A stretch of DNA of 64,000 nucleotides from Amedibacterium intestinale (lineage in GTDB: Bacteria > Bacillota_I > Bacilli_A > Erysipelotrichales > Erysipelotrichaceae), in NCBI RefSeq assembly GCF_010537335.1, contig NZ_AP019711.1:62001-126000 (forward strand), written 5' to 3'. The translations under genes were made by a program, and so were the position numbers. Numbering within the stretch: the stretch's first letter is position 1; each line of letters starts with the position of its first letter. Positions 1-64,000 of this stretch are shown piece by piece. The notes beneath the pieces are model-generated. The model saw only the letters and a list, made by a program, of their open reading frames with translations, ran no database searches and was not told where the DNA came from.

Positions 1-1
1 A

Positions 2-1204
2 GTTCTTTGGAAACTGATTGAAAAAGATCAAATCACAAGCATGATTTTCTGGGGACCTCCAGGAGTAGGAAAAACCACATTGGCAAGAATTATTGCGCAT
101 CATACAAAGTCAAGATTTATTGATTTTTCTGCGGTTACAAGTGGAATAAGAGAAATACGACAAGTTATGAAAGAAGCACAGGACAGCATGGTATATGGAC
201 AAAGAACGATTTTATTTGTAGATGAAATACATCGTTTTAATAAAGCTCAGCAGGATGCTTTTCTTCCTTATGTAGAAAAAGGAAGTATTATTTTAATTGG
301 TGCGACAACTGAAAATCCTTCCTTTGAAATCAATTCAGCATTATTGTCTCGCTGCAAGGTCTTTGTGTTAAAAGCTTTAGAAGATGAAGATATTTTGGAA
401 TTGTTGAAAACAACGCTGCATAGCCCAAAAGGACTTGGCAAGGAAAACATACAAATAGAAGAATCTATATTGAAACAATTGGCTGCATTTGCGAATGGGG
501 ATGCCAGAGTGGCGTTAAATACATTGGAAATGTGTGTGTTAAATGCAGAAAATACAGATGGTGTACAAATCGTAAATGAAGAGGTATTGGCACAATGTAT
601 TTCACAGAAATCTTTATTGTATGATAAAAAAGGAGAAGAACATTATAATTTGATTAGTGCCTTGCATAAATCAATGCGAAACAGCGATGTACAGGCATCT
701 ATTTACTGGCTGGCAAGAATGCTGGAAGCAGGAGAAGATCCGCTGTATATTGCCAGAAGACTTGTTCGTTTTGCTAGTGAAGATGTCGGTATGGCAGATA
801 GCAGAGCATTGGAAATCTGTGTGTCTGTATATCAGGCATGTCATTTTATTGGAATGCCTGAGTGCAGTGTACATTTAACACATGCAATCACTTATTTATC
901 CTTAGCTCCAAAAAGCAATGCATTGTATATGGCATATGAACATGCCAAAATCGATGCGATGAAAATGCGCAGTGAACCAGTGCCTTTGCATTTACGAAAT
1001 GCAGTAACCAGTTTAATGAAAGAACTGCATTATGGAGAAGGATATCAGTATGCACATGATCATGAAGATAAATTAACCGCAATGAAATGTCTTCCTGACT
1101 CGTTACAAGGCAAGCTATATTATAAGCCAACAATCCAAGGCTCGGAACAAAAAGTAAAATTACGTATGGAACAGATTGAAAACTGGAAGAAAAACAATAC
1201 ATGA
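2..1204 (+). CDS. rarA: Replication-associated recombination protein A (RarA/MgsA), 5'-truncated by window edge
   Basis: AAA+ ATPase of the RarA/MgsA/WRNIP1 family, which acts at stalled replication forks. The reading frame is open from base 2, upstream of the ATG at 41, and that stretch (LWKLIEKDQITSM) is the normal family lead-in. The true start therefore lies outside the window and 41 is an internal Met. Visible motifs are Walker A GPPGVGKTT, Walker B ILFVDEIHRFNKAQQDAF, sensor-1 GATTENPSFEIN with LLSRC after it, and a full MgsA-type C-terminal tetramerisation region (SEDVGMAD...LRNAVTSLMKELHYGEGYQ). It ends in a Lys/Asn-rich tail. The Cof-type phosphatase follows after 70 bases on the same strand, with no obvious terminator between them. 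Family assignment is secure. Confidence 0.95.
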   Translation, partial: VLWKLIEKDQITSMIFWGPPGVGKTTLARIIAHHTKSRFIDFSAVTSGIREIRQVMKEAQDSMVYGQRTILFVDEIHRFNKAQQDAFLPYVEKGSIILIGATTENPSFEINSALLSRCKVFVLKALEDEDILELLKTTLHSPKGLGKENIQIEESILKQLAAFANGDARVALNTLEMCVLNAENTDGVQIVNEEVLAQCISQKSLLYDKKGEEHYNLISALHKSMRNSDVQASIYWLARMLEAGEDPLYIARRLVRFASEDVGMADSRALEICVSVYQACHFIGMPECSVHLTHAITYLSLAPKSNALYMAYEHAKIDAMKMRSEPVPLHLRNAVTSLMKELHYGEGYQYAHDHEDKLTAMKCLPDSLQGKLYYKPTIQGSEQKVKLRMEQIENWKKNNT

Positions 1205-1274
1205 TTCTTCTTGTATATACGTAAATAGAACTATAAAATAAATTAGAAAAGGAATATGGAAAGGGGCGTATTAA

Positions 1275-2069
1275 ATGAGTGATACGATAGTAAAATGCAA
1301 AGCTGTTTTTTTTGATATTGATGGAACCTTTTATGATCATGTGACAAATCAAATCTTGCCATCTTCCATACAGGCAGTAAAAGAGCTAAAAGAAAAAGGG
1401 TATAAGGTTGCCTTGTGTTCTGGAAGACCTTTGCGTATGGCGAAAGAACTTCCTTTATTTGAAAATATTTCATGGGATGGTTTTGTTGGAAGTGCGGGAA
1501 ATGTAGTCTATGATGAAAATTTAAATATATTAGTAAAAAAAGGATTTGCAGATGAAGAATTGCAAAACATATTTTCTATTGCGAAAGAAAAGGATATTGC
1601 CTGTTACGTAAATGGGGAAGATGTGTATTTAACAAAAGATGATGAAGAGGCAAAGAAAGTTTTAAAACAGTTTCATGTAGAAATACCAAAAGAAATAAGA
1701 GAGTATAAAACAGGAGATCAGGTAGAAATGATTAGTATGTTTAAAGGATATGATTATGATTATTCTGCTTTCTTAAAGGTAAAAGATTTGCGACTTCAAA
1801 AATCAAGTGGTGTCATTATGGATATTGTGAAAGATGGAGTAAACAAAGTACATGGCATTGATGCATTGATGGAATATTGGGGCTTAAAAGAGCATGGATA
1901 TATAGCATTTGGAGATTCTATGAATGATAAAGAGATGCTGGAACATGCTAATATTGGAATTGCCATGGAAAATGGTGATGAGGCTTTATTTTCTTATGCA
2001 GATCATGTATGTGGACCCAGCCATAAAGACAGCATTTATCAAATGTTGAAAAAAATGCATGTTCTATGA
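1275..2069 (+). CDS. Cof-type HAD-superfamily IIB phosphatase
   Basis: A 264-aa HAD hydrolase of the Cof/YkrA class, expected to dephosphorylate small phosphorylated metabolites in the cytoplasm; the substrate cannot be read from sequence. Motif I is FFDIDGTFYD near the N-terminus with both catalytic Asp residues. Motif II is LCSGRPL, and motif IV is AFGDSMNDKEML followed by the usual IAMENG segment. Between motifs II and IV lies the IIB alpha/beta cap. The start at 1275 has a GGAAAGGGG ribosome site about 9 bases upstream. Length is typical. It may be co-transcribed with rarA, but ldh downstream has its own promoter. Confidence 0.9.
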   Translation: MSDTIVKCKAVFFDIDGTFYDHVTNQILPSSIQAVKELKEKGYKVALCSGRPLRMAKELPLFENISWDGFVGSAGNVVYDENLNILVKKGFADEELQNIFSIAKEKDIACYVNGEDVYLTKDDEEAKKVLKQFHVEIPKEIREYKTGDQVEMISMFKGYDYDYSAFLKVKDLRLQKSSGVIMDIVKDGVNKVHGIDALMEYWGLKEHGYIAFGDSMNDKEMLEHANIGIAMENGDEALFSYADHVCGPSHKDSIYQMLKKMHVL

Positions 2070-2085
2070 TTTTACAGTAAGGATA

Positions 2086-2094
2086 TGGTATAAT
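2086..2094 (+). promoter_or_regulatory. Extended -10 promoter for ldh
   Basis: TGG followed by TATAAT at 2089-2094 forms an extended -10 element. It lies 26 bases before the ldh start and just after the stop of the upstream phosphatase. No good -35 is visible at 17-bp spacing, which suits an extended -10 promoter. An AAAGGAGG ribosome site follows. Confidence 0.6.
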
Positions 2095-2120
2095 ACGAAT
2101 ACCTAAAGGAGGTAATAATT

Positions 2121-3071
2121 ATGAATGAAAAAAGAAAACTAGTCTTAGTAGGAACTGGCTTTGTAGGAATGAGCATGGCATATAGTTTCTTAAGTACCGG
2201 TGGAATAGATGAACTTGTTTTAATTGATGTAAATGAGGCAAAAGCAGAAGGAGAAGCAATGGATCTTCAACATGGTCTTCCTTATGCCAGAGGAAAAATG
2301 GTAGTAAAATCTGGAGGCTATGAAGAATGTAAAGATGCCAGTGTTGTTGTAATTACTGCAGGTGTTACAATGAAAGAAGGAGAAACTCGTTTAGATATTG
2401 CGGCTAAGGATACGATGATTATCAAAAGTGTAACGGAAAATATTATGAAATCCGGCTTTGATGGAATTATTGTTGTTGCCAGCAATCCAGTTGACAGTAT
2501 GACATATGTTGCACAGAAAGTTAGTGGACTTCCAAAGGAAAGAGTTATCGGTTCTGGTACGATTTTAGATACTGCAAGACTTCGCTACTTAATGAGTGAA
2601 TATCTAAATATCTCCAGCAATAATATTCATGCATATATTATGGGAGAACATGGAGATAGCAGTTTTGTTCCATGGACACATGCCTATGTAGGATGTAAGA
2701 ATTTATTGGAACTGTTAGATGAAAAAGGAAAAGATTTATCTGATTTGCATGGTATTTATGAGCAGGTACAGCAGGCAGGATATGAGCTGATCAAGCGTAA
2801 GAAATCTACATATTATGGAATTGGTTTATCTTTAAATCGATTAGTACATGCAATCTTAGATGATGAGAATGTTATTTTAACGGTATCTTGTTATCAGGAA
2901 GGTGAATATGGACAGGAAGGTCTGTATATTGGAGTTCCTGCGGTTATCAATCGTCAGGGAATTCGTGAAATTGTAAAACTGGATTTAAATGAAGTAGATC
3001 AGGCAAAATTTGATGCAAGCTGCAAAGCGTTGAAAGAATTAAATACCGATGTAATTGATCCATTATTATAA
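2121..3071 (+). CDS. ldh: L-lactate dehydrogenase
   Basis: NAD-dependent L-lactate dehydrogenase, 316 aa, reducing pyruvate to lactate to regenerate NAD+ in fermentation. The Rossmann glycine motif VGTGFVGMS is at the N-terminus. The substrate loop has GETRLDIAAKD in place of the more usual PGETRLDL. Conserved NPVD and GSGTILDTARLRYLM segments follow, and the catalytic His lies in IMGEHGDSSF. LDH rather than malate dehydrogenase is favoured by overall similarity and by Gln/Gly content around the loop, but specificity should be treated as inference. It has its own promoter and a strong AAAGGAGG ribosome site. It ends in a perfect intrinsic terminator, so it is probably monocistronic. Confidence 0.92.
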   Translation: MNEKRKLVLVGTGFVGMSMAYSFLSTGGIDELVLIDVNEAKAEGEAMDLQHGLPYARGKMVVKSGGYEECKDASVVVITAGVTMKEGETRLDIAAKDTMIIKSVTENIMKSGFDGIIVVASNPVDSMTYVAQKVSGLPKERVIGSGTILDTARLRYLMSEYLNISSNNIHAYIMGEHGDSSFVPWTHAYVGCKNLLELLDEKGKDLSDLHGIYEQVQQAGYELIKRKKSTYYGIGLSLNRLVHAILDDENVILTVSCYQEGEYGQEGLYIGVPAVINRQGIREIVKLDLNEVDQAKFDASCKALKELNTDVIDPLL

Positions 3072-3073
3072 GT

Positions 3074-3100
3074 AAAAAGTCATGTTCGCATGACTTTTTT
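3074..3100 (+). terminator. Intrinsic terminator of ldh
   Basis: A perfect hairpin AAAAGTCATG-TTCG-CATGACTTTT ends in a T run, three bases after the ldh stop. Confidence 0.9.
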
Positions 3101-3118
3101 AGAAAAGAGGGGAAATGT

Positions 3119-4054
3119 ATGGAGTATACAATGATAGCGACATGGAAAATGTCTTATGATGGGATAGGTCTTGCGAAAGAGGCATTGGAAAAAGGGTGCA
3201 GTGTAAAAGAGGCGATTCGAATTGCCATTCAAAACGTAGAAGAACGAGAAGAATTTATTTCTGTAGGTCATGGTGGATTGCCCAATATAGATGGACATGT
3301 TCAGCTTGATGCGGCTTATATGGATGGGGATACCCTTGATTTTGGCGGTATAATCGAGGTAGAAGATATAAAAAGCCCAATTGCAGTTGCACAGGATTTA
3401 TGTGGATTAAAATGTAACTGTCTTTTATCTGGAAAAGGTGCAGAGTCTTATGCGAAAAAGAAAGGTTTTCCATTTGAAAATCATCTTTGTGAGTCCTCGA
3501 AAAAAAGGTGGGAAGAAAAGAAAAAAGAAGATATAGAAGATATAGAAGAGCTTCAAGCATATGAAGGTCATGATACCGTATGTGTACTTGGTAAAGTTAA
3601 AAAACATCTGGGGGTAGGGGTATCTACAAGCGGACTGTTTATGAAGCAGGAAGGTCGTGTAGGAGACAGCCCTATTATTGGCTCAGGATTTTATGCAGAT
3701 TCTTTGATAGGATGCGCTGCCGCAACAGGTCTTGGAGAAGATATTATGAGAGGCTGTTTGTCTTTACGTGTTGTGGATAAAATGGCAGAAGGAAAACATG
3801 TACAGGAAGCAGTAAATGAAGTTTTAGATGCACATATAAAACGCATGGCATTGATGAAAAAAGATTGTGATGCCATAAGTTTGATTGCGATGGATAAGGA
3901 TGGAAATTGTGCAGCCTCTACCAATATTTGTGAGTTTCCATTTGTGGTTTTACAGGATAATGATATAAAACTGTTTGTCGCAACATATAAAGAAGGCATG
4001 CATAATGTATTTGAAGCTGATGAAACGTGGTTAAAACAGTATAAAGGAGATTAA
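3119..4054 (+). CDS. N4-(beta-N-acetylglucosaminyl)-L-asparaginase (glycosylasparaginase, Ntn-hydrolase)
   Basis: A 311-aa Ntn-hydrolase of the aspartylglucosaminidase/isoaspartyl peptidase family. It would cleave the GlcNAc-Asn bond of N-glycan remnants or beta-aspartyl links. The self-cleavage site is the HDT motif (Thr about residue 153) that becomes the N-terminal nucleophile. It is followed by GVGVSTSGLFMKQEGRVGDS and PIIGSGFYAD, the diagnostic substrate-binding stretch of the beta subunit. There is no recognisable signal peptide, so a cytoplasmic location is likely. The start at 3119 has GAGGGG six bases upstream. It fits a cell that scavenges host glycoproteins, as the surface enzymes elsewhere in the window also suggest. 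Confidence 0.88.
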   Translation: MEYTMIATWKMSYDGIGLAKEALEKGCSVKEAIRIAIQNVEEREEFISVGHGGLPNIDGHVQLDAAYMDGDTLDFGGIIEVEDIKSPIAVAQDLCGLKCNCLLSGKGAESYAKKKGFPFENHLCESSKKRWEEKKKEDIEDIEELQAYEGHDTVCVLGKVKKHLGVGVSTSGLFMKQEGRVGDSPIIGSGFYADSLIGCAAATGLGEDIMRGCLSLRVVDKMAEGKHVQEAVNEVLDAHIKRMALMKKDCDAISLIAMDKDGNCAASTNICEFPFVVLQDNDIKLFVATYKEGMHNVFEADETWLKQYKGD

Positions 4055-4079
4055 AAAAACAGAAGATTTTTGTCTTCTG
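4053..4079 (-). terminator. Intrinsic terminator of nitroreductase (convergent junction)
   Basis: Stem CAGAAGA/TCTTCTG at 4060-4079. On the minus strand it is followed by a T7 run, so it terminates the nitroreductase transcript. It also lies just past the stop of the convergent asparaginase gene. Confidence 0.8.
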
Positions 4080-4580
4080 CTAATCAAAGTAAGTAACTTT
4101 CTGTGGATCGTAGCGATCCACTTTTTCTTTTGTTTCTGCAGGATAGCCAACAGCTATAACACCTACGGGTAATAGAGTATCTTCTAAGTGATAGTATTGT
4201 CTAAAATTATCAATTCTTTCCTGCTTTGGACCAACGGCACACCAGCAAGTTCCTAGTCCCAAATGCACGCCTTCAATGAGGATATTCTCAATCGCAGCAG
4301 CACAATCTACATAAGAATATTCTACACTATCGGTTTCTTTCGTATCACTCATTACAAGAATTGCACAAGCTGCTTCTTTCATCATTCCTGTATAAGGCTG
4401 CAGCTCTTGCATAGTATTTAGTGCTTCTTTGTTTCGAATAACTAGAAAACGCCAATCCTGTCGATTACGTGCTGTTGGGGCATTCATTGCGGCACGAAGC
4501 AGTTTTTCTATTTTCTCCTCTTCTACTTTTTGAGTTGTAAAATGCCGAATACTTTGTCGCTCATATAGTTCCTTTAACAT
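4080..4580 (-). CDS. Nitroreductase-family FMN oxidoreductase
   Basis: A roughly 166-aa nitroreductase-fold protein, FMN-dependent and NAD(P)H-using by family. N-terminal ERQSIRHFTTQKVEE and NAPTARNRQDWRFLVI are the FMN-binding hallmark. The C-terminal half has GLGTCWCAVGPKQERI and LPVGVIAVGYPAE. The short length matches small anaerobe nitroreductases. A GTG at 4589 lies in frame, but it is part of the GAGGTG ribosome site; the ATG at 4580, seven bases after it, is the better start. The physiological substrate is unknown. It is divergent from nothing and convergent with the asparaginase gene. Confidence 0.88.
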   Translation of the reverse strand: MLKELYERQSIRHFTTQKVEEEKIEKLLRAAMNAPTARNRQDWRFLVIRNKEALNTMQELQPYTGMMKEAACAILVMSDTKETDSVEYSYVDCAAAIENILIEGVHLGLGTCWCAVGPKQERIDNFRQYYHLEDTLLPVGVIAVGYPAETKEKVDRYDPQKVTYFD

Positions 4581-4611
4581 AACGTTCACCTCTATCGTAA
4601 GTATACAACGA

Positions 4612-4643
4612 AAAAGAAAAAAACGATAGAGAAAATTTCTATC
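4612..4643 (-). terminator. Intrinsic terminator of polysaccharide deacetylase
   Basis: Stem CGATAGA/TCTATCG at 4624-4643, followed on the minus strand by a T-rich run. It sits directly after the deacetylase stop. Confidence 0.8.
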
Positions 4644-4644
4644 G

Positions 4645-6021
4645 CTATTTTAAAGTGGAAGGTTTTATTAAATTGGATTTCGGATTTAGAAGATACTCTG
4701 GATCTTCCTTGATGAGGGTATCGATTGTCACAAACTGATATCCTTTTGCGTCTAATTCTTTTAATAACTGCTTAATTCCTTTTACTGTATCTTCATGTAT
4801 ATCATGCATTAAGACAACTTCATAGCCAACTTCTGCATTCTTTTTCACGATCTTACTCATGATAGAGGCATTATGGTTTCTCCAGTCTTCAGAATCAATA
4901 TCCCATAAAACCATATCCAAACCACATACATCTTTCATTGTTTGATTTATTGCCCCAAAAGGAGGACGGAAATATCTTGGTTCAAATCCACTGGCTTGAA
5001 AGATCGCATCATTTACTTTATAGATTTCTTCATTTACATCTTCTTTTTTCATATATGGAGGTTGTGCTGCTATATGTATGGAATGGTCCCAGGAATGGTT
5101 TGCGACTTCATGGCCTCTTTTATATACATCTTTAACGATGTCTGGATTTGCTTTTGCGTTTTGGCCAAGCATAAAGAAAGTAGCGCGTCCATTGTATTTT
5201 TCAAATTCTGCCATGATTTCTTTTGTGTTTTTGTAGTGAGGACCATCATCAAATGTAAATGCAATCAGTTTTTTTCCTTTTTCTACTTTAGGCTGAGGAG
5301 CTGGAGTAATTGGATCTTTCATATAATAAGATGGAATATTTTTGTTTGTTAAGGCTATGTATTTTTTGTTTTCTTTATAAGGAACAGAAATCTTTTGGTT
5401 TTTCTTTCCTTCTACATAGAAACTAAGTTCATTTTTACCAATCGTAAAAGAAGAAAGATTTTGTTTTTTTATGAGATTCTCTTTGATACCTGCATCTTTT
5501 GCTTTTGTTTTCATCATGGCTATATAATCTCTTCGAAGAACATCATCTACCTGCAAGAAACGATTTCTTTTTTTGTCGTAGTTGTAATATGTATCTTCCT
5601 GCTGAAGAACTTTATCTTCTTCATCTACTACTTTTTTATGAAATACAAGTGAAATATAAGTATCAAAGATTTCTTCAGTATCATAATCAATACTTACATA
5701 ATGCATGCTGTTTTTATCTTTTAAAGGAACAGCCTGCTGTTTTCCATATTTTGTGATTTCTGAATCCAGATTTTTAATATCGAAAGCAGGGTAGTAATAA
5801 GATATGAAATATGCATCTTTTTCTTTTTGTGTCGTATGCTTCATTTCACCAGCAAGCTTTGTGTCTTCCTTGTACGTTTGATAAGCAGCATATGGATCAT
5901 GAAACAGCCATGTAACTCCTTTAAAAAGCAGAAAACCAGCGATAAAAATACCGGCAAGCAAGATTGCCAGATGTGACCATTGTATACGTAAATGGGATAA
6001 ATTTTTATTTAATTTTTTCAT
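4645..6021 (-). CDS. Membrane-anchored polysaccharide deacetylase (NodB domain, PdaC-like layout)
   Basis: A 458-aa cell-surface deacetylase. A single N-terminal membrane segment (residues about 17-38) is followed by a roughly 200-residue extracytoplasmic region resembling the DUF3298/DUF4163 modules found before NodB domains in peptidoglycan deacetylases. The NodB domain then starts near residue 250. Its catalytic motifs are complete: TFDDGP (metal and base Asp), NHSWDH (metal His pair), RPPFGA, and VLMHDIH at the end. The likely substrate is peptidoglycan N-acetylglucosamine or N-acetylmuramic acid, giving lysozyme resistance, but other glycans cannot be excluded. The start at 6021 has an AGGAGG-like site and the gene appears monocistronic with its own terminator. 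Confidence 0.88.
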   Translation of the reverse strand: MKKLNKNLSHLRIQWSHLAILLAGIFIAGFLLFKGVTWLFHDPYAAYQTYKEDTKLAGEMKHTTQKEKDAYFISYYYPAFDIKNLDSEITKYGKQQAVPLKDKNSMHYVSIDYDTEEIFDTYISLVFHKKVVDEEDKVLQQEDTYYNYDKKRNRFLQVDDVLRRDYIAMMKTKAKDAGIKENLIKKQNLSSFTIGKNELSFYVEGKKNQKISVPYKENKKYIALTNKNIPSYYMKDPITPAPQPKVEKGKKLIAFTFDDGPHYKNTKEIMAEFEKYNGRATFFMLGQNAKANPDIVKDVYKRGHEVANHSWDHSIHIAAQPPYMKKEDVNEEIYKVNDAIFQASGFEPRYFRPPFGAINQTMKDVCGLDMVLWDIDSEDWRNHNASIMSKIVKKNAEVGYEVVLMHDIHEDTVKGIKQLLKELDAKGYQFVTIDTLIKEDPEYLLNPKSNLIKPSTLK

Positions 6022-6155
6022 GTAATCCTCCTGATAGGCAAATGTTTCATATATATATATATAAAATCTTTAAGATTGATGATCTTTTTTGCCTTTATAT
6101 TATGACATAAAAAAGAAGAGATAAACATGTAAAATTATTAAAAAAATCTAAATTT

Positions 6156-7226
6156 TTATTTATAAATAGAAAGATAACCTTCCTCTTTTAAACAGCGTAT
6201 GATCATAATGATATTTGGAAGAAAAAGGAATCCTAAAAAGCCAAAAAGTTTACCTCCTATATACATGCATAGAAGCAAAATAAGAGGATGGATCCCCATT
6301 TGTTTTCCCATGATTTTTGGCTCTAATAGATTTTTCGTAAGCGTTGTAAGAAGATAACAAATAAGCAAGCCTACCGCAAGTTTTTTCTGTCCATTTAAAA
6401 TACAAAATAAGATCCATGGAAGAAGTATCATTCCGCATCCAAAAACAGGCAAAGCATCAAATAAGCAAATAAAAAAAGCTAATAAAAAAATATTGTTTAA
6501 GTTGAGAAAATGAAAAATAAAAAGGAGTTCTATAAATACGATAAAAGAAAGAATGAGATTTGCTTTTATCATGTGCAGGATGCTTTTTTTTAAGAACGTG
6601 GAAGATGCCAGGACAACATTTCTTGTATTTTGTGGAATCTGCTTTATAAGAAAAGCAGTAATTCGTGGATAATCCATTTGAAATAAAAAACTGGAAAAGA
6701 TCGTTATAAAAAAAGAGAGTAAAAACTTAGGCAGCTGAGAGAAAAAATTTTGTAAAAAGTTTAATATTGACTGTATAAGAGAGGATAGAAAAGAAGTAAA
6801 AGAAGAGTAAAATGCATTTTGTATCGCAGATAAAAATGTGGATAAATCAAAGGAAGATGAAAGAAGAGAAACGCTTTGTGTTGTGTGTTGTTCAAAGTAA
6901 GGAGCCAGTGTACTTTGATACCATTGACTAAATGGTTCTAAATATATTTTTATGTAGTGGTAAGCTTTCCATAAACATAAAAACAAAACGGTAAATAAAA
7001 CAGTATAAAAGAATAGGATACAGAAGATAGATAATATTTTTTCATGGATGCCTAGAGACTGGTGAAGTTTACGTATAAGAGGACGCATCATATAGGCTAT
7101 AAAAAAACCGGCAAAAACAGGGAAGAAAGCTGGTAATACATATTGGAAAAAAATATAAAAAAGAGAAAGTAGAATGGAGAAATAGATTATCTGAATGATA
7201 AAGGAACGTTGTTTTTCTGTATTCAT
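6156..7226 (-). CDS. AI-2E family transporter (YtvI-like permease)
   Basis: A 356-aa polytopic membrane protein of the AI-2E transporter family (PF01594), with about seven or eight hydrophobic segments. Family landmarks are the N-terminal FPVFAGFFIAYMMRPLI segment, a long loop with amphipathic Ser/Phe-rich stretches, and the C-terminal EPKIMGKQMGIHPLILLL and LFGFLGFLFLPNI motifs. Members are linked to autoinducer, Na+ or other small-solute movement; YtvI-type members are common in Firmicutes and their substrate is unsettled. The 134-bp gap before the deacetylase gene contains only AT-rich sequence with a short TA run. Confidence 0.85.
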   Translation of the reverse strand: MNTEKQRSFIIQIIYFSILLSLFYIFFQYVLPAFFPVFAGFFIAYMMRPLIRKLHQSLGIHEKILSIFCILFFYTVLFTVLFLCLWKAYHYIKIYLEPFSQWYQSTLAPYFEQHTTQSVSLLSSSFDLSTFLSAIQNAFYSSFTSFLSSLIQSILNFLQNFFSQLPKFLLSFFITIFSSFLFQMDYPRITAFLIKQIPQNTRNVVLASSTFLKKSILHMIKANLILSFIVFIELLFIFHFLNLNNIFLLAFFICLFDALPVFGCGMILLPWILFCILNGQKKLAVGLLICYLLTTLTKNLLEPKIMGKQMGIHPLILLLCMYIGGKLFGFLGFLFLPNIIMIIRCLKEEGYLSIYK

Positions 7227-7268
7227 GCGATCACCTTTTCAAGTATATGTTAATTTATATAAAGACAT

Positions 7269-7294
7269 GAAAAAAACATCGCTATTTGCGATGT
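7269..7294 (-). terminator. Intrinsic terminator overlapping the CmpB-like stop codon
   Basis: Stem ACATCGC/GCGATGT with a 5-base loop at 7276-7294, and a T-run on the minus strand. The stem begins inside the last codons of the upstream reading frame, so coding and termination signals overlap. Confidence 0.8.
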
Positions 7295-8076
7295 TCATCC
7301 AAGACTTGAGATATACGTTCAAATATTTCCTTTCTATTTTCTCTGTGATGAGGGAAGGCTTTCTTTAAACGTTTTACAGTATGTTTTTGGTGAGAGCGAA
7401 ACAATTGAATTTTATTGCGTAATTCCTGGATATGAGCAAGTAAGATTTCATCTGCATCCGTACTGTCTAAAATTCTTTGTATGGTTTGTGAAAGTGGTTC
7501 TTCCTGTGGGAAAATGTTTGCTTGTTTAAATAAAGTACGAAGTGTATGAATGCTTGTCTCGACTGCTCTGAAATCGGCATTTTTTCGAAGAAGTGCAAAT
7601 GTTGTTGTGACAAGGTCTGCAAGAAAACCAATACTTAACAAGCTGCCTATGATCCATTGCTGTGTATGTGTCAGTTTTTGTAGTAAATCTAATATAACAG
7701 GATGAATACCATAACATACCACAAGAGCCATGATACCGAATAAAATAGCATTTAATAAACAAACACGCCCATTAATGTTGAATCGAAAGTTTGAATAATC
7801 CCACCAGCGTGTATGAAACATAATCTCCATTAACCAGCTGGTAATATATTCCAGTGTTGTTACTAGTATGGTACCTGCAATAAATAACGTGACGGGATGT
7901 TGTTTATATGGCAACAACAAAGAAATAACCAATAAAGCTCCTACTCCATAAATAGGACAGTAAGGTCCTTCTAAAAATCCGCGGTTTATAAATTTTTTGG
8001 CAGGAATGGAACAGTAAACACATTCACAGCACCATCCTAAAAAGCTATAACAGAAAAAAAGTAATATTTGTATCAT
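7282..8076 (-). CDS. CmpB-like putative ABC-transporter-type membrane protein (PF06541)
   Basis: A 264-aa membrane protein. The N-terminal half matches the ABC_trans_CmpB family: SFLGWCCECVY, NRGFLEGPYCPIYGVGA and the strongly conserved HTRWWDYSNFRFNINGRVCL. There are about five membrane segments, then a roughly 100-residue charged, helical cytoplasmic tail. The function of the family is not established despite its name. The ATG overlaps the stop codon of the upstream HAD gene by one base (TAATG), so the two are translationally coupled. Confidence 0.85.
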   Translation of the reverse strand: MIQILLFFCYSFLGWCCECVYCSIPAKKFINRGFLEGPYCPIYGVGALLVISLLLPYKQHPVTLFIAGTILVTTLEYITSWLMEIMFHTRWWDYSNFRFNINGRVCLLNAILFGIMALVVCYGIHPVILDLLQKLTHTQQWIIGSLLSIGFLADLVTTTFALLRKNADFRAVETSIHTLRTLFKQANIFPQEEPLSQTIQRILDSTDADEILLAHIQELRNKIQLFRSHQKHTVKRLKKAFPHHRENRKEIFERISQVLDEHRK

Positions 8077-8705
8077 TATATAAACTCCTTATACAGACGT
8101 GAATCGCTATAATCTTGTATACACATTTTTAATGAAGAAGTTTCTTCGCTGCATACACCGATAACCTCTAATCCCGCACTATGTGCTGCCTGAATTCCAT
8201 CTTTTGAATCTTCAAATACGATGCATTCATGTTTGGACAGCTGTATGGCTTTTAAAGCCTCTTCATATATTTGGGGATCAGGCTTGCTTCTTTCAACTTG
8301 CTGAGAAGTAATGACATAGGAAAACAGGTTTTCCATATGTTTTATCTCAAGTATATACTGTGCAATATCGCTTGCATTATTCGTGCATAAACAAAGAGTA
8401 TAGCCTTTCTCTTTCACATGATGAAGAAATTTTAATGCATCTTTTTTGAGTTCTGCTTCTTTGTAATGCATACATAGATAAGCATGTATTTTTTGAATAA
8501 GATCTTCCCCTTCCTGTTTATTTGTACATTCTAAGCGTACCTTTTTCTCCATCTCGGCAAAACTGTGAATTCGTTTCTTTAAAATATCCAAAAGCAGATC
8601 GTTTTGTGCCTGATTTAACTCTTTGAAAATTAATGAATAGTCAAAATTATTATAAGTGTTGATCAGTGTTCCATCCAAATCAAATAGTATTCCTCTTTTT
8701 CTCAT
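8076..8705 (-). CDS. HAD-IA family phosphatase (beta-phosphoglucomutase/Gph-like)
   Basis: A 209-aa HAD hydrolase. Motif I FDLDGTLINTY is at the N-terminus, followed by a helical cap. Motif II is LCTNNAS, the conserved Lys is in ERSKPDPQIYEEALK, and motif III is IVFEDSKDGIQAAHSAG. The substrate is unknown; phosphoglycolate and sugar-phosphate phosphatases look alike. The open frame continues upstream to 8993, but that part lies in the IS element. The correct start is the ATG at 8705 with AGGAG seven bases upstream. It is coupled by a 1-base overlap to the CmpB-like gene. Confidence 0.9.
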   Translation of the reverse strand: MRKRGILFDLDGTLINTYNNFDYSLIFKELNQAQNDLLLDILKKRIHSFAEMEKKVRLECTNKQEGEDLIQKIHAYLCMHYKEAELKKDALKFLHHVKEKGYTLCLCTNNASDIAQYILEIKHMENLFSYVITSQQVERSKPDPQIYEEALKAIQLSKHECIVFEDSKDGIQAAHSAGLEVIGVCSEETSSLKMCIQDYSDSRLYKEFI

Positions 8706-8775
8706 AATAACCACTCCTAACGAAACAGATATTTTTAATTTTATCACTTCCTTTGTGTATGTCAATGAAAGAAAA

Positions 8776-8796
8776 AGCATGTCAATGTGACATGCC
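8776..8796. repeat. Left 21-bp target duplication of IS1182 copy 1 (palindromic)
   Basis: A 21-bp direct repeat, identical to 10446-10466, flanks the element. Its core is a hairpin, GCATGTCA-ATG-TGACATGC. On the minus strand this left copy is still followed by a T-rich run, so it keeps the terminator tail originally belonging to the DUF885 gene. Confidence 0.85.
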
Positions 8797-10445
8797 CAGA
8801 CTGTTGACAAAGGTGTCGACAGTCTATTTTTTATATGATAGAATAAAAGAGGCAAAAAGATTCCTATTTTACCCAAAAACATATGGTTCTTTTTGCCTTT
8901 TATAATGCTCAAAATGGTATAATAAAAGTGGGTAAAATAGGAGTGATTACATATGGCAATGACAAAAAGAAATGGAAAAAATGATACTATCATACTGAAT
9001 ACAATAGAAGAATTAGTACCACAGGATCATGATGTCAGAATGCTGGAAAGCTGTATCGACTGGAATTTTATCTACCCTCTTGTAGAAAATCTTTACAGTG
9101 ATGTTGGAAGACCAAGCATAGATCCTGTGGTTCTTTTTAAAATGATCTTCATCAATATTATTTTCGGAATAGATTCAATGAGAAAGACTTGTAAAGAAAT
9201 ACAAGTAAATCTTGCATATCGCTGGTTTCTAGGAATCTCCATGGATGAAAGGGTGCCAAATTATTCTACCTGGAGTCAAAATTATATCCGAAGATATAGT
9301 AACAGCGAAGTATTTGAAAAAATATTTGATCAGATATTGAAACAGGCAATCTCTTATGGCTTTGTAGATATGGAAACTGTATATGGAGACTCCACACATC
9401 AAAAGGCAAATGCGAATAAAAACAAGTATACAGATGAAGAAGTTGAAATCATGAAGAAAATATATGAAAACGATCTGCTGGATGAGATAAACAAAGATCG
9501 CGAGGAACATGGGAAAAAGCCGATAAAATCAAATGAAAAGGAAGAACTGAATTTCGATGAGGAAACAGGAAAGCTGAAAAGGGACATACAAACAAAGCAT
9601 ATCAAAATCAGTAAAACAGATTCGGAGAGTGGCTGTTTCCATAAAGGTGAAAAAGAAAAATGTTTTGCTTATTCACATCAAACATTTTGCGATAGAAATG
9701 GATTTGTACTGGCAAGCGTATGTGTTGCGGGAAACGTACATGACAGCGTGTCTTTCTTTTCAGCGTATAAAGTATTAAACGATAAATATATGGATCAAAT
9801 AAAAAATGTATGTCTGGATGCGGGCTATATAACACCGGCAATATGTAAGACGGTATTAGAAAATGGGCAAAAAATGTATGCGCCTTATAAAAGACCAATG
9901 ACAAAGAAAGGATATTATAAGAAGTACGAGTATGTATATGATGAAGGATATGACTGTTATCTGTGTCCAAATAATAAGGTGCTTTCATACAGCACGACAA
10001 ACAAGCTTGGATATAAAGAATACAAATCAAATCCAAAGGATTGTGAGAACTGTCCTTTAAGAGGAAGATGTACATCATCAAAGAACTTTCAGAAAGTAGT
10101 GACACGTCATGTATGGGAGGAATACCGGGAGGAGGTAATGGATGAGATAAGACATACACCGGAATGGAAAGAAATCTATCCAAGGCGTAAAGAAAGCATA
10201 GAGAGGGTGTTCGCAGACTGTAAAGAACATCACACGTTGAGATATACCAGGTTAAGAGGGCTACAAAAAAATCAGCATCAGTCGCTGATGATTTTTGCGT
10301 GTTATAATCTAAAAAGAATGTCCAGATGGAGGTGGAAAAACCTCTCTAAAACTGCACAAAATCTAATAAAAAGCACAATTTTAAATTATTTTAAGAAAAA
10401 AGAAAAGCGATACTTGTTTATAAGTACCACTTTGTCAACAATCTG
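8797..10445 (+). mobile_element. IS1182-family insertion sequence, copy 1 (1649 bp, apparently intact)
   Basis: The ends are defined by comparison with copy 2 at 23044-24691. The left end reads CAGACTGTTGACAAAG and the right end, reverse-complemented, CAGATTGTTGACAAAG, giving 15/16-bp terminal inverted repeats. A 21-bp palindromic target duplication flanks the element. A left subterminal hairpin (GACTGTTGAC...GTCGACAGTC) and an 18-bp-scale inverted repeat around 8850-8940 containing GGCAAAAAGATTCC / CTTTTTGCC precede the single transposase gene. Large direct repeats covering palindromic targets are known in this IS family. Confidence 0.9.
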
Positions 10446-10446
10446 A
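8953..10446 (+). CDS. IS1182-family transposase (copy 1, full length)
   Basis: A 497-aa DDE transposase. It has a DUF772-type N-terminal domain (PSIDPVVLFKMIFINIIFGI), a central IS4-like catalytic core with YGDSTHQKAN and DAGYITPA, a C-terminal Cys cluster (CYLCPNN, CENCPLRGRC) and the ERVFADCKEHHTLRYTRLRG block containing the catalytic Glu. The start at 8953 has TAGGAG ten bases upstream. The reading frame runs through the right inverted repeat to the last base of the element. The stop codon TGA is completed by the first base of the target duplication, so the element does not carry its own stop. Confidence 0.92.
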   Translation: MAMTKRNGKNDTIILNTIEELVPQDHDVRMLESCIDWNFIYPLVENLYSDVGRPSIDPVVLFKMIFINIIFGIDSMRKTCKEIQVNLAYRWFLGISMDERVPNYSTWSQNYIRRYSNSEVFEKIFDQILKQAISYGFVDMETVYGDSTHQKANANKNKYTDEEVEIMKKIYENDLLDEINKDREEHGKKPIKSNEKEELNFDEETGKLKRDIQTKHIKISKTDSESGCFHKGEKEKCFAYSHQTFCDRNGFVLASVCVAGNVHDSVSFFSAYKVLNDKYMDQIKNVCLDAGYITPAICKTVLENGQKMYAPYKRPMTKKGYYKKYEYVYDEGYDCYLCPNNKVLSYSTTNKLGYKEYKSNPKDCENCPLRGRCTSSKNFQKVVTRHVWEEYREEVMDEIRHTPEWKEIYPRRKESIERVFADCKEHHTLRYTRLRGLQKNQHQSLMIFACYNLKRMSRWRWKNLSKTAQNLIKSTILNYFKKKEKRYLFISTTLSTI

Positions 10447-10466
10447 GCATGTCAATGTGACATGCC
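10446..10466. repeat. Right 21-bp target duplication of IS1182 copy 1 (palindromic)
   Basis: Identical to 8776-8796. It retains the hairpin next to the DUF885 stop codon, but its natural T-run was displaced to the other side of the element. The DUF885 terminator has therefore been split by the insertion. Confidence 0.85.
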
Positions 10467-10471
10467 GATTT

Positions 10472-12256
10472 TTACTTTGTACGTTTAATATATGAATCAA
10501 TGTGTCTTTCTACTACAGAAAATGGGGCAATTCCACTTTCCAGCAAAGCGGTATTAAAATCTTTTTCTTTAAATTTATTTCCCAGTTTATCCTGTGCGTT
10601 TTCTTTTAAATCTATAATTTCTTCATAACCCGCATAATAAGGCTGGAAAGCGGCAGGGTTTGCCCATAACTGATTGTATAAAGGTGCTGCCTCTTCTTTT
10701 GACAATGCAAATCCAAATTCACTCATATAATCTGTAAATTGTGTAAGATCCCATCCCTCATAATGAATTCCAATATCTGCGCCAATAACAAGACAGTAAG
10801 AGGCAAGCTCATTTTCTTTAAATAGCTGTAATATTTGCTGGTTCATATTATCTAAATACTTAAAACTTTCATATTGTGCATATACAGCGTATCCTTCTAC
10901 ATAGGCATTTTCATTAATCAGGGTTTTCGCAAAGTTGTTGTCGATGTTTTCATATAAATAGGCATATTGATACATATGACCAGGAAATCCTTCATGTGAA
11001 ACGGTGGAATAAGTAGAAAGGGATTTGATATCACTGCTTTTTGGGTTAACACGAAGCTGTTTGACAGAATCTCCATCGATAGATGGAATATTGAAATAAG
11101 CCGCAACACCGGAATCAGATGCGATTTCTTCGTTGATGTCTTTTATGTTATATTTTAAATTTTTAACTTCTGGGAAATCTTGAAACATATCTTTTTTTAT
11201 ATCTTCCAGTATTTGTTCATAGCTGGTATATGATGTTTGCGGGAACTGGTTTGAAGACAGTGCTTTTAAAAGCTCTTCATCATCGGAAAGATTTGACACA
11301 ATATCCTGTATGTTCGAAATATGTGCATAGAAAGCATCTTCCATCATTTTCTTTACTTCTTTTGGTGTCTTATCTGAACCAATGGATTGCTGGAGTAAAA
11401 GTTTATAATACTCTTTTCCATTTTCAAATGCAGATAAACTTTTCGCATTTTTTACACCTTGTTTTTTAAATGTATTCATAGTATCTAAAATATTTTGATA
11501 AGCAGGAAGGAAAGAAGCTGCAAATGCTTTTTTTACTTGCTGTTTATAATCGCTTGTTTTTGTATCAGAAAGATGTAAAGCATCAATAGAATCATATAAA
11601 GAAGTTAAAATAGAACTATTTTCTCCTTTTTTTACTATGTTTTCACAATAGCTGATGATAGAATCCAGATCCAGCATTAAAAGACCTTTTTCTGCCTGTA
11701 TTTTTGTATATTCTATTGCGCTGTCTACATAATCATCAACATCTTCCAATAATAAAATCAAATCTTTTACATCTTGTTCATTTCTTAATTCCCAATCGGC
11801 AAACAAGGTAGGCAATTGATAATGAAGTCCACCCATACTTTCAAATGCAGAAGCATAATAGTCAAATTTATCATCGCTCATTTGTTCGTATAAAGAAGCG
11901 CTTCGCTCAATGCTGTCATAAATATCCTGCTGTGTATCTGTAAGTGCATTTCGTTTGAATTTTTTAAATTGTTCATATGTTTCTTTTGTTTTCTTTTCTT
12001 CTTCTTTTTGTTCCTGCATGTCCATGCGAGTGCCAAGATTAATTTCTATGTTTTCTTTGGAAACACCAAAATTTTCCGGTTTGTTTAAATATACATGAGA
12101 AGTTGTATAATCACTTTCCATTGTTTCAATAAATTCATTATTTAAAAAATCATTAAATTTTTTCTGTTCTTCACCAGGGTCAACTCGCTGACATCCAAAG
12201 CTGGATAACAATAATGCAGAAGCTAATAAGAATGCTGATAATCTTTTTGTTTTCAT
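10472..12256 (-). CDS. DUF885 family zinc-peptidase-like lipoprotein
   Basis: A 594-aa surface protein. The N-terminus MKTKRLSAFLLASALLLSSFGC is a lipoprotein signal with the acylated Cys in a FGC box. The body matches DUF885, relatives of M2/M3-type metallopeptidases. The zinc site is HEGFPGHMYQ at about residue 430, with the downstream zinc-ligand Glu in NENAYVEGYAVYAQ. The remainder is mostly alpha-helical, as expected. The role is probably oligopeptide degradation at the outer face of the membrane; substrates are unknown. IS1182 copy 1 is inserted in its terminator, 26 bases past the stop, so readthrough toward the HAD gene may differ from the original locus. Confidence 0.88.
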   Translation of the reverse strand: MKTKRLSAFLLASALLLSSFGCQRVDPGEEQKKFNDFLNNEFIETMESDYTTSHVYLNKPENFGVSKENIEINLGTRMDMQEQKEEEKKTKETYEQFKKFKRNALTDTQQDIYDSIERSASLYEQMSDDKFDYYASAFESMGGLHYQLPTLFADWELRNEQDVKDLILLLEDVDDYVDSAIEYTKIQAEKGLLMLDLDSIISYCENIVKKGENSSILTSLYDSIDALHLSDTKTSDYKQQVKKAFAASFLPAYQNILDTMNTFKKQGVKNAKSLSAFENGKEYYKLLLQQSIGSDKTPKEVKKMMEDAFYAHISNIQDIVSNLSDDEELLKALSSNQFPQTSYTSYEQILEDIKKDMFQDFPEVKNLKYNIKDINEEIASDSGVAAYFNIPSIDGDSVKQLRVNPKSSDIKSLSTYSTVSHEGFPGHMYQYAYLYENIDNNFAKTLINENAYVEGYAVYAQYESFKYLDNMNQQILQLFKENELASYCLVIGADIGIHYEGWDLTQFTDYMSEFGFALSKEEAAPLYNQLWANPAAFQPYYAGYEEIIDLKENAQDKLGNKFKEKDFNTALLESGIAPFSVVERHIDSYIKRTK

Positions 12257-12489
12257 GATCGTTCCTCTCTTTTTATTGTAAAAAGTGAACCAGTATGCTT
12301 CTTGTTTATAACTTTGCTTTACCAGTTCTTTTTGTTATTTCTATTTTATCATATATTCCTGCTGGAGAAAAAAGAATATGTTATTTATATATCTTTTAGG
12401 GATATCTGTGTAATTGTTTATGCATGGTTTTCATTTACAATTTATCTTTCTGTTTTTATAATATTAACATTGAAGAGATGAGGGATGTC

Positions 12490-15069
12490 ATGAAAAAAGC
12501 AGTGATAGGAATATTGGCACACGTAGATGCTGGAAAAACAACATTGTCAGAAAGTTTGTTGTATTTATCAGGCACGATAAGAAAAAAAGGACGTGTAGAT
12601 CATGGGGATACTTTTTTAGATTATAATGTACAGGAAAAAGAAAGAGGAATTACGATTTTTTCTAAACAGGTTAGGTTTCAATGGGACGATTGTATTTATA
12701 CTCTTGTAGATACACCGGGGCATGTTGATTTTTCATCAGAAATGGAAAGAGTCTTGCAGGTTTTGGATTATGCTGTTTTAGTTATTAATGGACTAGATGG
12801 TGTACAGGCACATAGTGAAACGATCGTAAAGCTTTTACATCATTATCAGATTCCTTATATTATATTTATCAATAAGATGGATTTATCGCATCATACAAAA
12901 GAAAAACTGATGAAAGATCTACAGGAACATTTGCATAGTGGCTGTGTAGATATTAGTGTTTCCAAAGAAGAGTGGATGGAAAATGCAGCTATGTGTGAAG
13001 ATGCATTAATGGAAGAATATATCGAAACAAATATGCTTTCTGCAACATCCCTTCAAGATGCTTTTTCAAAGCAGAAATGGATTCCATGCTTCTTTGGTTC
13101 AGCATTAAAAATGCAGGGAGTAGAAGAAATGCTTCAGGGTTTAACTGCGTTGATCAAAGAAAAAACATATCCGCCTTCTTTTGGTGCTCGTGTATTTAAA
13201 ATCACACATGATGAAAAAGGAAATCGCTTGAGTCATGTAAAAATTACAGGGGGAAGCTTAAAAGTAAAAACGAAGCTGAAGGAACAGGATAAAGTGGATC
13301 AGATTCGTATATATTCGGGGAATCGTTTTCAAGTGGTGGAGGAAGTACAGGCAGGGGATATCTGCTGTCTTCAAGGTCCAAAAACACTGTATGCAGGGGA
13401 AGGACTGGGAATAGAAAAAGAAGGAGAAGCTCCGCTATTAACATCGTATATGCGTTATCGCATGCTTCTTCCAAAAGGAAGCGATGTTCATAAAATACTA
13501 TTACAGTTAAAAGAATTGGCACAGGAAGATCCACAGCTGCATGTTTCTTATAATGAACGATTTGAAGAAATCTATGTACAGCTTATGGGAGAAATACAAA
13601 TTGAAGTGTTGAAATACCAGATGAAAGAGCGCTTTGACTGTGAAGTAGATTTTGATGAAGGAAGTGTTATGTATAAGGAAACCATAGAATCACCAGTTGT
13701 TGGTGTAGGACATTTTGAACCTCTTCGTCATTATGCAGAAGTACATCTTTTATTAGAACCACTTCCATCAGGAAGTGGAATACAGTTTGTAAATGACTGC
13801 TTTAAGGACTTAGGGGAAAACTGGCAGAAACTTATCATGACACATTTACAGGAAAAAGAACATATTGGGGTGTTAAGTGGATATCCGCTTTGTGATATGC
13901 GAATTCGTTTGATAGGTGGCAGAGCACATCAGAAACATACAGAAGGCGGAGACTTTCGCGAGGCAACTTATCGTGCAGTTCGCCAGGGCTTAAAATGTGC
14001 AAAAAGCATTCTTTTAGAACCCTATTATCAGTTTCGCATAGAGGTTCCCAGTGAATATGTAAGTCGTACGATTTATGATATTGAACAAAATGGTGGAACG
14101 TTTACGATGGATAGTAATGAATCTGACATGAGTATTCTTCAAGGAAAAGCACCGGTTTCAAAAATGCGCAATTATGCTTCTACGCTTCTTTCCTATACAA
14201 AAGGGAAAGGAAGAATGCGTGTGGCTTTAAAAGATTATGAACCTGTTTTGAACCAGGAAGAAATCTTAACTGAAATTGGATATGACAGTGAAAAAGATAT
14301 GGAAAATCCAACAGGTTCTATATTCTGTTCACATGGTGCAGGTTTTTATGTTCCATGGAATGAAGTAAAAGATTATATGCATGTGAAAACAGAATACAGC
14401 AAGCAGGAAGAAAAGAAAATACATGTTTCTATATCGAAAGAGAAAACATCTTTTAAAGGGGAAGATGAGGAATTAGAAGCTATCTTTAAAAAAACTTATG
14501 GAGAAAAAAAAGAGAAAAGAATTTTGTCGAATAAAGAAACTTATGAAAAAGCTGTACATAAAGAAACAGTATATAAACCGATGGAACAATGTGTATTGAT
14601 TGATGGGTATAATGTCATTCATGCTTCAAAGGAGCTGTCTTTATTGGCACAGACAAATCTTGATGGAGCCAGAAGTCAGCTTGTTCATATGGTATGCAAC
14701 TATCAAGGGTATAAAAAGGGTGAAGTTATTCTTGTTTTTGATGCCTACAATATGGAAGAATACACAGAAAGAATTTATAAGCAGGATAATATTTATATCG
14801 TATATACAAAAAAAGCACAGACAGCAGATGCCTACATAGAAAGTGCAACTCATAAATTAGCTAACCAATATCGTGTAACAGTTGTTACTTCTGATGGCTT
14901 GGAACAATTGATTACCAGTGCACAGGGAGCCTATCGTATGTCAAGCAGACAGTTCTTGCAAGATTTGCAATCTCTTCAAAAAAAGGGACTGGAAAATGTT
15001 CATACCATGCAGAAGAAACATCGTACATATTTGCTGGAAGATATTCGAAAGTATGAAGAGAAGGAGTGA
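12490..15069 (+). CDS. TetM/EF-G-like translational GTPase fused to a YacP/Rae1-type NYN endoribonuclease domain
   Basis: An 859-aa fusion. Residues 1 to about 640 are a ribosomal-protection-type translation factor. The G motifs are intact: G1 AHVDAGKTT, G2 ERGITI, G3 DTPGHVDF, G4 NKMD, followed by domains II-V of the TetM/TetO lineage. From about residue 700 to the end is a NYN domain like YacP/Rae1, with acidic residues in VLIDGYNVIHA, LVFDAYN, TADAYIE and VVTSDGLEQ. A Lys/Glu-rich linker joins them. Rae1 cleaves mRNA in the ribosomal A site, and TetM-like GTPases also enter the A site, so the fusion implies ribosome-coupled mRNA cleavage (inference). The start at 12490 has GAGGG five bases upstream; a longer open frame from 12424 lacks a ribosome site. 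Do not assume tetracycline resistance. Confidence 0.88.
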   Translation: MKKAVIGILAHVDAGKTTLSESLLYLSGTIRKKGRVDHGDTFLDYNVQEKERGITIFSKQVRFQWDDCIYTLVDTPGHVDFSSEMERVLQVLDYAVLVINGLDGVQAHSETIVKLLHHYQIPYIIFINKMDLSHHTKEKLMKDLQEHLHSGCVDISVSKEEWMENAAMCEDALMEEYIETNMLSATSLQDAFSKQKWIPCFFGSALKMQGVEEMLQGLTALIKEKTYPPSFGARVFKITHDEKGNRLSHVKITGGSLKVKTKLKEQDKVDQIRIYSGNRFQVVEEVQAGDICCLQGPKTLYAGEGLGIEKEGEAPLLTSYMRYRMLLPKGSDVHKILLQLKELAQEDPQLHVSYNERFEEIYVQLMGEIQIEVLKYQMKERFDCEVDFDEGSVMYKETIESPVVGVGHFEPLRHYAEVHLLLEPLPSGSGIQFVNDCFKDLGENWQKLIMTHLQEKEHIGVLSGYPLCDMRIRLIGGRAHQKHTEGGDFREATYRAVRQGLKCAKSILLEPYYQFRIEVPSEYVSRTIYDIEQNGGTFTMDSNESDMSILQGKAPVSKMRNYASTLLSYTKGKGRMRVALKDYEPVLNQEEILTEIGYDSEKDMENPTGSIFCSHGAGFYVPWNEVKDYMHVKTEYSKQEEKKIHVSISKEKTSFKGEDEELEAIFKKTYGEKKEKRILSNKETYEKAVHKETVYKPMEQCVLIDGYNVIHASKELSLLAQTNLDGARSQLVHMVCNYQGYKKGEVILVFDAYNMEEYTERIYKQDNIYIVYTKKAQTADAYIESATHKLANQYRVTVVTSDGLEQLITSAQGAYRMSSRQFLQDLQSLQKKGLENVHTMQKKHRTYLLEDIRKYEEKE

Positions 15070-15186
15070 AGATAGCTATATAGAATTTTCAGAGAGTTTT
15101 ATGCGTCATTTAATCTTCTGTTTTGGTTTTCTTTTCTAAAAAAATATGATACGATTATTAGTGACTCATAAAAGGAGTAGATTATA

Positions 15187-15909
15187 ATGAAAGAAATATT
15201 AGGAAAAATTGATGCTTTTTGCGCTTATATAATCGCAATTGCCTTGATTTTGATTTTGTTGATAACAAGTATAGACATCAATAGTTTCAATAAGAATTTT
15301 TATGCGTCGGCATATAAAGAACTAGAAACAGCAGAGACTTTGGGGATGACAGAAAAAGATCTAAATCTTGCGACAAATACGTTGCTGGATTATCTTCAGG
15401 GAAAAAGAAACGATATTAAAGAAGAAGTTAGCGTACAAGGTGTAAAAATGATGGCTTTCAATAGTAAGGAAGAAGCGCATATGATCGATGTTCGTAATTT
15501 GTATCGTTTCGCATTGCATATAAGAAATATCAGTATCGTTTTACTTGTGGTATCTCTTGTGTATTTGCTAGTTCGCTTGCGAAAAGGAACATGGACTCTT
15601 TTAAGTATTCAGTATATGAAAACCGCGATTTTGGCAGCTGTCTTTTTTGCCATGCTGGCAGGATGGGCATTTGTAGATTTTGATGCTTTCTGGACGACAT
15701 TCCATAAAATTTTTTTCTCAAATGATTTGTGGCTGTTAGATCCAGCAACGGATTTAATGATCAATTTGTTCCCGGCAGAATTCTTTTCTAAACTTGTGTT
15801 TCGCATCGTTGGTATGTTTGTAGCTAGTGGAGGAGCACTTTTCTTAGGGGGGTATTTCTATCTGCGTCATCAGTTAAATAAACTTAAGGGTAATGAAGAT
15901 GCTGCATAG
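15187..15909 (+). CDS. Lit-like integral membrane protein (TIGR01906/DUF1461)
   Basis: A 240-aa protein with four predicted membrane helices and one large outside loop between helices 1 and 2. It matches TIGR01906/DUF1461. That family includes Lit, the lipoprotein intramolecular transacylase that makes lyso-form lipoproteins in low-GC Firmicutes. The two conserved histidines are present: HMIDVRNLY (about residue 98) and FHKIFFSNDLW (about residue 173), followed by the family signature LLDPATDLMINLFP. Enzymatic assignment is from family knowledge. A good AAAGGAG site is seven bases upstream of 15187. Its 3' end overlaps maf by 17 bases, so the two are coupled. Confidence 0.82.
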   Translation: MKEILGKIDAFCAYIIAIALILILLITSIDINSFNKNFYASAYKELETAETLGMTEKDLNLATNTLLDYLQGKRNDIKEEVSVQGVKMMAFNSKEEAHMIDVRNLYRFALHIRNISIVLLVVSLVYLLVRLRKGTWTLLSIQYMKTAILAAVFFAMLAGWAFVDFDAFWTTFHKIFFSNDLWLLDPATDLMINLFPAEFFSKLVFRIVGMFVASGGALFLGGYFYLRHQLNKLKGNEDAA

Positions 15910-16465
15910 AAAGTTGATTTTAGCCAGTGCTTCACCAAGAAGAAAAGAATTGATGGAAGATATAGGGTTTCCATTTACAATTGCATGTGCTGAAATTGAA
16001 GAAGTACTTCAAAAGGATATTCCAGTAGAAAAAGCAATTGAGCAGATAGCTTTATCGAAAGCCCAAAATGTATTTCTGCGAAATCCAGAAGCTATGGTGC
16101 TTGGGTGTGATACTGTAGTATGTTATGGAAAAGAAGTACTTGGAAAACCCAAAGATAAAGATGATGCATACCGCATGTTAAAAATGTTAAGCGGGAAAAC
16201 ACACCGTGTGATAAGTGCAGTTGCTTTACTTCAGAAGGGGCATTGTGATGTGTTTCATGATGTAAGTGAAGTTACTTTTTATGATTTAGATGACGATTTG
16301 ATTTCCTATTATTTGTCTTTGGATGAACCATATGATAAAGCAGGTTCTTATGGAATACAGGGAAAAGGAAAACTGCTTGTTAAAGAATTACGTGGAGATT
16401 ATTTTAGTGTAATGGGATTACCTGTCGCAAAAGTATATAGACTTCTTAAAAAGTATGAAAAGTAA
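15893..16465 (+). CDS. maf: Maf-family nucleoside triphosphate pyrophosphatase
   Basis: A 190-aa Maf/YhdE-type pyrophosphatase that hydrolyses dTTP/UTP or modified nucleotides to monophosphates. The diagnostic N-terminus LILASASPRRKELMEDIG is present, with VLGCDTVVCY, GKPKDKDDAYRMLKMLSGKTHRVIS and the C-terminal PYDKAGSYGIQGKG and GDYFSVMGLPV. The gene overlaps the end of the Lit-like gene. AAGGG is two bases before the ATG at 15893 and eight before the ATG at 15899, so translation more likely starts at 15899, losing two residues. Confidence 0.93.
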   Translation: MKMLHRKLILASASPRRKELMEDIGFPFTIACAEIEEVLQKDIPVEKAIEQIALSKAQNVFLRNPEAMVLGCDTVVCYGKEVLGKPKDKDDAYRMLKMLSGKTHRVISAVALLQKGHCDVFHDVSEVTFYDLDDDLISYYLSLDEPYDKAGSYGIQGKGKLLVKELRGDYFSVMGLPVAKVYRLLKKYEK

Positions 16466-16512
16466 TATTGAAAAAAAGAAGATGACCTATTATAATGTAA
16501 TAGGTTTTATAT

Positions 16513-16586
16513 GCCGGTATAGTATAGTGGTAATACAAAGCAATGGTAATGCTTAGCGCTCAGTTCAATTCTGGGTACCGGCACCA
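16513..16586 (+). tRNA. tRNA-Thr (anticodon GGT), CCA encoded
   Basis: Acceptor stem GCCGGTA/TACCGGC, D-arm GTAT-AGTGGTA-ATAC with a short loop, anticodon stem AAGCA/TGCTT with loop ATGGTAA (anticodon GGT), 4-base variable loop, T-arm CTCAG-TTCAATT-CTGGG, discriminator A and encoded CCA. G1-C72 and C2-G71 agree with threonine identity. Confidence 0.9.
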
Positions 16587-16596
16587 TGTACGTCTG

Positions 16597-16624
16597 AAGC
16601 CTTTCGTTAGGAAGGGCTTTTTTT
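16597..16624 (+). terminator. Intrinsic terminator after tRNA-Thr
   Basis: Stem AAGCCTTTC/GAAGGGCTT (one G-T pair) with loop GTTAG, followed by a T run. Confidence 0.9.
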
Positions 16625-16673
16625 GTAAAGTAAATACCATGCGTGTGGTAATAGAGCTTTTAGTGTAAAAAAA

Positions 16674-16960
16674 CCTCCTATGCAATATAATGAAATTGGC
16701 CGGGTAGCCAAAACGAAGGCATAGGAGGAATATGAAATGAATGACAAGAATAGTTTATCACACACATCATATAGGTGTAAATATCACATCATAATACTAT
16801 CAAAATATAGAAGAATGGTAATATATAACAAATTAAGAAAAGATATAGGACAGATATTGACGATGCTGATATTCTATTTCAAAAAATATATGATTATATT
16901 TTTTTGTTATTATTACATATTGTCGTGTAGGTTAACAATATAGTGGTAATGATTGAAGAA
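16674..16960 (+). mobile_element. Decayed IS200/IS605-type element (left end and 5' part of tnpA)
   Basis: An ATG at 16737 opens a frame starting MNDKNSLSHTSYRCKYHIII and then LSKYRRMVIYNKLRKDIG. This is the N-terminus of IS200-type Y1 transposases (usual form SLSHTKWNCKYHIVFAPKYRRQ). After about 40 residues similarity is lost and the frame ends; the HUH motif and catalytic Tyr are missing. Upstream is a typical left-end structure: a 10-bp inverted repeat CCTCCTATGC (16674-16683) / GCATAGGAGG (16719-16728) that would sequester the tnpA ribosome site, enclosing a small hairpin TTGGC-CGGGTA-GCCAA (16696-16711). No right end was found. Confidence 0.75.
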
Positions 16961-17063
16961 TCTGAAAAATATTACATGAAAAGTAAAATTAAAAGAATTA
17001 ATGGGAGATGCAAGAAAAACAATATTTAGCATATATGCGCATTGGTTGAAAGAAAAAGATTAA

Positions 17064-17162
17064 TACATATGTGAATTAAAATCTCTGCAAGAATTGTTGG
17101 ATATAGGAGTGATTACTGAAGAAACATTTTCCATGAAGAAAAAACAATTATCAGGAATATGA
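17064..17162 (+). pseudogene. SHOCT-domain C-terminal remnant
   Basis: An orphan stretch encodes CELKSLQELLDIGVITEETF and then SMKKKQLSGI before a TGA. This is a textbook SHOCT (short C-terminal) domain. A TAA stop lies immediately upstream in the same frame and no start codon or ribosome site is available. Just before it, 16938-17025 has another short open run (VVMIEESEKYYMKSKIKRI) that may be part of the same broken gene. Between here and the Abi gene at 17310 I see only AT-rich sequence. Confidence 0.6.
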
Positions 17163-17309
17163 AAGCTTAAAAATATTTATTTTTCAAAACATTAAATCAT
17201 CATTAACTATATGATATGTATTTAACTAAATATTAAATAAATTTTACCTTCTTTTATATTTTCGTATTAAAAATGGTTGTTGTATTTTAGTTATATAAGA
17301 AGATAAATA

Positions 17310-18266
17310 TTAGTCCTGAGGAAGTTTAGGGTAATCTTGCCAATCTTTTGGAAAACCTAAAGCATTTAAAATCAAATTATGATCGACAGTTTTAATCTTT
17401 TTTTTGAGTTGTACCATTCGGCTTCTTAAAGAATTGCTAGTTATCGCAAACTGATTTCTTGACATAAAAACTTGCATAACGATAAAAGTATTGTAGATAT
17501 TTTGTCGTGATGAATTAGGTAAAATTCCATAATTTGAATGTAATTCATTTATGTATAGTGTATTTTTTCTACAAGTATAGTCTAAAAATTTATTTCCATG
17601 TGCAACAATATTCCTGATTTCGCGAATATTATCTAGAAAAGATATTATATGTTTGTAAGTTAATTTGATATTTTGATACTCAATGTTTTCTGATAAAAAC
17701 CCAGAGAAGGTTTTTGCAATTTTATTTTTTTCGCTATCTTTCATATGTTTATAAAATGTTATTGTTTCTCCAAGAGTCATATAGTTTATAAGTACCCATA
17801 AAGGAACATTATTATGTTGGTTCATATAATGCTTAATAGAGTTTGGTGATTTCTCTTTCGCTTTTTTTGTTATTATTCTTGATAGTCCTGCAATAGTTTG
17901 TGTAACTTCAATAATATTATCATCTTTAAAGTTATTTGCAATTAAATATGAATAGTTTTCTCGATGATTTTCTGAAAAATAATAAGCTATCATAGACTTA
18001 AATTTTTTTTCAATCTCAAGAATTGCTTTAAAAAAGATTCCTTTTATTTCTTTGTCAAAATAATATATATGCGAAATTTCATCAAATGATGTACCATTTA
18101 TATAGTGATCATTAGAATCCATAAAAAATTTACTATAATAATTTATTACATTATAGTAATTATTACATAATAAATATTTTTTGGCTGTTTCTTCGTTACT
18201 AAATGTTAACCCCCTAGATTTTAGAATAGCTATTTGTTCATCAATAGTTTTGAATGGTTTAGTCAT
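17310..18266 (-). CDS. Abi_2 (AbiD/AbiF-like) HEPN-type abortive-infection protein, locus 1
   Basis: A 318-aa protein of the Abi_2 family (PF07751), the AbiD/AbiF phage-resistance type. It starts with TIDEQIAILKSRGLTF, has the YYFDKEIKGIFFKAILEIEKKFKS core, the conserved PLWVLINYMTLGETITFYKHM, and ends with IREIRNIVAHG. The RNIVAH segment is an Rx4H motif as in HEPN ribonucleases. Predicted function is RNA cleavage that arrests growth on phage infection (inference). AAGGAG lies 11-12 bases upstream of the ATG. Two tandem terminator-ended small-RNA units with a consensus promoter sit directly upstream on the same strand. The gene has no separate promoter that I can see, so its expression probably depends on readthrough of the RNA terminator. 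It is more AT-rich than neighbouring genes, consistent with transfer. Confidence 0.88.
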   Translation of the reverse strand: MTKPFKTIDEQIAILKSRGLTFSNEETAKKYLLCNNYYNVINYYSKFFMDSNDHYINGTSFDEISHIYYFDKEIKGIFFKAILEIEKKFKSMIAYYFSENHRENYSYLIANNFKDDNIIEVTQTIAGLSRIITKKAKEKSPNSIKHYMNQHNNVPLWVLINYMTLGETITFYKHMKDSEKNKIAKTFSGFLSENIEYQNIKLTYKHIISFLDNIREIRNIVAHGNKFLDYTCRKNTLYINELHSNYGILPNSSRQNIYNTFIVMQVFMSRNQFAITSNSLRSRMVQLKKKIKTVDHNLILNALGFPKDWQDYPKLPQD

Positions 18267-18282
18267 AATTTATAATACACTC

Positions 18283-18358
18283 CTTAAACAAAAAGCCTCT
18301 CAATAGTGAGAGGCTTCTGCGCAGATAGGTTCACATAGAATTCTCTATCGCTTATCGT
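18283..18358 (-). ncRNA. Small RNA unit A upstream of abi gene (candidate RNA antitoxin)
   Basis: On the minus strand a consensus promoter starts a roughly 75-nt RNA. It folds into a 5' hairpin ATAGA-GAAT-TCTAT, a linker containing CTATCTGCGCAG, and a strong terminator hairpin GCCTCTCA-CTAT-TGAGAGGC plus T5. The terminator ends just before the abi ribosome site. A 46-nt core is nearly identical to unit B 115 bases away. The layout (repeated RNA, terminator, toxin) resembles RNA-antitoxin systems. Structured RNAs beside AbiF-type genes have been reported, to my recollection; membership is inferred. Confidence 0.75.
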
Positions 18359-18364
18359 GTGAAT

Positions 18365-18393
18365 ATTATATTGCTTTTTTCAGTTGTTGTCAA
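18365..18393 (-). promoter_or_regulatory. Consensus sigma-A promoter for small RNA unit A
   Basis: On the minus strand: TTGACA, a 17-base spacer, then TATAAT. This is the best promoter in the window. Predicted start is near 18358. Confidence 0.88.
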
Positions 18394-18402
18394 TAGAAAA
18401 AA

Positions 18403-18480
18403 CAAAAACCTCTCACAATAATGAGAGGCTTCTGCGCAGATAGGTTCACATAGAATTCTCTACCGCTGCCTTTATTACTA
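18403..18480 (-). ncRNA. Small RNA unit B (tandem copy of unit A)
   Basis: The segment 18422-18467 repeats 18307-18352 with a single mismatch. It includes the 5' hairpin, the CTATCTGCGCAG linker and one arm of the terminator. Its terminator stem is CCTCTCA/TGAGAGG with a 6-base loop followed by a T-rich tail on the minus strand. A TATAGT -10-like box lies just upstream (about 18477-18482); the -35 is poor. Confidence 0.7.
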
Positions 18481-18483
18481 TAT

Positions 18484-18921
18484 GCACTAAACATAAAAAA
18501 ATACATGAAAAATATATTAAACATATAAAAATGTGGTTTGTTAAACTTTGATTTCTTTATTGATTATGGGTTTTCGTATTTAAAAAGAGGTTCTACAATC
18601 GTTAATTAATATTCTTGACTTGTTATTAGTTTGTATTATATCCTCGTTAACTTATTTATTATTTTGATAATTTCTTTTTCAGTTAGACATTATATAACTG
18701 AATCTCATTATTAGTTTCATTATCTCGATTAATTTTGAAACCTCTTTGTATTACAGATAAGAATTTTTACAATCTCTCTTTCTATATTCCATATTTTTGC
18801 TTTTATATATTTCATTAATGCCTACAAGATAATGCATTGTCTACATAAAATATAAGGAAACAGGATTAAGTGTTTAATGTCTTGGAAAGACTGTAAACTT
18901 AACCGGAAAGAGGAGATGTGT
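18484..18921. other. AT-rich stretch without recognisable genes
   Basis: Roughly 440 bases between the small-RNA pair and the holin gene. No convincing ORF, RNA or repeat was found. A longer frame upstream of the holin start (from 18877) lacks a ribosome site. Confidence 0.5.
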
Positions 18922-19143
18922 ATGAAAATAAAAAAGTATGCATTTAAATCCTGGCTAAAAGCAGCATCCATAAGGGCATTAAAAACAATGGCACAATCGG
19001 CAATCGGTATGATTGGGGCATCCACTATGATTCAAGATGTAAATTGGATTATGATTGTATCAAGTGTTGTATTAGCGGGGGTTTTATCGGTTTTAACTTC
19101 TATAGCTGGTTTACCTGAAGTTCCAGAGCTTACGGAAGAATAA
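18922..19143 (+). CDS. Phage holin, r1t-like
   Basis: A 73-aa protein with a charged N-terminus (MKIKKYAFKSWLKAASIRA) and two hydrophobic segments (KTMAQSAIGMIGAS and WIMIVSSVVLAGVLSVLTSI) ending in GLPEVPELTEE. The pattern matches the r1t-type holin family. Holins form membrane lesions that release endolysin at the end of a phage cycle. The start at 18922 has GAGGAG eight bases upstream; a longer frame from 18877 has none. It is 25 bases upstream of a GH25 endolysin, forming the standard phage lysis cassette, but no other phage gene is present in the window. Confidence 0.8.
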   Translation: MKIKKYAFKSWLKAASIRALKTMAQSAIGMIGASTMIQDVNWIMIVSSVVLAGVLSVLTSIAGLPEVPELTEE

Positions 19144-19168
19144 GAGACTATGAAAGGAGGAAAAATGT

Positions 19169-20188
19169 ATGACATTAAAATTTATTGATGTTGCCAGCTA
19201 TCAGGCTGGATTAGATTTATCAAAAATTCAAACGGATGGAGTTATGATAAAGGCTACCGAGGGAATAGGGTATGTAAATCCTTATTGTGATGAATTTTTT
19301 CAACAAGGCTTAAAGTTAGGGAAGCTGCTGGGGGTATATCATTTCGCAAGAAATGCCAGTGGAAATACGCCTCAAAAAGAAGCAGATTATTTTATTCAAC
19401 ATACAAAAGGATATATAGGAAAAGCGATTCCTGTATTGGATTGGGAAGATAAGAATACTGGTGAAGTTACATGGGCATTCCAGTGGCTGCAAATTGTGGA
19501 AAAAGCATATGGGTGCAAACCATGGATTTATATGAGTGAATATGTAGAGAATTCACATAACTGGAAGAAAGTGGCAGAAGCAGGTTATGGATTATGGATT
19601 GCGAAATATCGTGATAATGTAATTGATAAAAACTGGGATATGAAGAATGCAGGGCCAATTCCGACAGTGAAAGATTGGAAATTTTATGCGGCATGGCAGT
19701 GGACTTCTAGCCTTGTACTTGATGGTTGGAGTGGAAAACTTGATGGCAGCATCTTTTATGGGGATAAGAATGCATGGAGGAAATATATAAATAATGAAAT
19801 AAAACCACTTCCGCCAAAACCAAATAGTACAAAATATAAAACTGGTGATATTGTTAATATTAATGGAATTTATATTTCAAAAGAAAAATTAAAACCGGCT
19901 ATTACAAGTGGAACAATTACAAAGATTTATCCTGAAGCAAAGAATCAGTATTTAATTGGCAATGGTACAGGATTTGTAAATGATTCTTGTATTATAGGAA
20001 TTCATTCTTCAAAAGTATTAAAGGTAGGGATGAAGGCAAAACCTAAAAAAGCTGTATCATATGATGGGATCAACCTTGATTCATCTGTAACTAAGAAAAG
20101 CTATAAAGTAATTGAGATAAAAGGGAAGCGTGTTGTACTTGGAGATGGATTGAATACGGCTTTTCATATAGATAACTTATCATATTAA
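19169..20188 (+). CDS. GH25 lysozyme-type endolysin
   Basis: A 339-aa muramidase. Residues 1-205 are a GH25 domain with catalytic Asp in FIDVASYQ, GVMIKATEG, GVYHFARN, the catalytic LDWED pair, and the C-terminal AAWQWTSS...WSGKLDGSIFYGD block. It has no signal peptide, as expected for a holin-dependent phage enzyme. The C-terminal roughly 120 residues contain two similar beta-rich modules (YKTGDIVNINGIYIS..., LKVGMKAKPKKAVSYDGIN...), probably a cell-wall-binding domain of unrecognised family. AAAGGAGG is eight bases upstream. It probably is the remnant lysis module of a lost prophage. Confidence 0.9.
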   Translation: MTLKFIDVASYQAGLDLSKIQTDGVMIKATEGIGYVNPYCDEFFQQGLKLGKLLGVYHFARNASGNTPQKEADYFIQHTKGYIGKAIPVLDWEDKNTGEVTWAFQWLQIVEKAYGCKPWIYMSEYVENSHNWKKVAEAGYGLWIAKYRDNVIDKNWDMKNAGPIPTVKDWKFYAAWQWTSSLVLDGWSGKLDGSIFYGDKNAWRKYINNEIKPLPPKPNSTKYKTGDIVNINGIYISKEKLKPAITSGTITKIYPEAKNQYLIGNGTGFVNDSCIIGIHSSKVLKVGMKAKPKKAVSYDGINLDSSVTKKSYKVIEIKGKRVVLGDGLNTAFHIDNLSY

Positions 20189-20205
20189 ATGTCTTTCTAT
20201 AACAA

Positions 20206-20255
20206 AAAGGTGAGTAAAATACTTTGGTATGTAAGAAGTATGATTACTCACCTTT
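20206..20255 (+). terminator. Long hairpin after endolysin gene
   Basis: A perfect 12-bp stem AAAGGTGAGTAA / TTACTCACCTTT encloses a second pairing ATACTT / AAGTAT. It lies 17 bases after the endolysin stop. The T tail is poor, so it could be a terminator or another structured element. Confidence 0.5.
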
Positions 20256-20303
20256 ATGAAATTTATATGTTAAAATGATGGATAGTTTTTCTGTTTGTGA
20301 AAT

Positions 20304-20327
20304 ATAAAAAAACATCCTTTCGGATGT
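20304..20327 (-). terminator. Intrinsic terminator of tRNA-Ser
   Basis: Stem ACATCC/GGATGT with a GAAA loop on the minus strand, followed by T7, twelve bases after the tRNA 3' end. Confidence 0.9.
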
Positions 20328-20338
20328 ATCTTTTTAAA

Positions 20339-20429
20339 TGGCGGAGTAGGAGAGATTTGAACTCTCGCGCCAGTTTCCCGACCTATACCCTTAGCAGGGG
20401 CACCTCTTCAGCCTCTTGAGTACTACTCC
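20339..20429 (-). tRNA. tRNA-Ser (anticodon GCT), CCA encoded
   Basis: On the minus strand: acceptor GGAGTAG...CTACTCC, discriminator G, encoded CCA. Anticodon stem TGCCC/GGGTA with loop CTGCTAA gives anticodon GCT. The long variable arm (GGTCGGGAAACTGGCG region) and GTTCAAATC T-loop are class II tRNA-Ser features. Confidence 0.93.
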
Positions 20430-20578
20430 ATATCTGAATCGCAACAATTTCGTTTGCCATGAAAGTATATCACAGGAGAAAATAAATGTCTATAGAAAAA
20501 TTAAAAAAAAGATGACTTTTTATGAATCAAAAAGGACTTTTCAGAAAGTTTTTATATTATGAATTAAAAATAGATAGT

Positions 20579-20607
20579 TTGACAGACATTTTATAGTATG
20601 TTAAATT
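20579..20607 (+). promoter_or_regulatory. Putative promoter for the DUF2812 gene
   Basis: TTGACA at 20579-20584, then 17 bases to TAAATT. The -35 is consensus and the -10 weak. An AAAGGAGG ribosome site and the ATG at 20642 follow. Confidence 0.5.
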
Positions 20608-20641
20608 AATAAATAGGCGTTGAAATAAAGGAGGTATCCTT

Positions 20642-21391
20642 ATGGAGATAAAATCAAAAAAGGAACTCATTGATTATATAAATAAGATTTCACAGAAATT
20701 ATCAAAACAAGCTAAAAATCTAAAAAATAACTTACAGGAACTTGTTCTTAAACTAAAAGAGCATAAATTACCTGAATTAAAAAAAGTGAGAGATGAAAAT
20801 CAGGTAAAAAAATATCGCATATTTTTTGTGTCTGACATGGATGAAGAAGAAGCGTTTCTACATGAAATGTCTATAAAAGGCATGCACTTTAAAGAAAAAA
20901 AGGGCATTCGTTATATTTTTGATAAAGGGGAGCCTAGCAATTCTTTCTATCATTTGGGATATTATGAAAAAGATAAGATGGATGGGGAACGATATTTAAA
21001 AAATTATGAAGAAGCAGGATGGAAGAGCGTATTCCATGAAAAAGCAGAATTTGATGGTACATGGCATTATTTTAGATTGGATCTTCCAGAAAACGAGGTA
21101 GCGCCTCAAATATTTAGTGATCGTATATCCAGAATGGCATTGTATCAGCGATTGCTGGCAAGCTGGCAGACTTTGATCGTTATGCTTGTTGTATGTCTTT
21201 TGATCATGAGTGGAATCTTTGTATTTACATTGATGAATCCATCAAATGCGCAGCGCATGATCTTAGTTTTGTGCTTATTGGTTATTTTATTAACTGCTGG
21301 TGCGGTTTTATTGTATTTATACATCTATTTAAAAGTACACGCTAAATATCAGGAATTTACATATAAATATGGAAAAAGACAGTTTGAATAA
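20642..21391 (+). CDS. DUF2812 membrane protein
   Basis: A 249-aa protein. Residues 1-50 are a Lys/Leu-rich, probably coiled-coil helix. Residues about 58-145 match DUF2812: KYRIFFVSDMDEEEAFLHEM, then KGMHFKEKKGIRYIFDKGE, YHLGYYEKDK and WKSVFHEKAEFDGTWHYFR. Two membrane segments follow at about 178-202 and 212-235. DUF2812 proteins are often encoded beside a PadR-type regulator in Firmicutes; none is here. Function unknown. An AAAGGAGG site is just upstream of the start. Confidence 0.8.
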   Translation: MEIKSKKELIDYINKISQKLSKQAKNLKNNLQELVLKLKEHKLPELKKVRDENQVKKYRIFFVSDMDEEEAFLHEMSIKGMHFKEKKGIRYIFDKGEPSNSFYHLGYYEKDKMDGERYLKNYEEAGWKSVFHEKAEFDGTWHYFRLDLPENEVAPQIFSDRISRMALYQRLLASWQTLIVMLVVCLLIMSGIFVFTLMNPSNAQRMILVLCLLVILLTAGAVLLYLYIYLKVHAKYQEFTYKYGKRQFE

Positions 21392-21428
21392 AGCTGTTTT
21401 TTTGTTATGTTTAATGATATAAAAAAAC

Positions 21429-21450
21429 GTATCTGGGAAGATACATTTTT
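21429..21450. terminator. Bidirectional intrinsic terminator between DUF2812 and pilT
   Basis: Stem GTATCT/AGATAC with loop GGGA, a T run on the + side and an A7 run (T7 on the minus strand) on the other. It serves two convergent genes and overlaps the last codons of pilT. Confidence 0.85.
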
Positions 21451-22513
21451 AGCGTATGTTAAGTTTTCGTTTCATTACTTCTGGATTTGTTGCATATAGA
21501 AGTGCTGTTTCCTGGGTAATATTTCCTTTTTTGTATAATTCATATAGACTATTTTCCATACTTGTCATTGTACTGTTTCCACTGGATGTAAGCATCGCAT
21601 CAATTTGGTGTATTTTGTTTTCTCTGATAAGGTTTTTGATTGCCGGTGTTGTATTCATGATTTCAAAGACAGGAATCAGTTTTCCATCAGCAGAGGGTAC
21701 TAATTGCTGCGATATAACAGTTTCTAATGACATGGCAAGCTGAAGTCTTACTTGATGCTGCTGATTGGCAGGGAAGACATCAATGATACGATCTATTGTA
21801 GTAGCTGCACCAAGTGTATGCAGGGTTGATATAACTGTATGCCCTGTTTCTGCAGCAGTTAAGGCGATGTTTATTGTTTCATAGTCTCTCATCTCTCCTA
21901 ATAAAATAACATCAGGCGCTTGTCGCAAAGCAGCTCTCAATGCATTTACATAGGATTCACTGTCAATTGATATTTCTCGCTGTGACACAATACTTTTTTT
22001 ATGGGAGTGCAAATGTTCAATTGGATCTTCCAGTGTGATAATATGTTTTGCATATGTTTTATTAATATAGTCGATCATACAAGCCTGTGTTGTACTTTTT
22101 CCCATTCCCGCAGGTCCTGTCACAAGAACAAGTCCTTTTTTAATATCTGCTAGTTTTATAATGTTTTGTGGGATTCCAATAGATTCAGGATCAGGAAGAG
22201 CAAAAGATATAACACGAATAACAGCCGCATAAGAACCGCGTTGTTTATAAGTGCTGACACGAAATCTTGATAATCCTGCTATAGAGAAAGAGAAGTCATC
22301 GTCTCCTTTTTCCTGCAGCTTGTCTTGACTTCTGTTGCTGGCAAATTCGTAAATTTGTGTAATTAAAATACGTGTATCATCAGGAAGAAGTCTTTTTTCT
22401 TCTAACGTATGCATTTGATGAAAGACTTTTATGGTAACGGGCTGTCCTGCGATAATAAAAATATCAGATGCATTTTGTTCTACTGAACGCTGTAAAAGTT
22501 CTTGAATGTTCAT
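21449..22513 (-). CDS. pilT: PilT-type pilus retraction ATPase
   Basis: A 354-aa hexameric secretion ATPase of the PilT branch, which powers retraction of type IV pili. Motifs: Walker A GPAGMGKSTT, Asp box ITLEDPIEHL, Walker B VILLGEMRDYETI, and His box AAETGHTVISTLHT. The GEMRD form is specific to the PilT/PilU/PilB lineage. The length and the N-terminal NASDIFIIAGQPV segment point to PilT rather than PilB. The second ATG (22513) has AGGAGG eight bases upstream and is preferred over 22519. It is the last gene of the pilus operon. No PilB extension ATPase is in the window. Confidence 0.9.
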   Translation of the reverse strand: MNIQELLQRSVEQNASDIFIIAGQPVTIKVFHQMHTLEEKRLLPDDTRILITQIYEFASNRSQDKLQEKGDDDFSFSIAGLSRFRVSTYKQRGSYAAVIRVISFALPDPESIGIPQNIIKLADIKKGLVLVTGPAGMGKSTTQACMIDYINKTYAKHIITLEDPIEHLHSHKKSIVSQREISIDSESYVNALRAALRQAPDVILLGEMRDYETINIALTAAETGHTVISTLHTLGAATTIDRIIDVFPANQQHQVRLQLAMSLETVISQQLVPSADGKLIPVFEIMNTTPAIKNLIRENKIHQIDAMLTSSGNSTMTSMENSLYELYKKGNITQETALLYATNPEVMKRKLNIR

Positions 22514-22524
22514 TGTCATTCCTC

Positions 22525-22980
22525 CTATAAAACTTGTAAACCATCATCTTTTTTCCACTCTGTATTTGGGGATGAAGCCCATGTTTGTACTTCATACAAT
22601 TTATCACCTGGATAAAGGATGTTTAAAGTAACGTGCAGAGTAGTTGTATCATTTTTTACTTGAAAGTGAAACTGATGATCTTTATAAGTGCTTTGTGGTA
22701 CTAGAGTGGTTAACTGCTTTGTTTTAGTGAAATATTCTTCTTTAGAGGAAGAAGATTGATAATAGGTATATAAAGCATCATCAATTTGTTTTAAGTATTC
22801 TTCTCCCTGAGAAGACAGAGCATAATATTGTTCTTTCTGCTGAATGCTTTTATTTGTTAATCGTGCATTGGATCTTGCACTAGATAAAGAAAGAAGTGCA
22901 AATACAACAATAGCTAAAATAATAAAGATACTCATAAAAGAGATAATGCCGATATTCATCGTTAGTTTATGTTCTTTCAT
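22525..22980 (-). CDS. Small single-pass protein of the type IV pilus operon
   Basis: A 151-aa protein with one N-terminal membrane segment (IGIISFMSIFIILAIVVFAL) and a polar extracytoplasmic part. The layout resembles PilX-like or DUF4860-neighbour pilus components, but I do not recognise a named family. The ATG at 22980 has AAAGGAG nine bases upstream; the ATG at 22989 overlaps the ribosome site. It lies 11 bases upstream of pilT. IS1182 copy 2 sits immediately upstream and separates it from the rest of the operon, so its expression and that of pilT may be altered. Confidence 0.65.
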   Translation of the reverse strand: MKEHKLTMNIGIISFMSIFIILAIVVFALLSLSSARSNARLTNKSIQQKEQYYALSSQGEEYLKQIDDALYTYYQSSSSKEEYFTKTKQLTTLVPQSTYKDHQFHFQVKNDTTTLHVTLNILYPGDKLYEVQTWASSPNTEWKKDDGLQVL

Positions 22981-23024
22981 AACGTTCATCTCCTTTATAG
23001 TTTTTTCTGCTGATGATGGTAATA

Positions 23025-23043
23025 GGAAATATTATATATTTCT
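23025..23043. repeat. Left 19-bp target duplication of IS1182 copy 2 (palindromic)
   Basis: GGAAATATTATATATTTCT, identical to 24692-24710. Its core GAAATAT-TAT-ATATTTC is a perfect hairpin. Confidence 0.88.
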
Positions 23044-24691
23044 CAGACTGTTGACAAAGGTGTCGACAGTCTATTTTTTATATGATAGAATAAAAGAGGC
23101 AAAAAGATTCCTATTTTACCCAAAAACATATGGTTCTTTTTGCCTTTTATAATGCTCAAAATGGTATAATAAAAGTGGGTAAAATAGGAGTGATTACATA
23201 TGGCAATGACAAGAAGAAACAACAAAAACGATAGTATTATATTAAATACAATAGAAGAATTAGTACCGCAGGATCATGATGTCAGAATGCTGGAAAGCTG
23301 TATCGACTGGAATTTTATCTACCCTCTTGTAGAAAATCTTTACAGTGATGTTGGAAGACCAAGCATAGATCCTGTGGTTCTTTTTAAAATGATCTTCATC
23401 AATATTATTTTCGGAATAGGTTCAATGAGAAAGACCTGCAGAGAAATACATGTAAACCTTGCGTATCGCTGGTTTCTGGGAATCTCCATGATGAAAGGGT
23501 GCCAAATTATTCTACCTGGAGTCAAAACTATATCCGAAGATACGGTGACAGTGAAGTGTTTGAAGAGATCTTTGATCAGATTCTAAAACAGGCAATCTCT
23601 TATGGCTTTGTAGATATGGAAACTGTATATGGAGACTCCACACACCAAAAGGCAAATGCGAATAAAAACAAGTATACAGATGAAGAAGTTGAAATCATGA
23701 AGAAAATATATGAAAACGATCTGCTGGATGAGATAAACAGGGATCGTGAGGAACATGGGAAGAAACCAATTAAAAAAAACGAAAAAGAAGAATTAAATTT
23801 TGATGAAGAAACGGGAAAATTGAAAAGGGACATACAAACAAAGCATATCAAAATTAGTAAAACAGATTCAGAGAGTGGCTGTTTCCATAAAGGTGAAAAA
23901 GAAAAATGTTTTGCTTATTCACATCAAACATTTTGCGATAGAAATGGATTTGTACTGGCAAGCGTATGTGTTGCGGGAAACGTACATGACAGCGTGTCTT
24001 TCTTTTCAGCGTATAAAGTATTAAACGATAAATATATGGATCAAATAAAAAATGTATGTCTGGATGCGGGATATATAACACCAGCAATATGTAAGATGAT
24101 ATTAGAAAATGGGCAAAAAATGTATGCGCCTTATAAAAGACCAATGACAAAGAAAGGATATTATAAGAAGTACGAGTATGTATATGATGAAGGATATGAC
24201 TGTTATCTGTGTCCAAATAATAAGGTGCTGTCATACAGCACGACAAACAAGCTTGGATATAAAGAATACAAATCAAATCCAAAGGATTGTGAGAACTGTC
24301 CTTTAAGAGGAAGATGTACATCATCAAAGAACTTTCAGAAAGTAGTGACACGTCATGTATGGGAGGAATACCGGGAGGAGGTAATGGATGAGATAAGACA
24401 TACACCGGAATGGAAAGAAATCTATCCAAGGCGTAAAGAAAGCATAGAGAGGGTGTTCGCAGACTGTAAAGAACATCACACGTTGAGATATACCAGGTTA
24501 AGAGGGCTACAAAAAAATCAGCATCAGTCGCTGATGATTTTTGCGTGTTATAATCTAAAAAGAATGTCCAGATGGAGATGGAAAAGCATCTCTAAAACTG
24601 TACAAAATCTAATAAAAAGCACAATTTTAAATTATTTTAAGAAAAAAGAAAAGCGATACTTGTTTATAAGTACCACTTTGTCAACAATCTG
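23044..24691 (+). mobile_element. IS1182-family insertion sequence, copy 2 (1648 bp, frameshifted)
   Basis: Same ends as copy 1, same orientation relative to the window, one base shorter because of a single-base deletion. It is flanked by a 19-bp palindromic target duplication. It is inserted in the 3' end of a pilin-like gene in the opposite orientation to the pilus operon. Sequence identity to copy 1 is patchy: near-perfect blocks alternate with blocks of dense synonymous differences. Confidence 0.92.
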
Positions 24692-24722
24692 GGAAATATT
24701 ATATATTTCTTTTTCTTTATAA
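23200..24722 (+). pseudogene. IS1182-family transposase, frameshifted copy
   Basis: It corresponds to the intact 497-aa transposase of copy 1. After GISM the frame is lost because one G is missing at 23490/23491 (copy 1 reads CCATGGATGAAAG, this copy CCATGATGAAAG). The remaining 75% is open in another frame with all catalytic motifs. There is no slippery heptamer at the site and copy 1 lacks the shift, so this is a mutation or a sequencing error rather than programmed frameshifting. The frame runs out of the element and stops in target DNA after ten extra residues. Confidence 0.9.
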
Positions 24723-25024
24723 TAAACATGAATTGCAAGGGATTGCTGCTTTTGATTTAAATGCACTTTATATGTACTTGAATCTTTTTCACATAAGTTT
24801 CCTTTTGTGTCAAAATAAAGCCAATCTTTCTCTATAGGACGATCATTTTTATACAGTTCTATTAAATTTCCTGCAATACTGGATGCTTCTTTTTTTCGTA
24901 TGCTTTCCTCATTTATCGTATCTGCTTTCACAAACAATTGTACACAAATAGCACTAGCTAGTGAGAAAAACAGAAAAGCTACAATAAGCTCCATTAAGAA
25001 AAGTCCACTTTTACTGTGCTTCAT
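24632..25024 (-). CDS. Prepilin-like protein with IS-altered C-terminus
   Basis: A 130-aa protein with a type IV prepilin-like N-terminus: MKHSKSG followed by LFLMELIVAFLFFSLASAI, which has the conserved Glu at +5 after a Gly that could be the prepilin peptidase site. It is a minor pilin candidate. The IS1182 insertion at 24691 replaces the original C-terminus. By joining the two target copies, the ancestral ending was NISYYHHQQKKL and then stop. The present protein instead reads 19 IS-derived residues. The gene overlaps the upstream DUF4860-like gene by 14 bases. Confidence 0.75.
   Translation of the reverse strand: MKHSKSGLFLMELIVAFLFFSLASAICVQLFVKADTINEESIRKKEASSIAGNLIELYKNDRPIEKDWLYFDTKGNLCEKDSSTYKVHLNQKQQSLAIHVYYKEKEIYNISQIVDKVVLINKYRFSFFLK
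24692..24710. repeat. Right 19-bp target duplication of IS1182 copy 2 (palindromic)
   Basis: Identical to 23025-23043; the duplication includes codons of the interrupted pilin-like gene. Confidence 0.88.
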
Positions 25025-25499
25025 GTTGTTTTCCTCCTAACAGAGATACATAATAAGTCTTTGTTTCTTTTTGATATGTGATATTGATCGTAAGAAGAGA
25101 ATCTTTGATGGTAAAAGTTACATCATCAGCTTCCAGTATATTTTCTCCATCTTCAATTTCAAAGTCTTCTTCATCTGATATCAGCAGTTCTTTTACATAT
25201 CCTTTATAAGCATATAAATAAGTCGTATATGGTTTTCCCTCATAAGAATCATGTAAGCATAAAATGTCATGTCCTTCTACCTGCATAGTATCTATGGCAT
25301 CTATCGATAGATTTTGGTGTATTTTTTCCTGCAGATAGTCTGCCAAGGTCATTTGATTGAAATTGTATTCTAGTGTATCTGCAGTTTTCGCATATACATG
25401 GCTGCCAATATAAACAACGGCTAGAGAACTCATTGTGAATACACAAAATACAAGTAATACAAAAACAAAATCAATGGTATGTTTCTGTTTCTCTTTCAT
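25011..25499 (-). CDS. DUF4860-like pilus-operon protein
   Basis: A 162-aa protein with one N-terminal membrane segment (FVFVLLVFCVFTMSSLAVVYI) and a mostly beta extracytoplasmic domain (YLQEKIHQNLS...HDILCLHDSYEGKPYTTYLYAYKGYVKEL). The composition and position match DUF4860 proteins found in type IV pilus clusters of Clostridia-like bacteria. Likely a pilus assembly accessory or minor pilin. GGGGG is about ten bases before the ATG. Confidence 0.7.
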   Translation of the reverse strand: MKEKQKHTIDFVFVLLVFCVFTMSSLAVVYIGSHVYAKTADTLEYNFNQMTLADYLQEKIHQNLSIDAIDTMQVEGHDILCLHDSYEGKPYTTYLYAYKGYVKELLISDEEDFEIEDGENILEADDVTFTIKDSLLTINITYQKETKTYYVSLLGGKQHEAQ

Positions 25500-25511
25500 T
25501 TTATCATCCCC

Positions 25512-25811
25512 CTATTTTTTCTCTATCACTGTTACATTAGGCATGATATTGCTTGCGATAGCTTCATATTTTACTTCAAAAAGATTTTGATTATACACAA
25601 TACCATAATTATCAAGAAGATGATGCAGTGTATCTGGATATCTTCCTTCTAATGCATAGCATTGAAGAATTCCTCTTTTTAAAGCTTTTTCCAAGCTTTC
25701 TTTCTGCTGGGATATATTGTTTTTACTTATGGAATAAAAGCCGGCAGATAACAAAGAAAAGAAAAGTACAAACGTAAGAATCATAATACGGTATTTTTTT
25801 AATATCTTCAT
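25512..25811 (-). CDS. Minor pilin-like protein of the type IV pilus operon
   Basis: A 99-aa protein with a basic start (MKILKKYRI), one membrane helix, then the segment LQCYALEGRYPDTLHHLLDNYG, which is shared by small proteins next to pilC in Firmicute pilus clusters. The ATG at 25811 lies two bases after the pilC stop and has no ribosome site of its own, so it should be translated by coupling. An alternative TTG at 25835 would overlap pilC. Confidence 0.65.
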   Translation of the reverse strand: MKILKKYRIMILTFVLFFSLLSAGFYSISKNNISQQKESLEKALKRGILQCYALEGRYPDTLHHLLDNYGIVYNQNLFEVKYEAIASNIMPNVTVIEKK

Positions 25812-25812
25812 T

Positions 25813-26849
25813 TTATAAAGTTGCCATGATTCCAATCAATGGCAGCATTACACTTAATAAGATGATTCCTACAAGAATAGATAAAACTGCTACCAGTGTT
25901 GGTTCAATAATACTAATAAAACGTGTGATTCCTTCGTTTGTTTCCTGATCATAGCGATCAGCAATTTCTTTCATAATTTGGTCTGTATGACCAGTTTTAT
26001 TTCCTATTTTTAAAAGTCTAGCATACATTCCTGATACGATGTTTGTCTGAATCAGGGAAGTTGCTAAATCGTGATCTTCTAACATTTTTTCTGCTTCTGT
26101 TATCTTTGCCTTTAATTGTTTGTGATCAATGAGTTCTTTTGCCATTTCCATACTTTGTGAAACATCTAAACCACTGCTTAACGCAATCGACATTCCACTT
26201 GTAAATTTCGATAGGGCAAGTTTCCATGTAAGATTTTCGTAAAGCGAAGCTTTGTAAGAAAATCATAAAATTTCATTTTACCTTGCTCACTTTTTGTAAA
26301 ATATACAAAGCAAAGCAGCAGAATAAGAAGAATTCCGATATAAATATAAGAATAGGTAGAAAATGATTTTCCTATATCTAATACAGTTTTAGAAAATCCG
26401 CTGATGGATGTTCCCAGCTGTTCAAATACCTGATTAAATATCGGAAGAACTTTTGTGATCAATACAAGGATGACAACAAACATCATCACAATCATGATCA
26501 AAGGATAGGAAACAGCACTTTTAATGCTTTCATTGTTTTCGTACTGTCTTTGATAATGGATACTTAGTGATCGCATAACTTCTTCCAGTCTTCCTGAAAG
26601 CTCTCCTATTTGAATCATATGCAAAGCATAAGCAGGAAAAGCATTTGTTTGCTGCAAAGATGTATACAAAGTTTCCCCCTGATTTAAAAGTTCTTCAATA
26701 GAAGATAAAAATTGTTTTGTTTTGTCATTGTCACTATCTTCCACCATGATACTAATTCCTTCATAAGGAGAAATACCTGCTTGTAAAATAAGTGCCATCT
26801 GGGAAGTGAAGTTTGCTAATTCGCTATTGGTTAATAGAGTCTTTTTCAT
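25813..26849 (-). pseudogene. pilC: pilC, type IV pilus inner-membrane platform protein, frameshifted
   Basis: A PilC/GspF-family platform protein split into two overlapping frames. Residues 1 to about 205 (MKKTLLTNSELANFTSQMAL...) give the first GspF domain and two membrane helices. After FTKILHG the frame fails. The correct continuation KLALSKFTSGMSIALSSGLD begins in the next frame and runs through the second GspF domain to GIMATL. One T is missing in the T run at 26221-26223 (+ strand); restoring it gives a single continuous protein of ordinary PilC length (about 345 aa). It is either a real inactivating mutation or a homopolymer sequencing error. A functional PilC is required for pilus assembly. 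Confidence 0.88.
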
Positions 26850-26859
26850 AAAGCACCTC

Positions 26860-27819
26860 CTAATATACGTATTTTGTTGTGTAATTATTTTTGTCTTTTG
26901 TGAATTTTCGCATTTTTTTGCTGTTGTTGCTGTCAGAAATTAATGTAGGATCCATCATTGACCAGTTTTTTCCATCAAATTCAATCAAATCATCGATCCA
27001 TCCAATATCTTTGATGTAAACACTAAGCCATGCATGATATACAGCTCCTTCTTCCATATTTGCATAGCCAATTTCCATTTTTGCTGGAATGTTTTGACTT
27101 CTTAACATGGTAGCCATAAGCGCAGCATAATCAAAACAGATTCCTTTTTGCTCTTGTAAAATGACATCTACATCAGGCAGATATCCAGCCAACTCTCCGT
27201 TTTTTGCTTTTTCTGCTTTTTCATCATCATAGTGCAGTGTATTTACTACATATTCATAAACATCTTTGACTGCATCTAAATCATTATTGGCTGATTTTAC
27301 AATTTCAGAACTTAAAGATACAGCTTTGCTGTCTCTTTGAAAGTTGACATACTGATTTGGGTAAAGGTAGGTCGTATAGTCATTTTTAATATCTAATGTT
27401 TCACTTTGAGAAAACAACTGACTGTATTTTGTACCTGAGATATTTTCATAAGCGATAAATGTATATGTTCCATTCCCTCCAGTTAAAGGGAAAACATTAT
27501 ATTCTTTGGTAACATCATATGTATAGTAGTCTTTACTTCCTGGATTTTGTATTCGGATTTTAACTTTTGGATTATCTCCTGTATAAGAAGCCATGACATA
27601 ACCCTCAGAAGCATTGGATAAATCAAAAGTAATTTTATCGTTTCCAATTTGCTTTTTTTCTTGCCATACAGGTTCTAAGACAACTGGTGTATTATCTCTG
27701 CTTCCTTTTGGCTTTTTTTCATCTGTAGAAGGACTGCTTTTTTTATCACAGCCTGCACATAAGCTCAAGGCAAGAAGACAGGAAAAAAAGATGTTGATTT
27801 TATGCTTCAAATGCTTCAC
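26860..27819 (-). CDS. Transglutaminase-like domain lipoprotein heading the pilus operon
   Basis: A 319-aa lipoprotein (signal with LSLCAGC lipobox). An N-terminal beta domain is followed by a transglutaminase-like papain-fold domain with the full triad: Cys in QKGICFDYAALMATMLR, His in VYHAWLSVY and Asp in MMDPTLI. Such proteins are cysteine proteases or cross-linking enzymes at the cell surface. It ends 10 bases upstream of pilC and is probably co-transcribed with it. A role in pilus or wall processing is inference. Confidence 0.85.
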   Translation of the reverse strand: MKHLKHKINIFFSCLLALSLCAGCDKKSSPSTDEKKPKGSRDNTPVVLEPVWQEKKQIGNDKITFDLSNASEGYVMASYTGDNPKVKIRIQNPGSKDYYTYDVTKEYNVFPLTGGNGTYTFIAYENISGTKYSQLFSQSETLDIKNDYTTYLYPNQYVNFQRDSKAVSLSSEIVKSANNDLDAVKDVYEYVVNTLHYDDEKAEKAKNGELAGYLPDVDVILQEQKGICFDYAALMATMLRSQNIPAKMEIGYANMEEGAVYHAWLSVYIKDIGWIDDLIEFDGKNWSMMDPTLISDSNNSKKMRKFTKDKNNYTTKYVY

Positions 27820-27862
27820 CTCATTTCCTTTTTTATTATACTAGGAATTGGATAAAAGGGGA

Positions 27863-27895
27863 AATAAAAAAAGCATTTCAGCGGGGAAATGCTTT
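27863..27895 (-). terminator. Intrinsic terminator of the PurF-like gene
   Basis: Stem AAAGCATTTC/GAAATGCTTT, T-rich on the minus strand, seven bases after the stop. Confidence 0.88.
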
Positions 27896-27902
27896 CTGTA
27901 AT

Positions 27903-29324
27903 TTATTTTTCTTTTCCATCAAAACAATAGGTACAAAGCTTGCATTTTGGAAGTCCAATAGACTCTACCATATCGTCTAAACGATGAAATCTTAAACTTG
28001 TAAAGTTAGAACGACGTCTGATTTCTTCACACATTGCCGCATATTTTTCAGAATTTGGATCTGCATATTCCTTTAAAAGCTCTTCACTAATTTCATTTTC
28101 TTCCTCTAAATCCGCAATAACACGACGTGTTATCAAGTCCATTTCTGAACTGGAACGAGAAAAGTTCAAATATTTACAGCCAAACATGATTGGTGGACAT
28201 GCTGGTCGAACATGTACTTCTTTTGCACCACTGTCATATAAAAACTGCGTTGTTTCTCCAAGCTGTGTTCCACGTACAATGGAGTCATCAATAAGTAATA
28301 AGCTTTTATCTTCAATTAATTCCTGTACTGGGATTAATTTCATTTTCGCAATCATATTACGCTGCTTCTGGCTTGCCGGCATAAAAGATCTTGGCCAGGT
28401 TGGTGTATATTTAATAAAAGGTCTTGAAAATGGAATTTTAGAACTATTGGAATATCCAACAGCATGGGCAATTCCAGAATCAGGAACTCCAGCCACACTG
28501 TCGATATGAATATCCTCATTCATATCATGTTTTGCAAGTAAATCACCGCAGCGATTACGCATGCATTCTACATTTACCCCTTCATAAGTAGAAGTAGGGT
28601 ATCCATAATAAACCCACAGGAAAGAACAGATGTGCATTTCTTCTCCAGGTTTTTTAATGACTTCTACCCATTCTGGGGTAATAAAGTCAATTTCTCCAGG
28701 TCCTAAATCACGATAGTGATGATATCCCAGATTTAAGAAAGCACTGCTTTCAAATGTTGCACAGTATCCATCATCTTTTTGTCCGATGATAACAGGAGTT
28801 CGTCCTACTTTATCACGAGCAACATAAATACCGCCATTTGTTAAGATCATGATGCTCATAGAACCTTCAATGATATCCTGCACATAGGTTAATCCTTCTA
28901 CAATGCTTTGCTTGTGATTGATCAAAGCCGCAACCAATTCAGTTGGGTTGATTTCACCACTGCTCATTTCAAGAAAATGCGATGTTCCTTTATTGAAACA
29001 TAAAGCTTTTAAAGATTCTAAATTGTTGATACGACCTACCGTACTAATGGCAAAAGAACCTAAATGAGAATTTACCAGCAATGGTTGTGCTTCATTATCA
29101 GAAATACATCCAATTCCTAAGTTTCCTTCAAATTCTTCAATGTCATGTTCAAATTTTGTTCGAAATGGTGCATTTTGGATATTGTGAATTGCACGATTGA
29201 AACCATCTTTCCCATGCACTGCCATACCTGCACGACGTGTTCCTAAATGAGAATGATAATCAACTCCAAAAAACAAATCCAGCACACAATCCTTTCTGGA
29301 AGCTACTCCAAAAAAACCACTCAT
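27903..29324 (-). CDS. Amidophosphoribosyltransferase-like protein (PurF family) lacking the N-terminal Cys
   Basis: A 473-aa PurF homologue. The C-terminal phosphoribosyltransferase half is complete, with PRPP-binding motif SLLLIDDSIVRGTQLG, and the KYTPTWPRSF and C-terminal KCKLCTYCFDG cysteine segments of the Fe-S/B. subtilis type. The N-terminal Ntn glutaminase domain starts MSGFFGVASRKD, where canonical PurF has MCGIxG; the nucleophile Cys is Ser. The following DYHSHLGTRRAGMAV is well kept. PurF catalyses PRPP + Gln to phosphoribosylamine; this copy may use ammonia or have another role. Such Cys-less PurF relatives exist in other gut anaerobes, to my recollection. Its leader has a terminator-like hairpin. 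Confidence 0.85.
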   Translation of the reverse strand: MSGFFGVASRKDCVLDLFFGVDYHSHLGTRRAGMAVHGKDGFNRAIHNIQNAPFRTKFEHDIEEFEGNLGIGCISDNEAQPLLVNSHLGSFAISTVGRINNLESLKALCFNKGTSHFLEMSSGEINPTELVAALINHKQSIVEGLTYVQDIIEGSMSIMILTNGGIYVARDKVGRTPVIIGQKDDGYCATFESSAFLNLGYHHYRDLGPGEIDFITPEWVEVIKKPGEEMHICSFLWVYYGYPTSTYEGVNVECMRNRCGDLLAKHDMNEDIHIDSVAGVPDSGIAHAVGYSNSSKIPFSRPFIKYTPTWPRSFMPASQKQRNMIAKMKLIPVQELIEDKSLLLIDDSIVRGTQLGETTQFLYDSGAKEVHVRPACPPIMFGCKYLNFSRSSSEMDLITRRVIADLEEENEISEELLKEYADPNSEKYAAMCEEIRRRSNFTSLRFHRLDDMVESIGLPKCKLCTYCFDGKEK

Positions 29325-29352
29325 ATACTCTTTCTCCTTCTACTGCAAATGG

Positions 29353-29393
29353 AAAACAAAAACAGAATCAGCAGATATGTTTTCTGTGATTCT
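29353..29393 (-). terminator. Terminator-like hairpin in the PurF-like gene leader
   Basis: On the minus strand AGAATCA-CAGA ... TCTG-C-TGATTCT forms a stem followed by a T-rich tail, between a TATAAT box (29400-29405) and the purF ribosome site. It could be an attenuator. No known purine, PRPP or ppGpp riboswitch consensus was recognised in front of it. Confidence 0.5.
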
Positions 29394-29676
29394 TTTGTAA
29401 TTATATATCCATATAAAGATATGCAGTTTGTCCTGTTCAAAGACATATTTATTGTAACATAAAAATAAGGATACAGAGAATAAAATATAAGATATTTAAA
29501 AGTGTTTTTCAGGATTTAGCGGTATATATTTATAAATTTATTCATATAAAGAAGAACAGGGGAGATCAAAAGAGGATGATGTATCCCATATTTGAACGAT
29601 AAGTATATGTTGTTTTTTAACTTTTTTCTTTTTGAAAAGACTAGAATGAGAATTATTAAAAATATTATGAAATCGC
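29394..29676. other. Divergent intergenic region, no gene seen
   Basis: About 280 bases between the PurF-like promoter region and the small-ORF promoter. It is AT-rich, with no ORF above a few codons that has a ribosome site and no recognised RNA motif. Confidence 0.5.
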
Positions 29677-29704
29677 TTGCAAAAAAATAAAAATGAGCTA
29701 CAAT
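29677..29704 (+). promoter_or_regulatory. Promoter of the 32-codon small ORF
   Basis: TTGCAA, 16-base spacer, TACAAT. An AAAGGGG ribosome site and ATG follow 28 bases downstream. Confidence 0.6.
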
Positions 29705-29731
29705 AGTGGTATAAAGAAAGGGGCGATTACG

Positions 29732-29830
29732 ATGGATAGAGTAGGAAAAGTTGTCGGCATTGTGGATATTGTCCCTGATCAGGTGCCTGTTTTACAGACA
29801 CAGTTTCATTTGGTTTTTAAACGGATGTAA
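29732..29830 (+). CDS. Small 32-aa ORF with its own promoter and terminator
   Basis: It begins MDRVGKVVGIVDIVPDQVPV and ends LVFKRM. AAAGGGG lies nine bases upstream of the ATG. The stop codon is inside the ascending arm of an intrinsic terminator, and a promoter lies just upstream, so it is a compact independent unit. I do not recognise the peptide. It could be a real microprotein or a leader peptide for the ankyrin/EF-G genes downstream. Confidence 0.5.
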   Translation: MDRVGKVVGIVDIVPDQVPVLQTQFHLVFKRM

Positions 29831-29857
29831 AGTTTTGCTTTGCGTCCGTTTTTTTAA
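29819..29857 (+). terminator. Intrinsic terminator overlapping the small ORF stop
   Basis: Stem AAACGGATG/CGTCCGTTT (one G-T pair) followed by T7. Confidence 0.85.
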
Positions 29858-29908
29858 CAATAAAAAGATTCATTATAATAGAAAAACATAGCCAAAGGAG
29901 GAATTGAA

Positions 29909-30580
29909 ATGGATCAGAGTTTTAACAAAGCATTTTGGGATGCATGTGCAAATGGAGATTTCACAACAGTTTGTACAGAAATTAAAAAAGGTGCAAATAT
30001 CAATTATCAAAACGGGGATGGAAGAACTGGTTTGATGCGTGCCGCAAAACGTGATTATAAGGATATCGTGCGTGTATTGTTAGATAATGGGGCAGATGTA
30101 AATTTAGAAGATAATAAAGGAAGAACAGCCATCATGGGTGCTGCCAAAAAAGGAAATAAAACCATTTGTAAAAAATTACTGGAAGCAGGTGCTGATGTAA
30201 ATAAAAAAGATGATCGAGGAAGAACGGCATTGATGCGTGCTGCTTTTTTAGGACATGATCGCTGTGTTGCGGTATTGTTAGATGCAGGTGCAGATATCAA
30301 TGCGCAGGATGAAGTAGGAAGAACTGCGTTAATGGAGGCATGTGTAGCATTTAAAAAAGATGTTATTCGTCATTTGATTGAACGTGGTGCCGATGTTAAT
30401 CTTTGTGATAATAATGGATGTACAGCATTAATGCGAGCAGCTTATGGCGGTTATGTATCTTTAGTAGAAGATTTACTGGCAAATGGTGCTGATAAAGAGC
30501 TGATTGATAAAGAAGGCAATAAAGCGATTCATTATGTACGGGAAGACTGTCTGGCACAGTTAAAACCGATCTTGAAATAG
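29909..30580 (+). CDS. Ankyrin-repeat protein
   Basis: A 223-aa protein made almost wholly of six ankyrin repeats (consensus visible as GRTALMRAAxxGxxxxVxxLLDAGADVNxxDxx). There is no signal peptide or membrane segment, so a cytoplasmic protein-binding role is likely. The last repeat is degenerate and ends KAIHYVREDCLAQLKPIL. An AAAGGAGG site is seven bases upstream. It lies 12 bases before the EF-G paralogue, so they are very likely one operon and the ankyrin protein could be a partner or regulator of that GTPase. Confidence 0.9.
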   Translation: MDQSFNKAFWDACANGDFTTVCTEIKKGANINYQNGDGRTGLMRAAKRDYKDIVRVLLDNGADVNLEDNKGRTAIMGAAKKGNKTICKKLLEAGADVNKKDDRGRTALMRAAFLGHDRCVAVLLDAGADINAQDEVGRTALMEACVAFKKDVIRHLIERGADVNLCDNNGCTALMRAAYGGYVSLVEDLLANGADKELIDKEGNKAIHYVREDCLAQLKPILK

Positions 30581-30592
30581 GAGGATTTTCTT

Positions 30593-32683
30593 ATGAGAGA
30601 TTATTTAAGTCATGAAGTCCGCAACGTTGTTGTTTTAGGACATACTGGTGTAGGAAAAACAGCTTTGATGGAAAGCATGTTATATTATACAAAAGCAAGT
30701 GATCGCTTTGGGGTAACAAGTGAAGGAAGTTCTTTAATTGATTATGATGCAGAGGAAATACGTCGTGGATTAAGTGTTTATACATCCATTGTACCGATTG
30801 AATGGAAAGACTGTAAGATTAATTTTTTAGATACGCCGGGTTATATTGATTTTATACGTGGTGAAGAAGAGGGAAGTGCAGTTGGTGATAGTGCTTTGAT
30901 TGTTGTAGATGCAAAAGATGCTACACAGCCAGGAACACAGCGAGCATGGGAAATTGCACAAAAACATAATTTGCCAACAATTTTCTTTGTGAATAAACTT
31001 GATGAAGAAAATACGTCTTTTGATACTGCTTATCAAACACTTCGTGATACCTTTGGTAAAAGTGTCATCCCTTTTGAAGTGCCAATTATCGAAAATGGAA
31101 AAATCGTAGGTTCTGTAAATATTTTAAGAGATAAAGCGTGGTATTATGAAGGACCACATGCAGATGCAGATAAAGCACGGCCAGTACCTGAGGACATGGT
31201 AGATATGGTGAATACTTATAAAAAACAGATTGCAGAAGCTGTTGCCATGGGTGATGATGAATTGATGGAAAAATTCTTCAGTGGGGAAGAATTTAGTGAA
31301 GCTGAATTAACACGAGGTGTTCGATTAGGTGTAAGAAATGGAGAAATTCGTCCGGTATATAGTGGCAGTGCTACTCATAGTATCGGAATTGAACGTTTGA
31401 TGGATTTGATCGTTAAATATTTCCCAACTTATGGAGAAAGCGGCTATATTGAAGTTAAAGATGCAGATACTAATGAAAAAGTTTTATTAGAAACAAATGA
31501 AAAAGAAAGTTTATGTGCACAGGTATTTAAAACAATCGTAGATCCTTTTGTTGGACGTATTTCTTATGTAAAGGTTTTATCTGGAGTTTTAAGCAGTGAT
31601 ACAAGCGTTTATAATACAAATAGAGAGAAAACAGAAAAAGTAAGCAGTGTATTTATTGTTAAGGGTAAACATCAAACTGCAGCAGGAAAACTATTTACGG
31701 GTGATATTGGGGCTATTGTAAAATTACAGGTTACACAAACAAACGATACTTTATGTGAAAAAGGAAAACAATATCTTGCAGAGCCTATTGTATTCTCTGA
31801 GCCAATGCTGGCAATGGCAGTATATCCAAATTCAAAAAATGATGAAGATAAGATGAGCAATGCTTTAGCAAGAATGTGTGAAGAAGATCCAACTCTTCGT
31901 TTAGTTAATGATTTGGAAACCAAACAAACGATTTTATATGGTGTAGGGGATCAGCATTTAGATGTTATCCTAAACAAATTAAAATCCAAATATAAAGTAG
32001 AAGTACGCTTAGAAACGCCAAGAGTTCCTTATCGTGAAACAATTCGTAAAACGGCCATTGGAGAAGGTAGACATAAAAAACAATCTGGTGGACATGGACA
32101 ATTTGGTCATGTATTTATTGAATATGCACCAAATCCAGATGTAGAAGAAATGGTATTTGAAGAAAAAGTATTTGGTGGAGCTGTACCAAAACAATACTTC
32201 CCAGCAGTAGAAACAGGATTAAGAGAATGTATGCAGCATGGGGTATTGGCAGGATATAAGGTTGTAAATGTTAAAGCAACTTTATTAGATGGAAAATATC
32301 ATGATGTCGATTCTAGTGAAATGGCATTTAAACTGGCTGCACGCTTATCTTATAAAGCAGGTATGATGGATGCTCATCCAATCTTATTGGAACCAATCGT
32401 AGATATTAGCGTACATGTACCAGATGAATTTACAGGAACGATTATTGGAGATTTCAATAAACGTCGCGGAGCTATCATGGGAATGGACTTAATTGATGGT
32501 TATCAGGAAATTAAAGCACAGGTACCACTTTCTGAAGTATTGAAATACCCTATTGATTTACGTGCCATGACACAGGGAAGAGGCTCTTATACACAAAAAT
32601 TTAATCGCTATGATCCGGTTCCTTCTCAATTAGCACAGCCAATCATTGACAGACATAAAGTTGAAATGGAAGAAGAAAAATAG
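30593..32683 (+). CDS. Elongation factor G-like protein (EF-G paralogue, FusA2-type)
   Basis: A 696-aa translational GTPase with all five EF-G domains. G1 GHTGVGKTAL and G4 NKLDEE are intact. The G2 element is RRGLSV rather than RGITI, and G3 is DTPGYIDF, with Tyr replacing the catalytic His of canonical DTPGH. This Tyr form is typical of EF-G-like paralogues. Domain IV contains KKQSGGHGQFGHVFIEYAPN and the C-terminus has RGAIMGMD. It probably is not the main EF-G; suggested roles are specialised translocation, recycling or stress. It directly follows the ankyrin gene. A terminator follows. Confidence 0.88.
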   Translation: MRDYLSHEVRNVVVLGHTGVGKTALMESMLYYTKASDRFGVTSEGSSLIDYDAEEIRRGLSVYTSIVPIEWKDCKINFLDTPGYIDFIRGEEEGSAVGDSALIVVDAKDATQPGTQRAWEIAQKHNLPTIFFVNKLDEENTSFDTAYQTLRDTFGKSVIPFEVPIIENGKIVGSVNILRDKAWYYEGPHADADKARPVPEDMVDMVNTYKKQIAEAVAMGDDELMEKFFSGEEFSEAELTRGVRLGVRNGEIRPVYSGSATHSIGIERLMDLIVKYFPTYGESGYIEVKDADTNEKVLLETNEKESLCAQVFKTIVDPFVGRISYVKVLSGVLSSDTSVYNTNREKTEKVSSVFIVKGKHQTAAGKLFTGDIGAIVKLQVTQTNDTLCEKGKQYLAEPIVFSEPMLAMAVYPNSKNDEDKMSNALARMCEEDPTLRLVNDLETKQTILYGVGDQHLDVILNKLKSKYKVEVRLETPRVPYRETIRKTAIGEGRHKKQSGGHGQFGHVFIEYAPNPDVEEMVFEEKVFGGAVPKQYFPAVETGLRECMQHGVLAGYKVVNVKATLLDGKYHDVDSSEMAFKLAARLSYKAGMMDAHPILLEPIVDISVHVPDEFTGTIIGDFNKRRGAIMGMDLIDGYQEIKAQVPLSEVLKYPIDLRAMTQGRGSYTQKFNRYDPVPSQLAQPIIDRHKVEMEEEK

Positions 32684-32689
32684 GAAAGC

Positions 32690-32725
32690 AGGAAGCATCT
32701 TTGTTAAAAAGGTGCTTTCTTTTCT
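32690..32725 (+). terminator. Intrinsic terminator after EF-G paralogue
   Basis: Imperfect stem GAA-GCATC-TTT / AAA-GGTGC-TTTC with a one-base bulge, followed by a T-rich stretch. Confidence 0.65.
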
Positions 32726-32768
32726 ATCTGCGTTTAGTATAATAAAAATGATGAAAAGAGGAGAAAGT

Positions 32769-33509
32769 ATGTTAGAGATTAGGGATATAAAAGGGAAATG
32801 GAAAAAACAAACAATCGAAAACTGGGAACTATCTATACAAGAAGGTAAATGTGTACAGTTATATGGTGAAAATGTAGAAGTTTTATATCATATGCTTTTA
32901 CAAAATACCCCTATACAGAAAGGAACAGTTTTCTGGAAAGAAAAGCCGTTCTTTTATCAAAAAGAAAAGATTGCATGGATATGTGAAAATGATACGGCTT
33001 TTCCTTATATGAGTGTAAAAAACTACCTTGCTGCACTATGTGATTTTTATGAGGAGTTTAATGAAGCATGGTGTTTAAAGCTAGCAGAACAAAAAGGAAT
33101 TTTATATCAAAAAATAAAAGATTGCACGAAAGAAGAAAAACAGTATCTATTAGTTCTTTGTGCGCTTGCTAGAAATGCAGAACTTTTAATCAGTGATACA
33201 AGCTTTAAAGAATATGAGGATAAGCAGGATTGGAAAGAATTGTTTTCTAAATTGCATCGTACATGTACAGTGCTGCAGATTTCAAAAGAAAAGGAAACTT
33301 TCTGGTGGAGAAATGCAGATGTTTACTATCGTACACAATCCATGGGTCTAATAGAAGAAATCGCAGAAGAAAAATCAATAGAAAAAATACTGGAAAAATC
33401 CTATCCTGGTTTTGATGCGAAGGAAAATAAGGAAATTCATAAAGTAGAAAAATTGCAGGATTTATGGGGAGGTGAAGATGATGAACAATGGAAACGTCCA
33501 GAAGAATAA
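32769..33509 (+). CDS. Degenerate ABC-transporter ATPase-like protein (pseudo-NBD)
   Basis: A 246-aa protein with the length and residual pattern of an ABC ATPase subunit. The Walker A position reads LYGENVEVLYHML, with no GKS/T. The signature/Walker B region reads KEEKQYLLVLCALARNAELLISD with no LSGGQ and no DE pair. ATP hydrolysis is therefore unlikely. The ATG at 32769 has GAGGAG upstream; the longer frame starting at 32646 overlaps EF-G. It is followed by a membrane protein and a membrane-anchored protein with tight spacing, forming an ABC-2-exporter-like cassette in which this member may act structurally. Confidence 0.65.
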   Translation: MLEIRDIKGKWKKQTIENWELSIQEGKCVQLYGENVEVLYHMLLQNTPIQKGTVFWKEKPFFYQKEKIAWICENDTAFPYMSVKNYLAALCDFYEEFNEAWCLKLAEQKGILYQKIKDCTKEEKQYLLVLCALARNAELLISDTSFKEYEDKQDWKELFSKLHRTCTVLQISKEKETFWWRNADVYYRTQSMGLIEEIAEEKSIEKILEKSYPGFDAKENKEIHKVEKLQDLWGGEDDEQWKRPEE

Positions 33510-34302
33510 AGAAGTTCTCTCTTTTTTGATGGCAACACAGCTGCAGCGTCTATGGAAAGGATTCGCTGCTGCGGCAATATTATCGATTGTTCCTTTTCTG
33601 CTTCATCCACAATTTACAGAGTATTTGCTTCCTTATGAGATTCAGTTATATTTAAATCCATATTATCGCTATGGAGTATGGCTCATCTTTTTCGGACTAG
33701 CTTTCTTTTGCTTACATGATGTGTATTACTGGAGAGCCAATTTTCGTGTACTTACACCTTATCAGCAAATTCCTGTTTCTTCTTTTAAACAATATATCAG
33801 CTGGATTTTTAGTGTTACTTGTATTTTTGCACTTTACTTTTTGTGGCAAATTCTTTTGTTTATTGTATTTTATCAAATCACGATGCTAAAACAGCCAGAT
33901 TTAGCGCTGACTAATGGTTTGTATTTTTCTGCACAAAATGCACTTTTTGCAAAGTTATATATCCCTGTTACTCTTAAAGAAGGGATTTTATGGATGATTC
34001 GTATGTTTGTATATGCTTTTCTTACTGTATTTTTTGGAAGTGGCTTACATATGATTCGTAAACATCGAATATTTTCTATCTTGTTTCTAATACTGCTTTT
34101 TAGTTATATCGGTATATGGTTTTTTCCCGTAAAAATACTTTATTTCATACCATTTGAGAATTTCACATGGATGACTTATTTTAGCCAAATTTGTTATATT
34201 TTCATGTATGGTTGTGAAGGGGTTTTCCTGTTTTGTGCACTTCTTCTAATTTTTAGAGAATATCGAAAGGAAAAGGGAATGCAATATGAAAAAATATCTT
34301 AA
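33478..34302 (+). CDS. Polytopic membrane protein, ABC-2-like permease of the pseudo-ATPase cassette
   Basis: A roughly 274-aa protein with about six hydrophobic helices (around residues 30-48, 65-83, 110-140, 185-208, 215-240 and 245-265). No named family is recognised; position and topology resemble ABC-2 permeases encoded next to their ATPases. Its start overlaps the end of the pseudo-ATPase gene. GGGGAGG lies five bases before the ATG at 33478 (ATG 33481 is also possible). Its 3' end overlaps the next gene by 17 bases. Confidence 0.65.
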   Translation: MMNNGNVQKNKEVLSFLMATQLQRLWKGFAAAAILSIVPFLLHPQFTEYLLPYEIQLYLNPYYRYGVWLIFFGLAFFCLHDVYYWRANFRVLTPYQQIPVSSFKQYISWIFSVTCIFALYFLWQILLFIVFYQITMLKQPDLALTNGLYFSAQNALFAKLYIPVTLKEGILWMIRMFVYAFLTVFFGSGLHMIRKHRIFSILFLILLFSYIGIWFFPVKILYFIPFENFTWMTYFSQICYIFMYGCEGVFLFCALLLIFREYRKEKGMQYEKIS

Positions 34303-35647
34303 ATATTTATGGATCGTTTGTTTATTGATCGGTGGTTTCTGCGCTGCATTTTTTTGGCTTCAAAAAGATAAAGTAGGACTTACATGGGAAGAATCAGATG
34401 CTTCCACAAAAGAAGCTTTTAAAGATATCTCTTTTGGATTTGATATTATGATGGGAAGAAACATGCTAACGGTAGAAGGGAAAAATGAAACTTTACAAGT
34501 TTCGTCAAAAAAAGAAGATGAGGAAATAACAAATTGGAGAGACTATAGGATTTCTTTTTATGCACATAAAGATGATGTTAGAAATGTGACAGACAGTGAC
34601 AAAGTTTCACTGTATGATAGTGATGAAGGGAAAGGAAAAGAAGGAATTACCGATACAATATATGCGTCTTTGCAAATTCATGATTTTTCTGGTGAGAAAG
34701 AAAAAACTGTAGAAATAATTAGACAAAAAATAAAGCTAAAAAAAGATATCCGCATTTTCTTTGTTTTAGAAGATGATAGTTATGGAAGAATTGAATCCAT
34801 CCTTTATGATGAAATGAATCATATTGAAAAAGAATATGCAGATAGTGAATATGAAGATGATATCCTAATACAGGATATTTTAGATACGATACAAGGAGAA
34901 GATTCATGGTATTATATATATGGTAAAAAGCAGGTTGAAAGTGCTTATAGCTCCATTCTGAAAAATGGAATCTGGTCAAATCGTGCATCTATTGAGGATG
35001 TTAAAATTACACCAACAATTTATCGAGAAGATAAACATGGAAAAATTACAAAATATGTAACACTGGATGAGAAGGAGGAAGCTATCTTTGGATGTGTTGA
35101 TTCTTCATCTTTGATCTTGCTGATGAGAAAACAAATGCAAAATGAATTTCATTATGAACTTCGCCGATATGATGAAAATGGTACTCTTGTCAATGCGAAA
35201 GAAATTCCTATAAATAGAGCACCTTCCTTTATGATTTGCAAAGATAAAGCCTTACTATTGTATGATGGATTAGCATTAGATATTTATGATGCAAAAGATT
35301 TTGAATTTCTTAATCAAATAAAAGTAGATGCATCAGCAAGTTTAAGTGAATATACTATGTCTATGGATCATCGTTTTATTTCATATCAAAATAATCGTTT
35401 ATATATTATTGAAGAAGGCAGTCGATACGATGGAAAACCGCGGATAAAATTATCTTGTTATGACACGAATGGAAATTTTTATACAAAGGATCTTAAAGTA
35501 GATTTACCTCCAGAATATCAATATCCAGAGGACTATTTCGAGGGAATAGAAATGTCTGAGTATTCAAATTCCGTTTTTTCTATACGTTTTGATATGTATA
35601 CAAGAAGCAGTGCAGGGTTATTTGATTTTTGGATAGGGGAACAATAG
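34286..35647 (+). CDS. Membrane-anchored extracytoplasmic protein of the pseudo-ATPase cassette
   Basis: A 453-aa protein with one N-terminal membrane helix (YLWIVCLLIGGFCAAFFWL) and a large outside domain. The C-terminal half contains repeated beta-strand patterns (DEKEEAIFGCVDSSSLILLM, LDIYDAKDFEFLNQIKVD, MDHRFISYQNNRLYIIEEG) like a beta-propeller. No known family. It overlaps the upstream permease gene and is followed by a terminator, so it closes a three-gene operon. Confidence 0.6.
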   Translation: MKKYLKYLWIVCLLIGGFCAAFFWLQKDKVGLTWEESDASTKEAFKDISFGFDIMMGRNMLTVEGKNETLQVSSKKEDEEITNWRDYRISFYAHKDDVRNVTDSDKVSLYDSDEGKGKEGITDTIYASLQIHDFSGEKEKTVEIIRQKIKLKKDIRIFFVLEDDSYGRIESILYDEMNHIEKEYADSEYEDDILIQDILDTIQGEDSWYYIYGKKQVESAYSSILKNGIWSNRASIEDVKITPTIYREDKHGKITKYVTLDEKEEAIFGCVDSSSLILLMRKQMQNEFHYELRRYDENGTLVNAKEIPINRAPSFMICKDKALLLYDGLALDIYDAKDFEFLNQIKVDASASLSEYTMSMDHRFISYQNNRLYIIEEGSRYDGKPRIKLSCYDTNGNFYTKDLKVDLPPEYQYPEDYFEGIEMSEYSNSVFSIRFDMYTRSSAGLFDFWIGEQ

Positions 35648-35672
35648 TGTAAAAGTTCATGTATAAGATTTA

Positions 35673-35707
35673 AAGAAAAACTATAGAAATATGGTTTTTC
35701 TTTTTTT
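35673..35707 (+). terminator. Intrinsic terminator of the three-gene cassette
   Basis: Stem AAGAAAAAC/GTTTTTCTT with a 12-base loop and continuing T run. Confidence 0.7.
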
Positions 35708-35746
35708 GAGTAAAAGTAATGGTTTTTCTTTTTTTGAGTAAAAGTG
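35691..35746. repeat. Tandem duplication of a 28-bp T-rich unit
   Basis: Positions 35691-35718 and 35719-35746 are identical except for the last base. The unit contains the 3' arm and T-tract of the preceding terminator. Confidence 0.85.
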
Positions 35747-35775
35747 TTGCCTTTTTAGATGGAATCATATATAAT
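35747..35775 (+). promoter_or_regulatory. Promoter of the c-di-GMP riboswitch / M60 peptidase operon
   Basis: TTGCCT, 17-base spacer, TATAAT. The predicted start is near 35782, just ahead of the aptamer. Confidence 0.8.
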
Positions 35776-35787
35776 CCTAACGACAAT

Positions 35788-35875
35788 TAAATTAGCAAAC
35801 CTGTTGAAAAGCAGAGTACGCAAAGCTAAAGGGCCTTCATCCAATTCATGGGATATGGCAGCCAGTTGCACCAAG
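35788..35875 (+). ncRNA. Cyclic di-GMP-I riboswitch (GEMM-I aptamer)
   Basis: The conserved GEMM-I elements occur in order: AGCAAACC, a P1b stem CTG-TTGAAAAG-CAG with the GAAA tetraloop, TACGCAAAGC, GGGCC, then a variable stem-loop and ATGGCAGCCAGTTGC. The aptamer lies between a strong promoter and an intrinsic terminator, 75 bases before the M60 peptidase gene, so control is probably by transcription termination. The direction (on or off) cannot be decided by eye. Confidence 0.92.
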
Positions 35876-35888
35876 GATTCTTTTTTAT

Positions 35889-35920
35889 GCGTACTTTTTT
35901 TCATAAGTGCGCTTTTTTTA
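35889..35920 (+). terminator. Riboswitch expression-platform terminator
   Basis: Stem GCGTACTT/AAGTGCGC (one G-T pair) followed by T7. An AAAGGAG site and the M60 gene come next. Confidence 0.85.
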
Positions 35921-35951
35921 TGTTTAGTAATACTTTGAAAGGAGAAACACA

Positions 35952-38900
35952 ATGCGTAAATTTATAGTAAGTTTGCTTGCGGTATGTTTACTGATGAGTG
36001 CATTTGTACAACCAATTGGCAATATGCTTCATGCACAGGAAGTAAATGAAGAAACACAAGGAGAGGCTGTTTCTGCAAGTGGAAAAATAAAAGTAGAAAT
36101 AATTTCTACGGAAACATTAGAAAAAGAAGAAAATTTTAAACTTCAATTAAGTAAGAATGGTTATGATTCAGAAAAAGCCATTTCATTAAAAGTAAATGAA
36201 GATGATAATTTGAATAGTGATGGAAGGGTTGAATTTTCTAATTTAGAAGATGGAAATTACACTTTGACAATTACTTCTGTTACAAATAAATATCAGGAAT
36301 ATAAACAGGATTTTGTTGTAGAGGGATTAGAATATGCCATTCAGCTATATGCTGGAGAGAAAGAAATTGATGAACAGCAGAAAGCTCATCCTGGAGTAAT
36401 TCGTTATCGTACGTATGGAGATAAAGAGCTGGAAGATATACTACAAGAAATTGAAAAAAGAACGAATATTTCACATTATGATTTAAATAATGATAATGCA
36501 GTTGATTTAGTTGATTTACAGTTGTTCTCGACTTCTTATACTGCAAATCCGAAAGAAAATATTTTATCAACAATAGAAACAAGCATTCCTTCTTCTATTG
36601 TAAAACCAGAACATGCAGATAATGTAGAAGTTAAAAGCGGTTCTTTAGATCAATTGTTTAGTGAAGAAACACAAGAAAGTGTGCAGCTTGCAACAAAGGA
36701 ACCAATTAGTGTAGAAAAGCCATTAGAAGTTTCTTTTACTTTAGGTAAAGACGATAAAACCGTTCCATTGGTGGGAGTAACGATTCAGCCAGGTGGCAGT
36801 GAAAATCAGATCAGTGGCGGAAGTATTCTTGTAGAAACACAAGATGGTGTGGAAGAAGAATATACAATTATTAGCGCAAAAGACAGAGCGGTTTTCGCAA
36901 GAACTGCAAAGACAGCAATTCTAAATGATGATGGTTCTATCAGTGTTGATTTTGGTGGACAGATTGCAGTTAAAAAAGTTACCATTAAAGTAACTTCTAC
37001 GACTGCTCAAAGTGGAAACCTTGTAGAAATATCGAAAGTTGAATTTGTGAATGATATGGAAAATAAAATTCCTGAACCAGAATTAAATATACCATCTGCT
37101 TTACAGGCAAAAGCAGGTAATAAAGAATTTACGCTGAACTGGTCAAAAGAAAGTAACATCACTGGATATGAAGTAAGTGTGCGTACAGAAAGTGGAAAAG
37201 AAGATCCGCTTTATAAAACAACGAAAAATAGTATAACAATTTCACAGTACAACAATAACAAATTAAAGAATGGAGAAACGTATAAGGTAAAGGTTCGTTC
37301 TGTAAATGGTTCTTGGAAAAGCCCATTTAGTGAGGAAATAAGTGTTGTTCCTGTTACAGATAAAAAACCAGATGCACCTGATAATTTAGTCATAAAAGGT
37401 GCTTATAAAACATTGGAATTATCTTGGAAAAATATGGATGATACAGATTCTTATAATGTGTATTATAAGAAAGAAAGTGATGAGTCTTATCAGAAAATCA
37501 GTGGAATAACATCCAATTCTTATCAATTAACAAATCTAGAAGATCAAACAACATATCAGGTTTATGTAACAGGAGTAAACGAACTTGGTGAAGGTGAAAA
37601 ATCATTAACAGCAAAAGCGACTACTAAGAGTCTAAAACCAGCAAATCTTCCTTTATACAAAGAAATAAATGCAAACAAAGGGGAAGGCAATGTAAGTGAA
37701 CATGTTGTGTCTGCAACACATAGTCATGGGAATATGGTAGGAAGCAAATTAGATAATAGTTCTAAAAAAACTGCTCTAGGTTTATTTGACAATGATTTTT
37801 CTTCTTACTTGCAAGTAAATGACTGGGATAATGGAGGAAGTTATCCAGATAACAACAAAGGTGTGACTGTTACATTTGATGATACATATGAAATAGGAAT
37901 GATTAGTTTTGCAGAAGTTGAGGATGTTGATGGCTGGTGGTACAGTGCATCGGATGTTCGTTACTGGGATGAAAATGGTAAAATTACCTCAGTGAATTCA
38001 ACGATTACGCAGCTAAAATGTGAAAATGGAAGGTTTTACTATTTGATTAAATTAGAAAAACCTGTTCAAGCAAAGAAAATTAAGGTGGCTTTTGGTCATC
38101 CTTATGGAAATCAAAATCGAATCACAGTAGCGGAAATGAAGTTTCATAAGTGGGATTCATTAGAAACAGATATTACAAGCCTTTATGAAGATAATCTGCA
38201 TTTACAATTAAAAGATACTGTAGATGAAGAAACTTTTACTGCTTTACAGACACGCTTGGATACCAAAGACCATGATGAGTATCACCCAGATAAAGCAATG
38301 TTACAGAAAGAATTAAATGCCGCAAAAGCTTTATTTGAAGACTCTGAAAATTTATATAAAGTAACCAATGTAAATACGAATATTACCGCACAGAAAGACA
38401 AACATCTTGGTATTACTGGTTTAAATGCATGGCAGCCTTTAGGTGTTAGTGCAAAAGCGGAAGATACAGTTATTATTTATGTTGGAAATGAAGGTAAGAA
38501 AAGCGGAGAAAATACAAGCTTACAATTAGTAGCTACACAGCAGCATGCAGAAAGCAGTAATCTTTCTAAGGTAGTTACAACCTTGAAAACGGGACGTAAT
38601 GAAGTTATAATTCCAAAGCTAACATCTACCGATGTAGAGCGTGGTGGAGCATTGTATGTACAATATACAGGTAATAATCCGAAGGAAAAATTAGCGCTGC
38701 GTGTAATGGGTGGTACAGAAATTCCAGTATTGAATTTATATGGAATTACGGATGAAAAACAACGTCAGGAAAAAGTCAATGCATATATGGATGAAATAAA
38801 GGCACATGTTGCACAGTTGAAAACTTTGCATCGTAAACAAAAAGGTTTCTCTTTATTCTCTATTTTCCAGCGTTATGATGAAAAGACATCAATTGTGAAT

Positions 38901-41063
38901 ACAACAGACATTATGTTAGATCAGATGATGCTTTCTATACCAGCTTCTCAGGTACTTGCGGGAACAAATGGAGATGCAAATAAACTGGCTGTTTCTTTAA
39001 ATGCAATGGATGATATGATGCTTTTGTTTTACCAGCAAAAAGGATTAACAAATACATTTAGTGAAAAAGATGTAGCGAATAAGTTACATGAGAAAAACTC
39101 TTTACCATCACAGCATTTAAATATTCGTTATATGAAAATGTTTGCAGGTGCATTTATGTATGCTGCAGGAAACCATATAGGTGTTGAATGGGATCAGACA
39201 ACTGGCCTGGTAAACACAAGTGCAGTAACAGCAGATGAACAGGGAAAATGGCAAAGTGGAGAATACTTTGGCTGGGGAATCGCGCATGAAATTGGGCATA
39301 ATATCAACCAGGGACAGTATGCAGTTGCCGAAGTTACAAACAACTATTTCTCTTTGATCGCACAGGCAAATGATAGAAATGATGGTGTACGTTTTGATTA
39401 TGATGTTATCTATGATCATGTTACATCCAATGGGACAGGCAGAAGCAGTGATGTATTTACACAGTTAGCTATGTACTGGCAGCTTCATCTGGCATATGAT
39501 CGTTATTATAACTATAAAATGTTTGATACTTATGGACAAATGTTTGACAATGTATTCTATGCACGAGTAGACAGCTTTGCCAGAGATACTTCCAAAGCAC
39601 CTGCACCAAATAAGATTGCGTTAACACTAGGAAATAATCCAGATCAAAACTTTATGCGTTTGGCAAGTGCTGCGGCACAAAAAGATTTAAGTGAATTCTT
39701 TATGCGCTGGGGATTACTTCCTGATGAAACAACAAAAGCGTATATTGAACAGTTTGAAAAAGAAACTCGTGCTATCTATTATGTAAATGATGAAGCAAGA
39801 GCTTATGAGATGGAACATGAAAATGCGGAAAGTTTCTTAAATAAAAATGTAGTATCCGCAAATATAAAAGGACAAGACCGAAATAAAGTAAGCCTTGCAT
39901 TAGATGTTCACAATGTGGATCAAGAATCATTACTAGGTTATGAAATCACAAGAGTCTTAATGGAAAATGGAAAGTCAAAAGAAGAAGTTGTTGGATTTAC
40001 TACAGAAGATACATTTGAAGATACGATCAATTCGATTAGTAATCGCAGTGTTTCTTATAAGGTAACTGCAATTGATAAAATGTTGAACCGTTCTGTTTCC
40101 TTAACTACAAAAACAATCAAAGTAGAGGGGGATGGAAGTTATACAAAAGAAAACTGGAGCATTGAAACAAATATGACTTCAACACAGGATCAGGAAAATC
40201 CAGCAGATCAAAATGATCCATGTGCTCCTGAAAAAGTTTCTGCATCTTATATGATGATGGATGATAAAGCAGATACGGTATATGTTGGTGAAACGAAAGA
40301 AACACCATATATTACACTTTCATTAGGTAAAGTAGAAACGCTAAATGCACTTCGTTTTGTAAATGCACAAGATGCAAAAGATGTGAAAGACTATACGATT
40401 GAAATAAGTAAGGACAATAAAACATATACAACATTAGAAAATAAAGAAGTTAAAGACGATAATGGTGTTGTGACAATGTATTTCAATAATGGAAACGATC
40501 CATGGGTTACAAGTTATGATGCTTCTTATATTCGTATTACATTGAATGGATATCGCAATAAAGAAGTACGTATTGGTGAAATTGATGTATTAGGGCCTAC
40601 AGGGGATAATGTAGAACTTCATACAGCAAATGGAACCCCTGCAATCGGTATTTTAAGTAAAGATTTTGTATATCAGGAAGAAAGTGCAACACAAAAAGAA
40701 ATGAAAATACCAGAAGGTTCTATCGTCTTTACAGGAAACTATAAAGGAAATCCAGCATATAATGTCGTTTTACTATATGATGAAAATGGACAGATTATCG
40801 GTGGAACTGATACAGAAGGAAATTTAAATGCAGAACAGATTATTTTAGCACCAGATCCAGGAAATGGATTGCTTGGTGAAACTGCAAGTGGAAGCTGGGT
40901 ATACTGGATTGATGGACAATATGCTGCAAGTTTACCTAATAAAGTACGTGCAGAATTGTATCGTGTAGATAATGCCTTAACAAATGAAGGACAGCGTTTG
41001 GTAAGTGATACTTTATTTGTAGAAATTCCAGAAACATTACCTGAAATTGAACTAAATAAATAG
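35952..41063 (+). CDS. Secreted multidomain M60-like (enhancin/ZmpA-type) metallopeptidase with dockerin-like module
   Basis: 1703 aa. A signal peptide (residues 1-29, ending MLHAQE) is followed by a small beta domain. A dockerin-like calcium motif ISHYDLNNDNAVDLVDLQLF sits at about 173-193. Then come two fibronectin III domains (about 380-560), a discoidin/F5-8C-type carbohydrate-binding region (about 575-740) and an M60-like gluzincin domain (about 790-1240). The zinc motif HEIGHNINQGQYAVAE has its His near residue 1112. A further discoidin-like domain lies near 1410-1560. There is no sortase signal, so attachment probably goes through the dockerin. M60 peptidases of gut bacteria cleave mucin-type O-glycoproteins. 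A c-di-GMP-I riboswitch precedes it, and a cohesin gene follows after 25 bases. Confidence 0.9.
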   Translation: MRKFIVSLLAVCLLMSAFVQPIGNMLHAQEVNEETQGEAVSASGKIKVEIISTETLEKEENFKLQLSKNGYDSEKAISLKVNEDDNLNSDGRVEFSNLEDGNYTLTITSVTNKYQEYKQDFVVEGLEYAIQLYAGEKEIDEQQKAHPGVIRYRTYGDKELEDILQEIEKRTNISHYDLNNDNAVDLVDLQLFSTSYTANPKENILSTIETSIPSSIVKPEHADNVEVKSGSLDQLFSEETQESVQLATKEPISVEKPLEVSFTLGKDDKTVPLVGVTIQPGGSENQISGGSILVETQDGVEEEYTIISAKDRAVFARTAKTAILNDDGSISVDFGGQIAVKKVTIKVTSTTAQSGNLVEISKVEFVNDMENKIPEPELNIPSALQAKAGNKEFTLNWSKESNITGYEVSVRTESGKEDPLYKTTKNSITISQYNNNKLKNGETYKVKVRSVNGSWKSPFSEEISVVPVTDKKPDAPDNLVIKGAYKTLELSWKNMDDTDSYNVYYKKESDESYQKISGITSNSYQLTNLEDQTTYQVYVTGVNELGEGEKSLTAKATTKSLKPANLPLYKEINANKGEGNVSEHVVSATHSHGNMVGSKLDNSSKKTALGLFDNDFSSYLQVNDWDNGGSYPDNNKGVTVTFDDTYEIGMISFAEVEDVDGWWYSASDVRYWDENGKITSVNSTITQLKCENGRFYYLIKLEKPVQAKKIKVAFGHPYGNQNRITVAEMKFHKWDSLETDITSLYEDNLHLQLKDTVDEETFTALQTRLDTKDHDEYHPDKAMLQKELNAAKALFEDSENLYKVTNVNTNITAQKDKHLGITGLNAWQPLGVSAKAEDTVIIYVGNEGKKSGENTSLQLVATQQHAESSNLSKVVTTLKTGRNEVIIPKLTSTDVERGGALYVQYTGNNPKEKLALRVMGGTEIPVLNLYGITDEKQRQEKVNAYMDEIKAHVAQLKTLHRKQKGFSLFSIFQRYDEKTSIVNTTDIMLDQMMLSIPASQVLAGTNGDANKLAVSLNAMDDMMLLFYQQKGLTNTFSEKDVANKLHEKNSLPSQHLNIRYMKMFAGAFMYAAGNHIGVEWDQTTGLVNTSAVTADEQGKWQSGEYFGWGIAHEIGHNINQGQYAVAEVTNNYFSLIAQANDRNDGVRFDYDVIYDHVTSNGTGRSSDVFTQLAMYWQLHLAYDRYYNYKMFDTYGQMFDNVFYARVDSFARDTSKAPAPNKIALTLGNNPDQNFMRLASAAAQKDLSEFFMRWGLLPDETTKAYIEQFEKETRAIYYVNDEARAYEMEHENAESFLNKNVVSANIKGQDRNKVSLALDVHNVDQESLLGYEITRVLMENGKSKEEVVGFTTEDTFEDTINSISNRSVSYKVTAIDKMLNRSVSLTTKTIKVEGDGSYTKENWSIETNMTSTQDQENPADQNDPCAPEKVSASYMMMDDKADTVYVGETKETPYITLSLGKVETLNALRFVNAQDAKDVKDYTIEISKDNKTYTTLENKEVKDDNGVVTMYFNNGNDPWVTSYDASYIRITLNGYRNKEVRIGEIDVLGPTGDNVELHTANGTPAIGILSKDFVYQEESATQKEMKIPEGSIVFTGNYKGNPAYNVVLLYDENGQIIGGTDTEGNLNAEQIILAPDPGNGLLGETASGSWVYWIDGQYAASLPNKVRAELYRVDNALTNEGQRLVSDTLFVEIPETLPEIELNK

Positions 41064-41088
41064 AAAAAGAATAGAAAGGAGTGAATGT

Positions 41089-41943
41089 ATGTTAAAAAGA
41101 ATTGCGAAAGTACTATGCCTGCTTGTTGCTTTTATGCTGCTGTTGTCACAAACAATAGCAGCTAAGCAGACACAGCGAGAAGTTATCCTGGATGTAAATG
41201 ATAATAAGGTGGATATCTATTTGGATATGAGTAATCTATCCTCTATCACATCTTTACAGCTTAGCTTAAAAGTAACATCAGAAAAAGGTGTTCTTGATAC
41301 AAAGAATTTTATGTTTGATTTTGAAGATGCTATTGAAAACAAAATACAAAGATGGACATATCAGCCACAGACAGGTATGTTAAATATATATTTAGCAGAC
41401 AATGAAGTTACGACCCTTTCCTCACAAACAAAACTTCATTTAGGTACGTTAAGCGTAAATGCGTCTAATCTAGAAGATATCTCTGTTTCTGTTTTAGAAG
41501 ATGGATTACAGCTTGTAAATAAAAGCGGTGAGTTAAATACAGCTGAGAAAGTTGCCTCTTCTTCAATATCTTTAGGCAAAGATGATGCAGAAAACAATGG
41601 TGACAATTCACAGAATAATGGAGATACTTCTCAGGGTGGTGAAGATAACACGCAAAACAATGAAGATGAGCAGGGAAATACAGAAGAAGATACTTCTAAA
41701 GAAGAAACAGGACAAAAGGAAGAAAATAATTCTTCACTTCCTCAAGGAGAAAATGAAGCAGGCAATGCAGATACCAGTAACAATGTAAATGTGGAATCTT
41801 CTAAAAAGGATACAGAAAAAGAGACAATCAAAACTGGACAAACAGCTCCTGTCGTTTTGTATGCAGCAGGAATGTTAGGGGCATTGACATTAGGTGCGAT
41901 TATCGTTGTTTTAAAAAAGAAACAAGATTTATTACATCGTTAA
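41089..41943 (+). CDS. Wall- or membrane-anchored cohesin-domain protein
   Basis: A 284-aa surface protein: signal peptide (to about residue 25, QTIAAKQ), a cohesin-like beta domain at about 30-160 (VDIYLDMSNLSSITSLQLSL...LHLGTLSVNAS), then a 75-residue Asn/Glu/Gln/Gly-rich linker. At the C-terminus is a cell-wall-sorting-like tail: IKTGQ, a hydrophobic helix, and KKKQ. The IKTG sequence is a variant of LPxTG-type signals, so sortase use is probable but not certain. It lies directly downstream of the dockerin-bearing M60 peptidase and is probably its anchoring receptor, sharing the riboswitch-controlled transcript. Confidence 0.82.
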   Translation: MLKRIAKVLCLLVAFMLLLSQTIAAKQTQREVILDVNDNKVDIYLDMSNLSSITSLQLSLKVTSEKGVLDTKNFMFDFEDAIENKIQRWTYQPQTGMLNIYLADNEVTTLSSQTKLHLGTLSVNASNLEDISVSVLEDGLQLVNKSGELNTAEKVASSSISLGKDDAENNGDNSQNNGDTSQGGEDNTQNNEDEQGNTEEDTSKEETGQKEENNSSLPQGENEAGNADTSNNVNVESSKKDTEKETIKTGQTAPVVLYAAGMLGALTLGAIIVVLKKKQDLLHR

Positions 41944-41947
41944 ATAA

Positions 41948-41983
41948 AAGGCATTTCCTTGAAAAATAGGAAATGCTTTTTTA
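41948..41983 (+). terminator. Intrinsic terminator of the M60-cohesin operon
   Basis: Stem GCATTTCC/GGAAATGC, extended by A/T pairs, with a T6 tail. Confidence 0.88.
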
Positions 41984-42080
41984 CATTAGCGATTTATTAA
42001 AGTTTATTAAATAAATCTAAATAATTCTAAAATACATTGAATTCAATATAGAATCATGTCACAATTAAATCGGTGATAAA

Positions 42081-42833
42081 ATGACTGACTTTTTTACATA
42101 TTATACAGATATAAAAGATTTGCATATGCCTTTTCAAACGTTTGGCATTTATCATATTTTGTTTTTAGTTCTTACTTTTGGGGTTGTTTTTTTGTTATAC
42201 AAGTATTACACAGGTATATCTTCTAAAAAACAAAACACGTTTTTAAAGGGACTTGGATGGTATTTTCTAATAGAAGAAAGCATTTATACCTTATGGCTAT
42301 TGTGGAAGTGCCATGATCATTTAATACTTCAGTTACTGCCTTTAGAATTATGTTCGATTACGGTGTATATCAATGCGTTGGGAATTTTTACAAAGAAAGA
42401 TTATTTTCGCTATTTTAGCTGTGTCATCGGTTTGTTTGCCGGTGGTATAGCAATGTTATATCCTGCAAATATCGATGGTCTTTATTCTGCATTTTCTTAT
42501 CGTACGATTAATTTTTACATGCTGCATGGTTCCTTTGTCTTGTTGGCATTGCTGTATTTAAAAGATTTTTCTTTATTTACCAGAAAAGCAATGATAAGAA
42601 ATATCTTTATCGTATGTTGTATGTTTACATTTGCTTATTTTGTGAATAAAGCATGTGGAACGCAGTACATGTTTGTAGGCAGTCCACCAAGTATTGGGGT
42701 TATTCGCAGTATATACGAGATCTCAGGTCCATTTTTTCTACTATGGGTATATGGTGCTATGGTCTTGCTACATGTATTGGAAGTTCCATTACTAAAAAAG
42801 TTGCAGAGCAAATTAAACAGCCGTTATGTGTGA
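42081..42833 (+). CDS. YwaF/TIGR02206 family membrane protein
   Basis: A 250-aa protein with seven predicted membrane helices. It matches the TIGR02206/YwaF family, recognisable from LQLLPLELCSITVYINALGI, a central YFSCVIGLFAGGIAMLYPA and INFYMLHGSFVLLALLYL. Function is unknown. There is a weak ribosome site (CGGTGA) before 42081. Confidence 0.8.
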   Translation: MTDFFTYYTDIKDLHMPFQTFGIYHILFLVLTFGVVFLLYKYYTGISSKKQNTFLKGLGWYFLIEESIYTLWLLWKCHDHLILQLLPLELCSITVYINALGIFTKKDYFRYFSCVIGLFAGGIAMLYPANIDGLYSAFSYRTINFYMLHGSFVLLALLYLKDFSLFTRKAMIRNIFIVCCMFTFAYFVNKACGTQYMFVGSPPSIGVIRSIYEISGPFFLLWVYGAMVLLHVLEVPLLKKLQSKLNSRYV

Positions 42834-42923
42834 TTTTTGATACTAATTATGTATTACAGAAAAGATGTAAAATTTTGTGATAAAAAATCGGTCAAAACAA
42901 TTTCTTTTTAAATTTTAGTAGTG

Positions 42924-42929
42924 TATAAT
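42924..42929 (+). promoter_or_regulatory. -10 box for the rubrerythrin gene
   Basis: TATAAT 33 bases before the start; the -35 region is AT-rich without a clear consensus. No obvious PerR box was seen. Confidence 0.45.
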
Positions 42930-42961
42930 GAGGATGTAAAAATTAATAGGAGGTAATGAAT

Positions 42962-43507
42962 ATGGCTAAATTTGTATGTCAGGTTTGCGGTTATGTTTAC
43001 GAAGGAGATGCAGCTCCTGCAGAATGTCCACTATGTAAAGCACCTGCTTCTAAGTTCACAAAACAGGAAGAAGGAGAAATGACTTGGGCAGCTGAACACG
43101 TTGTTGGTGTTGCACAGGGTGCTCCAGAAGATATCATTAAAGATTTAAGAATGAACTTTGAAGGAGAATGCAGCGAAGTAGGAATGTACTTGGCTATGGC
43201 TCGTGTTGCTCATCGTGAAGGATATCCAGAAGTTGGATTATATTATGAAAAAGCTGCTTGGGAAGAAGCAGAACATGCAGCTAAATTTGCTGAATTGTTA
43301 GGAGAAGTTGTAACTACTTCAACTAAGAAAAACCTTGAAATGCGTGTAGATGCTGAAAACGGAGCTACAGCTGGTAAATTTGATCTTGCAAAACGTGCAA
43401 AAGAACACAATTTAGATGCAATCCATGATACAGTTCATGAAATGGCTCGTGATGAAGCTCGTCATGGTAAAGCATTCAAAGGTTTATTAGATCGTTATTT
43501 TAAATAA
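42962..43507 (+). CDS. Reverse rubrerythrin (NADH peroxidase-type), rubredoxin domain first
   Basis: A 181-aa peroxide-reducing enzyme of anaerobes. The N-terminal rubredoxin domain has [12 protein letters not shown] and AECPLCKAP (two CxxC pairs). It is followed by a four-helix di-iron ferritin-like domain with ligand motifs [42 protein letters not shown] and [15 protein letters not shown]. The rubredoxin-first order defines reverse rubrerythrins. The ATG at 42962 has AGGAGG eight bases upstream; the in-frame ATG at 42956 is too close to it. Monocistronic between a promoter and terminator. Confidence 0.93.
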
Positions 43508-43520
43508 GAACATAATAATG

Positions 43521-43554
43521 AAGAAGGCAATGGCGTAAGCTGTTGCTTTTTCTT
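43521..43554 (+). terminator. Intrinsic terminator of the rubrerythrin gene
   Basis: Stem GCAATGGC/GCTGTTGC (two G-T pairs) with loop GTAA and a T-rich tail. Confidence 0.75.
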
Positions 43555-43642
43555 TTGAAAAAATCTTCAAAGCTTTATAAAGCTTTTGATTATTTTTATA
43601 AATAGATAACTTTAACTTTTTATTTATTGTGAATAAAATCTA

Positions 43643-43671
43643 TTGACGCAATCTTTTAATTCCTGTATTAT
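43643..43671 (+). promoter_or_regulatory. Promoter of the 93-aa membrane protein gene
   Basis: TTGACG, 17-base spacer, TATTAT. Confidence 0.75.
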
Positions 43672-43703
43672 GCGAGTGTTAATAAATTTAGGAGGTTACG
43701 TAA

Positions 43704-43985
43704 ATGGATAAGAATGAAATTGAAAAAGGAGTATCTAAAAATCCAAAAATGCATATCTTTTTTTATGTATTATCAATTTTGATGTTGTTTTATTTAGTTT
43801 TTACAGCTTATACTAGTTATCAAACATTTATTGATTATTGTAAGTCTTATAATTATCAAGCTAGTGATCAGTGGTTTTTGGGATTTCAATCTATTTTAGC
43901 ATCAATAATACCATGTCTTGTATATGCATCAACATTATATGGATTAGGATATTTGATACAGAATAAAGGGAAAAGAGAATTATAA
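43704..43985 (+). CDS. Small two-helix membrane protein, unknown
   Basis: A 93-aa protein: a charged N-terminus (MDKNEIEKGVSKNPK), helix one (IFFYVLSILMLFYLVFTAY), a Tyr-rich outside loop and helix two (SILASIIPCLVYASTLYGLGY), with a basic end. AGGAGG is eight bases upstream and a good promoter precedes it, so it is a real independent gene. No family recognised. Confidence 0.7.
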   Translation: MDKNEIEKGVSKNPKMHIFFYVLSILMLFYLVFTAYTSYQTFIDYCKSYNYQASDQWFLGFQSILASIIPCLVYASTLYGLGYLIQNKGKREL

Positions 43986-44003
43986 ATGAATATTAAAGAA
44001 GTG

Positions 44004-44040
44004 TTAGTGTGATATTCTAATCATATTAATGCTTTTTTTT
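44004..44040 (+). terminator. Intrinsic terminator of the 93-aa gene
   Basis: Stem TTAGTGTGAT/ATCATATTAA (G-T pairs) with a 6-base loop and a T8 tail. Confidence 0.75.
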
Positions 44041-44124
44041 ACAATTTGAAAATAACTAAAAAGTGCAAAAAGTATAATAAAAAAAATAAATACTTTTTTC
44101 TGATTTTTTTTGTTTAATACTTAA

Positions 44125-44138
44125 TGTAAGGGTTTACT
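44125..44138 (+). promoter_or_regulatory. Candidate CcpA cre site upstream of the GH31 gene
   Basis: TGTAAGGGTTTACT matches the consensus TGWAARCGYTWNCW at 13 of 14 positions and is nearly palindromic. It lies 172 bases before the GH31 start, in a 324-base gene-free stretch otherwise holding only the upstream terminator and AT-rich sequence. Confidence 0.4.
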
Positions 44139-44309
44139 TTTTTGCTCTTGCTAATTTTCTGAATGTTGAATACATTGAAAACGAGTAAAAAAGTAACTTT
44201 CTAATGTCTATTTATAGGGCATTTTAAGGGGGAGATGGTGTCGAGAAATTATTATGATTGTCAGATTATTAAAATGAGTAAAATGATTAATCTTGGAAAG
44301 GAGAAAGCG

Positions 44310-47300
44310 ATGTTTAAAAAAGTAGTATCTACTGGTTTAAGTGCTATGATGGTATTTGGACTTGTGTGTAATCAATCTACAGTTTTTGTAAATGCACAAG
44401 AAAAAGAAGTTTCTAGTGAAGCACTTAATGGTATTAAATCAGTAGAAGTTGATGCAAAAGACAAGAATATTGTATGGGTTACATTTGGAAATGGATATAA
44501 AGGAAAATTTACATTCTTAGATAATAATATCTTCCGCTATAATGTAGATCCATCAGGTGAATTTAGCGAATATGCAAAAGTGCGTGGAGGATATCCATCT
44601 GAAGGTAAAATTCAACAATACCCGGATACTTCAAAAGAATATAGCCATCCTAATGCAACTGTATCTAATGGAGCTAATGGAAGCTATGAGATAAAAGTAG
44701 GCGATGTAGTCGTAACATTCGATAAAGATGCAAAAATGAGCATTAAAGTGAATGGTAAAACTGTTATGGAAGAAAAAGAACCATTACAGGTAGGAAACTC
44801 TACTGTTCAAACATTGGTAGAACATTCAGAAACAAATTATAGTGAGAACTTGTCTGAACAATATTTTGGTGGAGGAACTCAAAATGGACGTATCATTCAT
44901 ACAGGTGAATCAATTAACATATCTAATGAAAGTGGTTGGAACGATGGACAAGTTTCTTCACCAAATCCGTTCTATTATACAAATAATGGCTATGGTGTAT
45001 TGAGAAATACTTGGATGGATGGTACTTATGATTTTGGCGATTCTAATCAAGGTACGGTAACAACAACTCATAAAGAAAATGAATTTGATGCTTATTATTT
45101 CTTGTCTGATGGAACTACCGGTACAGAGGTTGCCCAAGATTTATTACAGGGCTATTTTAAGGTAACAGGAAATCCGGTTCTTTTACCAGAATATGGTTTT
45201 TATCTAGGGCATCTAAATGCCTATAATCGTGATGCTTGGTCGGATACTGAGGATATTGGTACTGATTGGGAAATCAAAGGAAGTAAATCTCACAAGGAAA
45301 GCGGAGAAAAAACTTATGAAGCAGGTGGAACAGGATATGAGATTAAGGCAAATCAAAATGCAGAAACACTGAATGGAACAGGGCCTACTGTTGCAACTGG
45401 TCAAGTGCCAAAAGGAGTAAATTATGATAAAAAATGGTCTGCACGAGCTGTTTTAGATGAATATCAGAAATATGATATGCCTTTAGGTTTCTTCTTGCCT
45501 AATGATGGATACGGAGCTGGTTATGGCCAAAATGGTTATAATATGACTGGTGGAGTAAATGAAGATGGCTCTAGCTCAGAAGAACGTTTAGCAGCTGTTG
45601 CAGCAAACGTAAAAAATCTAGAAGAGTTTAGAAAATATGCAACTGATAAGGGTGTTGCGACAGGGCTTTGGACACAAAGTAATTTAACTCCAGATTCAAA
45701 TCCTAAAACATATTGGCATACATTACGCGATTTTAATGCAGAGACAAAAGCTGGTGTTACAACACTTAAAACTGATGTAGCATGGGTTGGTTATGGATAT
45801 TCTTTCCAGTTAAGTGGTGTAAAAAATGCATATGATACAGTAATAGAAAATACAGGAGCTAGACCTAATATTATTTCATTGGATGGATGGGCAGGTTCTC
45901 AGCGATATAATTCTGTATGGACAGGGGATCAATCTGGTGGAAAATGGGAATATATTCGTTTCCACATCCCAACATTTATTGGACAGTCTTTAAGTGGAAA
46001 CCCTAATATTGGTTCTGATATGGATGGAATTTGGGGTGGTGACCCTGTAATTGCAACACGTGATTATCAGTGGAAGAGCTTTGCACCTCAAATGCTAGAT
46101 ATGGATGGCTGGGGATCATATGCAAAAGGTCCTTATGTTCATGGTGATCCTTATACAGGTGTAAGCCGTATGTATTTAAAAATGAAAGGTAAATTAATGC
46201 CTTATATTTATACAAATGCATATGCAGCTGCAAATATGAATACAGGCAACAACGATACAGGACTTCCGATGGTACGTGCAATGTTCTTAGAATTCCCTAA
46301 TGAACCTACTGCATATACAGATTTAGCAAAATATCAATACATGTGGGGAGAAAACTTATTAGTTGCTCCACTATATGAAGATGTACATGCTGATGAAGTT
46401 GGAAATGATGTACGTAATGGAATTTATTTACCAGGAGGAAGTAATCAAATCTGGATTGATTACTTTACAGGTAAACAATATAGAGGTGGACAAGTACTAA
46501 ATAGTTTTGATGCTCCTATTTGGAAACTTCCTTTATTTGTTAAAAATGGTGCTATCATTCCGATGTATGAAGAACATAATTCAGCTTTACCAGGAACTGA
46601 TGATAGTTTAGATAAATCAAAACGTATCGTTGAATTCTGGCCTGAAGGAGAAACGGATTTTACTTCAATTGAAGATGATGGATATTCCATGACAAATTCA
46701 ACTTCTAATGAGGAAGGGTATGGTGTAATCGAAGATATTGATTATGGAAACCATGTTAGCACAAGATTTACATCTGTTGTAAAAGATGGAACTGCTACAT
46801 TAACTGCGGAAAAAGCAAATGGTACATACACAGGATATACTGAAAATAAAAATACAACATTTGTAGTAAATGCTTCTAAAAAACCAGCATCATTAGAAGC
46901 TTATAATGGCTCTTCTAAGTTAAAAGAGGTTACAGTTGATTCAAAAGATGCTTTTGATAAAGCAACTGCAAACGATGGAGAATTTGTTGTATTCTATGAT
47001 GAAAATCCAGCAATTGAAACTTTTGCACCAGCAGAAGAAACAGAAATTGCTGATTTAGTTAAGGATGTAAAAGTTTCTGGAAAATTATATGTAAAATTTG
47101 CAAAAACAAATACACAGGAAAATGAACAGAAATTGGTAATCAACGGTTTTGAGAATAAAGGTGATTTAGGACAAGACGTTGTAAATGAAAAATTAAGTGT
47201 TCCTGCAAACTTTAAAGCAAATGAAGAGGCTACAACTCCAACAAGTGTTACATTGAATTGGGATAAAGTAAATGATGCTACTTCTTACGAAGTATTAGTT

Positions 47301-50300
47301 GACGGAACAATCAATGGACAGGAAGTTACATCTGGATTGATTTATTCTGTAGAAAATGGCGAAGAATTTGTTCATACAGGATTAGAATACTTATCAACAC
47401 ATCATTATCGAGTACGTTCTGTAAATAAAGATGGACATTCTGAATGGAGTACAGAAATTTCAGCAAAATCTGCCGATGATCCATTCCGTTTGGCTCCAAC
47501 ACCGCAAAACCTTGATTGGGAAGGTGGATTATATGCGAGTCGTGGACCAGAACTTGCATTTGATGAAATCTTCCAAGAAGGAGATAGTGGATTCCACTCT
47601 GATGACACTGCCATTGGGAAAAAATTAACAGTAGATTATGGAAATGCTTATGTTCTTGATAAAGTTGAGTATTATCCTCGTGCAGATGCAGCGAATGGTA
47701 CGGTTACAAAAATGCGTGTAGAAACAAGTTTAGATGGAAAACATTGGATTCAACATGGAAACAAAGAAGACCAATCAGGAAAATACTATGAATGGGAAAG
47801 AAGTGGAGAAGCCAAATTAATTGACTTATCTGATCCAAATATTGCAGATAGTAACTCTATAGGGGCAAGATATATTAGATTTACACCATTGGAATCAGTT
47901 GGAGATTTTTTTGCAGCTAGAGAAATCAAAGTTTATACAATTGAAAATGGTGCAGGAAATGTAGATAAACCATTTAGACCAGGAAATCTATCATCACAAG
48001 GCACAAGCCAGCCTACACTTGATTTGTTTAAAGCTTCTTATCAGAAAGAATCTTCTGCACATGGATCAATTAAAAATGGAAAATGGATAGCAGAAATTCA
48101 GAAACTATATGCAGATATCAACTTTAACAATATTTCCGATATCTATGATTATGCATTCTATGGTTCTCAAGTTGATGGTGGAACACAAAAAACAGGTTCT
48201 GTATCAGGATCCATAATTTTAGAACCTAGTGCTATGAAAGTGTCTGCAGGAGAAACATTTACAATTAATGTAACTGCAGTTGATGTGAAAAATCTAAATG
48301 CTTATGGAACAATTATTGATTATGATCCAGCTAAAGTAGAGTATGTCAATACATCCTATATTGGTACAGGTGCAATGTATACTACTGGTATGACTGGGGA
48401 TATTCAGAATTCAGATGGTACAGCATATATTAATCATAATGCACTTAACATGGGCGATCAGCCATTGATTAATGGTTCAAAAGTGTTATCTACGATTACA
48501 ATGAAGGCAAAAACTGATATTGACTTTACCGCTGAAAACCCTGCAATGGATTTATCTAAAGTTACGTTAGTTGGACCTGATTTAAGTGTAGTAGAAACAG
48601 ATACTTCAAAAGATCCAGTTATTCCGGATATTCCAACAACAACTACGAAGGAATATGCGCAAAGTGATTTTACAATTACAATGACCAATGATGAGTTGCC
48701 AACAGATGATGGTACAAATGTTCAAAAATTAATTCAATCAAATTCTTATGATGGATTATTCAATGATAAAAAAGATCAGACAGCAGGATGTCGTGATTTT
48801 GAATTTAAATGGGACATTGATTCAAACTATGATCCGGAAACAGGTCAATTGCCTACTTATGTAACAACAGAAAATTTAAAAATGCATTTTACACCAGTAA
48901 AACCTATTCCGATGTCTGAGGTTGTTTTGTATAATGCAAATGAAGCTAATGGATATGTTTTAGGTGTTCAGATAGAAGTTACATATGATGATAATTCAGA
49001 ACCAGTAGTGATGAGCATTAATGAAAAACATCCTATCTACCGCTTTGAATTAGATAATAGCAAAAATGTAAAAAACATTGATATTCATCCGGTAACAGAG
49101 CCTGCTAAGAACTTGACTATTGCTGAAATTGACTTCCTAAATACAGAAGGAAATCCAGCAAAAGGAATTGAGCCATCAAATGATAGTGCAAAAGAAGTTT
49201 ATGTTGGTTATTTAGGAAATGTTGATGCTGTGATTACACCAGAAGATTGTCCTAACAAATACTTTATGGCAGAAAGTTTAGATCCAGAAATTGCAACAAT
49301 CGTTACTTTGAGTGACGATAAAGGAAATCCAGTATATAAAGTACGTGGTGTTTCTGAAGGTGTTGCAAAAATTAAATTAACATCTGCTGCAGATGAAAAT
49401 ATTACATGTGTATATGAAGTAAAAGTTATTGCTGGAGTTGATAAGAGCAATTTACAAAAGGCAATTGATTCTTATAAAGATTTAACTAGTGAAATTTATA
49501 CAGAAGAATCATATGCTAAATTTAAAGAAGCATTTGATAATGCAGTTGCAGTATATAATGATGAAAATGCAACAAGAACTCAGGTAGAACAGGCAATGAA
49601 TGCTTTAGAAAATGCTGCTAATGAATTAGAGGTTGTATTATCAGAAAAAGAACTTGCAAGTGACATTGTAGGATCTAGTGATGCTTTATATAGCGAATCA
49701 AATACACCGGATAAAATGCTTGATGGGGATTTAGGAACGTACTGGGAATCACCATATAGCGGAGAAAATGCAAAACTTCCTCAAGATATTTTAATTGAAT
49801 TAAATGATATCTATAATCTTGAACAAGTATCTTTCATTTCTCATACTATGCAAAATGGTGGTATTACAGATTATGAGGTTTCTGTAAGCTTAGATGGAAA
49901 TGAATGGGTAAAAGTGGCTAATGGCACTGTGAATCCAAACGAATATAAGCAAGGAAATAATGTCACTGTTAATGCACGTTTTGCTTCTATTAATGCAAAA
50001 TATATTAAAGTAACAGTAAAAGGTGCTGTAGGAAGAATTCCAGAAGAAAATAATAAATATGGCAGAATATCAGAAATGAAATTCTATGGTGAAGTATATT
50101 CGGTTAATAAAGATGCTTTACAGAGTTTAGTTGATGAATATAGTAAATTAGATGAAACAAAATATACAGAAGAAAGCTGGACTCCATTTAAGGAAGCGTT
50201 AGATGAAGCATCTGCATTATTGAAATCTTCTACAGCTAGCCAAACAGATATTGATAACATGGTTGAAAAATTAAAAGAACTGTATGCTAATCTTGTAGTT

Positions 50301-50933
50301 GATACTAGTGAAATTGATACATTAAAAGAAGAATTGAAAGCTAAACTAGAAGAGGCTAAAGCAATTGATGTTACTGACTATACTGAGGATTCAGTTGAAA
50401 AATTACGTAATGCAATGGATAATGCTTCTAAGCTACTAGAAGATGAATATGCTAGTGCAGTTCAGCTTCAAGATGCAATCACTAATTTACAGAAAGCAAT
50501 TGAACAGTTAGAAAAACAAAGTTCTGTAAATAAAGACGCATTATATGAACTTCTTGAAAAATATGCAGGATATAGAAAATCTGATTATACAGAAGAAAGT
50601 TGGATTCCGTTTAAAAATGCATATGATAATGCATCCAAAGTTTATACAGATAAAACAGCTTCGCAGATGGATGTAGATAAAGCTACTGAAACATTAAAAG
50701 AATATGCTTCCAAACTTGTAAAAGCTGGAAATAACAACAGTGGATCTGATAATGGAGAAGGTTCAAATACAGGTAATAATGGAAATTCTTCAAATAATGA
50801 TGAAGTAACCAATAAACCTGATGAAATTAAAACACCTGCAACTGGTGTTGAAAGTTCTCGTAATGCTATTATATTTACGCTTATCGTAAGTGGTGTAGCA
50901 ATTGATGTTATACGTCGTAAAAAAGAAGCTTAA
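44310..50933 (+). CDS. Wall-anchored multidomain GH31 enzyme, probable alpha-N-acetylgalactosaminidase
   Basis: 2207 aa. Signal peptide (to about 34). The GH31 catalytic region spans about 170-830, with nucleophile Asp489 in LKTDVAWVGYGYSF, acid/base Asp540 in WTGDQSGGKWEYIRFHIPT, and GSDMDGIWGG. This pattern resembles the GH31 alpha-GalNAc branch rather than alpha-glucosidases. Downstream in order: an FN3 domain (about 965-1050), a discoidin-type CBM (about 1060-1215), a short dockerin-like linker, a cohesin-like domain (about 1305-1440), another discoidin-like module, a BIG2-like domain, FIVAR, a discoidin CBM32-like domain, three more FIVAR repeats, and a sortase tail TPATG, helix, RRKKEA. 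The ATG at 44310 has GGAAAGGAG upstream; the 25-residue longer frame does not. Removal of GalNAc from mucin would complement the M60 protease. Confidence 0.85.
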   Translation: MFKKVVSTGLSAMMVFGLVCNQSTVFVNAQEKEVSSEALNGIKSVEVDAKDKNIVWVTFGNGYKGKFTFLDNNIFRYNVDPSGEFSEYAKVRGGYPSEGKIQQYPDTSKEYSHPNATVSNGANGSYEIKVGDVVVTFDKDAKMSIKVNGKTVMEEKEPLQVGNSTVQTLVEHSETNYSENLSEQYFGGGTQNGRIIHTGESINISNESGWNDGQVSSPNPFYYTNNGYGVLRNTWMDGTYDFGDSNQGTVTTTHKENEFDAYYFLSDGTTGTEVAQDLLQGYFKVTGNPVLLPEYGFYLGHLNAYNRDAWSDTEDIGTDWEIKGSKSHKESGEKTYEAGGTGYEIKANQNAETLNGTGPTVATGQVPKGVNYDKKWSARAVLDEYQKYDMPLGFFLPNDGYGAGYGQNGYNMTGGVNEDGSSSEERLAAVAANVKNLEEFRKYATDKGVATGLWTQSNLTPDSNPKTYWHTLRDFNAETKAGVTTLKTDVAWVGYGYSFQLSGVKNAYDTVIENTGARPNIISLDGWAGSQRYNSVWTGDQSGGKWEYIRFHIPTFIGQSLSGNPNIGSDMDGIWGGDPVIATRDYQWKSFAPQMLDMDGWGSYAKGPYVHGDPYTGVSRMYLKMKGKLMPYIYTNAYAAANMNTGNNDTGLPMVRAMFLEFPNEPTAYTDLAKYQYMWGENLLVAPLYEDVHADEVGNDVRNGIYLPGGSNQIWIDYFTGKQYRGGQVLNSFDAPIWKLPLFVKNGAIIPMYEEHNSALPGTDDSLDKSKRIVEFWPEGETDFTSIEDDGYSMTNSTSNEEGYGVIEDIDYGNHVSTRFTSVVKDGTATLTAEKANGTYTGYTENKNTTFVVNASKKPASLEAYNGSSKLKEVTVDSKDAFDKATANDGEFVVFYDENPAIETFAPAEETEIADLVKDVKVSGKLYVKFAKTNTQENEQKLVINGFENKGDLGQDVVNEKLSVPANFKANEEATTPTSVTLNWDKVNDATSYEVLVDGTINGQEVTSGLIYSVENGEEFVHTGLEYLSTHHYRVRSVNKDGHSEWSTEISAKSADDPFRLAPTPQNLDWEGGLYASRGPELAFDEIFQEGDSGFHSDDTAIGKKLTVDYGNAYVLDKVEYYPRADAANGTVTKMRVETSLDGKHWIQHGNKEDQSGKYYEWERSGEAKLIDLSDPNIADSNSIGARYIRFTPLESVGDFFAAREIKVYTIENGAGNVDKPFRPGNLSSQGTSQPTLDLFKASYQKESSAHGSIKNGKWIAEIQKLYADINFNNISDIYDYAFYGSQVDGGTQKTGSVSGSIILEPSAMKVSAGETFTINVTAVDVKNLNAYGTIIDYDPAKVEYVNTSYIGTGAMYTTGMTGDIQNSDGTAYINHNALNMGDQPLINGSKVLSTITMKAKTDIDFTAENPAMDLSKVTLVGPDLSVVETDTSKDPVIPDIPTTTTKEYAQSDFTITMTNDELPTDDGTNVQKLIQSNSYDGLFNDKKDQTAGCRDFEFKWDIDSNYDPETGQLPTYVTTENLKMHFTPVKPIPMSEVVLYNANEANGYVLGVQIEVTYDDNSEPVVMSINEKHPIYRFELDNSKNVKNIDIHPVTEPAKNLTIAEIDFLNTEGNPAKGIEPSNDSAKEVYVGYLGNVDAVITPEDCPNKYFMAESLDPEIATIVTLSDDKGNPVYKVRGVSEGVAKIKLTSAADENITCVYEVKVIAGVDKSNLQKAIDSYKDLTSEIYTEESYAKFKEAFDNAVAVYNDENATRTQVEQAMNALENAANELEVVLSEKELASDIVGSSDALYSESNTPDKMLDGDLGTYWESPYSGENAKLPQDILIELNDIYNLEQVSFISHTMQNGGITDYEVSVSLDGNEWVKVANGTVNPNEYKQGNNVTVNARFASINAKYIKVTVKGAVGRIPEENNKYGRISEMKFYGEVYSVNKDALQSLVDEYSKLDETKYTEESWTPFKEALDEASALLKSSTASQTDIDNMVEKLKELYANLVVDTSEIDTLKEELKAKLEEAKAIDVTDYTEDSVEKLRNAMDNASKLLEDEYASAVQLQDAITNLQKAIEQLEKQSSVNKDALYELLEKYAGYRKSDYTEESWIPFKNAYDNASKVYTDKTASQMDVDKATETLKEYASKLVKAGNNNSGSDNGEGSNTGNNGNSSNNDEVTNKPDEIKTPATGVESSRNAIIFTLIVSGVAIDVIRRKKEA

Positions 50934-50956
50934 TATTTTATGAGAATGAATATTTT

Positions 50957-50987
50957 TAGAAGAGGGTGAAAACTCTCTTCTTTTTGT
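50957..50987 (+). terminator. Intrinsic terminator of the GH31 gene, interrupted in its T-tract by the ISL3 element
   Basis: Stem AGAAGAG/CTCTTCT followed by T5. The T-run itself is the 8-bp target duplication of the adjoining IS element. Confidence 0.85.
50980..50987. repeat. Left 8-bp target duplication of the ISL3-family element
   Basis: CTTTTTGT, identical to 53495-53502. Confidence 0.8.
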
Positions 50988-51089
50988 GGCTTTGTAAAAT
51001 TACGTGTGGTAAAACTAACAAAGGACAATAAAATAACTTGTGGGCATCAGTACCCCAAAGATGTTTATTGAAAACAAGATGTAAAGGAT

Positions 51090-51117
51090 GAGAGAGCTGA
51101 TCAGCTCTCTCGTTTTT
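51090..51117 (+). terminator. Perfect 22-bp palindromic terminator inside the left IS end
   Basis: GAGAGAGCTGA / TCAGCTCTCTC followed by G and T5 on the + strand. It would stop transcripts entering the element from the GH31 side. Confidence 0.8.
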
Positions 51118-51121
51118 AATA

Positions 51122-51280
51122 TCAGAATGGAAGAATATTTTTGTTTTTTTCTTTTTCCAAAAGAAGTTTCAATCGTAGATTTTCTACTTCCAGCTCCAGC
51201 ATCATAAGGCGCTGCTTTTTAATGTAAAGTTCTCTTTTGAGCCATCTTTCTTTACGTTGGTAATAAATTTTATTGTTCAT
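51122..51280 (-). CDS. 52-aa coiled-coil ORF of the ISL3-type element
   Basis: It starts MNNKIYYQRKERWLKRELYI, continues KKQRLMMLELEVENLRLKLL and ends KNILPF. It has strong heptad character, like leucine-zipper segments. Its ATG overlaps the transposase stop by 11 bases, with AAGGAG upstream, so it is probably coupled to transposase translation. A role as a transposase partner is inference; it has no family name that I know. Confidence 0.6.
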   Translation of the reverse strand: MNNKIYYQRKERWLKRELYIKKQRLMMLELEVENLRLKLLLEKEKNKNILPF

Positions 51281-52670
51281 TTTCATTTTCTCCTTCCTTA
51301 GGGTATAAGTGATAAGTGGTATCTTTATTCAGTACATAAAGCACTCTGTTTCGGAATCGTTTCCAATTGGTATATCCATTGGAATTGTGCTTGATACATT
51401 TGATCGTCCTGTTTCTGTTTTCTATGATCCCGCTGTTTATCTTTCTTCCATGTTCATTCGTGACGATAAAAGAATTTATTATTTCAGTCTTCCATCTGGT
51501 CATCGTATTCGCAAAGGATGATATTTCAGGTACTTTACAATCCCTGAAAGCACTGATCAGTTCATTGATATCTTTTCTTGCATTATCAAGATCACTGTTC
51601 TTATAGAAATATATCATCCTGTCTTTCAGATTCATGGCTTCTTCAAGTTCAGGGTTATACAAACACATATAATGCAGGATATCGTTATAGTTATAGTATC
51701 CCTGAAGTACTTTATTATATTTCTTTTCTCTATTTGGATCTGTATATGCAGGATCGTTTGTGAAGAGAAGCCAGTTGAATTTTTTATAAAGGTAATACTG
51801 TTTACGCATTCTTTCAGCTTTTTCTATCGAAGCTGCATCTGCATTTTTCAGATCCATGAGCTTATAGTTCTTTAACTGATTCATCGTACGCAGACGCACC
51901 TTGTCTACTCTTCTGTTCAGTTCCTGGATGAGATGGAATTTATCCGCAGCTATGGCGGCATTGGGGAACATCATCTTTGCGACGATCCTGTAGGTTTCCC
52001 ATAAATCAATAGATACGGCCTTTACAGCACATCTTTCTTCTCGGGGAATGAAAGAAAAGTAATTGATGAGTTCGGACTTTTTCCTGCCTGGAAGAAGATC
52101 GATGACATTTTGGGAGTTGAAATCCAGAAGGACACATACATAGGAACTGTTTTCAGATTTGAAACTGTAGACTTCGTCGATATTCAGATATTCAGGAAGT
52201 TTTCTTCTGGATATCTGGACATGCCTGTCAAAGATGGACATGGCAGAAGTAGAGGATATATGATTTCTCTGTGCAACGCTTTTAAATGTATCGGCAGGGT
52301 TTTTCAGATCTCGAAGGACATTATATACGGTCAATAAAGAGATCTTCATTCCCTTGAAAGTAAAAGGATTGTCCTCATAGAAAGTCTTATTACATGCAGG
52401 GCAGATATAGCGTCTGGCCTGGTAATCGATATAGCAGGCTTCCGTATTCAGCATGGAATGTGTTATGCGTTTATGTACATAGCTTTTTACCTTGGAAGTG
52501 GGAAAGCCGCAGACAGGACATGAAGTAGTCTTTGGGGTAAGCTTGATCCTTACATGAACACCATCATCCTGATGATTTACCTGGAAAGAATCTATCTGTT
52601 CTTTCTGGAGATGAAAGAGATGAAGGATATAGTCGTCACTGATGGACGCAGAAGTAGTATCGTTTTTCAT
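51270..52670 (-). CDS. ISL3-family transposase
   Basis: A roughly 466-aa transposase. The N-terminal zinc-binding domain is CPVCGFPTSKV...YICPACNKTF. The DDE core has YLNIDEVYSFKSENSSYVCVLLDF (first Asp), then AVSIDLWETYRIVAKMMFPNAAIAADKFHLIQELNRRVD (second Asp and the typical DKFHV-like motif). The C-terminal end has FIVTNEHGRKINSGIIENRNRTIKCIKHNSNGYTNWKRFRNRV with the final Glu. The ATG at 52670 is preferred to the TTG at 52679. Frame and motifs look intact. Confidence 0.92.
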   Translation of the reverse strand: MKNDTTSASISDDYILHLFHLQKEQIDSFQVNHQDDGVHVRIKLTPKTTSCPVCGFPTSKVKSYVHKRITHSMLNTEACYIDYQARRYICPACNKTFYEDNPFTFKGMKISLLTVYNVLRDLKNPADTFKSVAQRNHISSTSAMSIFDRHVQISRRKLPEYLNIDEVYSFKSENSSYVCVLLDFNSQNVIDLLPGRKKSELINYFSFIPREERCAVKAVSIDLWETYRIVAKMMFPNAAIAADKFHLIQELNRRVDKVRLRTMNQLKNYKLMDLKNADAASIEKAERMRKQYYLYKKFNWLLFTNDPAYTDPNREKKYNKVLQGYYNYNDILHYMCLYNPELEEAMNLKDRMIYFYKNSDLDNARKDINELISAFRDCKVPEISSFANTMTRWKTEIINSFIVTNEHGRKINSGIIENRNRTIKCIKHNSNGYTNWKRFRNRVLYVLNKDTTYHLYPKEGENENEQ

Positions 52671-52788
52671 AAAAATCAAAAGAAAACATCAAGAACTGAA
52701 AATACAATGGATGTTTTCATCAACCTCCAGTCTATAATGATCATTACAGTGTCATTATGAAGGCAAAATGGAAGGCAGGAAAGGAATC

Positions 52789-53268
52789 CTATGTGGGAAT
52801 GAAAAGAAAGCCGCGCAACTGAGCAAAATTTCTATGAAATCTATGAATATGAAAGACGAAAAAATCAGTAATTGAAGGGAAATAGGAAATATTCAGTAAA
52901 AAGGAATGATATCGATGAAAGATGGAGTAAAAGTAAACTGGATCAAGAAAAAGGTTAGAATGATCTTTATCAGTATCGTGATCGAGAATGATTTCTATTA
53001 CATCAGAAGCCAGGAGTCTGGTGTAAGGAATTAAAGAAACAGGAAGGATGGCGTGAGTCTTGTGACAGTGAGGACAAATAATCCTGCATATCTTTAAGGT
53101 AATAATACCATTATGTGTAAGTAAAGATCTTTTATAATAAGCATGAAAATGAAATCCAAGATGAGAACAGCATGGACATGTGATGGAAGAAAGTTCGATC
53201 TTAGAAATATAGTCGTCATAAGATTTTTGAGATATGTACTTGAGAGAAAAGTTATTAAATGTTATCAT
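52789..53268 (-). CDS. DUF6431-like zinc-ribbon accessory protein of the ISL3 element
   Basis: A 159-aa protein with CPCCSHLGFHFHAYYKRSLL...ICRIICPHCHKTHAILP, i.e. two CxxC/CxxCH pairs forming a zinc ribbon resembling the N-terminal domain of ISL3 transposases, then a His/Phe-rich tail. It lies upstream of the transposase within the same pair of inverted repeats. I assign DUF6431 from memory, at moderate certainty. The ribosome site is weak. Confidence 0.6.
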   Translation of the reverse strand: MITFNNFSLKYISQKSYDDYISKIELSSITCPCCSHLGFHFHAYYKRSLLTHNGIITLKICRIICPHCHKTHAILPVSLIPYTRLLASDVIEIILDHDTDKDHSNLFLDPVYFYSIFHRYHSFLLNISYFPSITDFFVFHIHRFHRNFAQLRGFLFIPT

Positions 53269-53287
53269 AAAGATGCCTACTTTGGGT

Positions 53288-53332
53288 AAGTAAGAACCTA
53301 GGTCGCTAAACTTTGTGGTTCTTACTTTTTTT
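53288..53332 (+). terminator. Terminator near the right end of the ISL3 element
   Basis: Stem AAGTAAGAACC/GGTTCTTACTT (11 bp), 18-base loop, T-rich tail on the + strand. The rest of 53333-53494 is the gene-free right end of the element. Confidence 0.8.
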
Positions 53333-53494
53333 ATATATTGATTTAAAGATATGATAACATAAATGATGATCGAAATAATGAGGAAATATCAGAAAAGGTA
53401 CCCCAAAGATGATGAGAGCATGAAAAAAGCTGCAGTCACTAAGACCACAGCATAAAGTGTTGTCCTTTCAAACACCACGTAATTTTAGATTACC

Positions 53495-53502
53495 CTTTTT
53501 GT
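53495..53502. repeat. Right 8-bp target duplication of the ISL3-family element
   Basis: CTTTTTGT, identical to 50980-50987. Confidence 0.8.
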
Positions 53503-53575
53503 TATTTAGATTGTTAATAGATTATAAAAGTGATAAAATAAATCCCGTATTTTAGTATATAGAAAGAGGTATAGT

Positions 53576-56149
53576 ATGCTGGAACTAAAGAACATAAAGA
53601 AAGATTATATCAGTGGAAATGAAACGGTACATGCCTTAAAAGGAATATCTTTATCGTTTCGTAAAAATGAATTTGTGTCCATCTTAGGACAAAGTGGCTG
53701 TGGAAAAACAACCATGTTAAACATTATTGGAGGACTTGATCATTATACAAGTGGAGATTTACTGATTGATCATCGTTCTACAAAAGATTTTAAAGATAAA
53801 GACTGGGACAGCTATCGCAATCATACGATAGGTTTTGTTTTTCAAAGTTATAACTTGATTCCACATCAAAGTGTTTTAGCAAATGTAGAACTTGCTTTAA
53901 CATTATCTGGTGTCTCTCGCGATGAAAGAAGAAAAAGAGCGTTAGAAGCATTAGAAAAAGTGGGGTTAAAAGACCAGATTCATAAACGTCCTAACCAGAT
54001 GAGTGGAGGGCAGATGCAGCGTGTTGCCATTGCTCGTGCTTTGGTAAATAATCCAGATATTTTACTGGCAGATGAGCCAACAGGTGCTTTGGATTCTGCG
54101 ACAAGTGTTGCAATCATGGAAATCTTAAATGAGATTGCGAAAGAGAAACTGGTCATCATGGTTACACATAATCCAGAGCTTGCGCAAAAATATTCTACAC
54201 GTATCATTCGTTTACTGGATGGGGAAGTTGTCGATGATAGTAATCCTTATACATTGGAAGAAGAAAAAACAAATGAAATCATGAAGCTAAAAAAGACATC
54301 GATGTCTTTTGTTACAGCTTTATCTTTAAGTTTAAATAATTTAATGACAAAAAAGGCTAGAACTTTTTTAACGGCATTTGCTGGAAGTATCGGTATTATT
54401 GGAATTGCGTTGATTTTATCTTTGTCAAATGGGGTACAAAGCTATATCAGTTCCGTAGAAAAAGAAACACTTTCCTCTTATCCAATTACCATTCAGGACA
54501 ATTCGATGGATATGAGTGTCATGATGCAGACGATGATGGGAATGAATGCAGAAAGCAAGGAACATGCTGATGATAAAATATATTCAAAACAGATGATCAA
54601 TGATATTATGGAAACAATGTCAGATCAAATGGATAAAAATAACCTGGCTGCATTTAAAGAGTATCTGGATAACGATTCTGCTTTCAAAGAACATACGAAA
54701 GCTATCGAGTATGGATATAATTTAAAATTGAATGTATTTAATGAACATGGGAAAAATGGTCTTGTTCAGGTGAGTCCTAATCAGGTAATGGAGAAACTGG
54801 GATTTGGCAATATGGCACAAATGCAGGAATCTTTTATGGGAGCACAGGCATCCAGTAATAATGAAGTTTGGAATAAGCTTCCAGAAAATAAAACATTAAG
54901 AGAAGAAGAGTATACTCTTTTAAAGGGAAATTGGCCAAAAAAATATCATGAAGTTGTTTTGGCAGTTGATGGTGATTCAGAAATTACAGATTATGCCCTA
55001 TATTCTTTAGGACTATTAAATCAGGATGATTTATCAGATAATTTTGAAGCTTTGCAGAAAGGAAAAGAAATTAAAAAAGATGAGCAGGTATCCTATACCA
55101 TCGATGAATTATTGGATATGGAGTTTAAACTTGTTTTAAATAGTGATTTATATAAGAATATGAATGGAATCTGGATCGATATGAGCGATGATGAAGCTTA
55201 TGTTGAAAATGCTGTGAAAAATGGAGAAACCATGAAGGTTGTTGGAATCATTCAGCCAAAAGAAAAAGCTTTATCCAAAAGTGAAATGGGAGGCATTTAC
55301 TATACAAATGCATTAGAAAAACATGTCGTAGAAGAAGTAGAAAAAAGTGATATTGTAAAAGAACAGAAAGAAAACAAAGACACCAATGTATTTACAGGTA
55401 CACCTTTCTCTAAAAATGAAAAGTTTAGTTTATCTTCTTTAAGTGATGAGCAGAAAATGCAGATGGCAATGTTATCACAGGAAGATTTGGCTGCTTATAT
55501 GTCTAGCTATAACGAAAATGTAAATGCAACCTATGAATCTAATTTGGAAAAACTTGGTGCTGTAGATATGAATTCTCCAAGTTACATTAATATTTATGCG
55601 AAAAGTTTTGATGACAAGGAAGCTGTCGCAGAGCTAATCAATACGTATAATGAAAAACAGGAAGCAGATGGCAAAGAAAGCAATGTTATCAGTTATAATG
55701 ATATCGTTGGTACAATGATGGATTCTGTTACATCCATTATTGATATGATTAGTTATGTATTAATGGCTTTTGTAAGTGTATCATTAATTGTATCTAGTAT
55801 CATGATTGGAATTATTACGTATATTTCTGTTTTGGAAAGAACAAAAGAAATTGGAATTTTGCGTGCAATCGGTGCCAGCAAAAAAGATATTTCTCGTGTA
55901 TTTAACGCAGAAACCTTTATTATTGGTTTGATTTCCGGATTGATTGGAATTGGAATTACAGTAGCGTTAAATATTCCAATTAGTATGATCATAGAAGATA
56001 TGAGCGGGGTAGCGAATGTTTCCAGTTTACCTGTTGCAGGTGGAATTGTTTTAGTTCTTATTTCTTTGGTATTAACGATTATTGCAGGATTGATACCATC
56101 TCGTATCGCATCGAAAAAAGATCCGGTAGAAGCTTTGCGCAGTGAGTAA
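53576..56149 (+). CDS. MacB-like ABC transporter, ATPase fused to FtsX-type permease
   Basis: 857 aa. Residues 1-225 are a complete LolD/MacB-type ATPase: Walker A GQSGCGKTT, Q-loop FVFQSYNLIPHQ, signature MSGGQMQRVAIARAL, Walker B ILLADEPTGALD and switch MVTHNPELA. A first membrane helix at about 265-287 (FAGSIGIIGIALILSLSNG) is followed by a roughly 430-residue outside domain rich in Met and acidic residues. Three helices at the C-terminus contain the FtsX signature (TKEIGILRAIGASKKDISRVF). Such Type VII ABC systems export peptides or lipoproteins or relay mechanical signals. The start at 53576 has GAAAGAGG upstream. A second, degenerate relative follows. Confidence 0.9.
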   Translation: MLELKNIKKDYISGNETVHALKGISLSFRKNEFVSILGQSGCGKTTMLNIIGGLDHYTSGDLLIDHRSTKDFKDKDWDSYRNHTIGFVFQSYNLIPHQSVLANVELALTLSGVSRDERRKRALEALEKVGLKDQIHKRPNQMSGGQMQRVAIARALVNNPDILLADEPTGALDSATSVAIMEILNEIAKEKLVIMVTHNPELAQKYSTRIIRLLDGEVVDDSNPYTLEEEKTNEIMKLKKTSMSFVTALSLSLNNLMTKKARTFLTAFAGSIGIIGIALILSLSNGVQSYISSVEKETLSSYPITIQDNSMDMSVMMQTMMGMNAESKEHADDKIYSKQMINDIMETMSDQMDKNNLAAFKEYLDNDSAFKEHTKAIEYGYNLKLNVFNEHGKNGLVQVSPNQVMEKLGFGNMAQMQESFMGAQASSNNEVWNKLPENKTLREEEYTLLKGNWPKKYHEVVLAVDGDSEITDYALYSLGLLNQDDLSDNFEALQKGKEIKKDEQVSYTIDELLDMEFKLVLNSDLYKNMNGIWIDMSDDEAYVENAVKNGETMKVVGIIQPKEKALSKSEMGGIYYTNALEKHVVEEVEKSDIVKEQKENKDTNVFTGTPFSKNEKFSLSSLSDEQKMQMAMLSQEDLAAYMSSYNENVNATYESNLEKLGAVDMNSPSYINIYAKSFDDKEAVAELINTYNEKQEADGKESNVISYNDIVGTMMDSVTSIIDMISYVLMAFVSVSLIVSSIMIGIITYISVLERTKEIGILRAIGASKKDISRVFNAETFIIGLISGLIGIGITVALNIPISMIIEDMSGVANVSSLPVAGGIVLVLISLVLTIIAGLIPSRIASKKDPVEALRSE

Positions 56150-56162
56150 AAGAAAGAATGAG

Positions 56163-56193
56163 CGATAGGTTTTATATCTATTGCTTTTTTCTT
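56163..56193 (+). terminator. Intrinsic terminator of the MacB-like gene
   Basis: Stem AGCGATAG/CTATTGCT (one G-T pair), T6 tail. Confidence 0.82.
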
Positions 56194-56260
56194 ACATTTT
56201 TTATATAGGCATTGACGGTTTTGAGTAATTTTGATAGTTTAAAAGAAAAGGAGGGACACT

Positions 56261-58597
56261 ATGCTGAAAATAGAACATGTTTGTGCAGAACCATATTTTC
56301 ATGATATTAGTTTTACATTGGAAGATTGTGGAATAATAAGTATAAGTTCCTCTGACAGTGAAAGTGAAAAATTACTTGCAGATATTTTTTGTGGTATACA
56401 AAGCATACAAAAAGGCAAGTTTCAAATTGATGATTTTTCAGTTTGTAAAGAAACCCTTTTAGAATACAGAAAACACTATGTTTCTTCTCTGGTATCGGAT
56501 TTTCAAATAATAAAAAATAAATGTGTGAAAGATGTTGTTTGTATGCATTTATCTTATGAAGAACAGGCATATTATGAAATCATGAATTTATGGGATTTAT
56601 ATACGATTGAAAAAGAAACTATGCAGGATCTTTCCTTTGAACAGTGTTTTCGTGTTTTGCTGGCACGCTGTATGTTGAAAGAAAGCAAGGTGTTAGTTTT
56701 TTATCCAGATAGTACACCTTTATCCTTAAAAGAAAGAGAATATGTGTATGAGTTATTACAAAAATGCAGTGAATATATGCTGGTAATTATTATAGGAGAT
56801 AAAAAAGCATCTTATTATGCAGATCGCAGTATTGAATTTCATGATGGATATTTAGAAAGTGATGATCAAGGTATAATTTTGAAGAATAAAAAACAGATAA
56901 AACAGGGTAAAGTAAAACCTTACAGTTATCCTTCTTTTTTATCTTATCGATATCGTTATCGTTTTGTTTATCGTGCTTTACGTGTAGTTATGATTTTGAT
57001 ACTAGGATGTTTCAGTCTGTTCTTTTTATGTACAAATTTAAATGTTGTGGATATGCAGATGAAAATATTAGAAAAACATGGACAACAGCATTTTTTAATT
57101 GAAAAACATGTACAGGATTTCCTAGGAAATATATACCCAAGACAATATATGCAATTTCAAGATAAGGATATAAAAGAACTTGAAAAGAATATAAAAGGAA
57201 ATGTAATGGTTTCTTATGCTCCTGTTGATTTTTATATGGCAAACGCCTACTTAAATGGTATTTATACAACAAATAATGTACCATTTGTATCTACAATGGG
57301 AGTTTATGAAGCAGAGAATATGGAAGATACAGGGATAAAACTAGTTTCTGGGTATTATCCAAAGGAGTATAATGAAGCAGCACTAACCTTGGATGCTGCA
57401 CGCTATCTTATAAATGAGCAGGGTACATCTTTTGAAAATTATCTTGGAAAAGTTTTTTACTGGTATGGCATTCCTTTGCGAATAAGTGGAATTGTAGAAG
57501 AGATTTCTTATGAGCATGCAAAGGAAAAACAAATGCCTTATATGAATGATACATACCTGTTTGTAAAGAAAGGTTTTATCCAGCATCACCCTTTATCCAA
57601 TATGCAAAGTTTTCCATTAAGCAGCAAGCGCATGTTAATAAACAATCGTTCCTATGAAATAAATCGTTTCTCTGAAAATCCGCATTATTTATATTATACA
57701 AATGGGAGTATGGTGTTAAATTCATTAGATACACTTAAAGAAAATGAAGTTGTACTGGATTTTCAAAGTGCTGTATTATTAGGCTTTCCATATCAGAGAA
57801 TATTTTTTGATGAAAATAAAACATATGAAGAAAAGATATGGGAATATTTGGTTTATATAGAACAGTGGATAAATCAAAGTGTTCGTGTACAGGCATATAC
57901 CATTTCTACGAATCCAGATGCCAGTGCATTTTTTCAAAAAGATTTTATTATCAAGGGATTTTTATTGCCAGATGACGATGAAATAGAACAGGGGTATATT
58001 GATGATAATGCCACTATTTACATGAAACAAAGTGTATTAGAACCTTATGTACAAAGTGGGGCAGGTATACAAAATGTTATGTATTATGGAAAGAAAGATC
58101 AGCTGGAAAGTACGTTACATTTCTTATATACAAACGATACGTATGATGCTGTATTGCCAAGTGATGATGTATTTCGTTTACTAGTACTTGATATACAAGA
58201 TTTAAGTATATTTCTATTAGGTAGCAGTGTCTGTTTGCTGTTATTATATGGGATTGTTATGATGTGGCTGTTAAAAAGAACAATGAAGCATATGAAGGAA
58301 GAAATGAGTATATGGTATGCATATGGAAACAGCCGGAAAAGCATACAAAAGGAATACGAGAAAACATTTTTAAAATATATCAAAAAAGATGTATGGACAG
58401 GGTTATGTGTATCTTTGTTTTTCTCTTTTATATATCTGATACTTCTGGTTTGGAAACTAGAAGCGATGCCACAGCAGTTTTTGTATTTAGGGATGATTTT
58501 ACTTGTGAGTATAAGTATTTATTTTTTGAAAAAAGGGGTACTTCTTTATGTTTTACATAAGGAAGCGGTGTTACCGGACTGGTATGCGAATGATTGA
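56261..58597 (+). CDS. MacB-like protein with a degenerate ATPase domain
   Basis: 778 aa, the same layout as the preceding gene: an N-terminal ABC-ATPase-like domain (about 1-205), a membrane helix (about 245-268), a large outside domain and three C-terminal helices. The nucleotide-binding motifs are lost: the Walker A site reads SSSDSESEKLL, the signature region LSFEQCFRVLLARCML lacks GGQ, and Walker B is VLVFYPDSTPLS without DE. ATP turnover is therefore not expected. The frame is intact over 2.3 kb, so it is conserved as a protein, not a decaying pseudogene. A good AAGGAGGG site precedes the start. It may form heteromers with the active neighbour. Confidence 0.7.
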   Translation: MLKIEHVCAEPYFHDISFTLEDCGIISISSSDSESEKLLADIFCGIQSIQKGKFQIDDFSVCKETLLEYRKHYVSSLVSDFQIIKNKCVKDVVCMHLSYEEQAYYEIMNLWDLYTIEKETMQDLSFEQCFRVLLARCMLKESKVLVFYPDSTPLSLKEREYVYELLQKCSEYMLVIIIGDKKASYYADRSIEFHDGYLESDDQGIILKNKKQIKQGKVKPYSYPSFLSYRYRYRFVYRALRVVMILILGCFSLFFLCTNLNVVDMQMKILEKHGQQHFLIEKHVQDFLGNIYPRQYMQFQDKDIKELEKNIKGNVMVSYAPVDFYMANAYLNGIYTTNNVPFVSTMGVYEAENMEDTGIKLVSGYYPKEYNEAALTLDAARYLINEQGTSFENYLGKVFYWYGIPLRISGIVEEISYEHAKEKQMPYMNDTYLFVKKGFIQHHPLSNMQSFPLSSKRMLINNRSYEINRFSENPHYLYYTNGSMVLNSLDTLKENEVVLDFQSAVLLGFPYQRIFFDENKTYEEKIWEYLVYIEQWINQSVRVQAYTISTNPDASAFFQKDFIIKGFLLPDDDEIEQGYIDDNATIYMKQSVLEPYVQSGAGIQNVMYYGKKDQLESTLHFLYTNDTYDAVLPSDDVFRLLVLDIQDLSIFLLGSSVCLLLLYGIVMMWLLKRTMKHMKEEMSIWYAYGNSRKSIQKEYEKTFLKYIKKDVWTGLCVSLFFSFIYLILLVWKLEAMPQQFLYLGMILLVSISIYFLKKGVLLYVLHKEAVLPDWYAND

Positions 58598-58716
58598 AAA
58601 TATGATAAAATAACAAAGTTAGTATGAGATTAATCAGAATAAAAATATAGAAATTGATTGACTGAAAATCGTAAAAAAGGGTAAATTTTCCTCTTGCCCC
58701 CAAAAAGCAGGTGTTG

Positions 58717-59110
58717 TTAAACAGGGATTGTCTTAGCGTTTTGTTGGATAAAATCTTTTAAATCTTCAATCGTAAGTCCAATGCTTAATAATTGCCCAAT
58801 GTCTGATTTTAGATTGCTTTTAAGATATTTTTTCCTTTGTTCTGTCAGTGTTTCGATATCGACCAAGTTGCTTGGATTCCATGTTTCTCCTGTAAGAAGC
58901 ATGTGATTACTGCTACCAGTATCTTTCTGGCTATGGCTATATATGCCTGTCTCTTTCCTCTGTGTTTTGACAACTTATTAAACTTGTTGGCGTAGTAAGT
59001 ATGCTCTTTATCCTTTAGCGCTGCATGCGCAATTTCAACCAGACAAGGTTTAAGATAAATTCCTGATCGAGAAATTTTAACGGACTTCTTCTTGTTTCTA
59101 CTTTATCGGT
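58717..59110 (-). mobile_element. IS110-family transposase remnant (C-terminal part, frameshifted)
   Basis: On the minus strand, one frame reads SGIYLKPCLVEIAHAALKDK, then EHTYYANKFNKLSKHRGKRQ and AYIAIARKILVAVIT; the adjacent frame continues HMLLTGETWNPSNLVDIETL to a stop at 58717. Together they are the C-terminal transposase_20 part of IS110/IS116 elements, broken by one indel at about 58905. The N-terminal RuvC-like half is missing. 58598-58716 contains nothing recognisable. Confidence 0.75.
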
Positions 59111-59172
59111 GAATAGTAACTTTTATCATTTTTTTGTCTTTTTATAATATTTATGTATGGCTATAACCATGG

Positions 59173-59178
59173 TATAAT
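59173..59178 (+). promoter_or_regulatory. Promoter -10 box of abi locus 2
   Basis: ATGGTATAAT: a TATAAT with an extended TGG, 19 bases before the Abi_2 start codon. The -35 is weak. Confidence 0.55.
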
Positions 59179-59196
59179 TTCTGCAGGTGATATTCA

Positions 59197-60204
59197 ATGA
59201 AAAAAACATATAAATCTGTTGATGAACAAATTGAATACTTAAAAGATAATAAAAAGATAATTGTAAAAAATGAACATAAACAGATTTTTGAAGAGAGAAG
59301 TTATTCTTCATTAATTAATCCTTATAAGGAGTTCTTTTCTAATGGTAGAGACGAGAAAGGGAATCATATTTATATAAATGAAATTGATTTTGAAGAGATT
59401 CTTAAAATTGTGAAAGTGGATGACAACTTTTGTACTGCTATGTATTCCTATATTGGTTCTTTTGAAAAGAAGTTTAAAACAGTTTTGTTTTCAGAAATCT
59501 GCAGCAAATATGTTAATAGTGAGAATGAAGATAAATATTGTACCTCTTATATAGAAGAAATTGATCGTTTTTTGGAAAGTGGTAATTTTGATGATTTGCC
59601 TAGATTTTGTGCGAATTATCCCTTCATTTTAACCAAGAATGGATATGTAGAAGATCAATATAATCTTGATTGTAAAAAAGATTTGTTAATTCATTTGAAA
59701 GAGATTGGAACAGGTATTTCTCGTGATGGAGGTACAATTGAAAAGTCAAATCAATTGATTAGCCATTATTTGAAAACTCAAGTAATTGCACCTCTGTGGG
59801 TATTACCAAATTCTTTAACTTTGGGAGAACTTAAAATCTTATTTTCAATGTTAGATAGTAATTCTCAAAAGAAAATTATTTCAAAGTTTTATGATATTGA
59901 AGACTATGGAAAGATTTCGCTAGCAAAGATTTTGAATTTTTCTGGAGCACTTGAAATTATTCGCCGTATTCGTAATGTAGTAAATCACTATGAACCAATA
60001 TTTCCGTTGCTTGTATCTGAACTAAAACCAATGAAGAAAGTTAAAGAATCACAAATTTATGCAGTGTTTAAATTGTTATCCAATACTTTTGCATCTTCTT
60101 CATTTAATCATGTTACCTATGTTGATTTAAAATTAAAAGTAAATGATTTCAACTTGAAATACATTAAGATTTTTGAAGTAATGCAAGAATTTACACAGAA
60201 ATAA
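59197..60204 (+). CDS. Abi_2 (AbiD/AbiF-like) HEPN-type abortive-infection protein, locus 2
   Basis: A 335-aa Abi_2 family protein sharing the layout of the gene at 17310-18266: start KSVDEQIEYLKDNKKI, core MYSYIGSFEKKFKTVLFSEI, PLWVLPNSLTLGELKILFSM and C-terminal IIRRIRNVVNHYEP. RNVVNH is the Rx4H HEPN motif. Identity to the first copy appears low beyond these motifs, so they are not a recent duplication. AGGTGA precedes the ATG and a -10 box lies directly upstream. An IS110 remnant is on one side and a convergent small RNA at the 3' end. Confidence 0.87.
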   Translation: MKKTYKSVDEQIEYLKDNKKIIVKNEHKQIFEERSYSSLINPYKEFFSNGRDEKGNHIYINEIDFEEILKIVKVDDNFCTAMYSYIGSFEKKFKTVLFSEICSKYVNSENEDKYCTSYIEEIDRFLESGNFDDLPRFCANYPFILTKNGYVEDQYNLDCKKDLLIHLKEIGTGISRDGGTIEKSNQLISHYLKTQVIAPLWVLPNSLTLGELKILFSMLDSNSQKKIISKFYDIEDYGKISLAKILNFSGALEIIRRIRNVVNHYEPIFPLLVSELKPMKKVKESQIYAVFKLLSNTFASSSFNHVTYVDLKLKVNDFNLKYIKIFEVMQEFTQK

Positions 60205-60261
60205 AAATAAAAAGCAGACCATTGCTGATCCGCTAGTTTGAGAACCAAGTTCTCCTTCGTC
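60205..60261 (-). ncRNA. Small RNA convergent to abi locus 2 (candidate RNA antitoxin)
   Basis: On the minus strand a promoter starts a roughly 57-nt RNA: a 5' hairpin GAGAAC-TTG-GTTCTC, a linker CTAGCGGATCAG, and a short hairpin AGCA-ATGGTC-TGCT followed by TTTTTATTTTTATTT. The order of elements and the linker (8 of 12 positions equal to CTATCTGCGCAG) match the RNA units of the other abi locus. The RNA tail runs into the abi stop codon region from the opposite strand. Confidence 0.6.
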
Positions 60262-60267
60262 ACTATT

Positions 60268-60295
60268 ATTATATGCTATTTTTTTAATAAATCAA
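60268..60295 (-). promoter_or_regulatory. Promoter of the abi-locus-2 small RNA
   Basis: On the minus strand: TTGATT, 16-base spacer, TATAAT. Confidence 0.7.
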
Positions 60296-60412
60296 CAAAA
60301 ATTTTTCAGTTAGAAATTAAATATTAAATAGAAATAAAAAAGACTTCGTCAAAGGCAATTATTCAATACTATGTATGCCTTGGAGCGAAGTGGAAAGGAA
60401 TGGTTGGTTATT

Positions 60413-61738
60413 ATGAAAGAATTGTTTTTAAAAAGAATGGAAGAGTATTTAAAGGAAGAATATCCGAAATATTTGGAAACATTGGAAGAAGATGCTTATC
60501 GTGGTCTTCGTGTTAATACATCAAAAATTAGTGTAGAAGAGTTTTTAAAGCTGGGAGTATGTTCTCTTAGGCCATCTTCGATATGCCCACAGTCTTTTTA
60601 TCTTCCAAAGGAAGTAGAAGGATTAGGAAATCATCCGGCACACTTAGCTGGTTTGTTTTACATGCAGGAGCCTAGTGCATCCAGTGCAGTGGAAGTTTTA
60701 GGTGTAGAAGAGGGAGACTGGGTACTTGATATGTGTGCTGCACCTGGTGGGAAAAGCACACAGATTGCCGCAAAGTTAAATCATAGCGGTTTTCTTGTTA
60801 GTAATGAAATTGAGCCAAAACGTGCAATGGCTTTATTAAGCAATATGGAGCGTTTAGGATTTAGTGAATGTATGATTACCAATGCTCATCCAAAAGATTT
60901 GGAAAAAGAAATGCATGGCTGGTTTGATAAAGTGCTGGTAGATGCGCCTTGCAGCGGGGAAGGGATGTTTAAAAAACACAGCAAAGCAATGGAAGACTGG
61001 AGCGTAGAACATGTAGAAGCCTGTGCACAAAGACAGCTTCATATATTAGATAGTGCATATGAAACATTAAAAGAAGGCGGGATTCTGGTTTATTCCACAT
61101 GCACCTATTCGATGGAGGAAAATGAACATGTCGTATATGAATTTTTGAAGAAGTATGCAGATATGGAGCTCATTGATAGTGGAGTTTCGTTTGGAAGATG
61201 TGGATTTGCGTATAAAGATCTGGAAGTAGAAAAAGTAAGAAGAATTTTTCCAATGGATGAAGGAGAAGGACATTTTGTGGCAAAATTTAAAAAGAATGGA
61301 TCTTCCTCTTATGATCGAAGAAAAGAAGTTACTTCAAAAATTGATCCTTGTGCTGCATCTTTTTTGAAACAGCAGTTAACACTTCTTCCTTCCTATACGC
61401 TGCAAATTCAGGATAAAGTATATGCAAAGAATACCCCTTTTATAAAACTTAAAAATATTCATATTCTTCGCCAGGGTATTTTATGTGGGAATATTGTGAA
61501 AAATCGTTTTGAACCTCATCAGCATTTTTATAGTGCACAAGTACATCAGGGATGTTTTGTGCAGATTTATGATATGAATGAGGAAGAAACACAAAGGTAT
61601 TTAAAGGGAAATTTACTTCCTGTAACAGGTTATAAAGGATATACAGCTCTTACATGGAAACATCATCCAATCGCTTTTGCGAAAGGGGATGGAAGTGTGT
61701 TAAAAAATAAGTATCCAAAAGGAATGAGACTTCGTTAA
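60413..61738 (+). CDS. RsmF/RsmB-type (NOL1/NOP2/Sun) RNA m5C methyltransferase
   Basis: A 441-aa SAM-dependent rRNA cytosine-C5 methyltransferase. Motifs: HPAHLAGLFYMQEPSASSAV, SAM-binding VLDMCAAPGGKST, catalytic DAPCSGEGMFKKH (motif IV, PC) and VYSTCTYSMEENE (motif VI, TC). Residues about 330-440 form a PUA-like/RsmF C-terminal extension ending LKNKYPKGMRLR, which fits YebU/RsmF rather than RsmB. The start at 60413 (MKELFLKRM) suits the family length; an in-frame ATG at 60371 gives an unusual N-terminus. Neither has a strong ribosome site; AAAGGA is about 15 bases before 60413. Confidence 0.88.
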   Translation: MKELFLKRMEEYLKEEYPKYLETLEEDAYRGLRVNTSKISVEEFLKLGVCSLRPSSICPQSFYLPKEVEGLGNHPAHLAGLFYMQEPSASSAVEVLGVEEGDWVLDMCAAPGGKSTQIAAKLNHSGFLVSNEIEPKRAMALLSNMERLGFSECMITNAHPKDLEKEMHGWFDKVLVDAPCSGEGMFKKHSKAMEDWSVEHVEACAQRQLHILDSAYETLKEGGILVYSTCTYSMEENEHVVYEFLKKYADMELIDSGVSFGRCGFAYKDLEVEKVRRIFPMDEGEGHFVAKFKKNGSSSYDRRKEVTSKIDPCAASFLKQQLTLLPSYTLQIQDKVYAKNTPFIKLKNIHILRQGILCGNIVKNRFEPHQHFYSAQVHQGCFVQIYDMNEEETQRYLKGNLLPVTGYKGYTALTWKHHPIAFAKGDGSVLKNKYPKGMRLR

Positions 61739-61766
61739 ACAGCAGGATTCTGCTGTTTTGTTTTTA
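61739..61766 (+). terminator. Intrinsic terminator of the RNA methyltransferase gene
   Basis: Stem ACAGCAG-GATT-CTGCTGT with a T-rich tail. Confidence 0.88.
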
Positions 61767-61814
61767 TGTTTCATGTGATAAAATGAATAGCGTATAAAGA
61801 CAAGGAGTGATGGT

Positions 61815-63566
61815 ATGCTTTTGTCTGCAGAACATCTGACAAAACATCAAAATATAAAATGTATCGTAAAAGATGTAAGTTTTGCGATTGAAGATAAAGA
61901 TAAGATAGCTTTGGTTGGCGTAAATGGAACTGGAAAAACAACTTTGCTTCGAATGATTGCAGGTGAGGAAAAATATGAAGAAGGTACGATGATAAGAAAA
62001 AATGGACTTCGTATTTCTTATTTGGCACAAGATCCTGTATTTAAGGAAGAGGATACGATTCTTCATCAGATATTATCTATGGATAAAGAAATAAAGGAAT
62101 TTGAAGCAAAAGCCATCTTAGGAAAGCTTGGAATTTATAACGTAGATGAAAAAGTAGCACATTTAAGTGGAGGACAAAGAAAAAGAGTAGCTCTTGCCAG
62201 AGCTTTGTTGAAACCATGTGATTTACTGCTTTTGGATGAGCCTACCAACCATTTAGATAACCAGATGATTGAATGGCTGGAAAACTATTTACAAAGATTT
62301 AGTAAAGCTGTATTTATGGTAACGCATGATCGTTATTTTTTAGAAAGGGTATGTACAAAAATCATAGAAATTGATCGGACTTGTCTGTACACGTATGAGG
62401 CAAACTATTCTGAGTTTTTAGAGGCGAAAGAACAAAGAAAAGAAATGATGATGGTGCAGGATAGAAAACGTGCAAATCTTCTTAGAAAAGAGCTGGAATG
62501 GATGAGAGCCGGCGTACAGGCACGAGGAACAAAAAGCAGAGATCGAATTGAAAGATTTCATAAATTAAATGAGATAGAAGATTATAAAGAAAGCAGCAGC
62601 GTAAAACTGGATACACTAACTTCTCGATTAGGGAAAAAGACAATGGAATGGGAACATTTATCAAAAGCTTATAAAGATAAAGTCTTGTTTCATGATTTTT
62701 CCTACCATTTACAGCGAAATGATCGTATAGGAATTCTTGGGGTAAATGGGTGTGGTAAAAGCACTTTAATGCGTATCCTTGCGAAGGAAGAAATGCCGGA
62801 TAGTGGAATCGTTGAACATGGAGAAACGGTTCGTATTGCATTTTTTAAACAAGGCTGTGAAGAGATGGATTTCTCGAAAACTGTTTTAGATTATATTAAA
62901 GATACCAGCAATGAAATTAAAACCATGGAAGGAAGCTTTAGCGCATCACAGATGCTGGAGAGATTTTTGTTTGATAAAAAAATGCAGTATACACCTATTG
63001 GAAGATTATCTGGTGGTGAAAGAAGACGTTTGTATTTGTTGAAAGTATTGATATCTGCACCAAATATCTTATTTCTTGATGAACCTACGAATGATTTAGA
63101 TATTGAAACTTTACAGATTTTAGAAGATTACCTAGATAATTTTAATGGTGCTATTATTACGGTTTCACATGATCGTTATTTCTTGGATCGTATATGCGAT
63201 AAGATGTTTGTTTTTGAAGGAAATGGTGTTATTCGTCAGTATACAGGAGGATATAGTGCTTTAAAGCTAGAACAATCTTATAGTAAGGAAAAAACGGAAA
63301 AAGAAAAAACTGTCCGTCAAAGTATTCCTAAAATGAGCACAAAAGAAAAACAGGAATTAGAAAGCATGGATCAAAAAATGGATGATATTCAAAACAAGAT
63401 TCAATCCTTAGATGAGGAAATGGCTTTGGCAGGGGATGACTTTAAAAAGATCCAGCAGTTAAGCGATACACGAATGAATTTAGAAAATGAACTGGAAAAA
63501 TTAATGGAGCGATGGGAAGAACTAAGTGAGAAAAAACAGATGATCGAAGATATGAAGAATAAATAG
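61815..63566 (+). CDS. ABC-F family ATPase, Uup-like
   Basis: A 583-aa soluble protein with two ABC domains. First: GVNGTGKTTLLRM, LSGGQRKRVALARALL, LLLLDEPTNHLD. Second: GVNGCGKSTLMRIL, LSGGERRRLYLLKVL, LFLDEPTNDLD. The inter-domain linker is charged and helical. The C-terminus (about 500-583) is a coiled coil (STKEKQELESMDQKMDDIQNKIQSL... spread over 80 residues), as in Uup. ABC-F proteins act on the ribosome or in DNA-related processes rather than transport. It has no membrane segment. AAGGAGTG lies upstream. Antibiotic resistance is not implied. Confidence 0.9.
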   Translation: MLLSAEHLTKHQNIKCIVKDVSFAIEDKDKIALVGVNGTGKTTLLRMIAGEEKYEEGTMIRKNGLRISYLAQDPVFKEEDTILHQILSMDKEIKEFEAKAILGKLGIYNVDEKVAHLSGGQRKRVALARALLKPCDLLLLDEPTNHLDNQMIEWLENYLQRFSKAVFMVTHDRYFLERVCTKIIEIDRTCLYTYEANYSEFLEAKEQRKEMMMVQDRKRANLLRKELEWMRAGVQARGTKSRDRIERFHKLNEIEDYKESSSVKLDTLTSRLGKKTMEWEHLSKAYKDKVLFHDFSYHLQRNDRIGILGVNGCGKSTLMRILAKEEMPDSGIVEHGETVRIAFFKQGCEEMDFSKTVLDYIKDTSNEIKTMEGSFSASQMLERFLFDKKMQYTPIGRLSGGERRRLYLLKVLISAPNILFLDEPTNDLDIETLQILEDYLDNFNGAIITVSHDRYFLDRICDKMFVFEGNGVIRQYTGGYSALKLEQSYSKEKTEKEKTVRQSIPKMSTKEKQELESMDQKMDDIQNKIQSLDEEMALAGDDFKKIQQLSDTRMNLENELEKLMERWEELSEKKQMIEDMKNK

Positions 63567-63567
63567 A

Positions 63568-63611
63568 AAAGGCATTTTTCTGCTTGTCATAGCAGAAAAT
63601 GCCTTTTTTAA
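63568..63611. terminator. Bidirectional terminator between convergent Uup-like and C_GCAxxG_C_C genes
   Basis: Stem AAAAGGCATTTTCTGC-type arms (AAAAGGCATTTTTCTGC / GCAGAAAATGCCTTTT) with an 8-base loop, T6 on the + side and an A run on the other. Confidence 0.88.
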
Positions 63612-64000
63612 CTTCTTTGTTTTTGTGCCTCATCCCATTCTTGAATAACTTGTTCTAAAACTTCAGCACTTATTGCCACAGTATTTTCACACTTTGTTTC
63701 TTTTGTGTGGAAAACAGGTTTTATTTGTGAACATAGACGAGAACCCATACGTTCTTGGAATGCAGATACAAGTTTTTGTGTAATTTCACGCATATCTTTA
63801 TAATCATGTGCCTTGGTTTCTACATAACGGGAAGAAATCACACAGGCAGCTCCGGATAATGCTCCGCATATATCTCCAACCTGAAAACCTCCTCCAAATG
63901 CAGCCGCCATAATCATATCTTTTTCATGTAAACCTAAATGGTAATATTCATTTCCAGCCTGCAGAATACTTTCTGCACAGTTATAGCCATTTCTATAATA
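63608..64000 (-). CDS. C_GCAxxG_C_C family protein, 5' end outside window
   Basis: The frame is open from 64000 down to the stop at 63608. It begins with RNGYNCAESILQAGNEYYHLG, the first Cys element, and continues AAAFGGGFQVGDICGALSGAACVISSRY, giving the family pattern C..GG..CGA..G. A further Cys-containing stretch is SRLCSQIKPVF and KCENTVAIS. The family (about 130-150 aa) is redox- or metal-linked, of unknown function, common in anaerobes. The Met at 63916 is internal. Confidence 0.87.
   Translation of the reverse strand, partial: YYRNGYNCAESILQAGNEYYHLGLHEKDMIMAAAFGGGFQVGDICGALSGAACVISSRYVETKAHDYKDMREITQKLVSAFQERMGSRLCSQIKPVFHTKETKCENTVAISAEVLEQVIQEWDEAQKQRS

What the first reader, a model, noticed from the sequence alone, without database searches (positions are those of the whole stretch)
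17310..18480. Abi_2 HEPN toxin-like gene preceded by two tandem, terminator-ended small-RNA units
Directly upstream of the Abi_2 gene and on its strand, a 46-nt block occurs twice (18307-18352 and 18422-18467) with one mismatch. Each copy gives a 5' hairpin, a linker with CTATCTGCGCAG and a strong intrinsic terminator; the nearer copy has a perfect TTGACA-17-TATAAT promoter. The toxin-like gene has only a ribosome site after the second terminator, so it should be made by readthrough. This is the layout of RNA-antitoxin systems, here with a HEPN (RNIVAH) protein. Structured RNAs next to AbiF genes and a link of AbiF-type RNases to Cas13 ancestry have been reported, to my recollection. Tandem duplication of the RNA is the unusual part.
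Basis: partly seen in the sequence, partly recalled or inferred. Interest (0 to 1): 0.87.

Follow-up and report, generated by a model that had tools for sequence, protein, structure and literature searches.

The report
AbiF-type toxin with twin RNA antidotes
A bacterial self-poisoning RNA-cutting protein of the AbiF/AbiD kind (the ancestor group of Cas13) is preceded by two complete small-RNA genes that look like its antidotes; the antidote RNA belongs to a family absent from the Rfam catalogue, the doubled layout is conserved in relatives, and lone copies of the RNA sit in phage genomes, as if phages carried the antidote to disarm the toxin.

Summary
An intact Abi_2 gene (17310-18266, minus strand) is preceded by two tandem promoter-hairpin-terminator units. 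The protein is AbiD/AbiF: PADLOC AbiD E=3e-57, and its AlphaFold model finds only PbAbiF bound to its ncRNA (8vz6, E=3e-11) as a significant PDB match.

The hairpin belongs to a structured RNA family that Rfam abiF (RF03085) does not recognise. It lies upstream of Abi_2 genes across Bacillota, with strong covariation.

Most loci have one unit. A cluster of Erysipelotrichales toxins keeps two or more, one of them at least three. In the seven two-unit loci aligned, the downstream unit always has TTGACA/-10, while the upstream unit has a -10-like box without a -35.

Unexpectedly, solo copies occur without an Abi_2 gene in prophages and phages: beside integrases, before terminases, and in Streptococcus phage Sfi19 between endolysin and AcrIIA6.

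Best reading: an RNA-antitoxin AbiF system, as published for C. difficile AbiF/RCd22 and PbAbiF, in a new variant with autonomous tandem antitoxin genes. The solo copies are probably phage-borne RNA mimics that disarm such toxins (inferred, untested). No expression data were available.

The parts
17310..18266 (-). AbiD/AbiF-type Abi_2 toxin gene, 318 aa, HEPN motif R218-N-I-V-A-H223
   Evidence: Pfam Abi_2 7e-39; PADLOC AbiD 2.7e-57; PHROG abortive infection protein 5e-79; phmmer to PbAbiF 8vz6 E=1.2e-13; AF2 model pLDDT 95, Foldseek to 8vz6 E=2.7e-11, TM 0.74-0.79; R218 and N219 invariant and H223 >=90% in 33 relatives
18280..18285 (-). ribosome-binding site AAGGAG of the toxin gene
   Evidence: sequence
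18289..18316 (-). intrinsic terminator of RNA unit 2 (downstream unit)
   Evidence: sequence and fold
18319..18352 (-). RNA unit 2: antitoxin-type hairpin (7-bp outer stem, 5' bulge, 3-bp inner stem, UAUGU loop)
   Evidence: CM R2 59.4 bits, E=8e-13 (model contains this sequence); covariation
18365..18393 (-). promoter P2 TTGACA-17-TATAAT of unit 2; TTGACA conserved in all two-unit relatives
18396..18435 (-). intrinsic terminator of RNA unit 1
18434..18467 (-). RNA unit 1: second copy of the hairpin
   Evidence: CM R2 57.2 bits, E=3e-12; repeat
18477..18482 (-). putative -10 (TATAGT) of unit 1, without a TTGACA -35; a similar box in the two-unit relatives aligned
   Evidence: alignment; no 12-mer promoter match; inferred

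Best explanation
This is an RNA-antitoxin toxin system of the AbiD/AbiF group. The protein is a HEPN ribonuclease toxin. Each upstream unit is transcribed into a small RNA of about 70 nt whose 34-nt hairpin binds and inhibits the toxin in trans, and whose terminator keeps most polymerases out of the toxin gene in cis. Occasional readthrough gives toxin mRNA, so antitoxin is always in excess. The downstream unit (strong SigA promoter) is the ancestral, constitutive antitoxin gene. The upstream unit is an extra copy with a -10-only promoter, probably adding dose or condition-dependent antitoxin. Shown here: gene family, fold match, duplicated units, conserved and covarying RNA, conserved two-unit layout, solo RNA copies on phages. 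Inferred: transcription, binding, neutralisation, readthrough, and that phage solo copies act as decoy antitoxins.
For: Protein family and fold. The same order of parts (SigA promoter, RNA, terminator, RBS, toxin, no promoter of its own) was shown experimentally for AbiF_Cd/RCd22: readthrough, toxicity of the RNase, neutralisation in cis and trans, direct RNA binding (PMC12373285). PbAbiF binds one ncRNA per monomer of the dimer (PMC12737573). Lactococcal abiD1 likewise makes a 50-nt RNA ending at a terminator just before the gene (PMC2661086). RNA conservation: 17 short-type units 99.4% paired with 20 double-change cells versus 33-47% paired when slid. As these units were picked with a structural descriptor, 29 units were also picked by inner-hairpin sequence alone: outer stem 88% paired versus 30-56% slid, 34 double changes versus mean 12 and maximum 23 in 1000 arm swaps. 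Two-unit layout in L005, L035-L039, at least three units in L080, two in L118; clustered in one part of the toxin tree. The RNA also exists away from any toxin gene with its own terminator, which fits an RNA that acts in trans.
Against: No expression data, no binding or toxicity test. The RNA is not the Rfam abiF motif, and its bulge/loop plan differs from the RF03085 consensus, so transfer of the mechanism rests on the protein and the layout. Some distant Abi_2 genes, including the window's own second copy at 59197-60204, show no such RNA upstream, so not every family member needs one. The -10-only promoter of unit 1 is a weak call in AT-rich DNA.
Confidence: 0.82

Rival explanations
1. Cis-acting attenuators only: the two hairpin-terminator units sense a signal (phage factor, cold, ribosome stalling) and set readthrough into the toxin gene, without acting in trans on the protein.
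For: Each unit ends in a strong terminator directly before the toxin. RCd22 and lactococcal abiD1 also have a cis effect or cis control by termination and translation (PMC12373285, PMC2661086).
Against: The unpaired core is conserved while terminator stems vary. The hairpin occurs solo on phages with no toxin gene to attenuate. Unit 2 has its own strong promoter, so unit 1 cannot attenuate transcripts starting there. AbiF_Cd and PbAbiF RNAs act in trans.
Confidence: 0.1
2. The tandem copy is a recent neutral duplication without function.
For: The two window copies are 90% identical, terminators included; L037 and L080 copies are nearly identical too, so copies arise or homogenise easily.
Against: All eight intact toxins in the nearest group (47-54% identity, the window included) keep at least two units, while the two loci with broken toxin genes (L006/L078, L138) have one. 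The -35 difference between unit 1 and unit 2 is kept across genera.
Confidence: 0.12
3. The RNAs are guide RNAs: an RNA-guided nuclease on the way to Cas13.
For: AbiF is reported as the Cas13 ancestor (PMC12737573); Foldseek second hit is EsCas13d, not significant.
Against: No variable spacer: between loci the RNA varies by stem compensation, loop size and terminator. PbAbiF is described as a toxin-antitoxin system.
Confidence: 0.03
4. The solo phage and chromosomal copies are remnants left after loss of the toxin gene, not decoys.
For: Broken toxin genes with one remaining unit exist (L006, L138, L152, L158). Some solo copies are chromosomal without phage genes nearby (L179, L182-L184, L188).
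Against: No Abi_2 trace within about 10 kb (or to the contig end) by HMM in 12 regions. Many viral units keep perfect compensated stems. They sit at typical accessory-gene positions (integrase, terminase, endolysin/AcrIIA6). L181/L242 carries two different antitoxin-type hairpins in one RNA.
Confidence: 0.35

Closest known systems
AbiF_Cd / RCd22 of Clostridioides difficile phi027 (PMC12373285)
   Same: Abi_2/AbiD/F HEPN toxin; RNA from a SigA promoter, two hairpin motifs, Rho-independent terminator, RBS, toxin expressed by readthrough; trans and cis antitoxin action shown there
   Different: Two Rfam abiF motifs in ONE transcript; here each motif is in its own terminator-ended unit and the RNA is not RF03085
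PbAbiF / AbiFr (PDB 8vz6; Zilberzwige-Tal et al., as described in PMC12737573 and PMC12373285)
   Same: Same protein fold over the full length; R210/H215 correspond to R218/H223 (alignment)
   Different: About 21% identity; different RNA architecture; single RNA gene as far as the sources read here say
Lactococcal AbiD1 (pIL105; PMC2661086)
   Same: Promoter, short RNA ending in a terminator right before the gene, weak readthrough
   Different: Published as translationally activated by phage Orf1; no RNA antitoxin was proposed there
Type III toxin-antitoxin systems ToxIN/CptIN/TenpIN
   Same: RNA antitoxin repeats, terminator between antitoxin and toxin
   Different: Toxins are of the ToxN fold, not HEPN; repeats lie in one transcript, in ToxIN cut by the toxin
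Pseudo-ToxI of phage PhiTE (PMC3475682) and Racr RNA anti-CRISPRs (PMC10651486)
   Same: Phage-borne RNA mimics of a host defence RNA; the model for the solo copies
   Different: They target ToxN and Cas proteins; no RNA mimic against AbiF/AbiD was found in the papers searched

Membership tests
Abi_2 / AbiD-AbiF protein family | Abi_2 domain above Pfam gathering score | tested here: met
   134 bits versus 25.6; PADLOC AbiD 193 bits
Abi_2 / AbiD-AbiF protein family | HEPN R-phi-xxx-H motif aligned with PbAbiF R210/H215 | tested here: met
   RNIVAH at 218-223; alignment; conservation
Abi_2 / AbiD-AbiF protein family | PbAbiF fold | tested here: met
   Foldseek 8vz6 E=2.7e-11, TM 0.74/0.79
Rfam abiF RNA (RF03085) | match to the covariance model | tested here: not met
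   No RF03085 match at E<=10 in 18200-18560, none in the window at gathering score, none in the own genome
AbiF RNA-antitoxin system (type III-like) | structured conserved RNA upstream, terminator between RNA and toxin, no own toxin promoter | tested here: met
AbiF RNA-antitoxin system (type III-like) | toxin harmful alone and neutralised by the RNA through binding | not testable with these tools
   needs expression, co-purification or EMSA
Type III TA of the ToxIN group | ToxN-fold toxin | tested here: not met
   fold matches PbAbiF only
RNA-based anti-defence mimics (solo copies) | solitary copy on phages without the toxin gene | tested here: met
   29 of 37 RNA-bearing viral records without Abi_2 (some records may be fragments and a few pattern hits may be chance); Sfi19 complete genome without Abi_2
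RNA-based anti-defence mimics (solo copies) | blocks the cognate defence during infection | not testable with these tools
   needs phage deletion and challenge

The most novel reading that the evidence does not exclude
Phages and prophages of Bacillota carry solitary copies of AbiD/F antitoxin hairpins, sometimes two kinds in one RNA and placed beside integrase, terminase or AcrIIA6 genes, as RNA-based inhibitors of AbiF-type toxins. In response, some hosts such as this one changed or multiplied their antitoxin genes. This would be an RNA counter-defence class parallel to pseudo-ToxI and Racrs but directed at the ancestor group of Cas13.
Probability: 0.5. Interest if true: 0.85.

Novelty: new variant of a known kind. 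Interest (0 to 1): 0.72.

Why it matters
AbiF-type proteins are the reported ancestors of Cas13, and how their antitoxin RNAs diversify is the open step between a toxin-antitoxin pair and an RNA-guided enzyme. This locus gives an antitoxin RNA family that is not in Rfam, with a clear consensus. It also gives a natural series of one, two and three or more antitoxin genes in front of otherwise similar toxins. The solo phage copies name well-studied laboratory phages (S. thermophilus Sfi19) in which an RNA counter-defence against AbiF can be tested directly.

Tried and rejected
Rfam abiF as the RNA family: rejected. Low-scoring Rfam hits in the region (rnk leader, STnc230 and others) are terminator look-alikes below gathering score. 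Model R1 (short-loop type) does not recognise the window units (3.7 bits); a separate long-loop model R2 was needed, so the two types are one architecture by inspection, not one covariance model. The first viral-contig scan used a pattern that was off by one base and a second was too strict (zero hits); the corrected pattern gave 39 contigs. A scan of genome contigs with the single protein found nothing; the alignment query worked. Lactococcus phage sk1, of which a region is reported to protect against AbiF, has no R1/R2 match; the lactococcal AbiF RNA itself could not be fetched, so this test was not decisive. CM hits L168, L169 and pattern hits L196, L200, L214, L216 were set aside as likely chance.

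Full report
OBSERVATION. The features reported at 17310-18480 are there. Two blocks of 46 nt differ by one base, part of a 63-nt repeat at 90% identity spaced 115 nt. A perfect TTGACA-17-TATAAT lies between them. Both copies fold far better than shuffles (z = -4.4), and terminators follow both. The gene has only a ribosome site of its own. The one correction concerns anatomy: the 'linker' CTATCTGCGCAG is largely the 3' arm of the hairpin. The unit reads A-GC-GAUAG-AGAA-UUC(UAUGU)GAA-C-CUAUC-U-GC-GC, that is a 7-bp outer stem with a bulged U, a 5' bulge, a 3-bp inner stem and a pentaloop, followed by the terminator.

PROTEIN. The 318-aa product is Abi_2, AbiD in PADLOC, and aligns over its whole length with PbAbiF. 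An AlphaFold model from 33 sequences (pLDDT 95) has one significant match among solved structures: the PbAbiF dimer bound to its ncRNA (E 2.7e-11). The HEPN motif RNIVAH coincides with the R210/H215 pair that is needed for PbAbiF activity, and with R202/H207 that is needed for AbiF_Cd toxicity (PMC12373285).

RNA FAMILY. Rfam's abiF model does not see these RNAs at any useful score. Upstream regions of homologs show the same hairpin architecture in many Bacillota. Examples are Streptococcus, its satellite phages, Enterococcus, Lactobacillaceae, Selenomonas, Acidaminococcus and Erysipelotrichaceae. There is a short form with a UACG-type loop (roughly AGYGNNNGNANCUCUACGGGGNCNNNYGCGG) and the long form of the window. 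Seventeen short units have 99.4% of cells paired and 20 double-change cells, against 33-47% and 0-4 when the partner is slid. As those units were picked with a structural descriptor, I repeated the test on 29 units picked only by the inner-hairpin sequence: 88% paired against 30-56%, and 34 double changes against a mean of 12 and a maximum of 23 in 1000 arm swaps. So the outer stem is real. More distant Abi_2 genes have other hairpins of similar plan that double as terminators (type B, model R3), or none visible.

TANDEM LAYOUT. Seven relatives at 47-54% identity (L005, L035, L036, L037, L038, L039, L080) carry two or more units; L080 has at least three near-identical 117-bp units and its contig ends inside the array. 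L118 has two units about 310 nt apart. In the alignment of the seven two-unit loci (the window and L005, L035-L039) the unit next to the toxin has TTGACA and a -10 box in every case. The first unit has a TATAAT-like box at the same place without a -35. On the toxin tree the two-unit loci cluster (2 changes, none of 500 shuffles as low; L118 was scored as one unit there). Two loci with broken toxin genes (L006/L078 Breznakia, L138 Stoquefichus) have one unit left. Single-unit loci elsewhere have the TTGACA-type unit, so the downstream unit is probably ancestral.

SOLO COPIES. Covariance searches of 311 genomes of the order found the RNA also without a toxin gene. In 20-kb or contig-limited regions around 12 such copies an HMM of 128 Abi_2 proteins found nothing. 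Four of these copies lie directly beside a phage-type integrase gene and three lie upstream of terminase genes. One (L182) differs from the window's unit 1 at two of 34 positions. A pattern scan of IMG/VR gave 39 short-type and 4 long-type contigs. Of 25 distinct short-type units, 15 have all four stem pairs that the pattern left free, against a mean of 3 and a maximum of 9 when arms are swapped. Only 8 of 37 RNA-bearing viral records contain an Abi_2 gene anywhere. In Streptococcus phage Sfi19 the solo RNA (record 24506-24536, 42 bits) lies between the endolysin and the orf111-AcrIIA6 genes, behind TGTTATAAT and before a T-run, and the complete Sfi19 genome has no Abi_2. L181 and the viral contig L242 join a type-A hairpin to a type-B hairpin in one RNA (R3 E 2.3e-5). 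These facts fit phage-borne antitoxin mimics like pseudo-ToxI (PMC3475682) or Racrs (PMC10651486), but function is inferred.

MECHANISM. Shown by others for relatives: co-transcription with termination before the toxin, 17-fold rise of toxin mRNA on deletion of the RNA, toxicity of the HEPN protein, neutralisation in cis and trans and direct binding (PMC12373285), and one RNA per monomer in PbAbiF (PMC12737573). Inferred here: the same for this protein with this different RNA. The second unit may add dose, a second terminator against upstream readthrough, or a differently regulated source of antitoxin from a -10-only promoter. I cannot decide between these.

NOVELTY. The kind of system is published. 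New are the RNA family (absent from Rfam 15), antitoxin genes multiplied as separate terminator-ended units, and the solo phage copies. I found no paper describing the latter for AbiF/AbiD in the library searched; subscription papers were not all searchable.

LIMITS. No expression evidence. Viral records may be fragments, and a few pattern hits are likely chance. The window's organism is known only by kinship (single-contig genome related to Erysipelotrichaceae records).

Noticed in passing
window 59197-60204 (+): A second, distant Abi_2 gene (28% identical) with a TATAAT-like box directly before its ribosome site and no hairpin-terminator unit in the 300 nt upstream: an Abi_2 protein without this kind of RNA in the same window.
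   Followed up: partly
L239 2680-3090 (Streptococcus phage Sfi19, record about 24469-24879): Behind the solo antitoxin-like RNA come at least two more extended -10 boxes (TGTTATAAT, TGGTATAAT), each followed by a hairpin and T-run, in the gap before orf111-AcrIIA6: possibly a string of small RNA genes in an anti-defence locus.
   Followed up: no
L241 2800-3240 (S. agalactiae prophage Javan5); also L195, L199, L204, L223: The solo RNA lies among or next to T-arm-like stem-loops (GGTTCGAATCC, GTTCGATTCGTG and so on) that mostly do not form complete tRNAs for ARAGORN, in several cases upstream of terminase genes. Unexplained array of tRNA-like fragments.
   Followed up: partly
L181 9970-10180 and L242 10619-10860 (minus strand): One RNA joins type-A and type-B antitoxin-like hairpins; upstream of it are further hairpins with repeated GUUGG(C/U)AG loops.
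   Followed up: partly
L178 6660-6800, L189 14450-14579, L222 120-240: Solo RNAs beside integrases (L178, L189) are flanked by two hairpins that share the loop UAUUGGCGUA (or a close variant) on both sides of the antitoxin-like hairpin.
   Followed up: no
L080 1-300: Tandem array of at least three near-identical 117-bp promoter-RNA-terminator units, cut by the contig end.
   Followed up: partly
L182 6900-10034: A solo RNA nearly identical to the window's unit 1 lies about 1 kb from two genes that look (by eye) like an AAA15/RloB-type defence pair.
   Followed up: no
window 16513-20188: tRNA gene, IS200-type transposase fragment (16737-16943), the Abi locus, then a divergent holin and GH25-type endolysin: the Abi locus sits beside a prophage lysis module, as reported for other Abi_2 genes.
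   Followed up: partly
window 35784-35873 (+): c-di-GMP-I riboswitch (Rfam RF01051, 55 bits).
   Followed up: no
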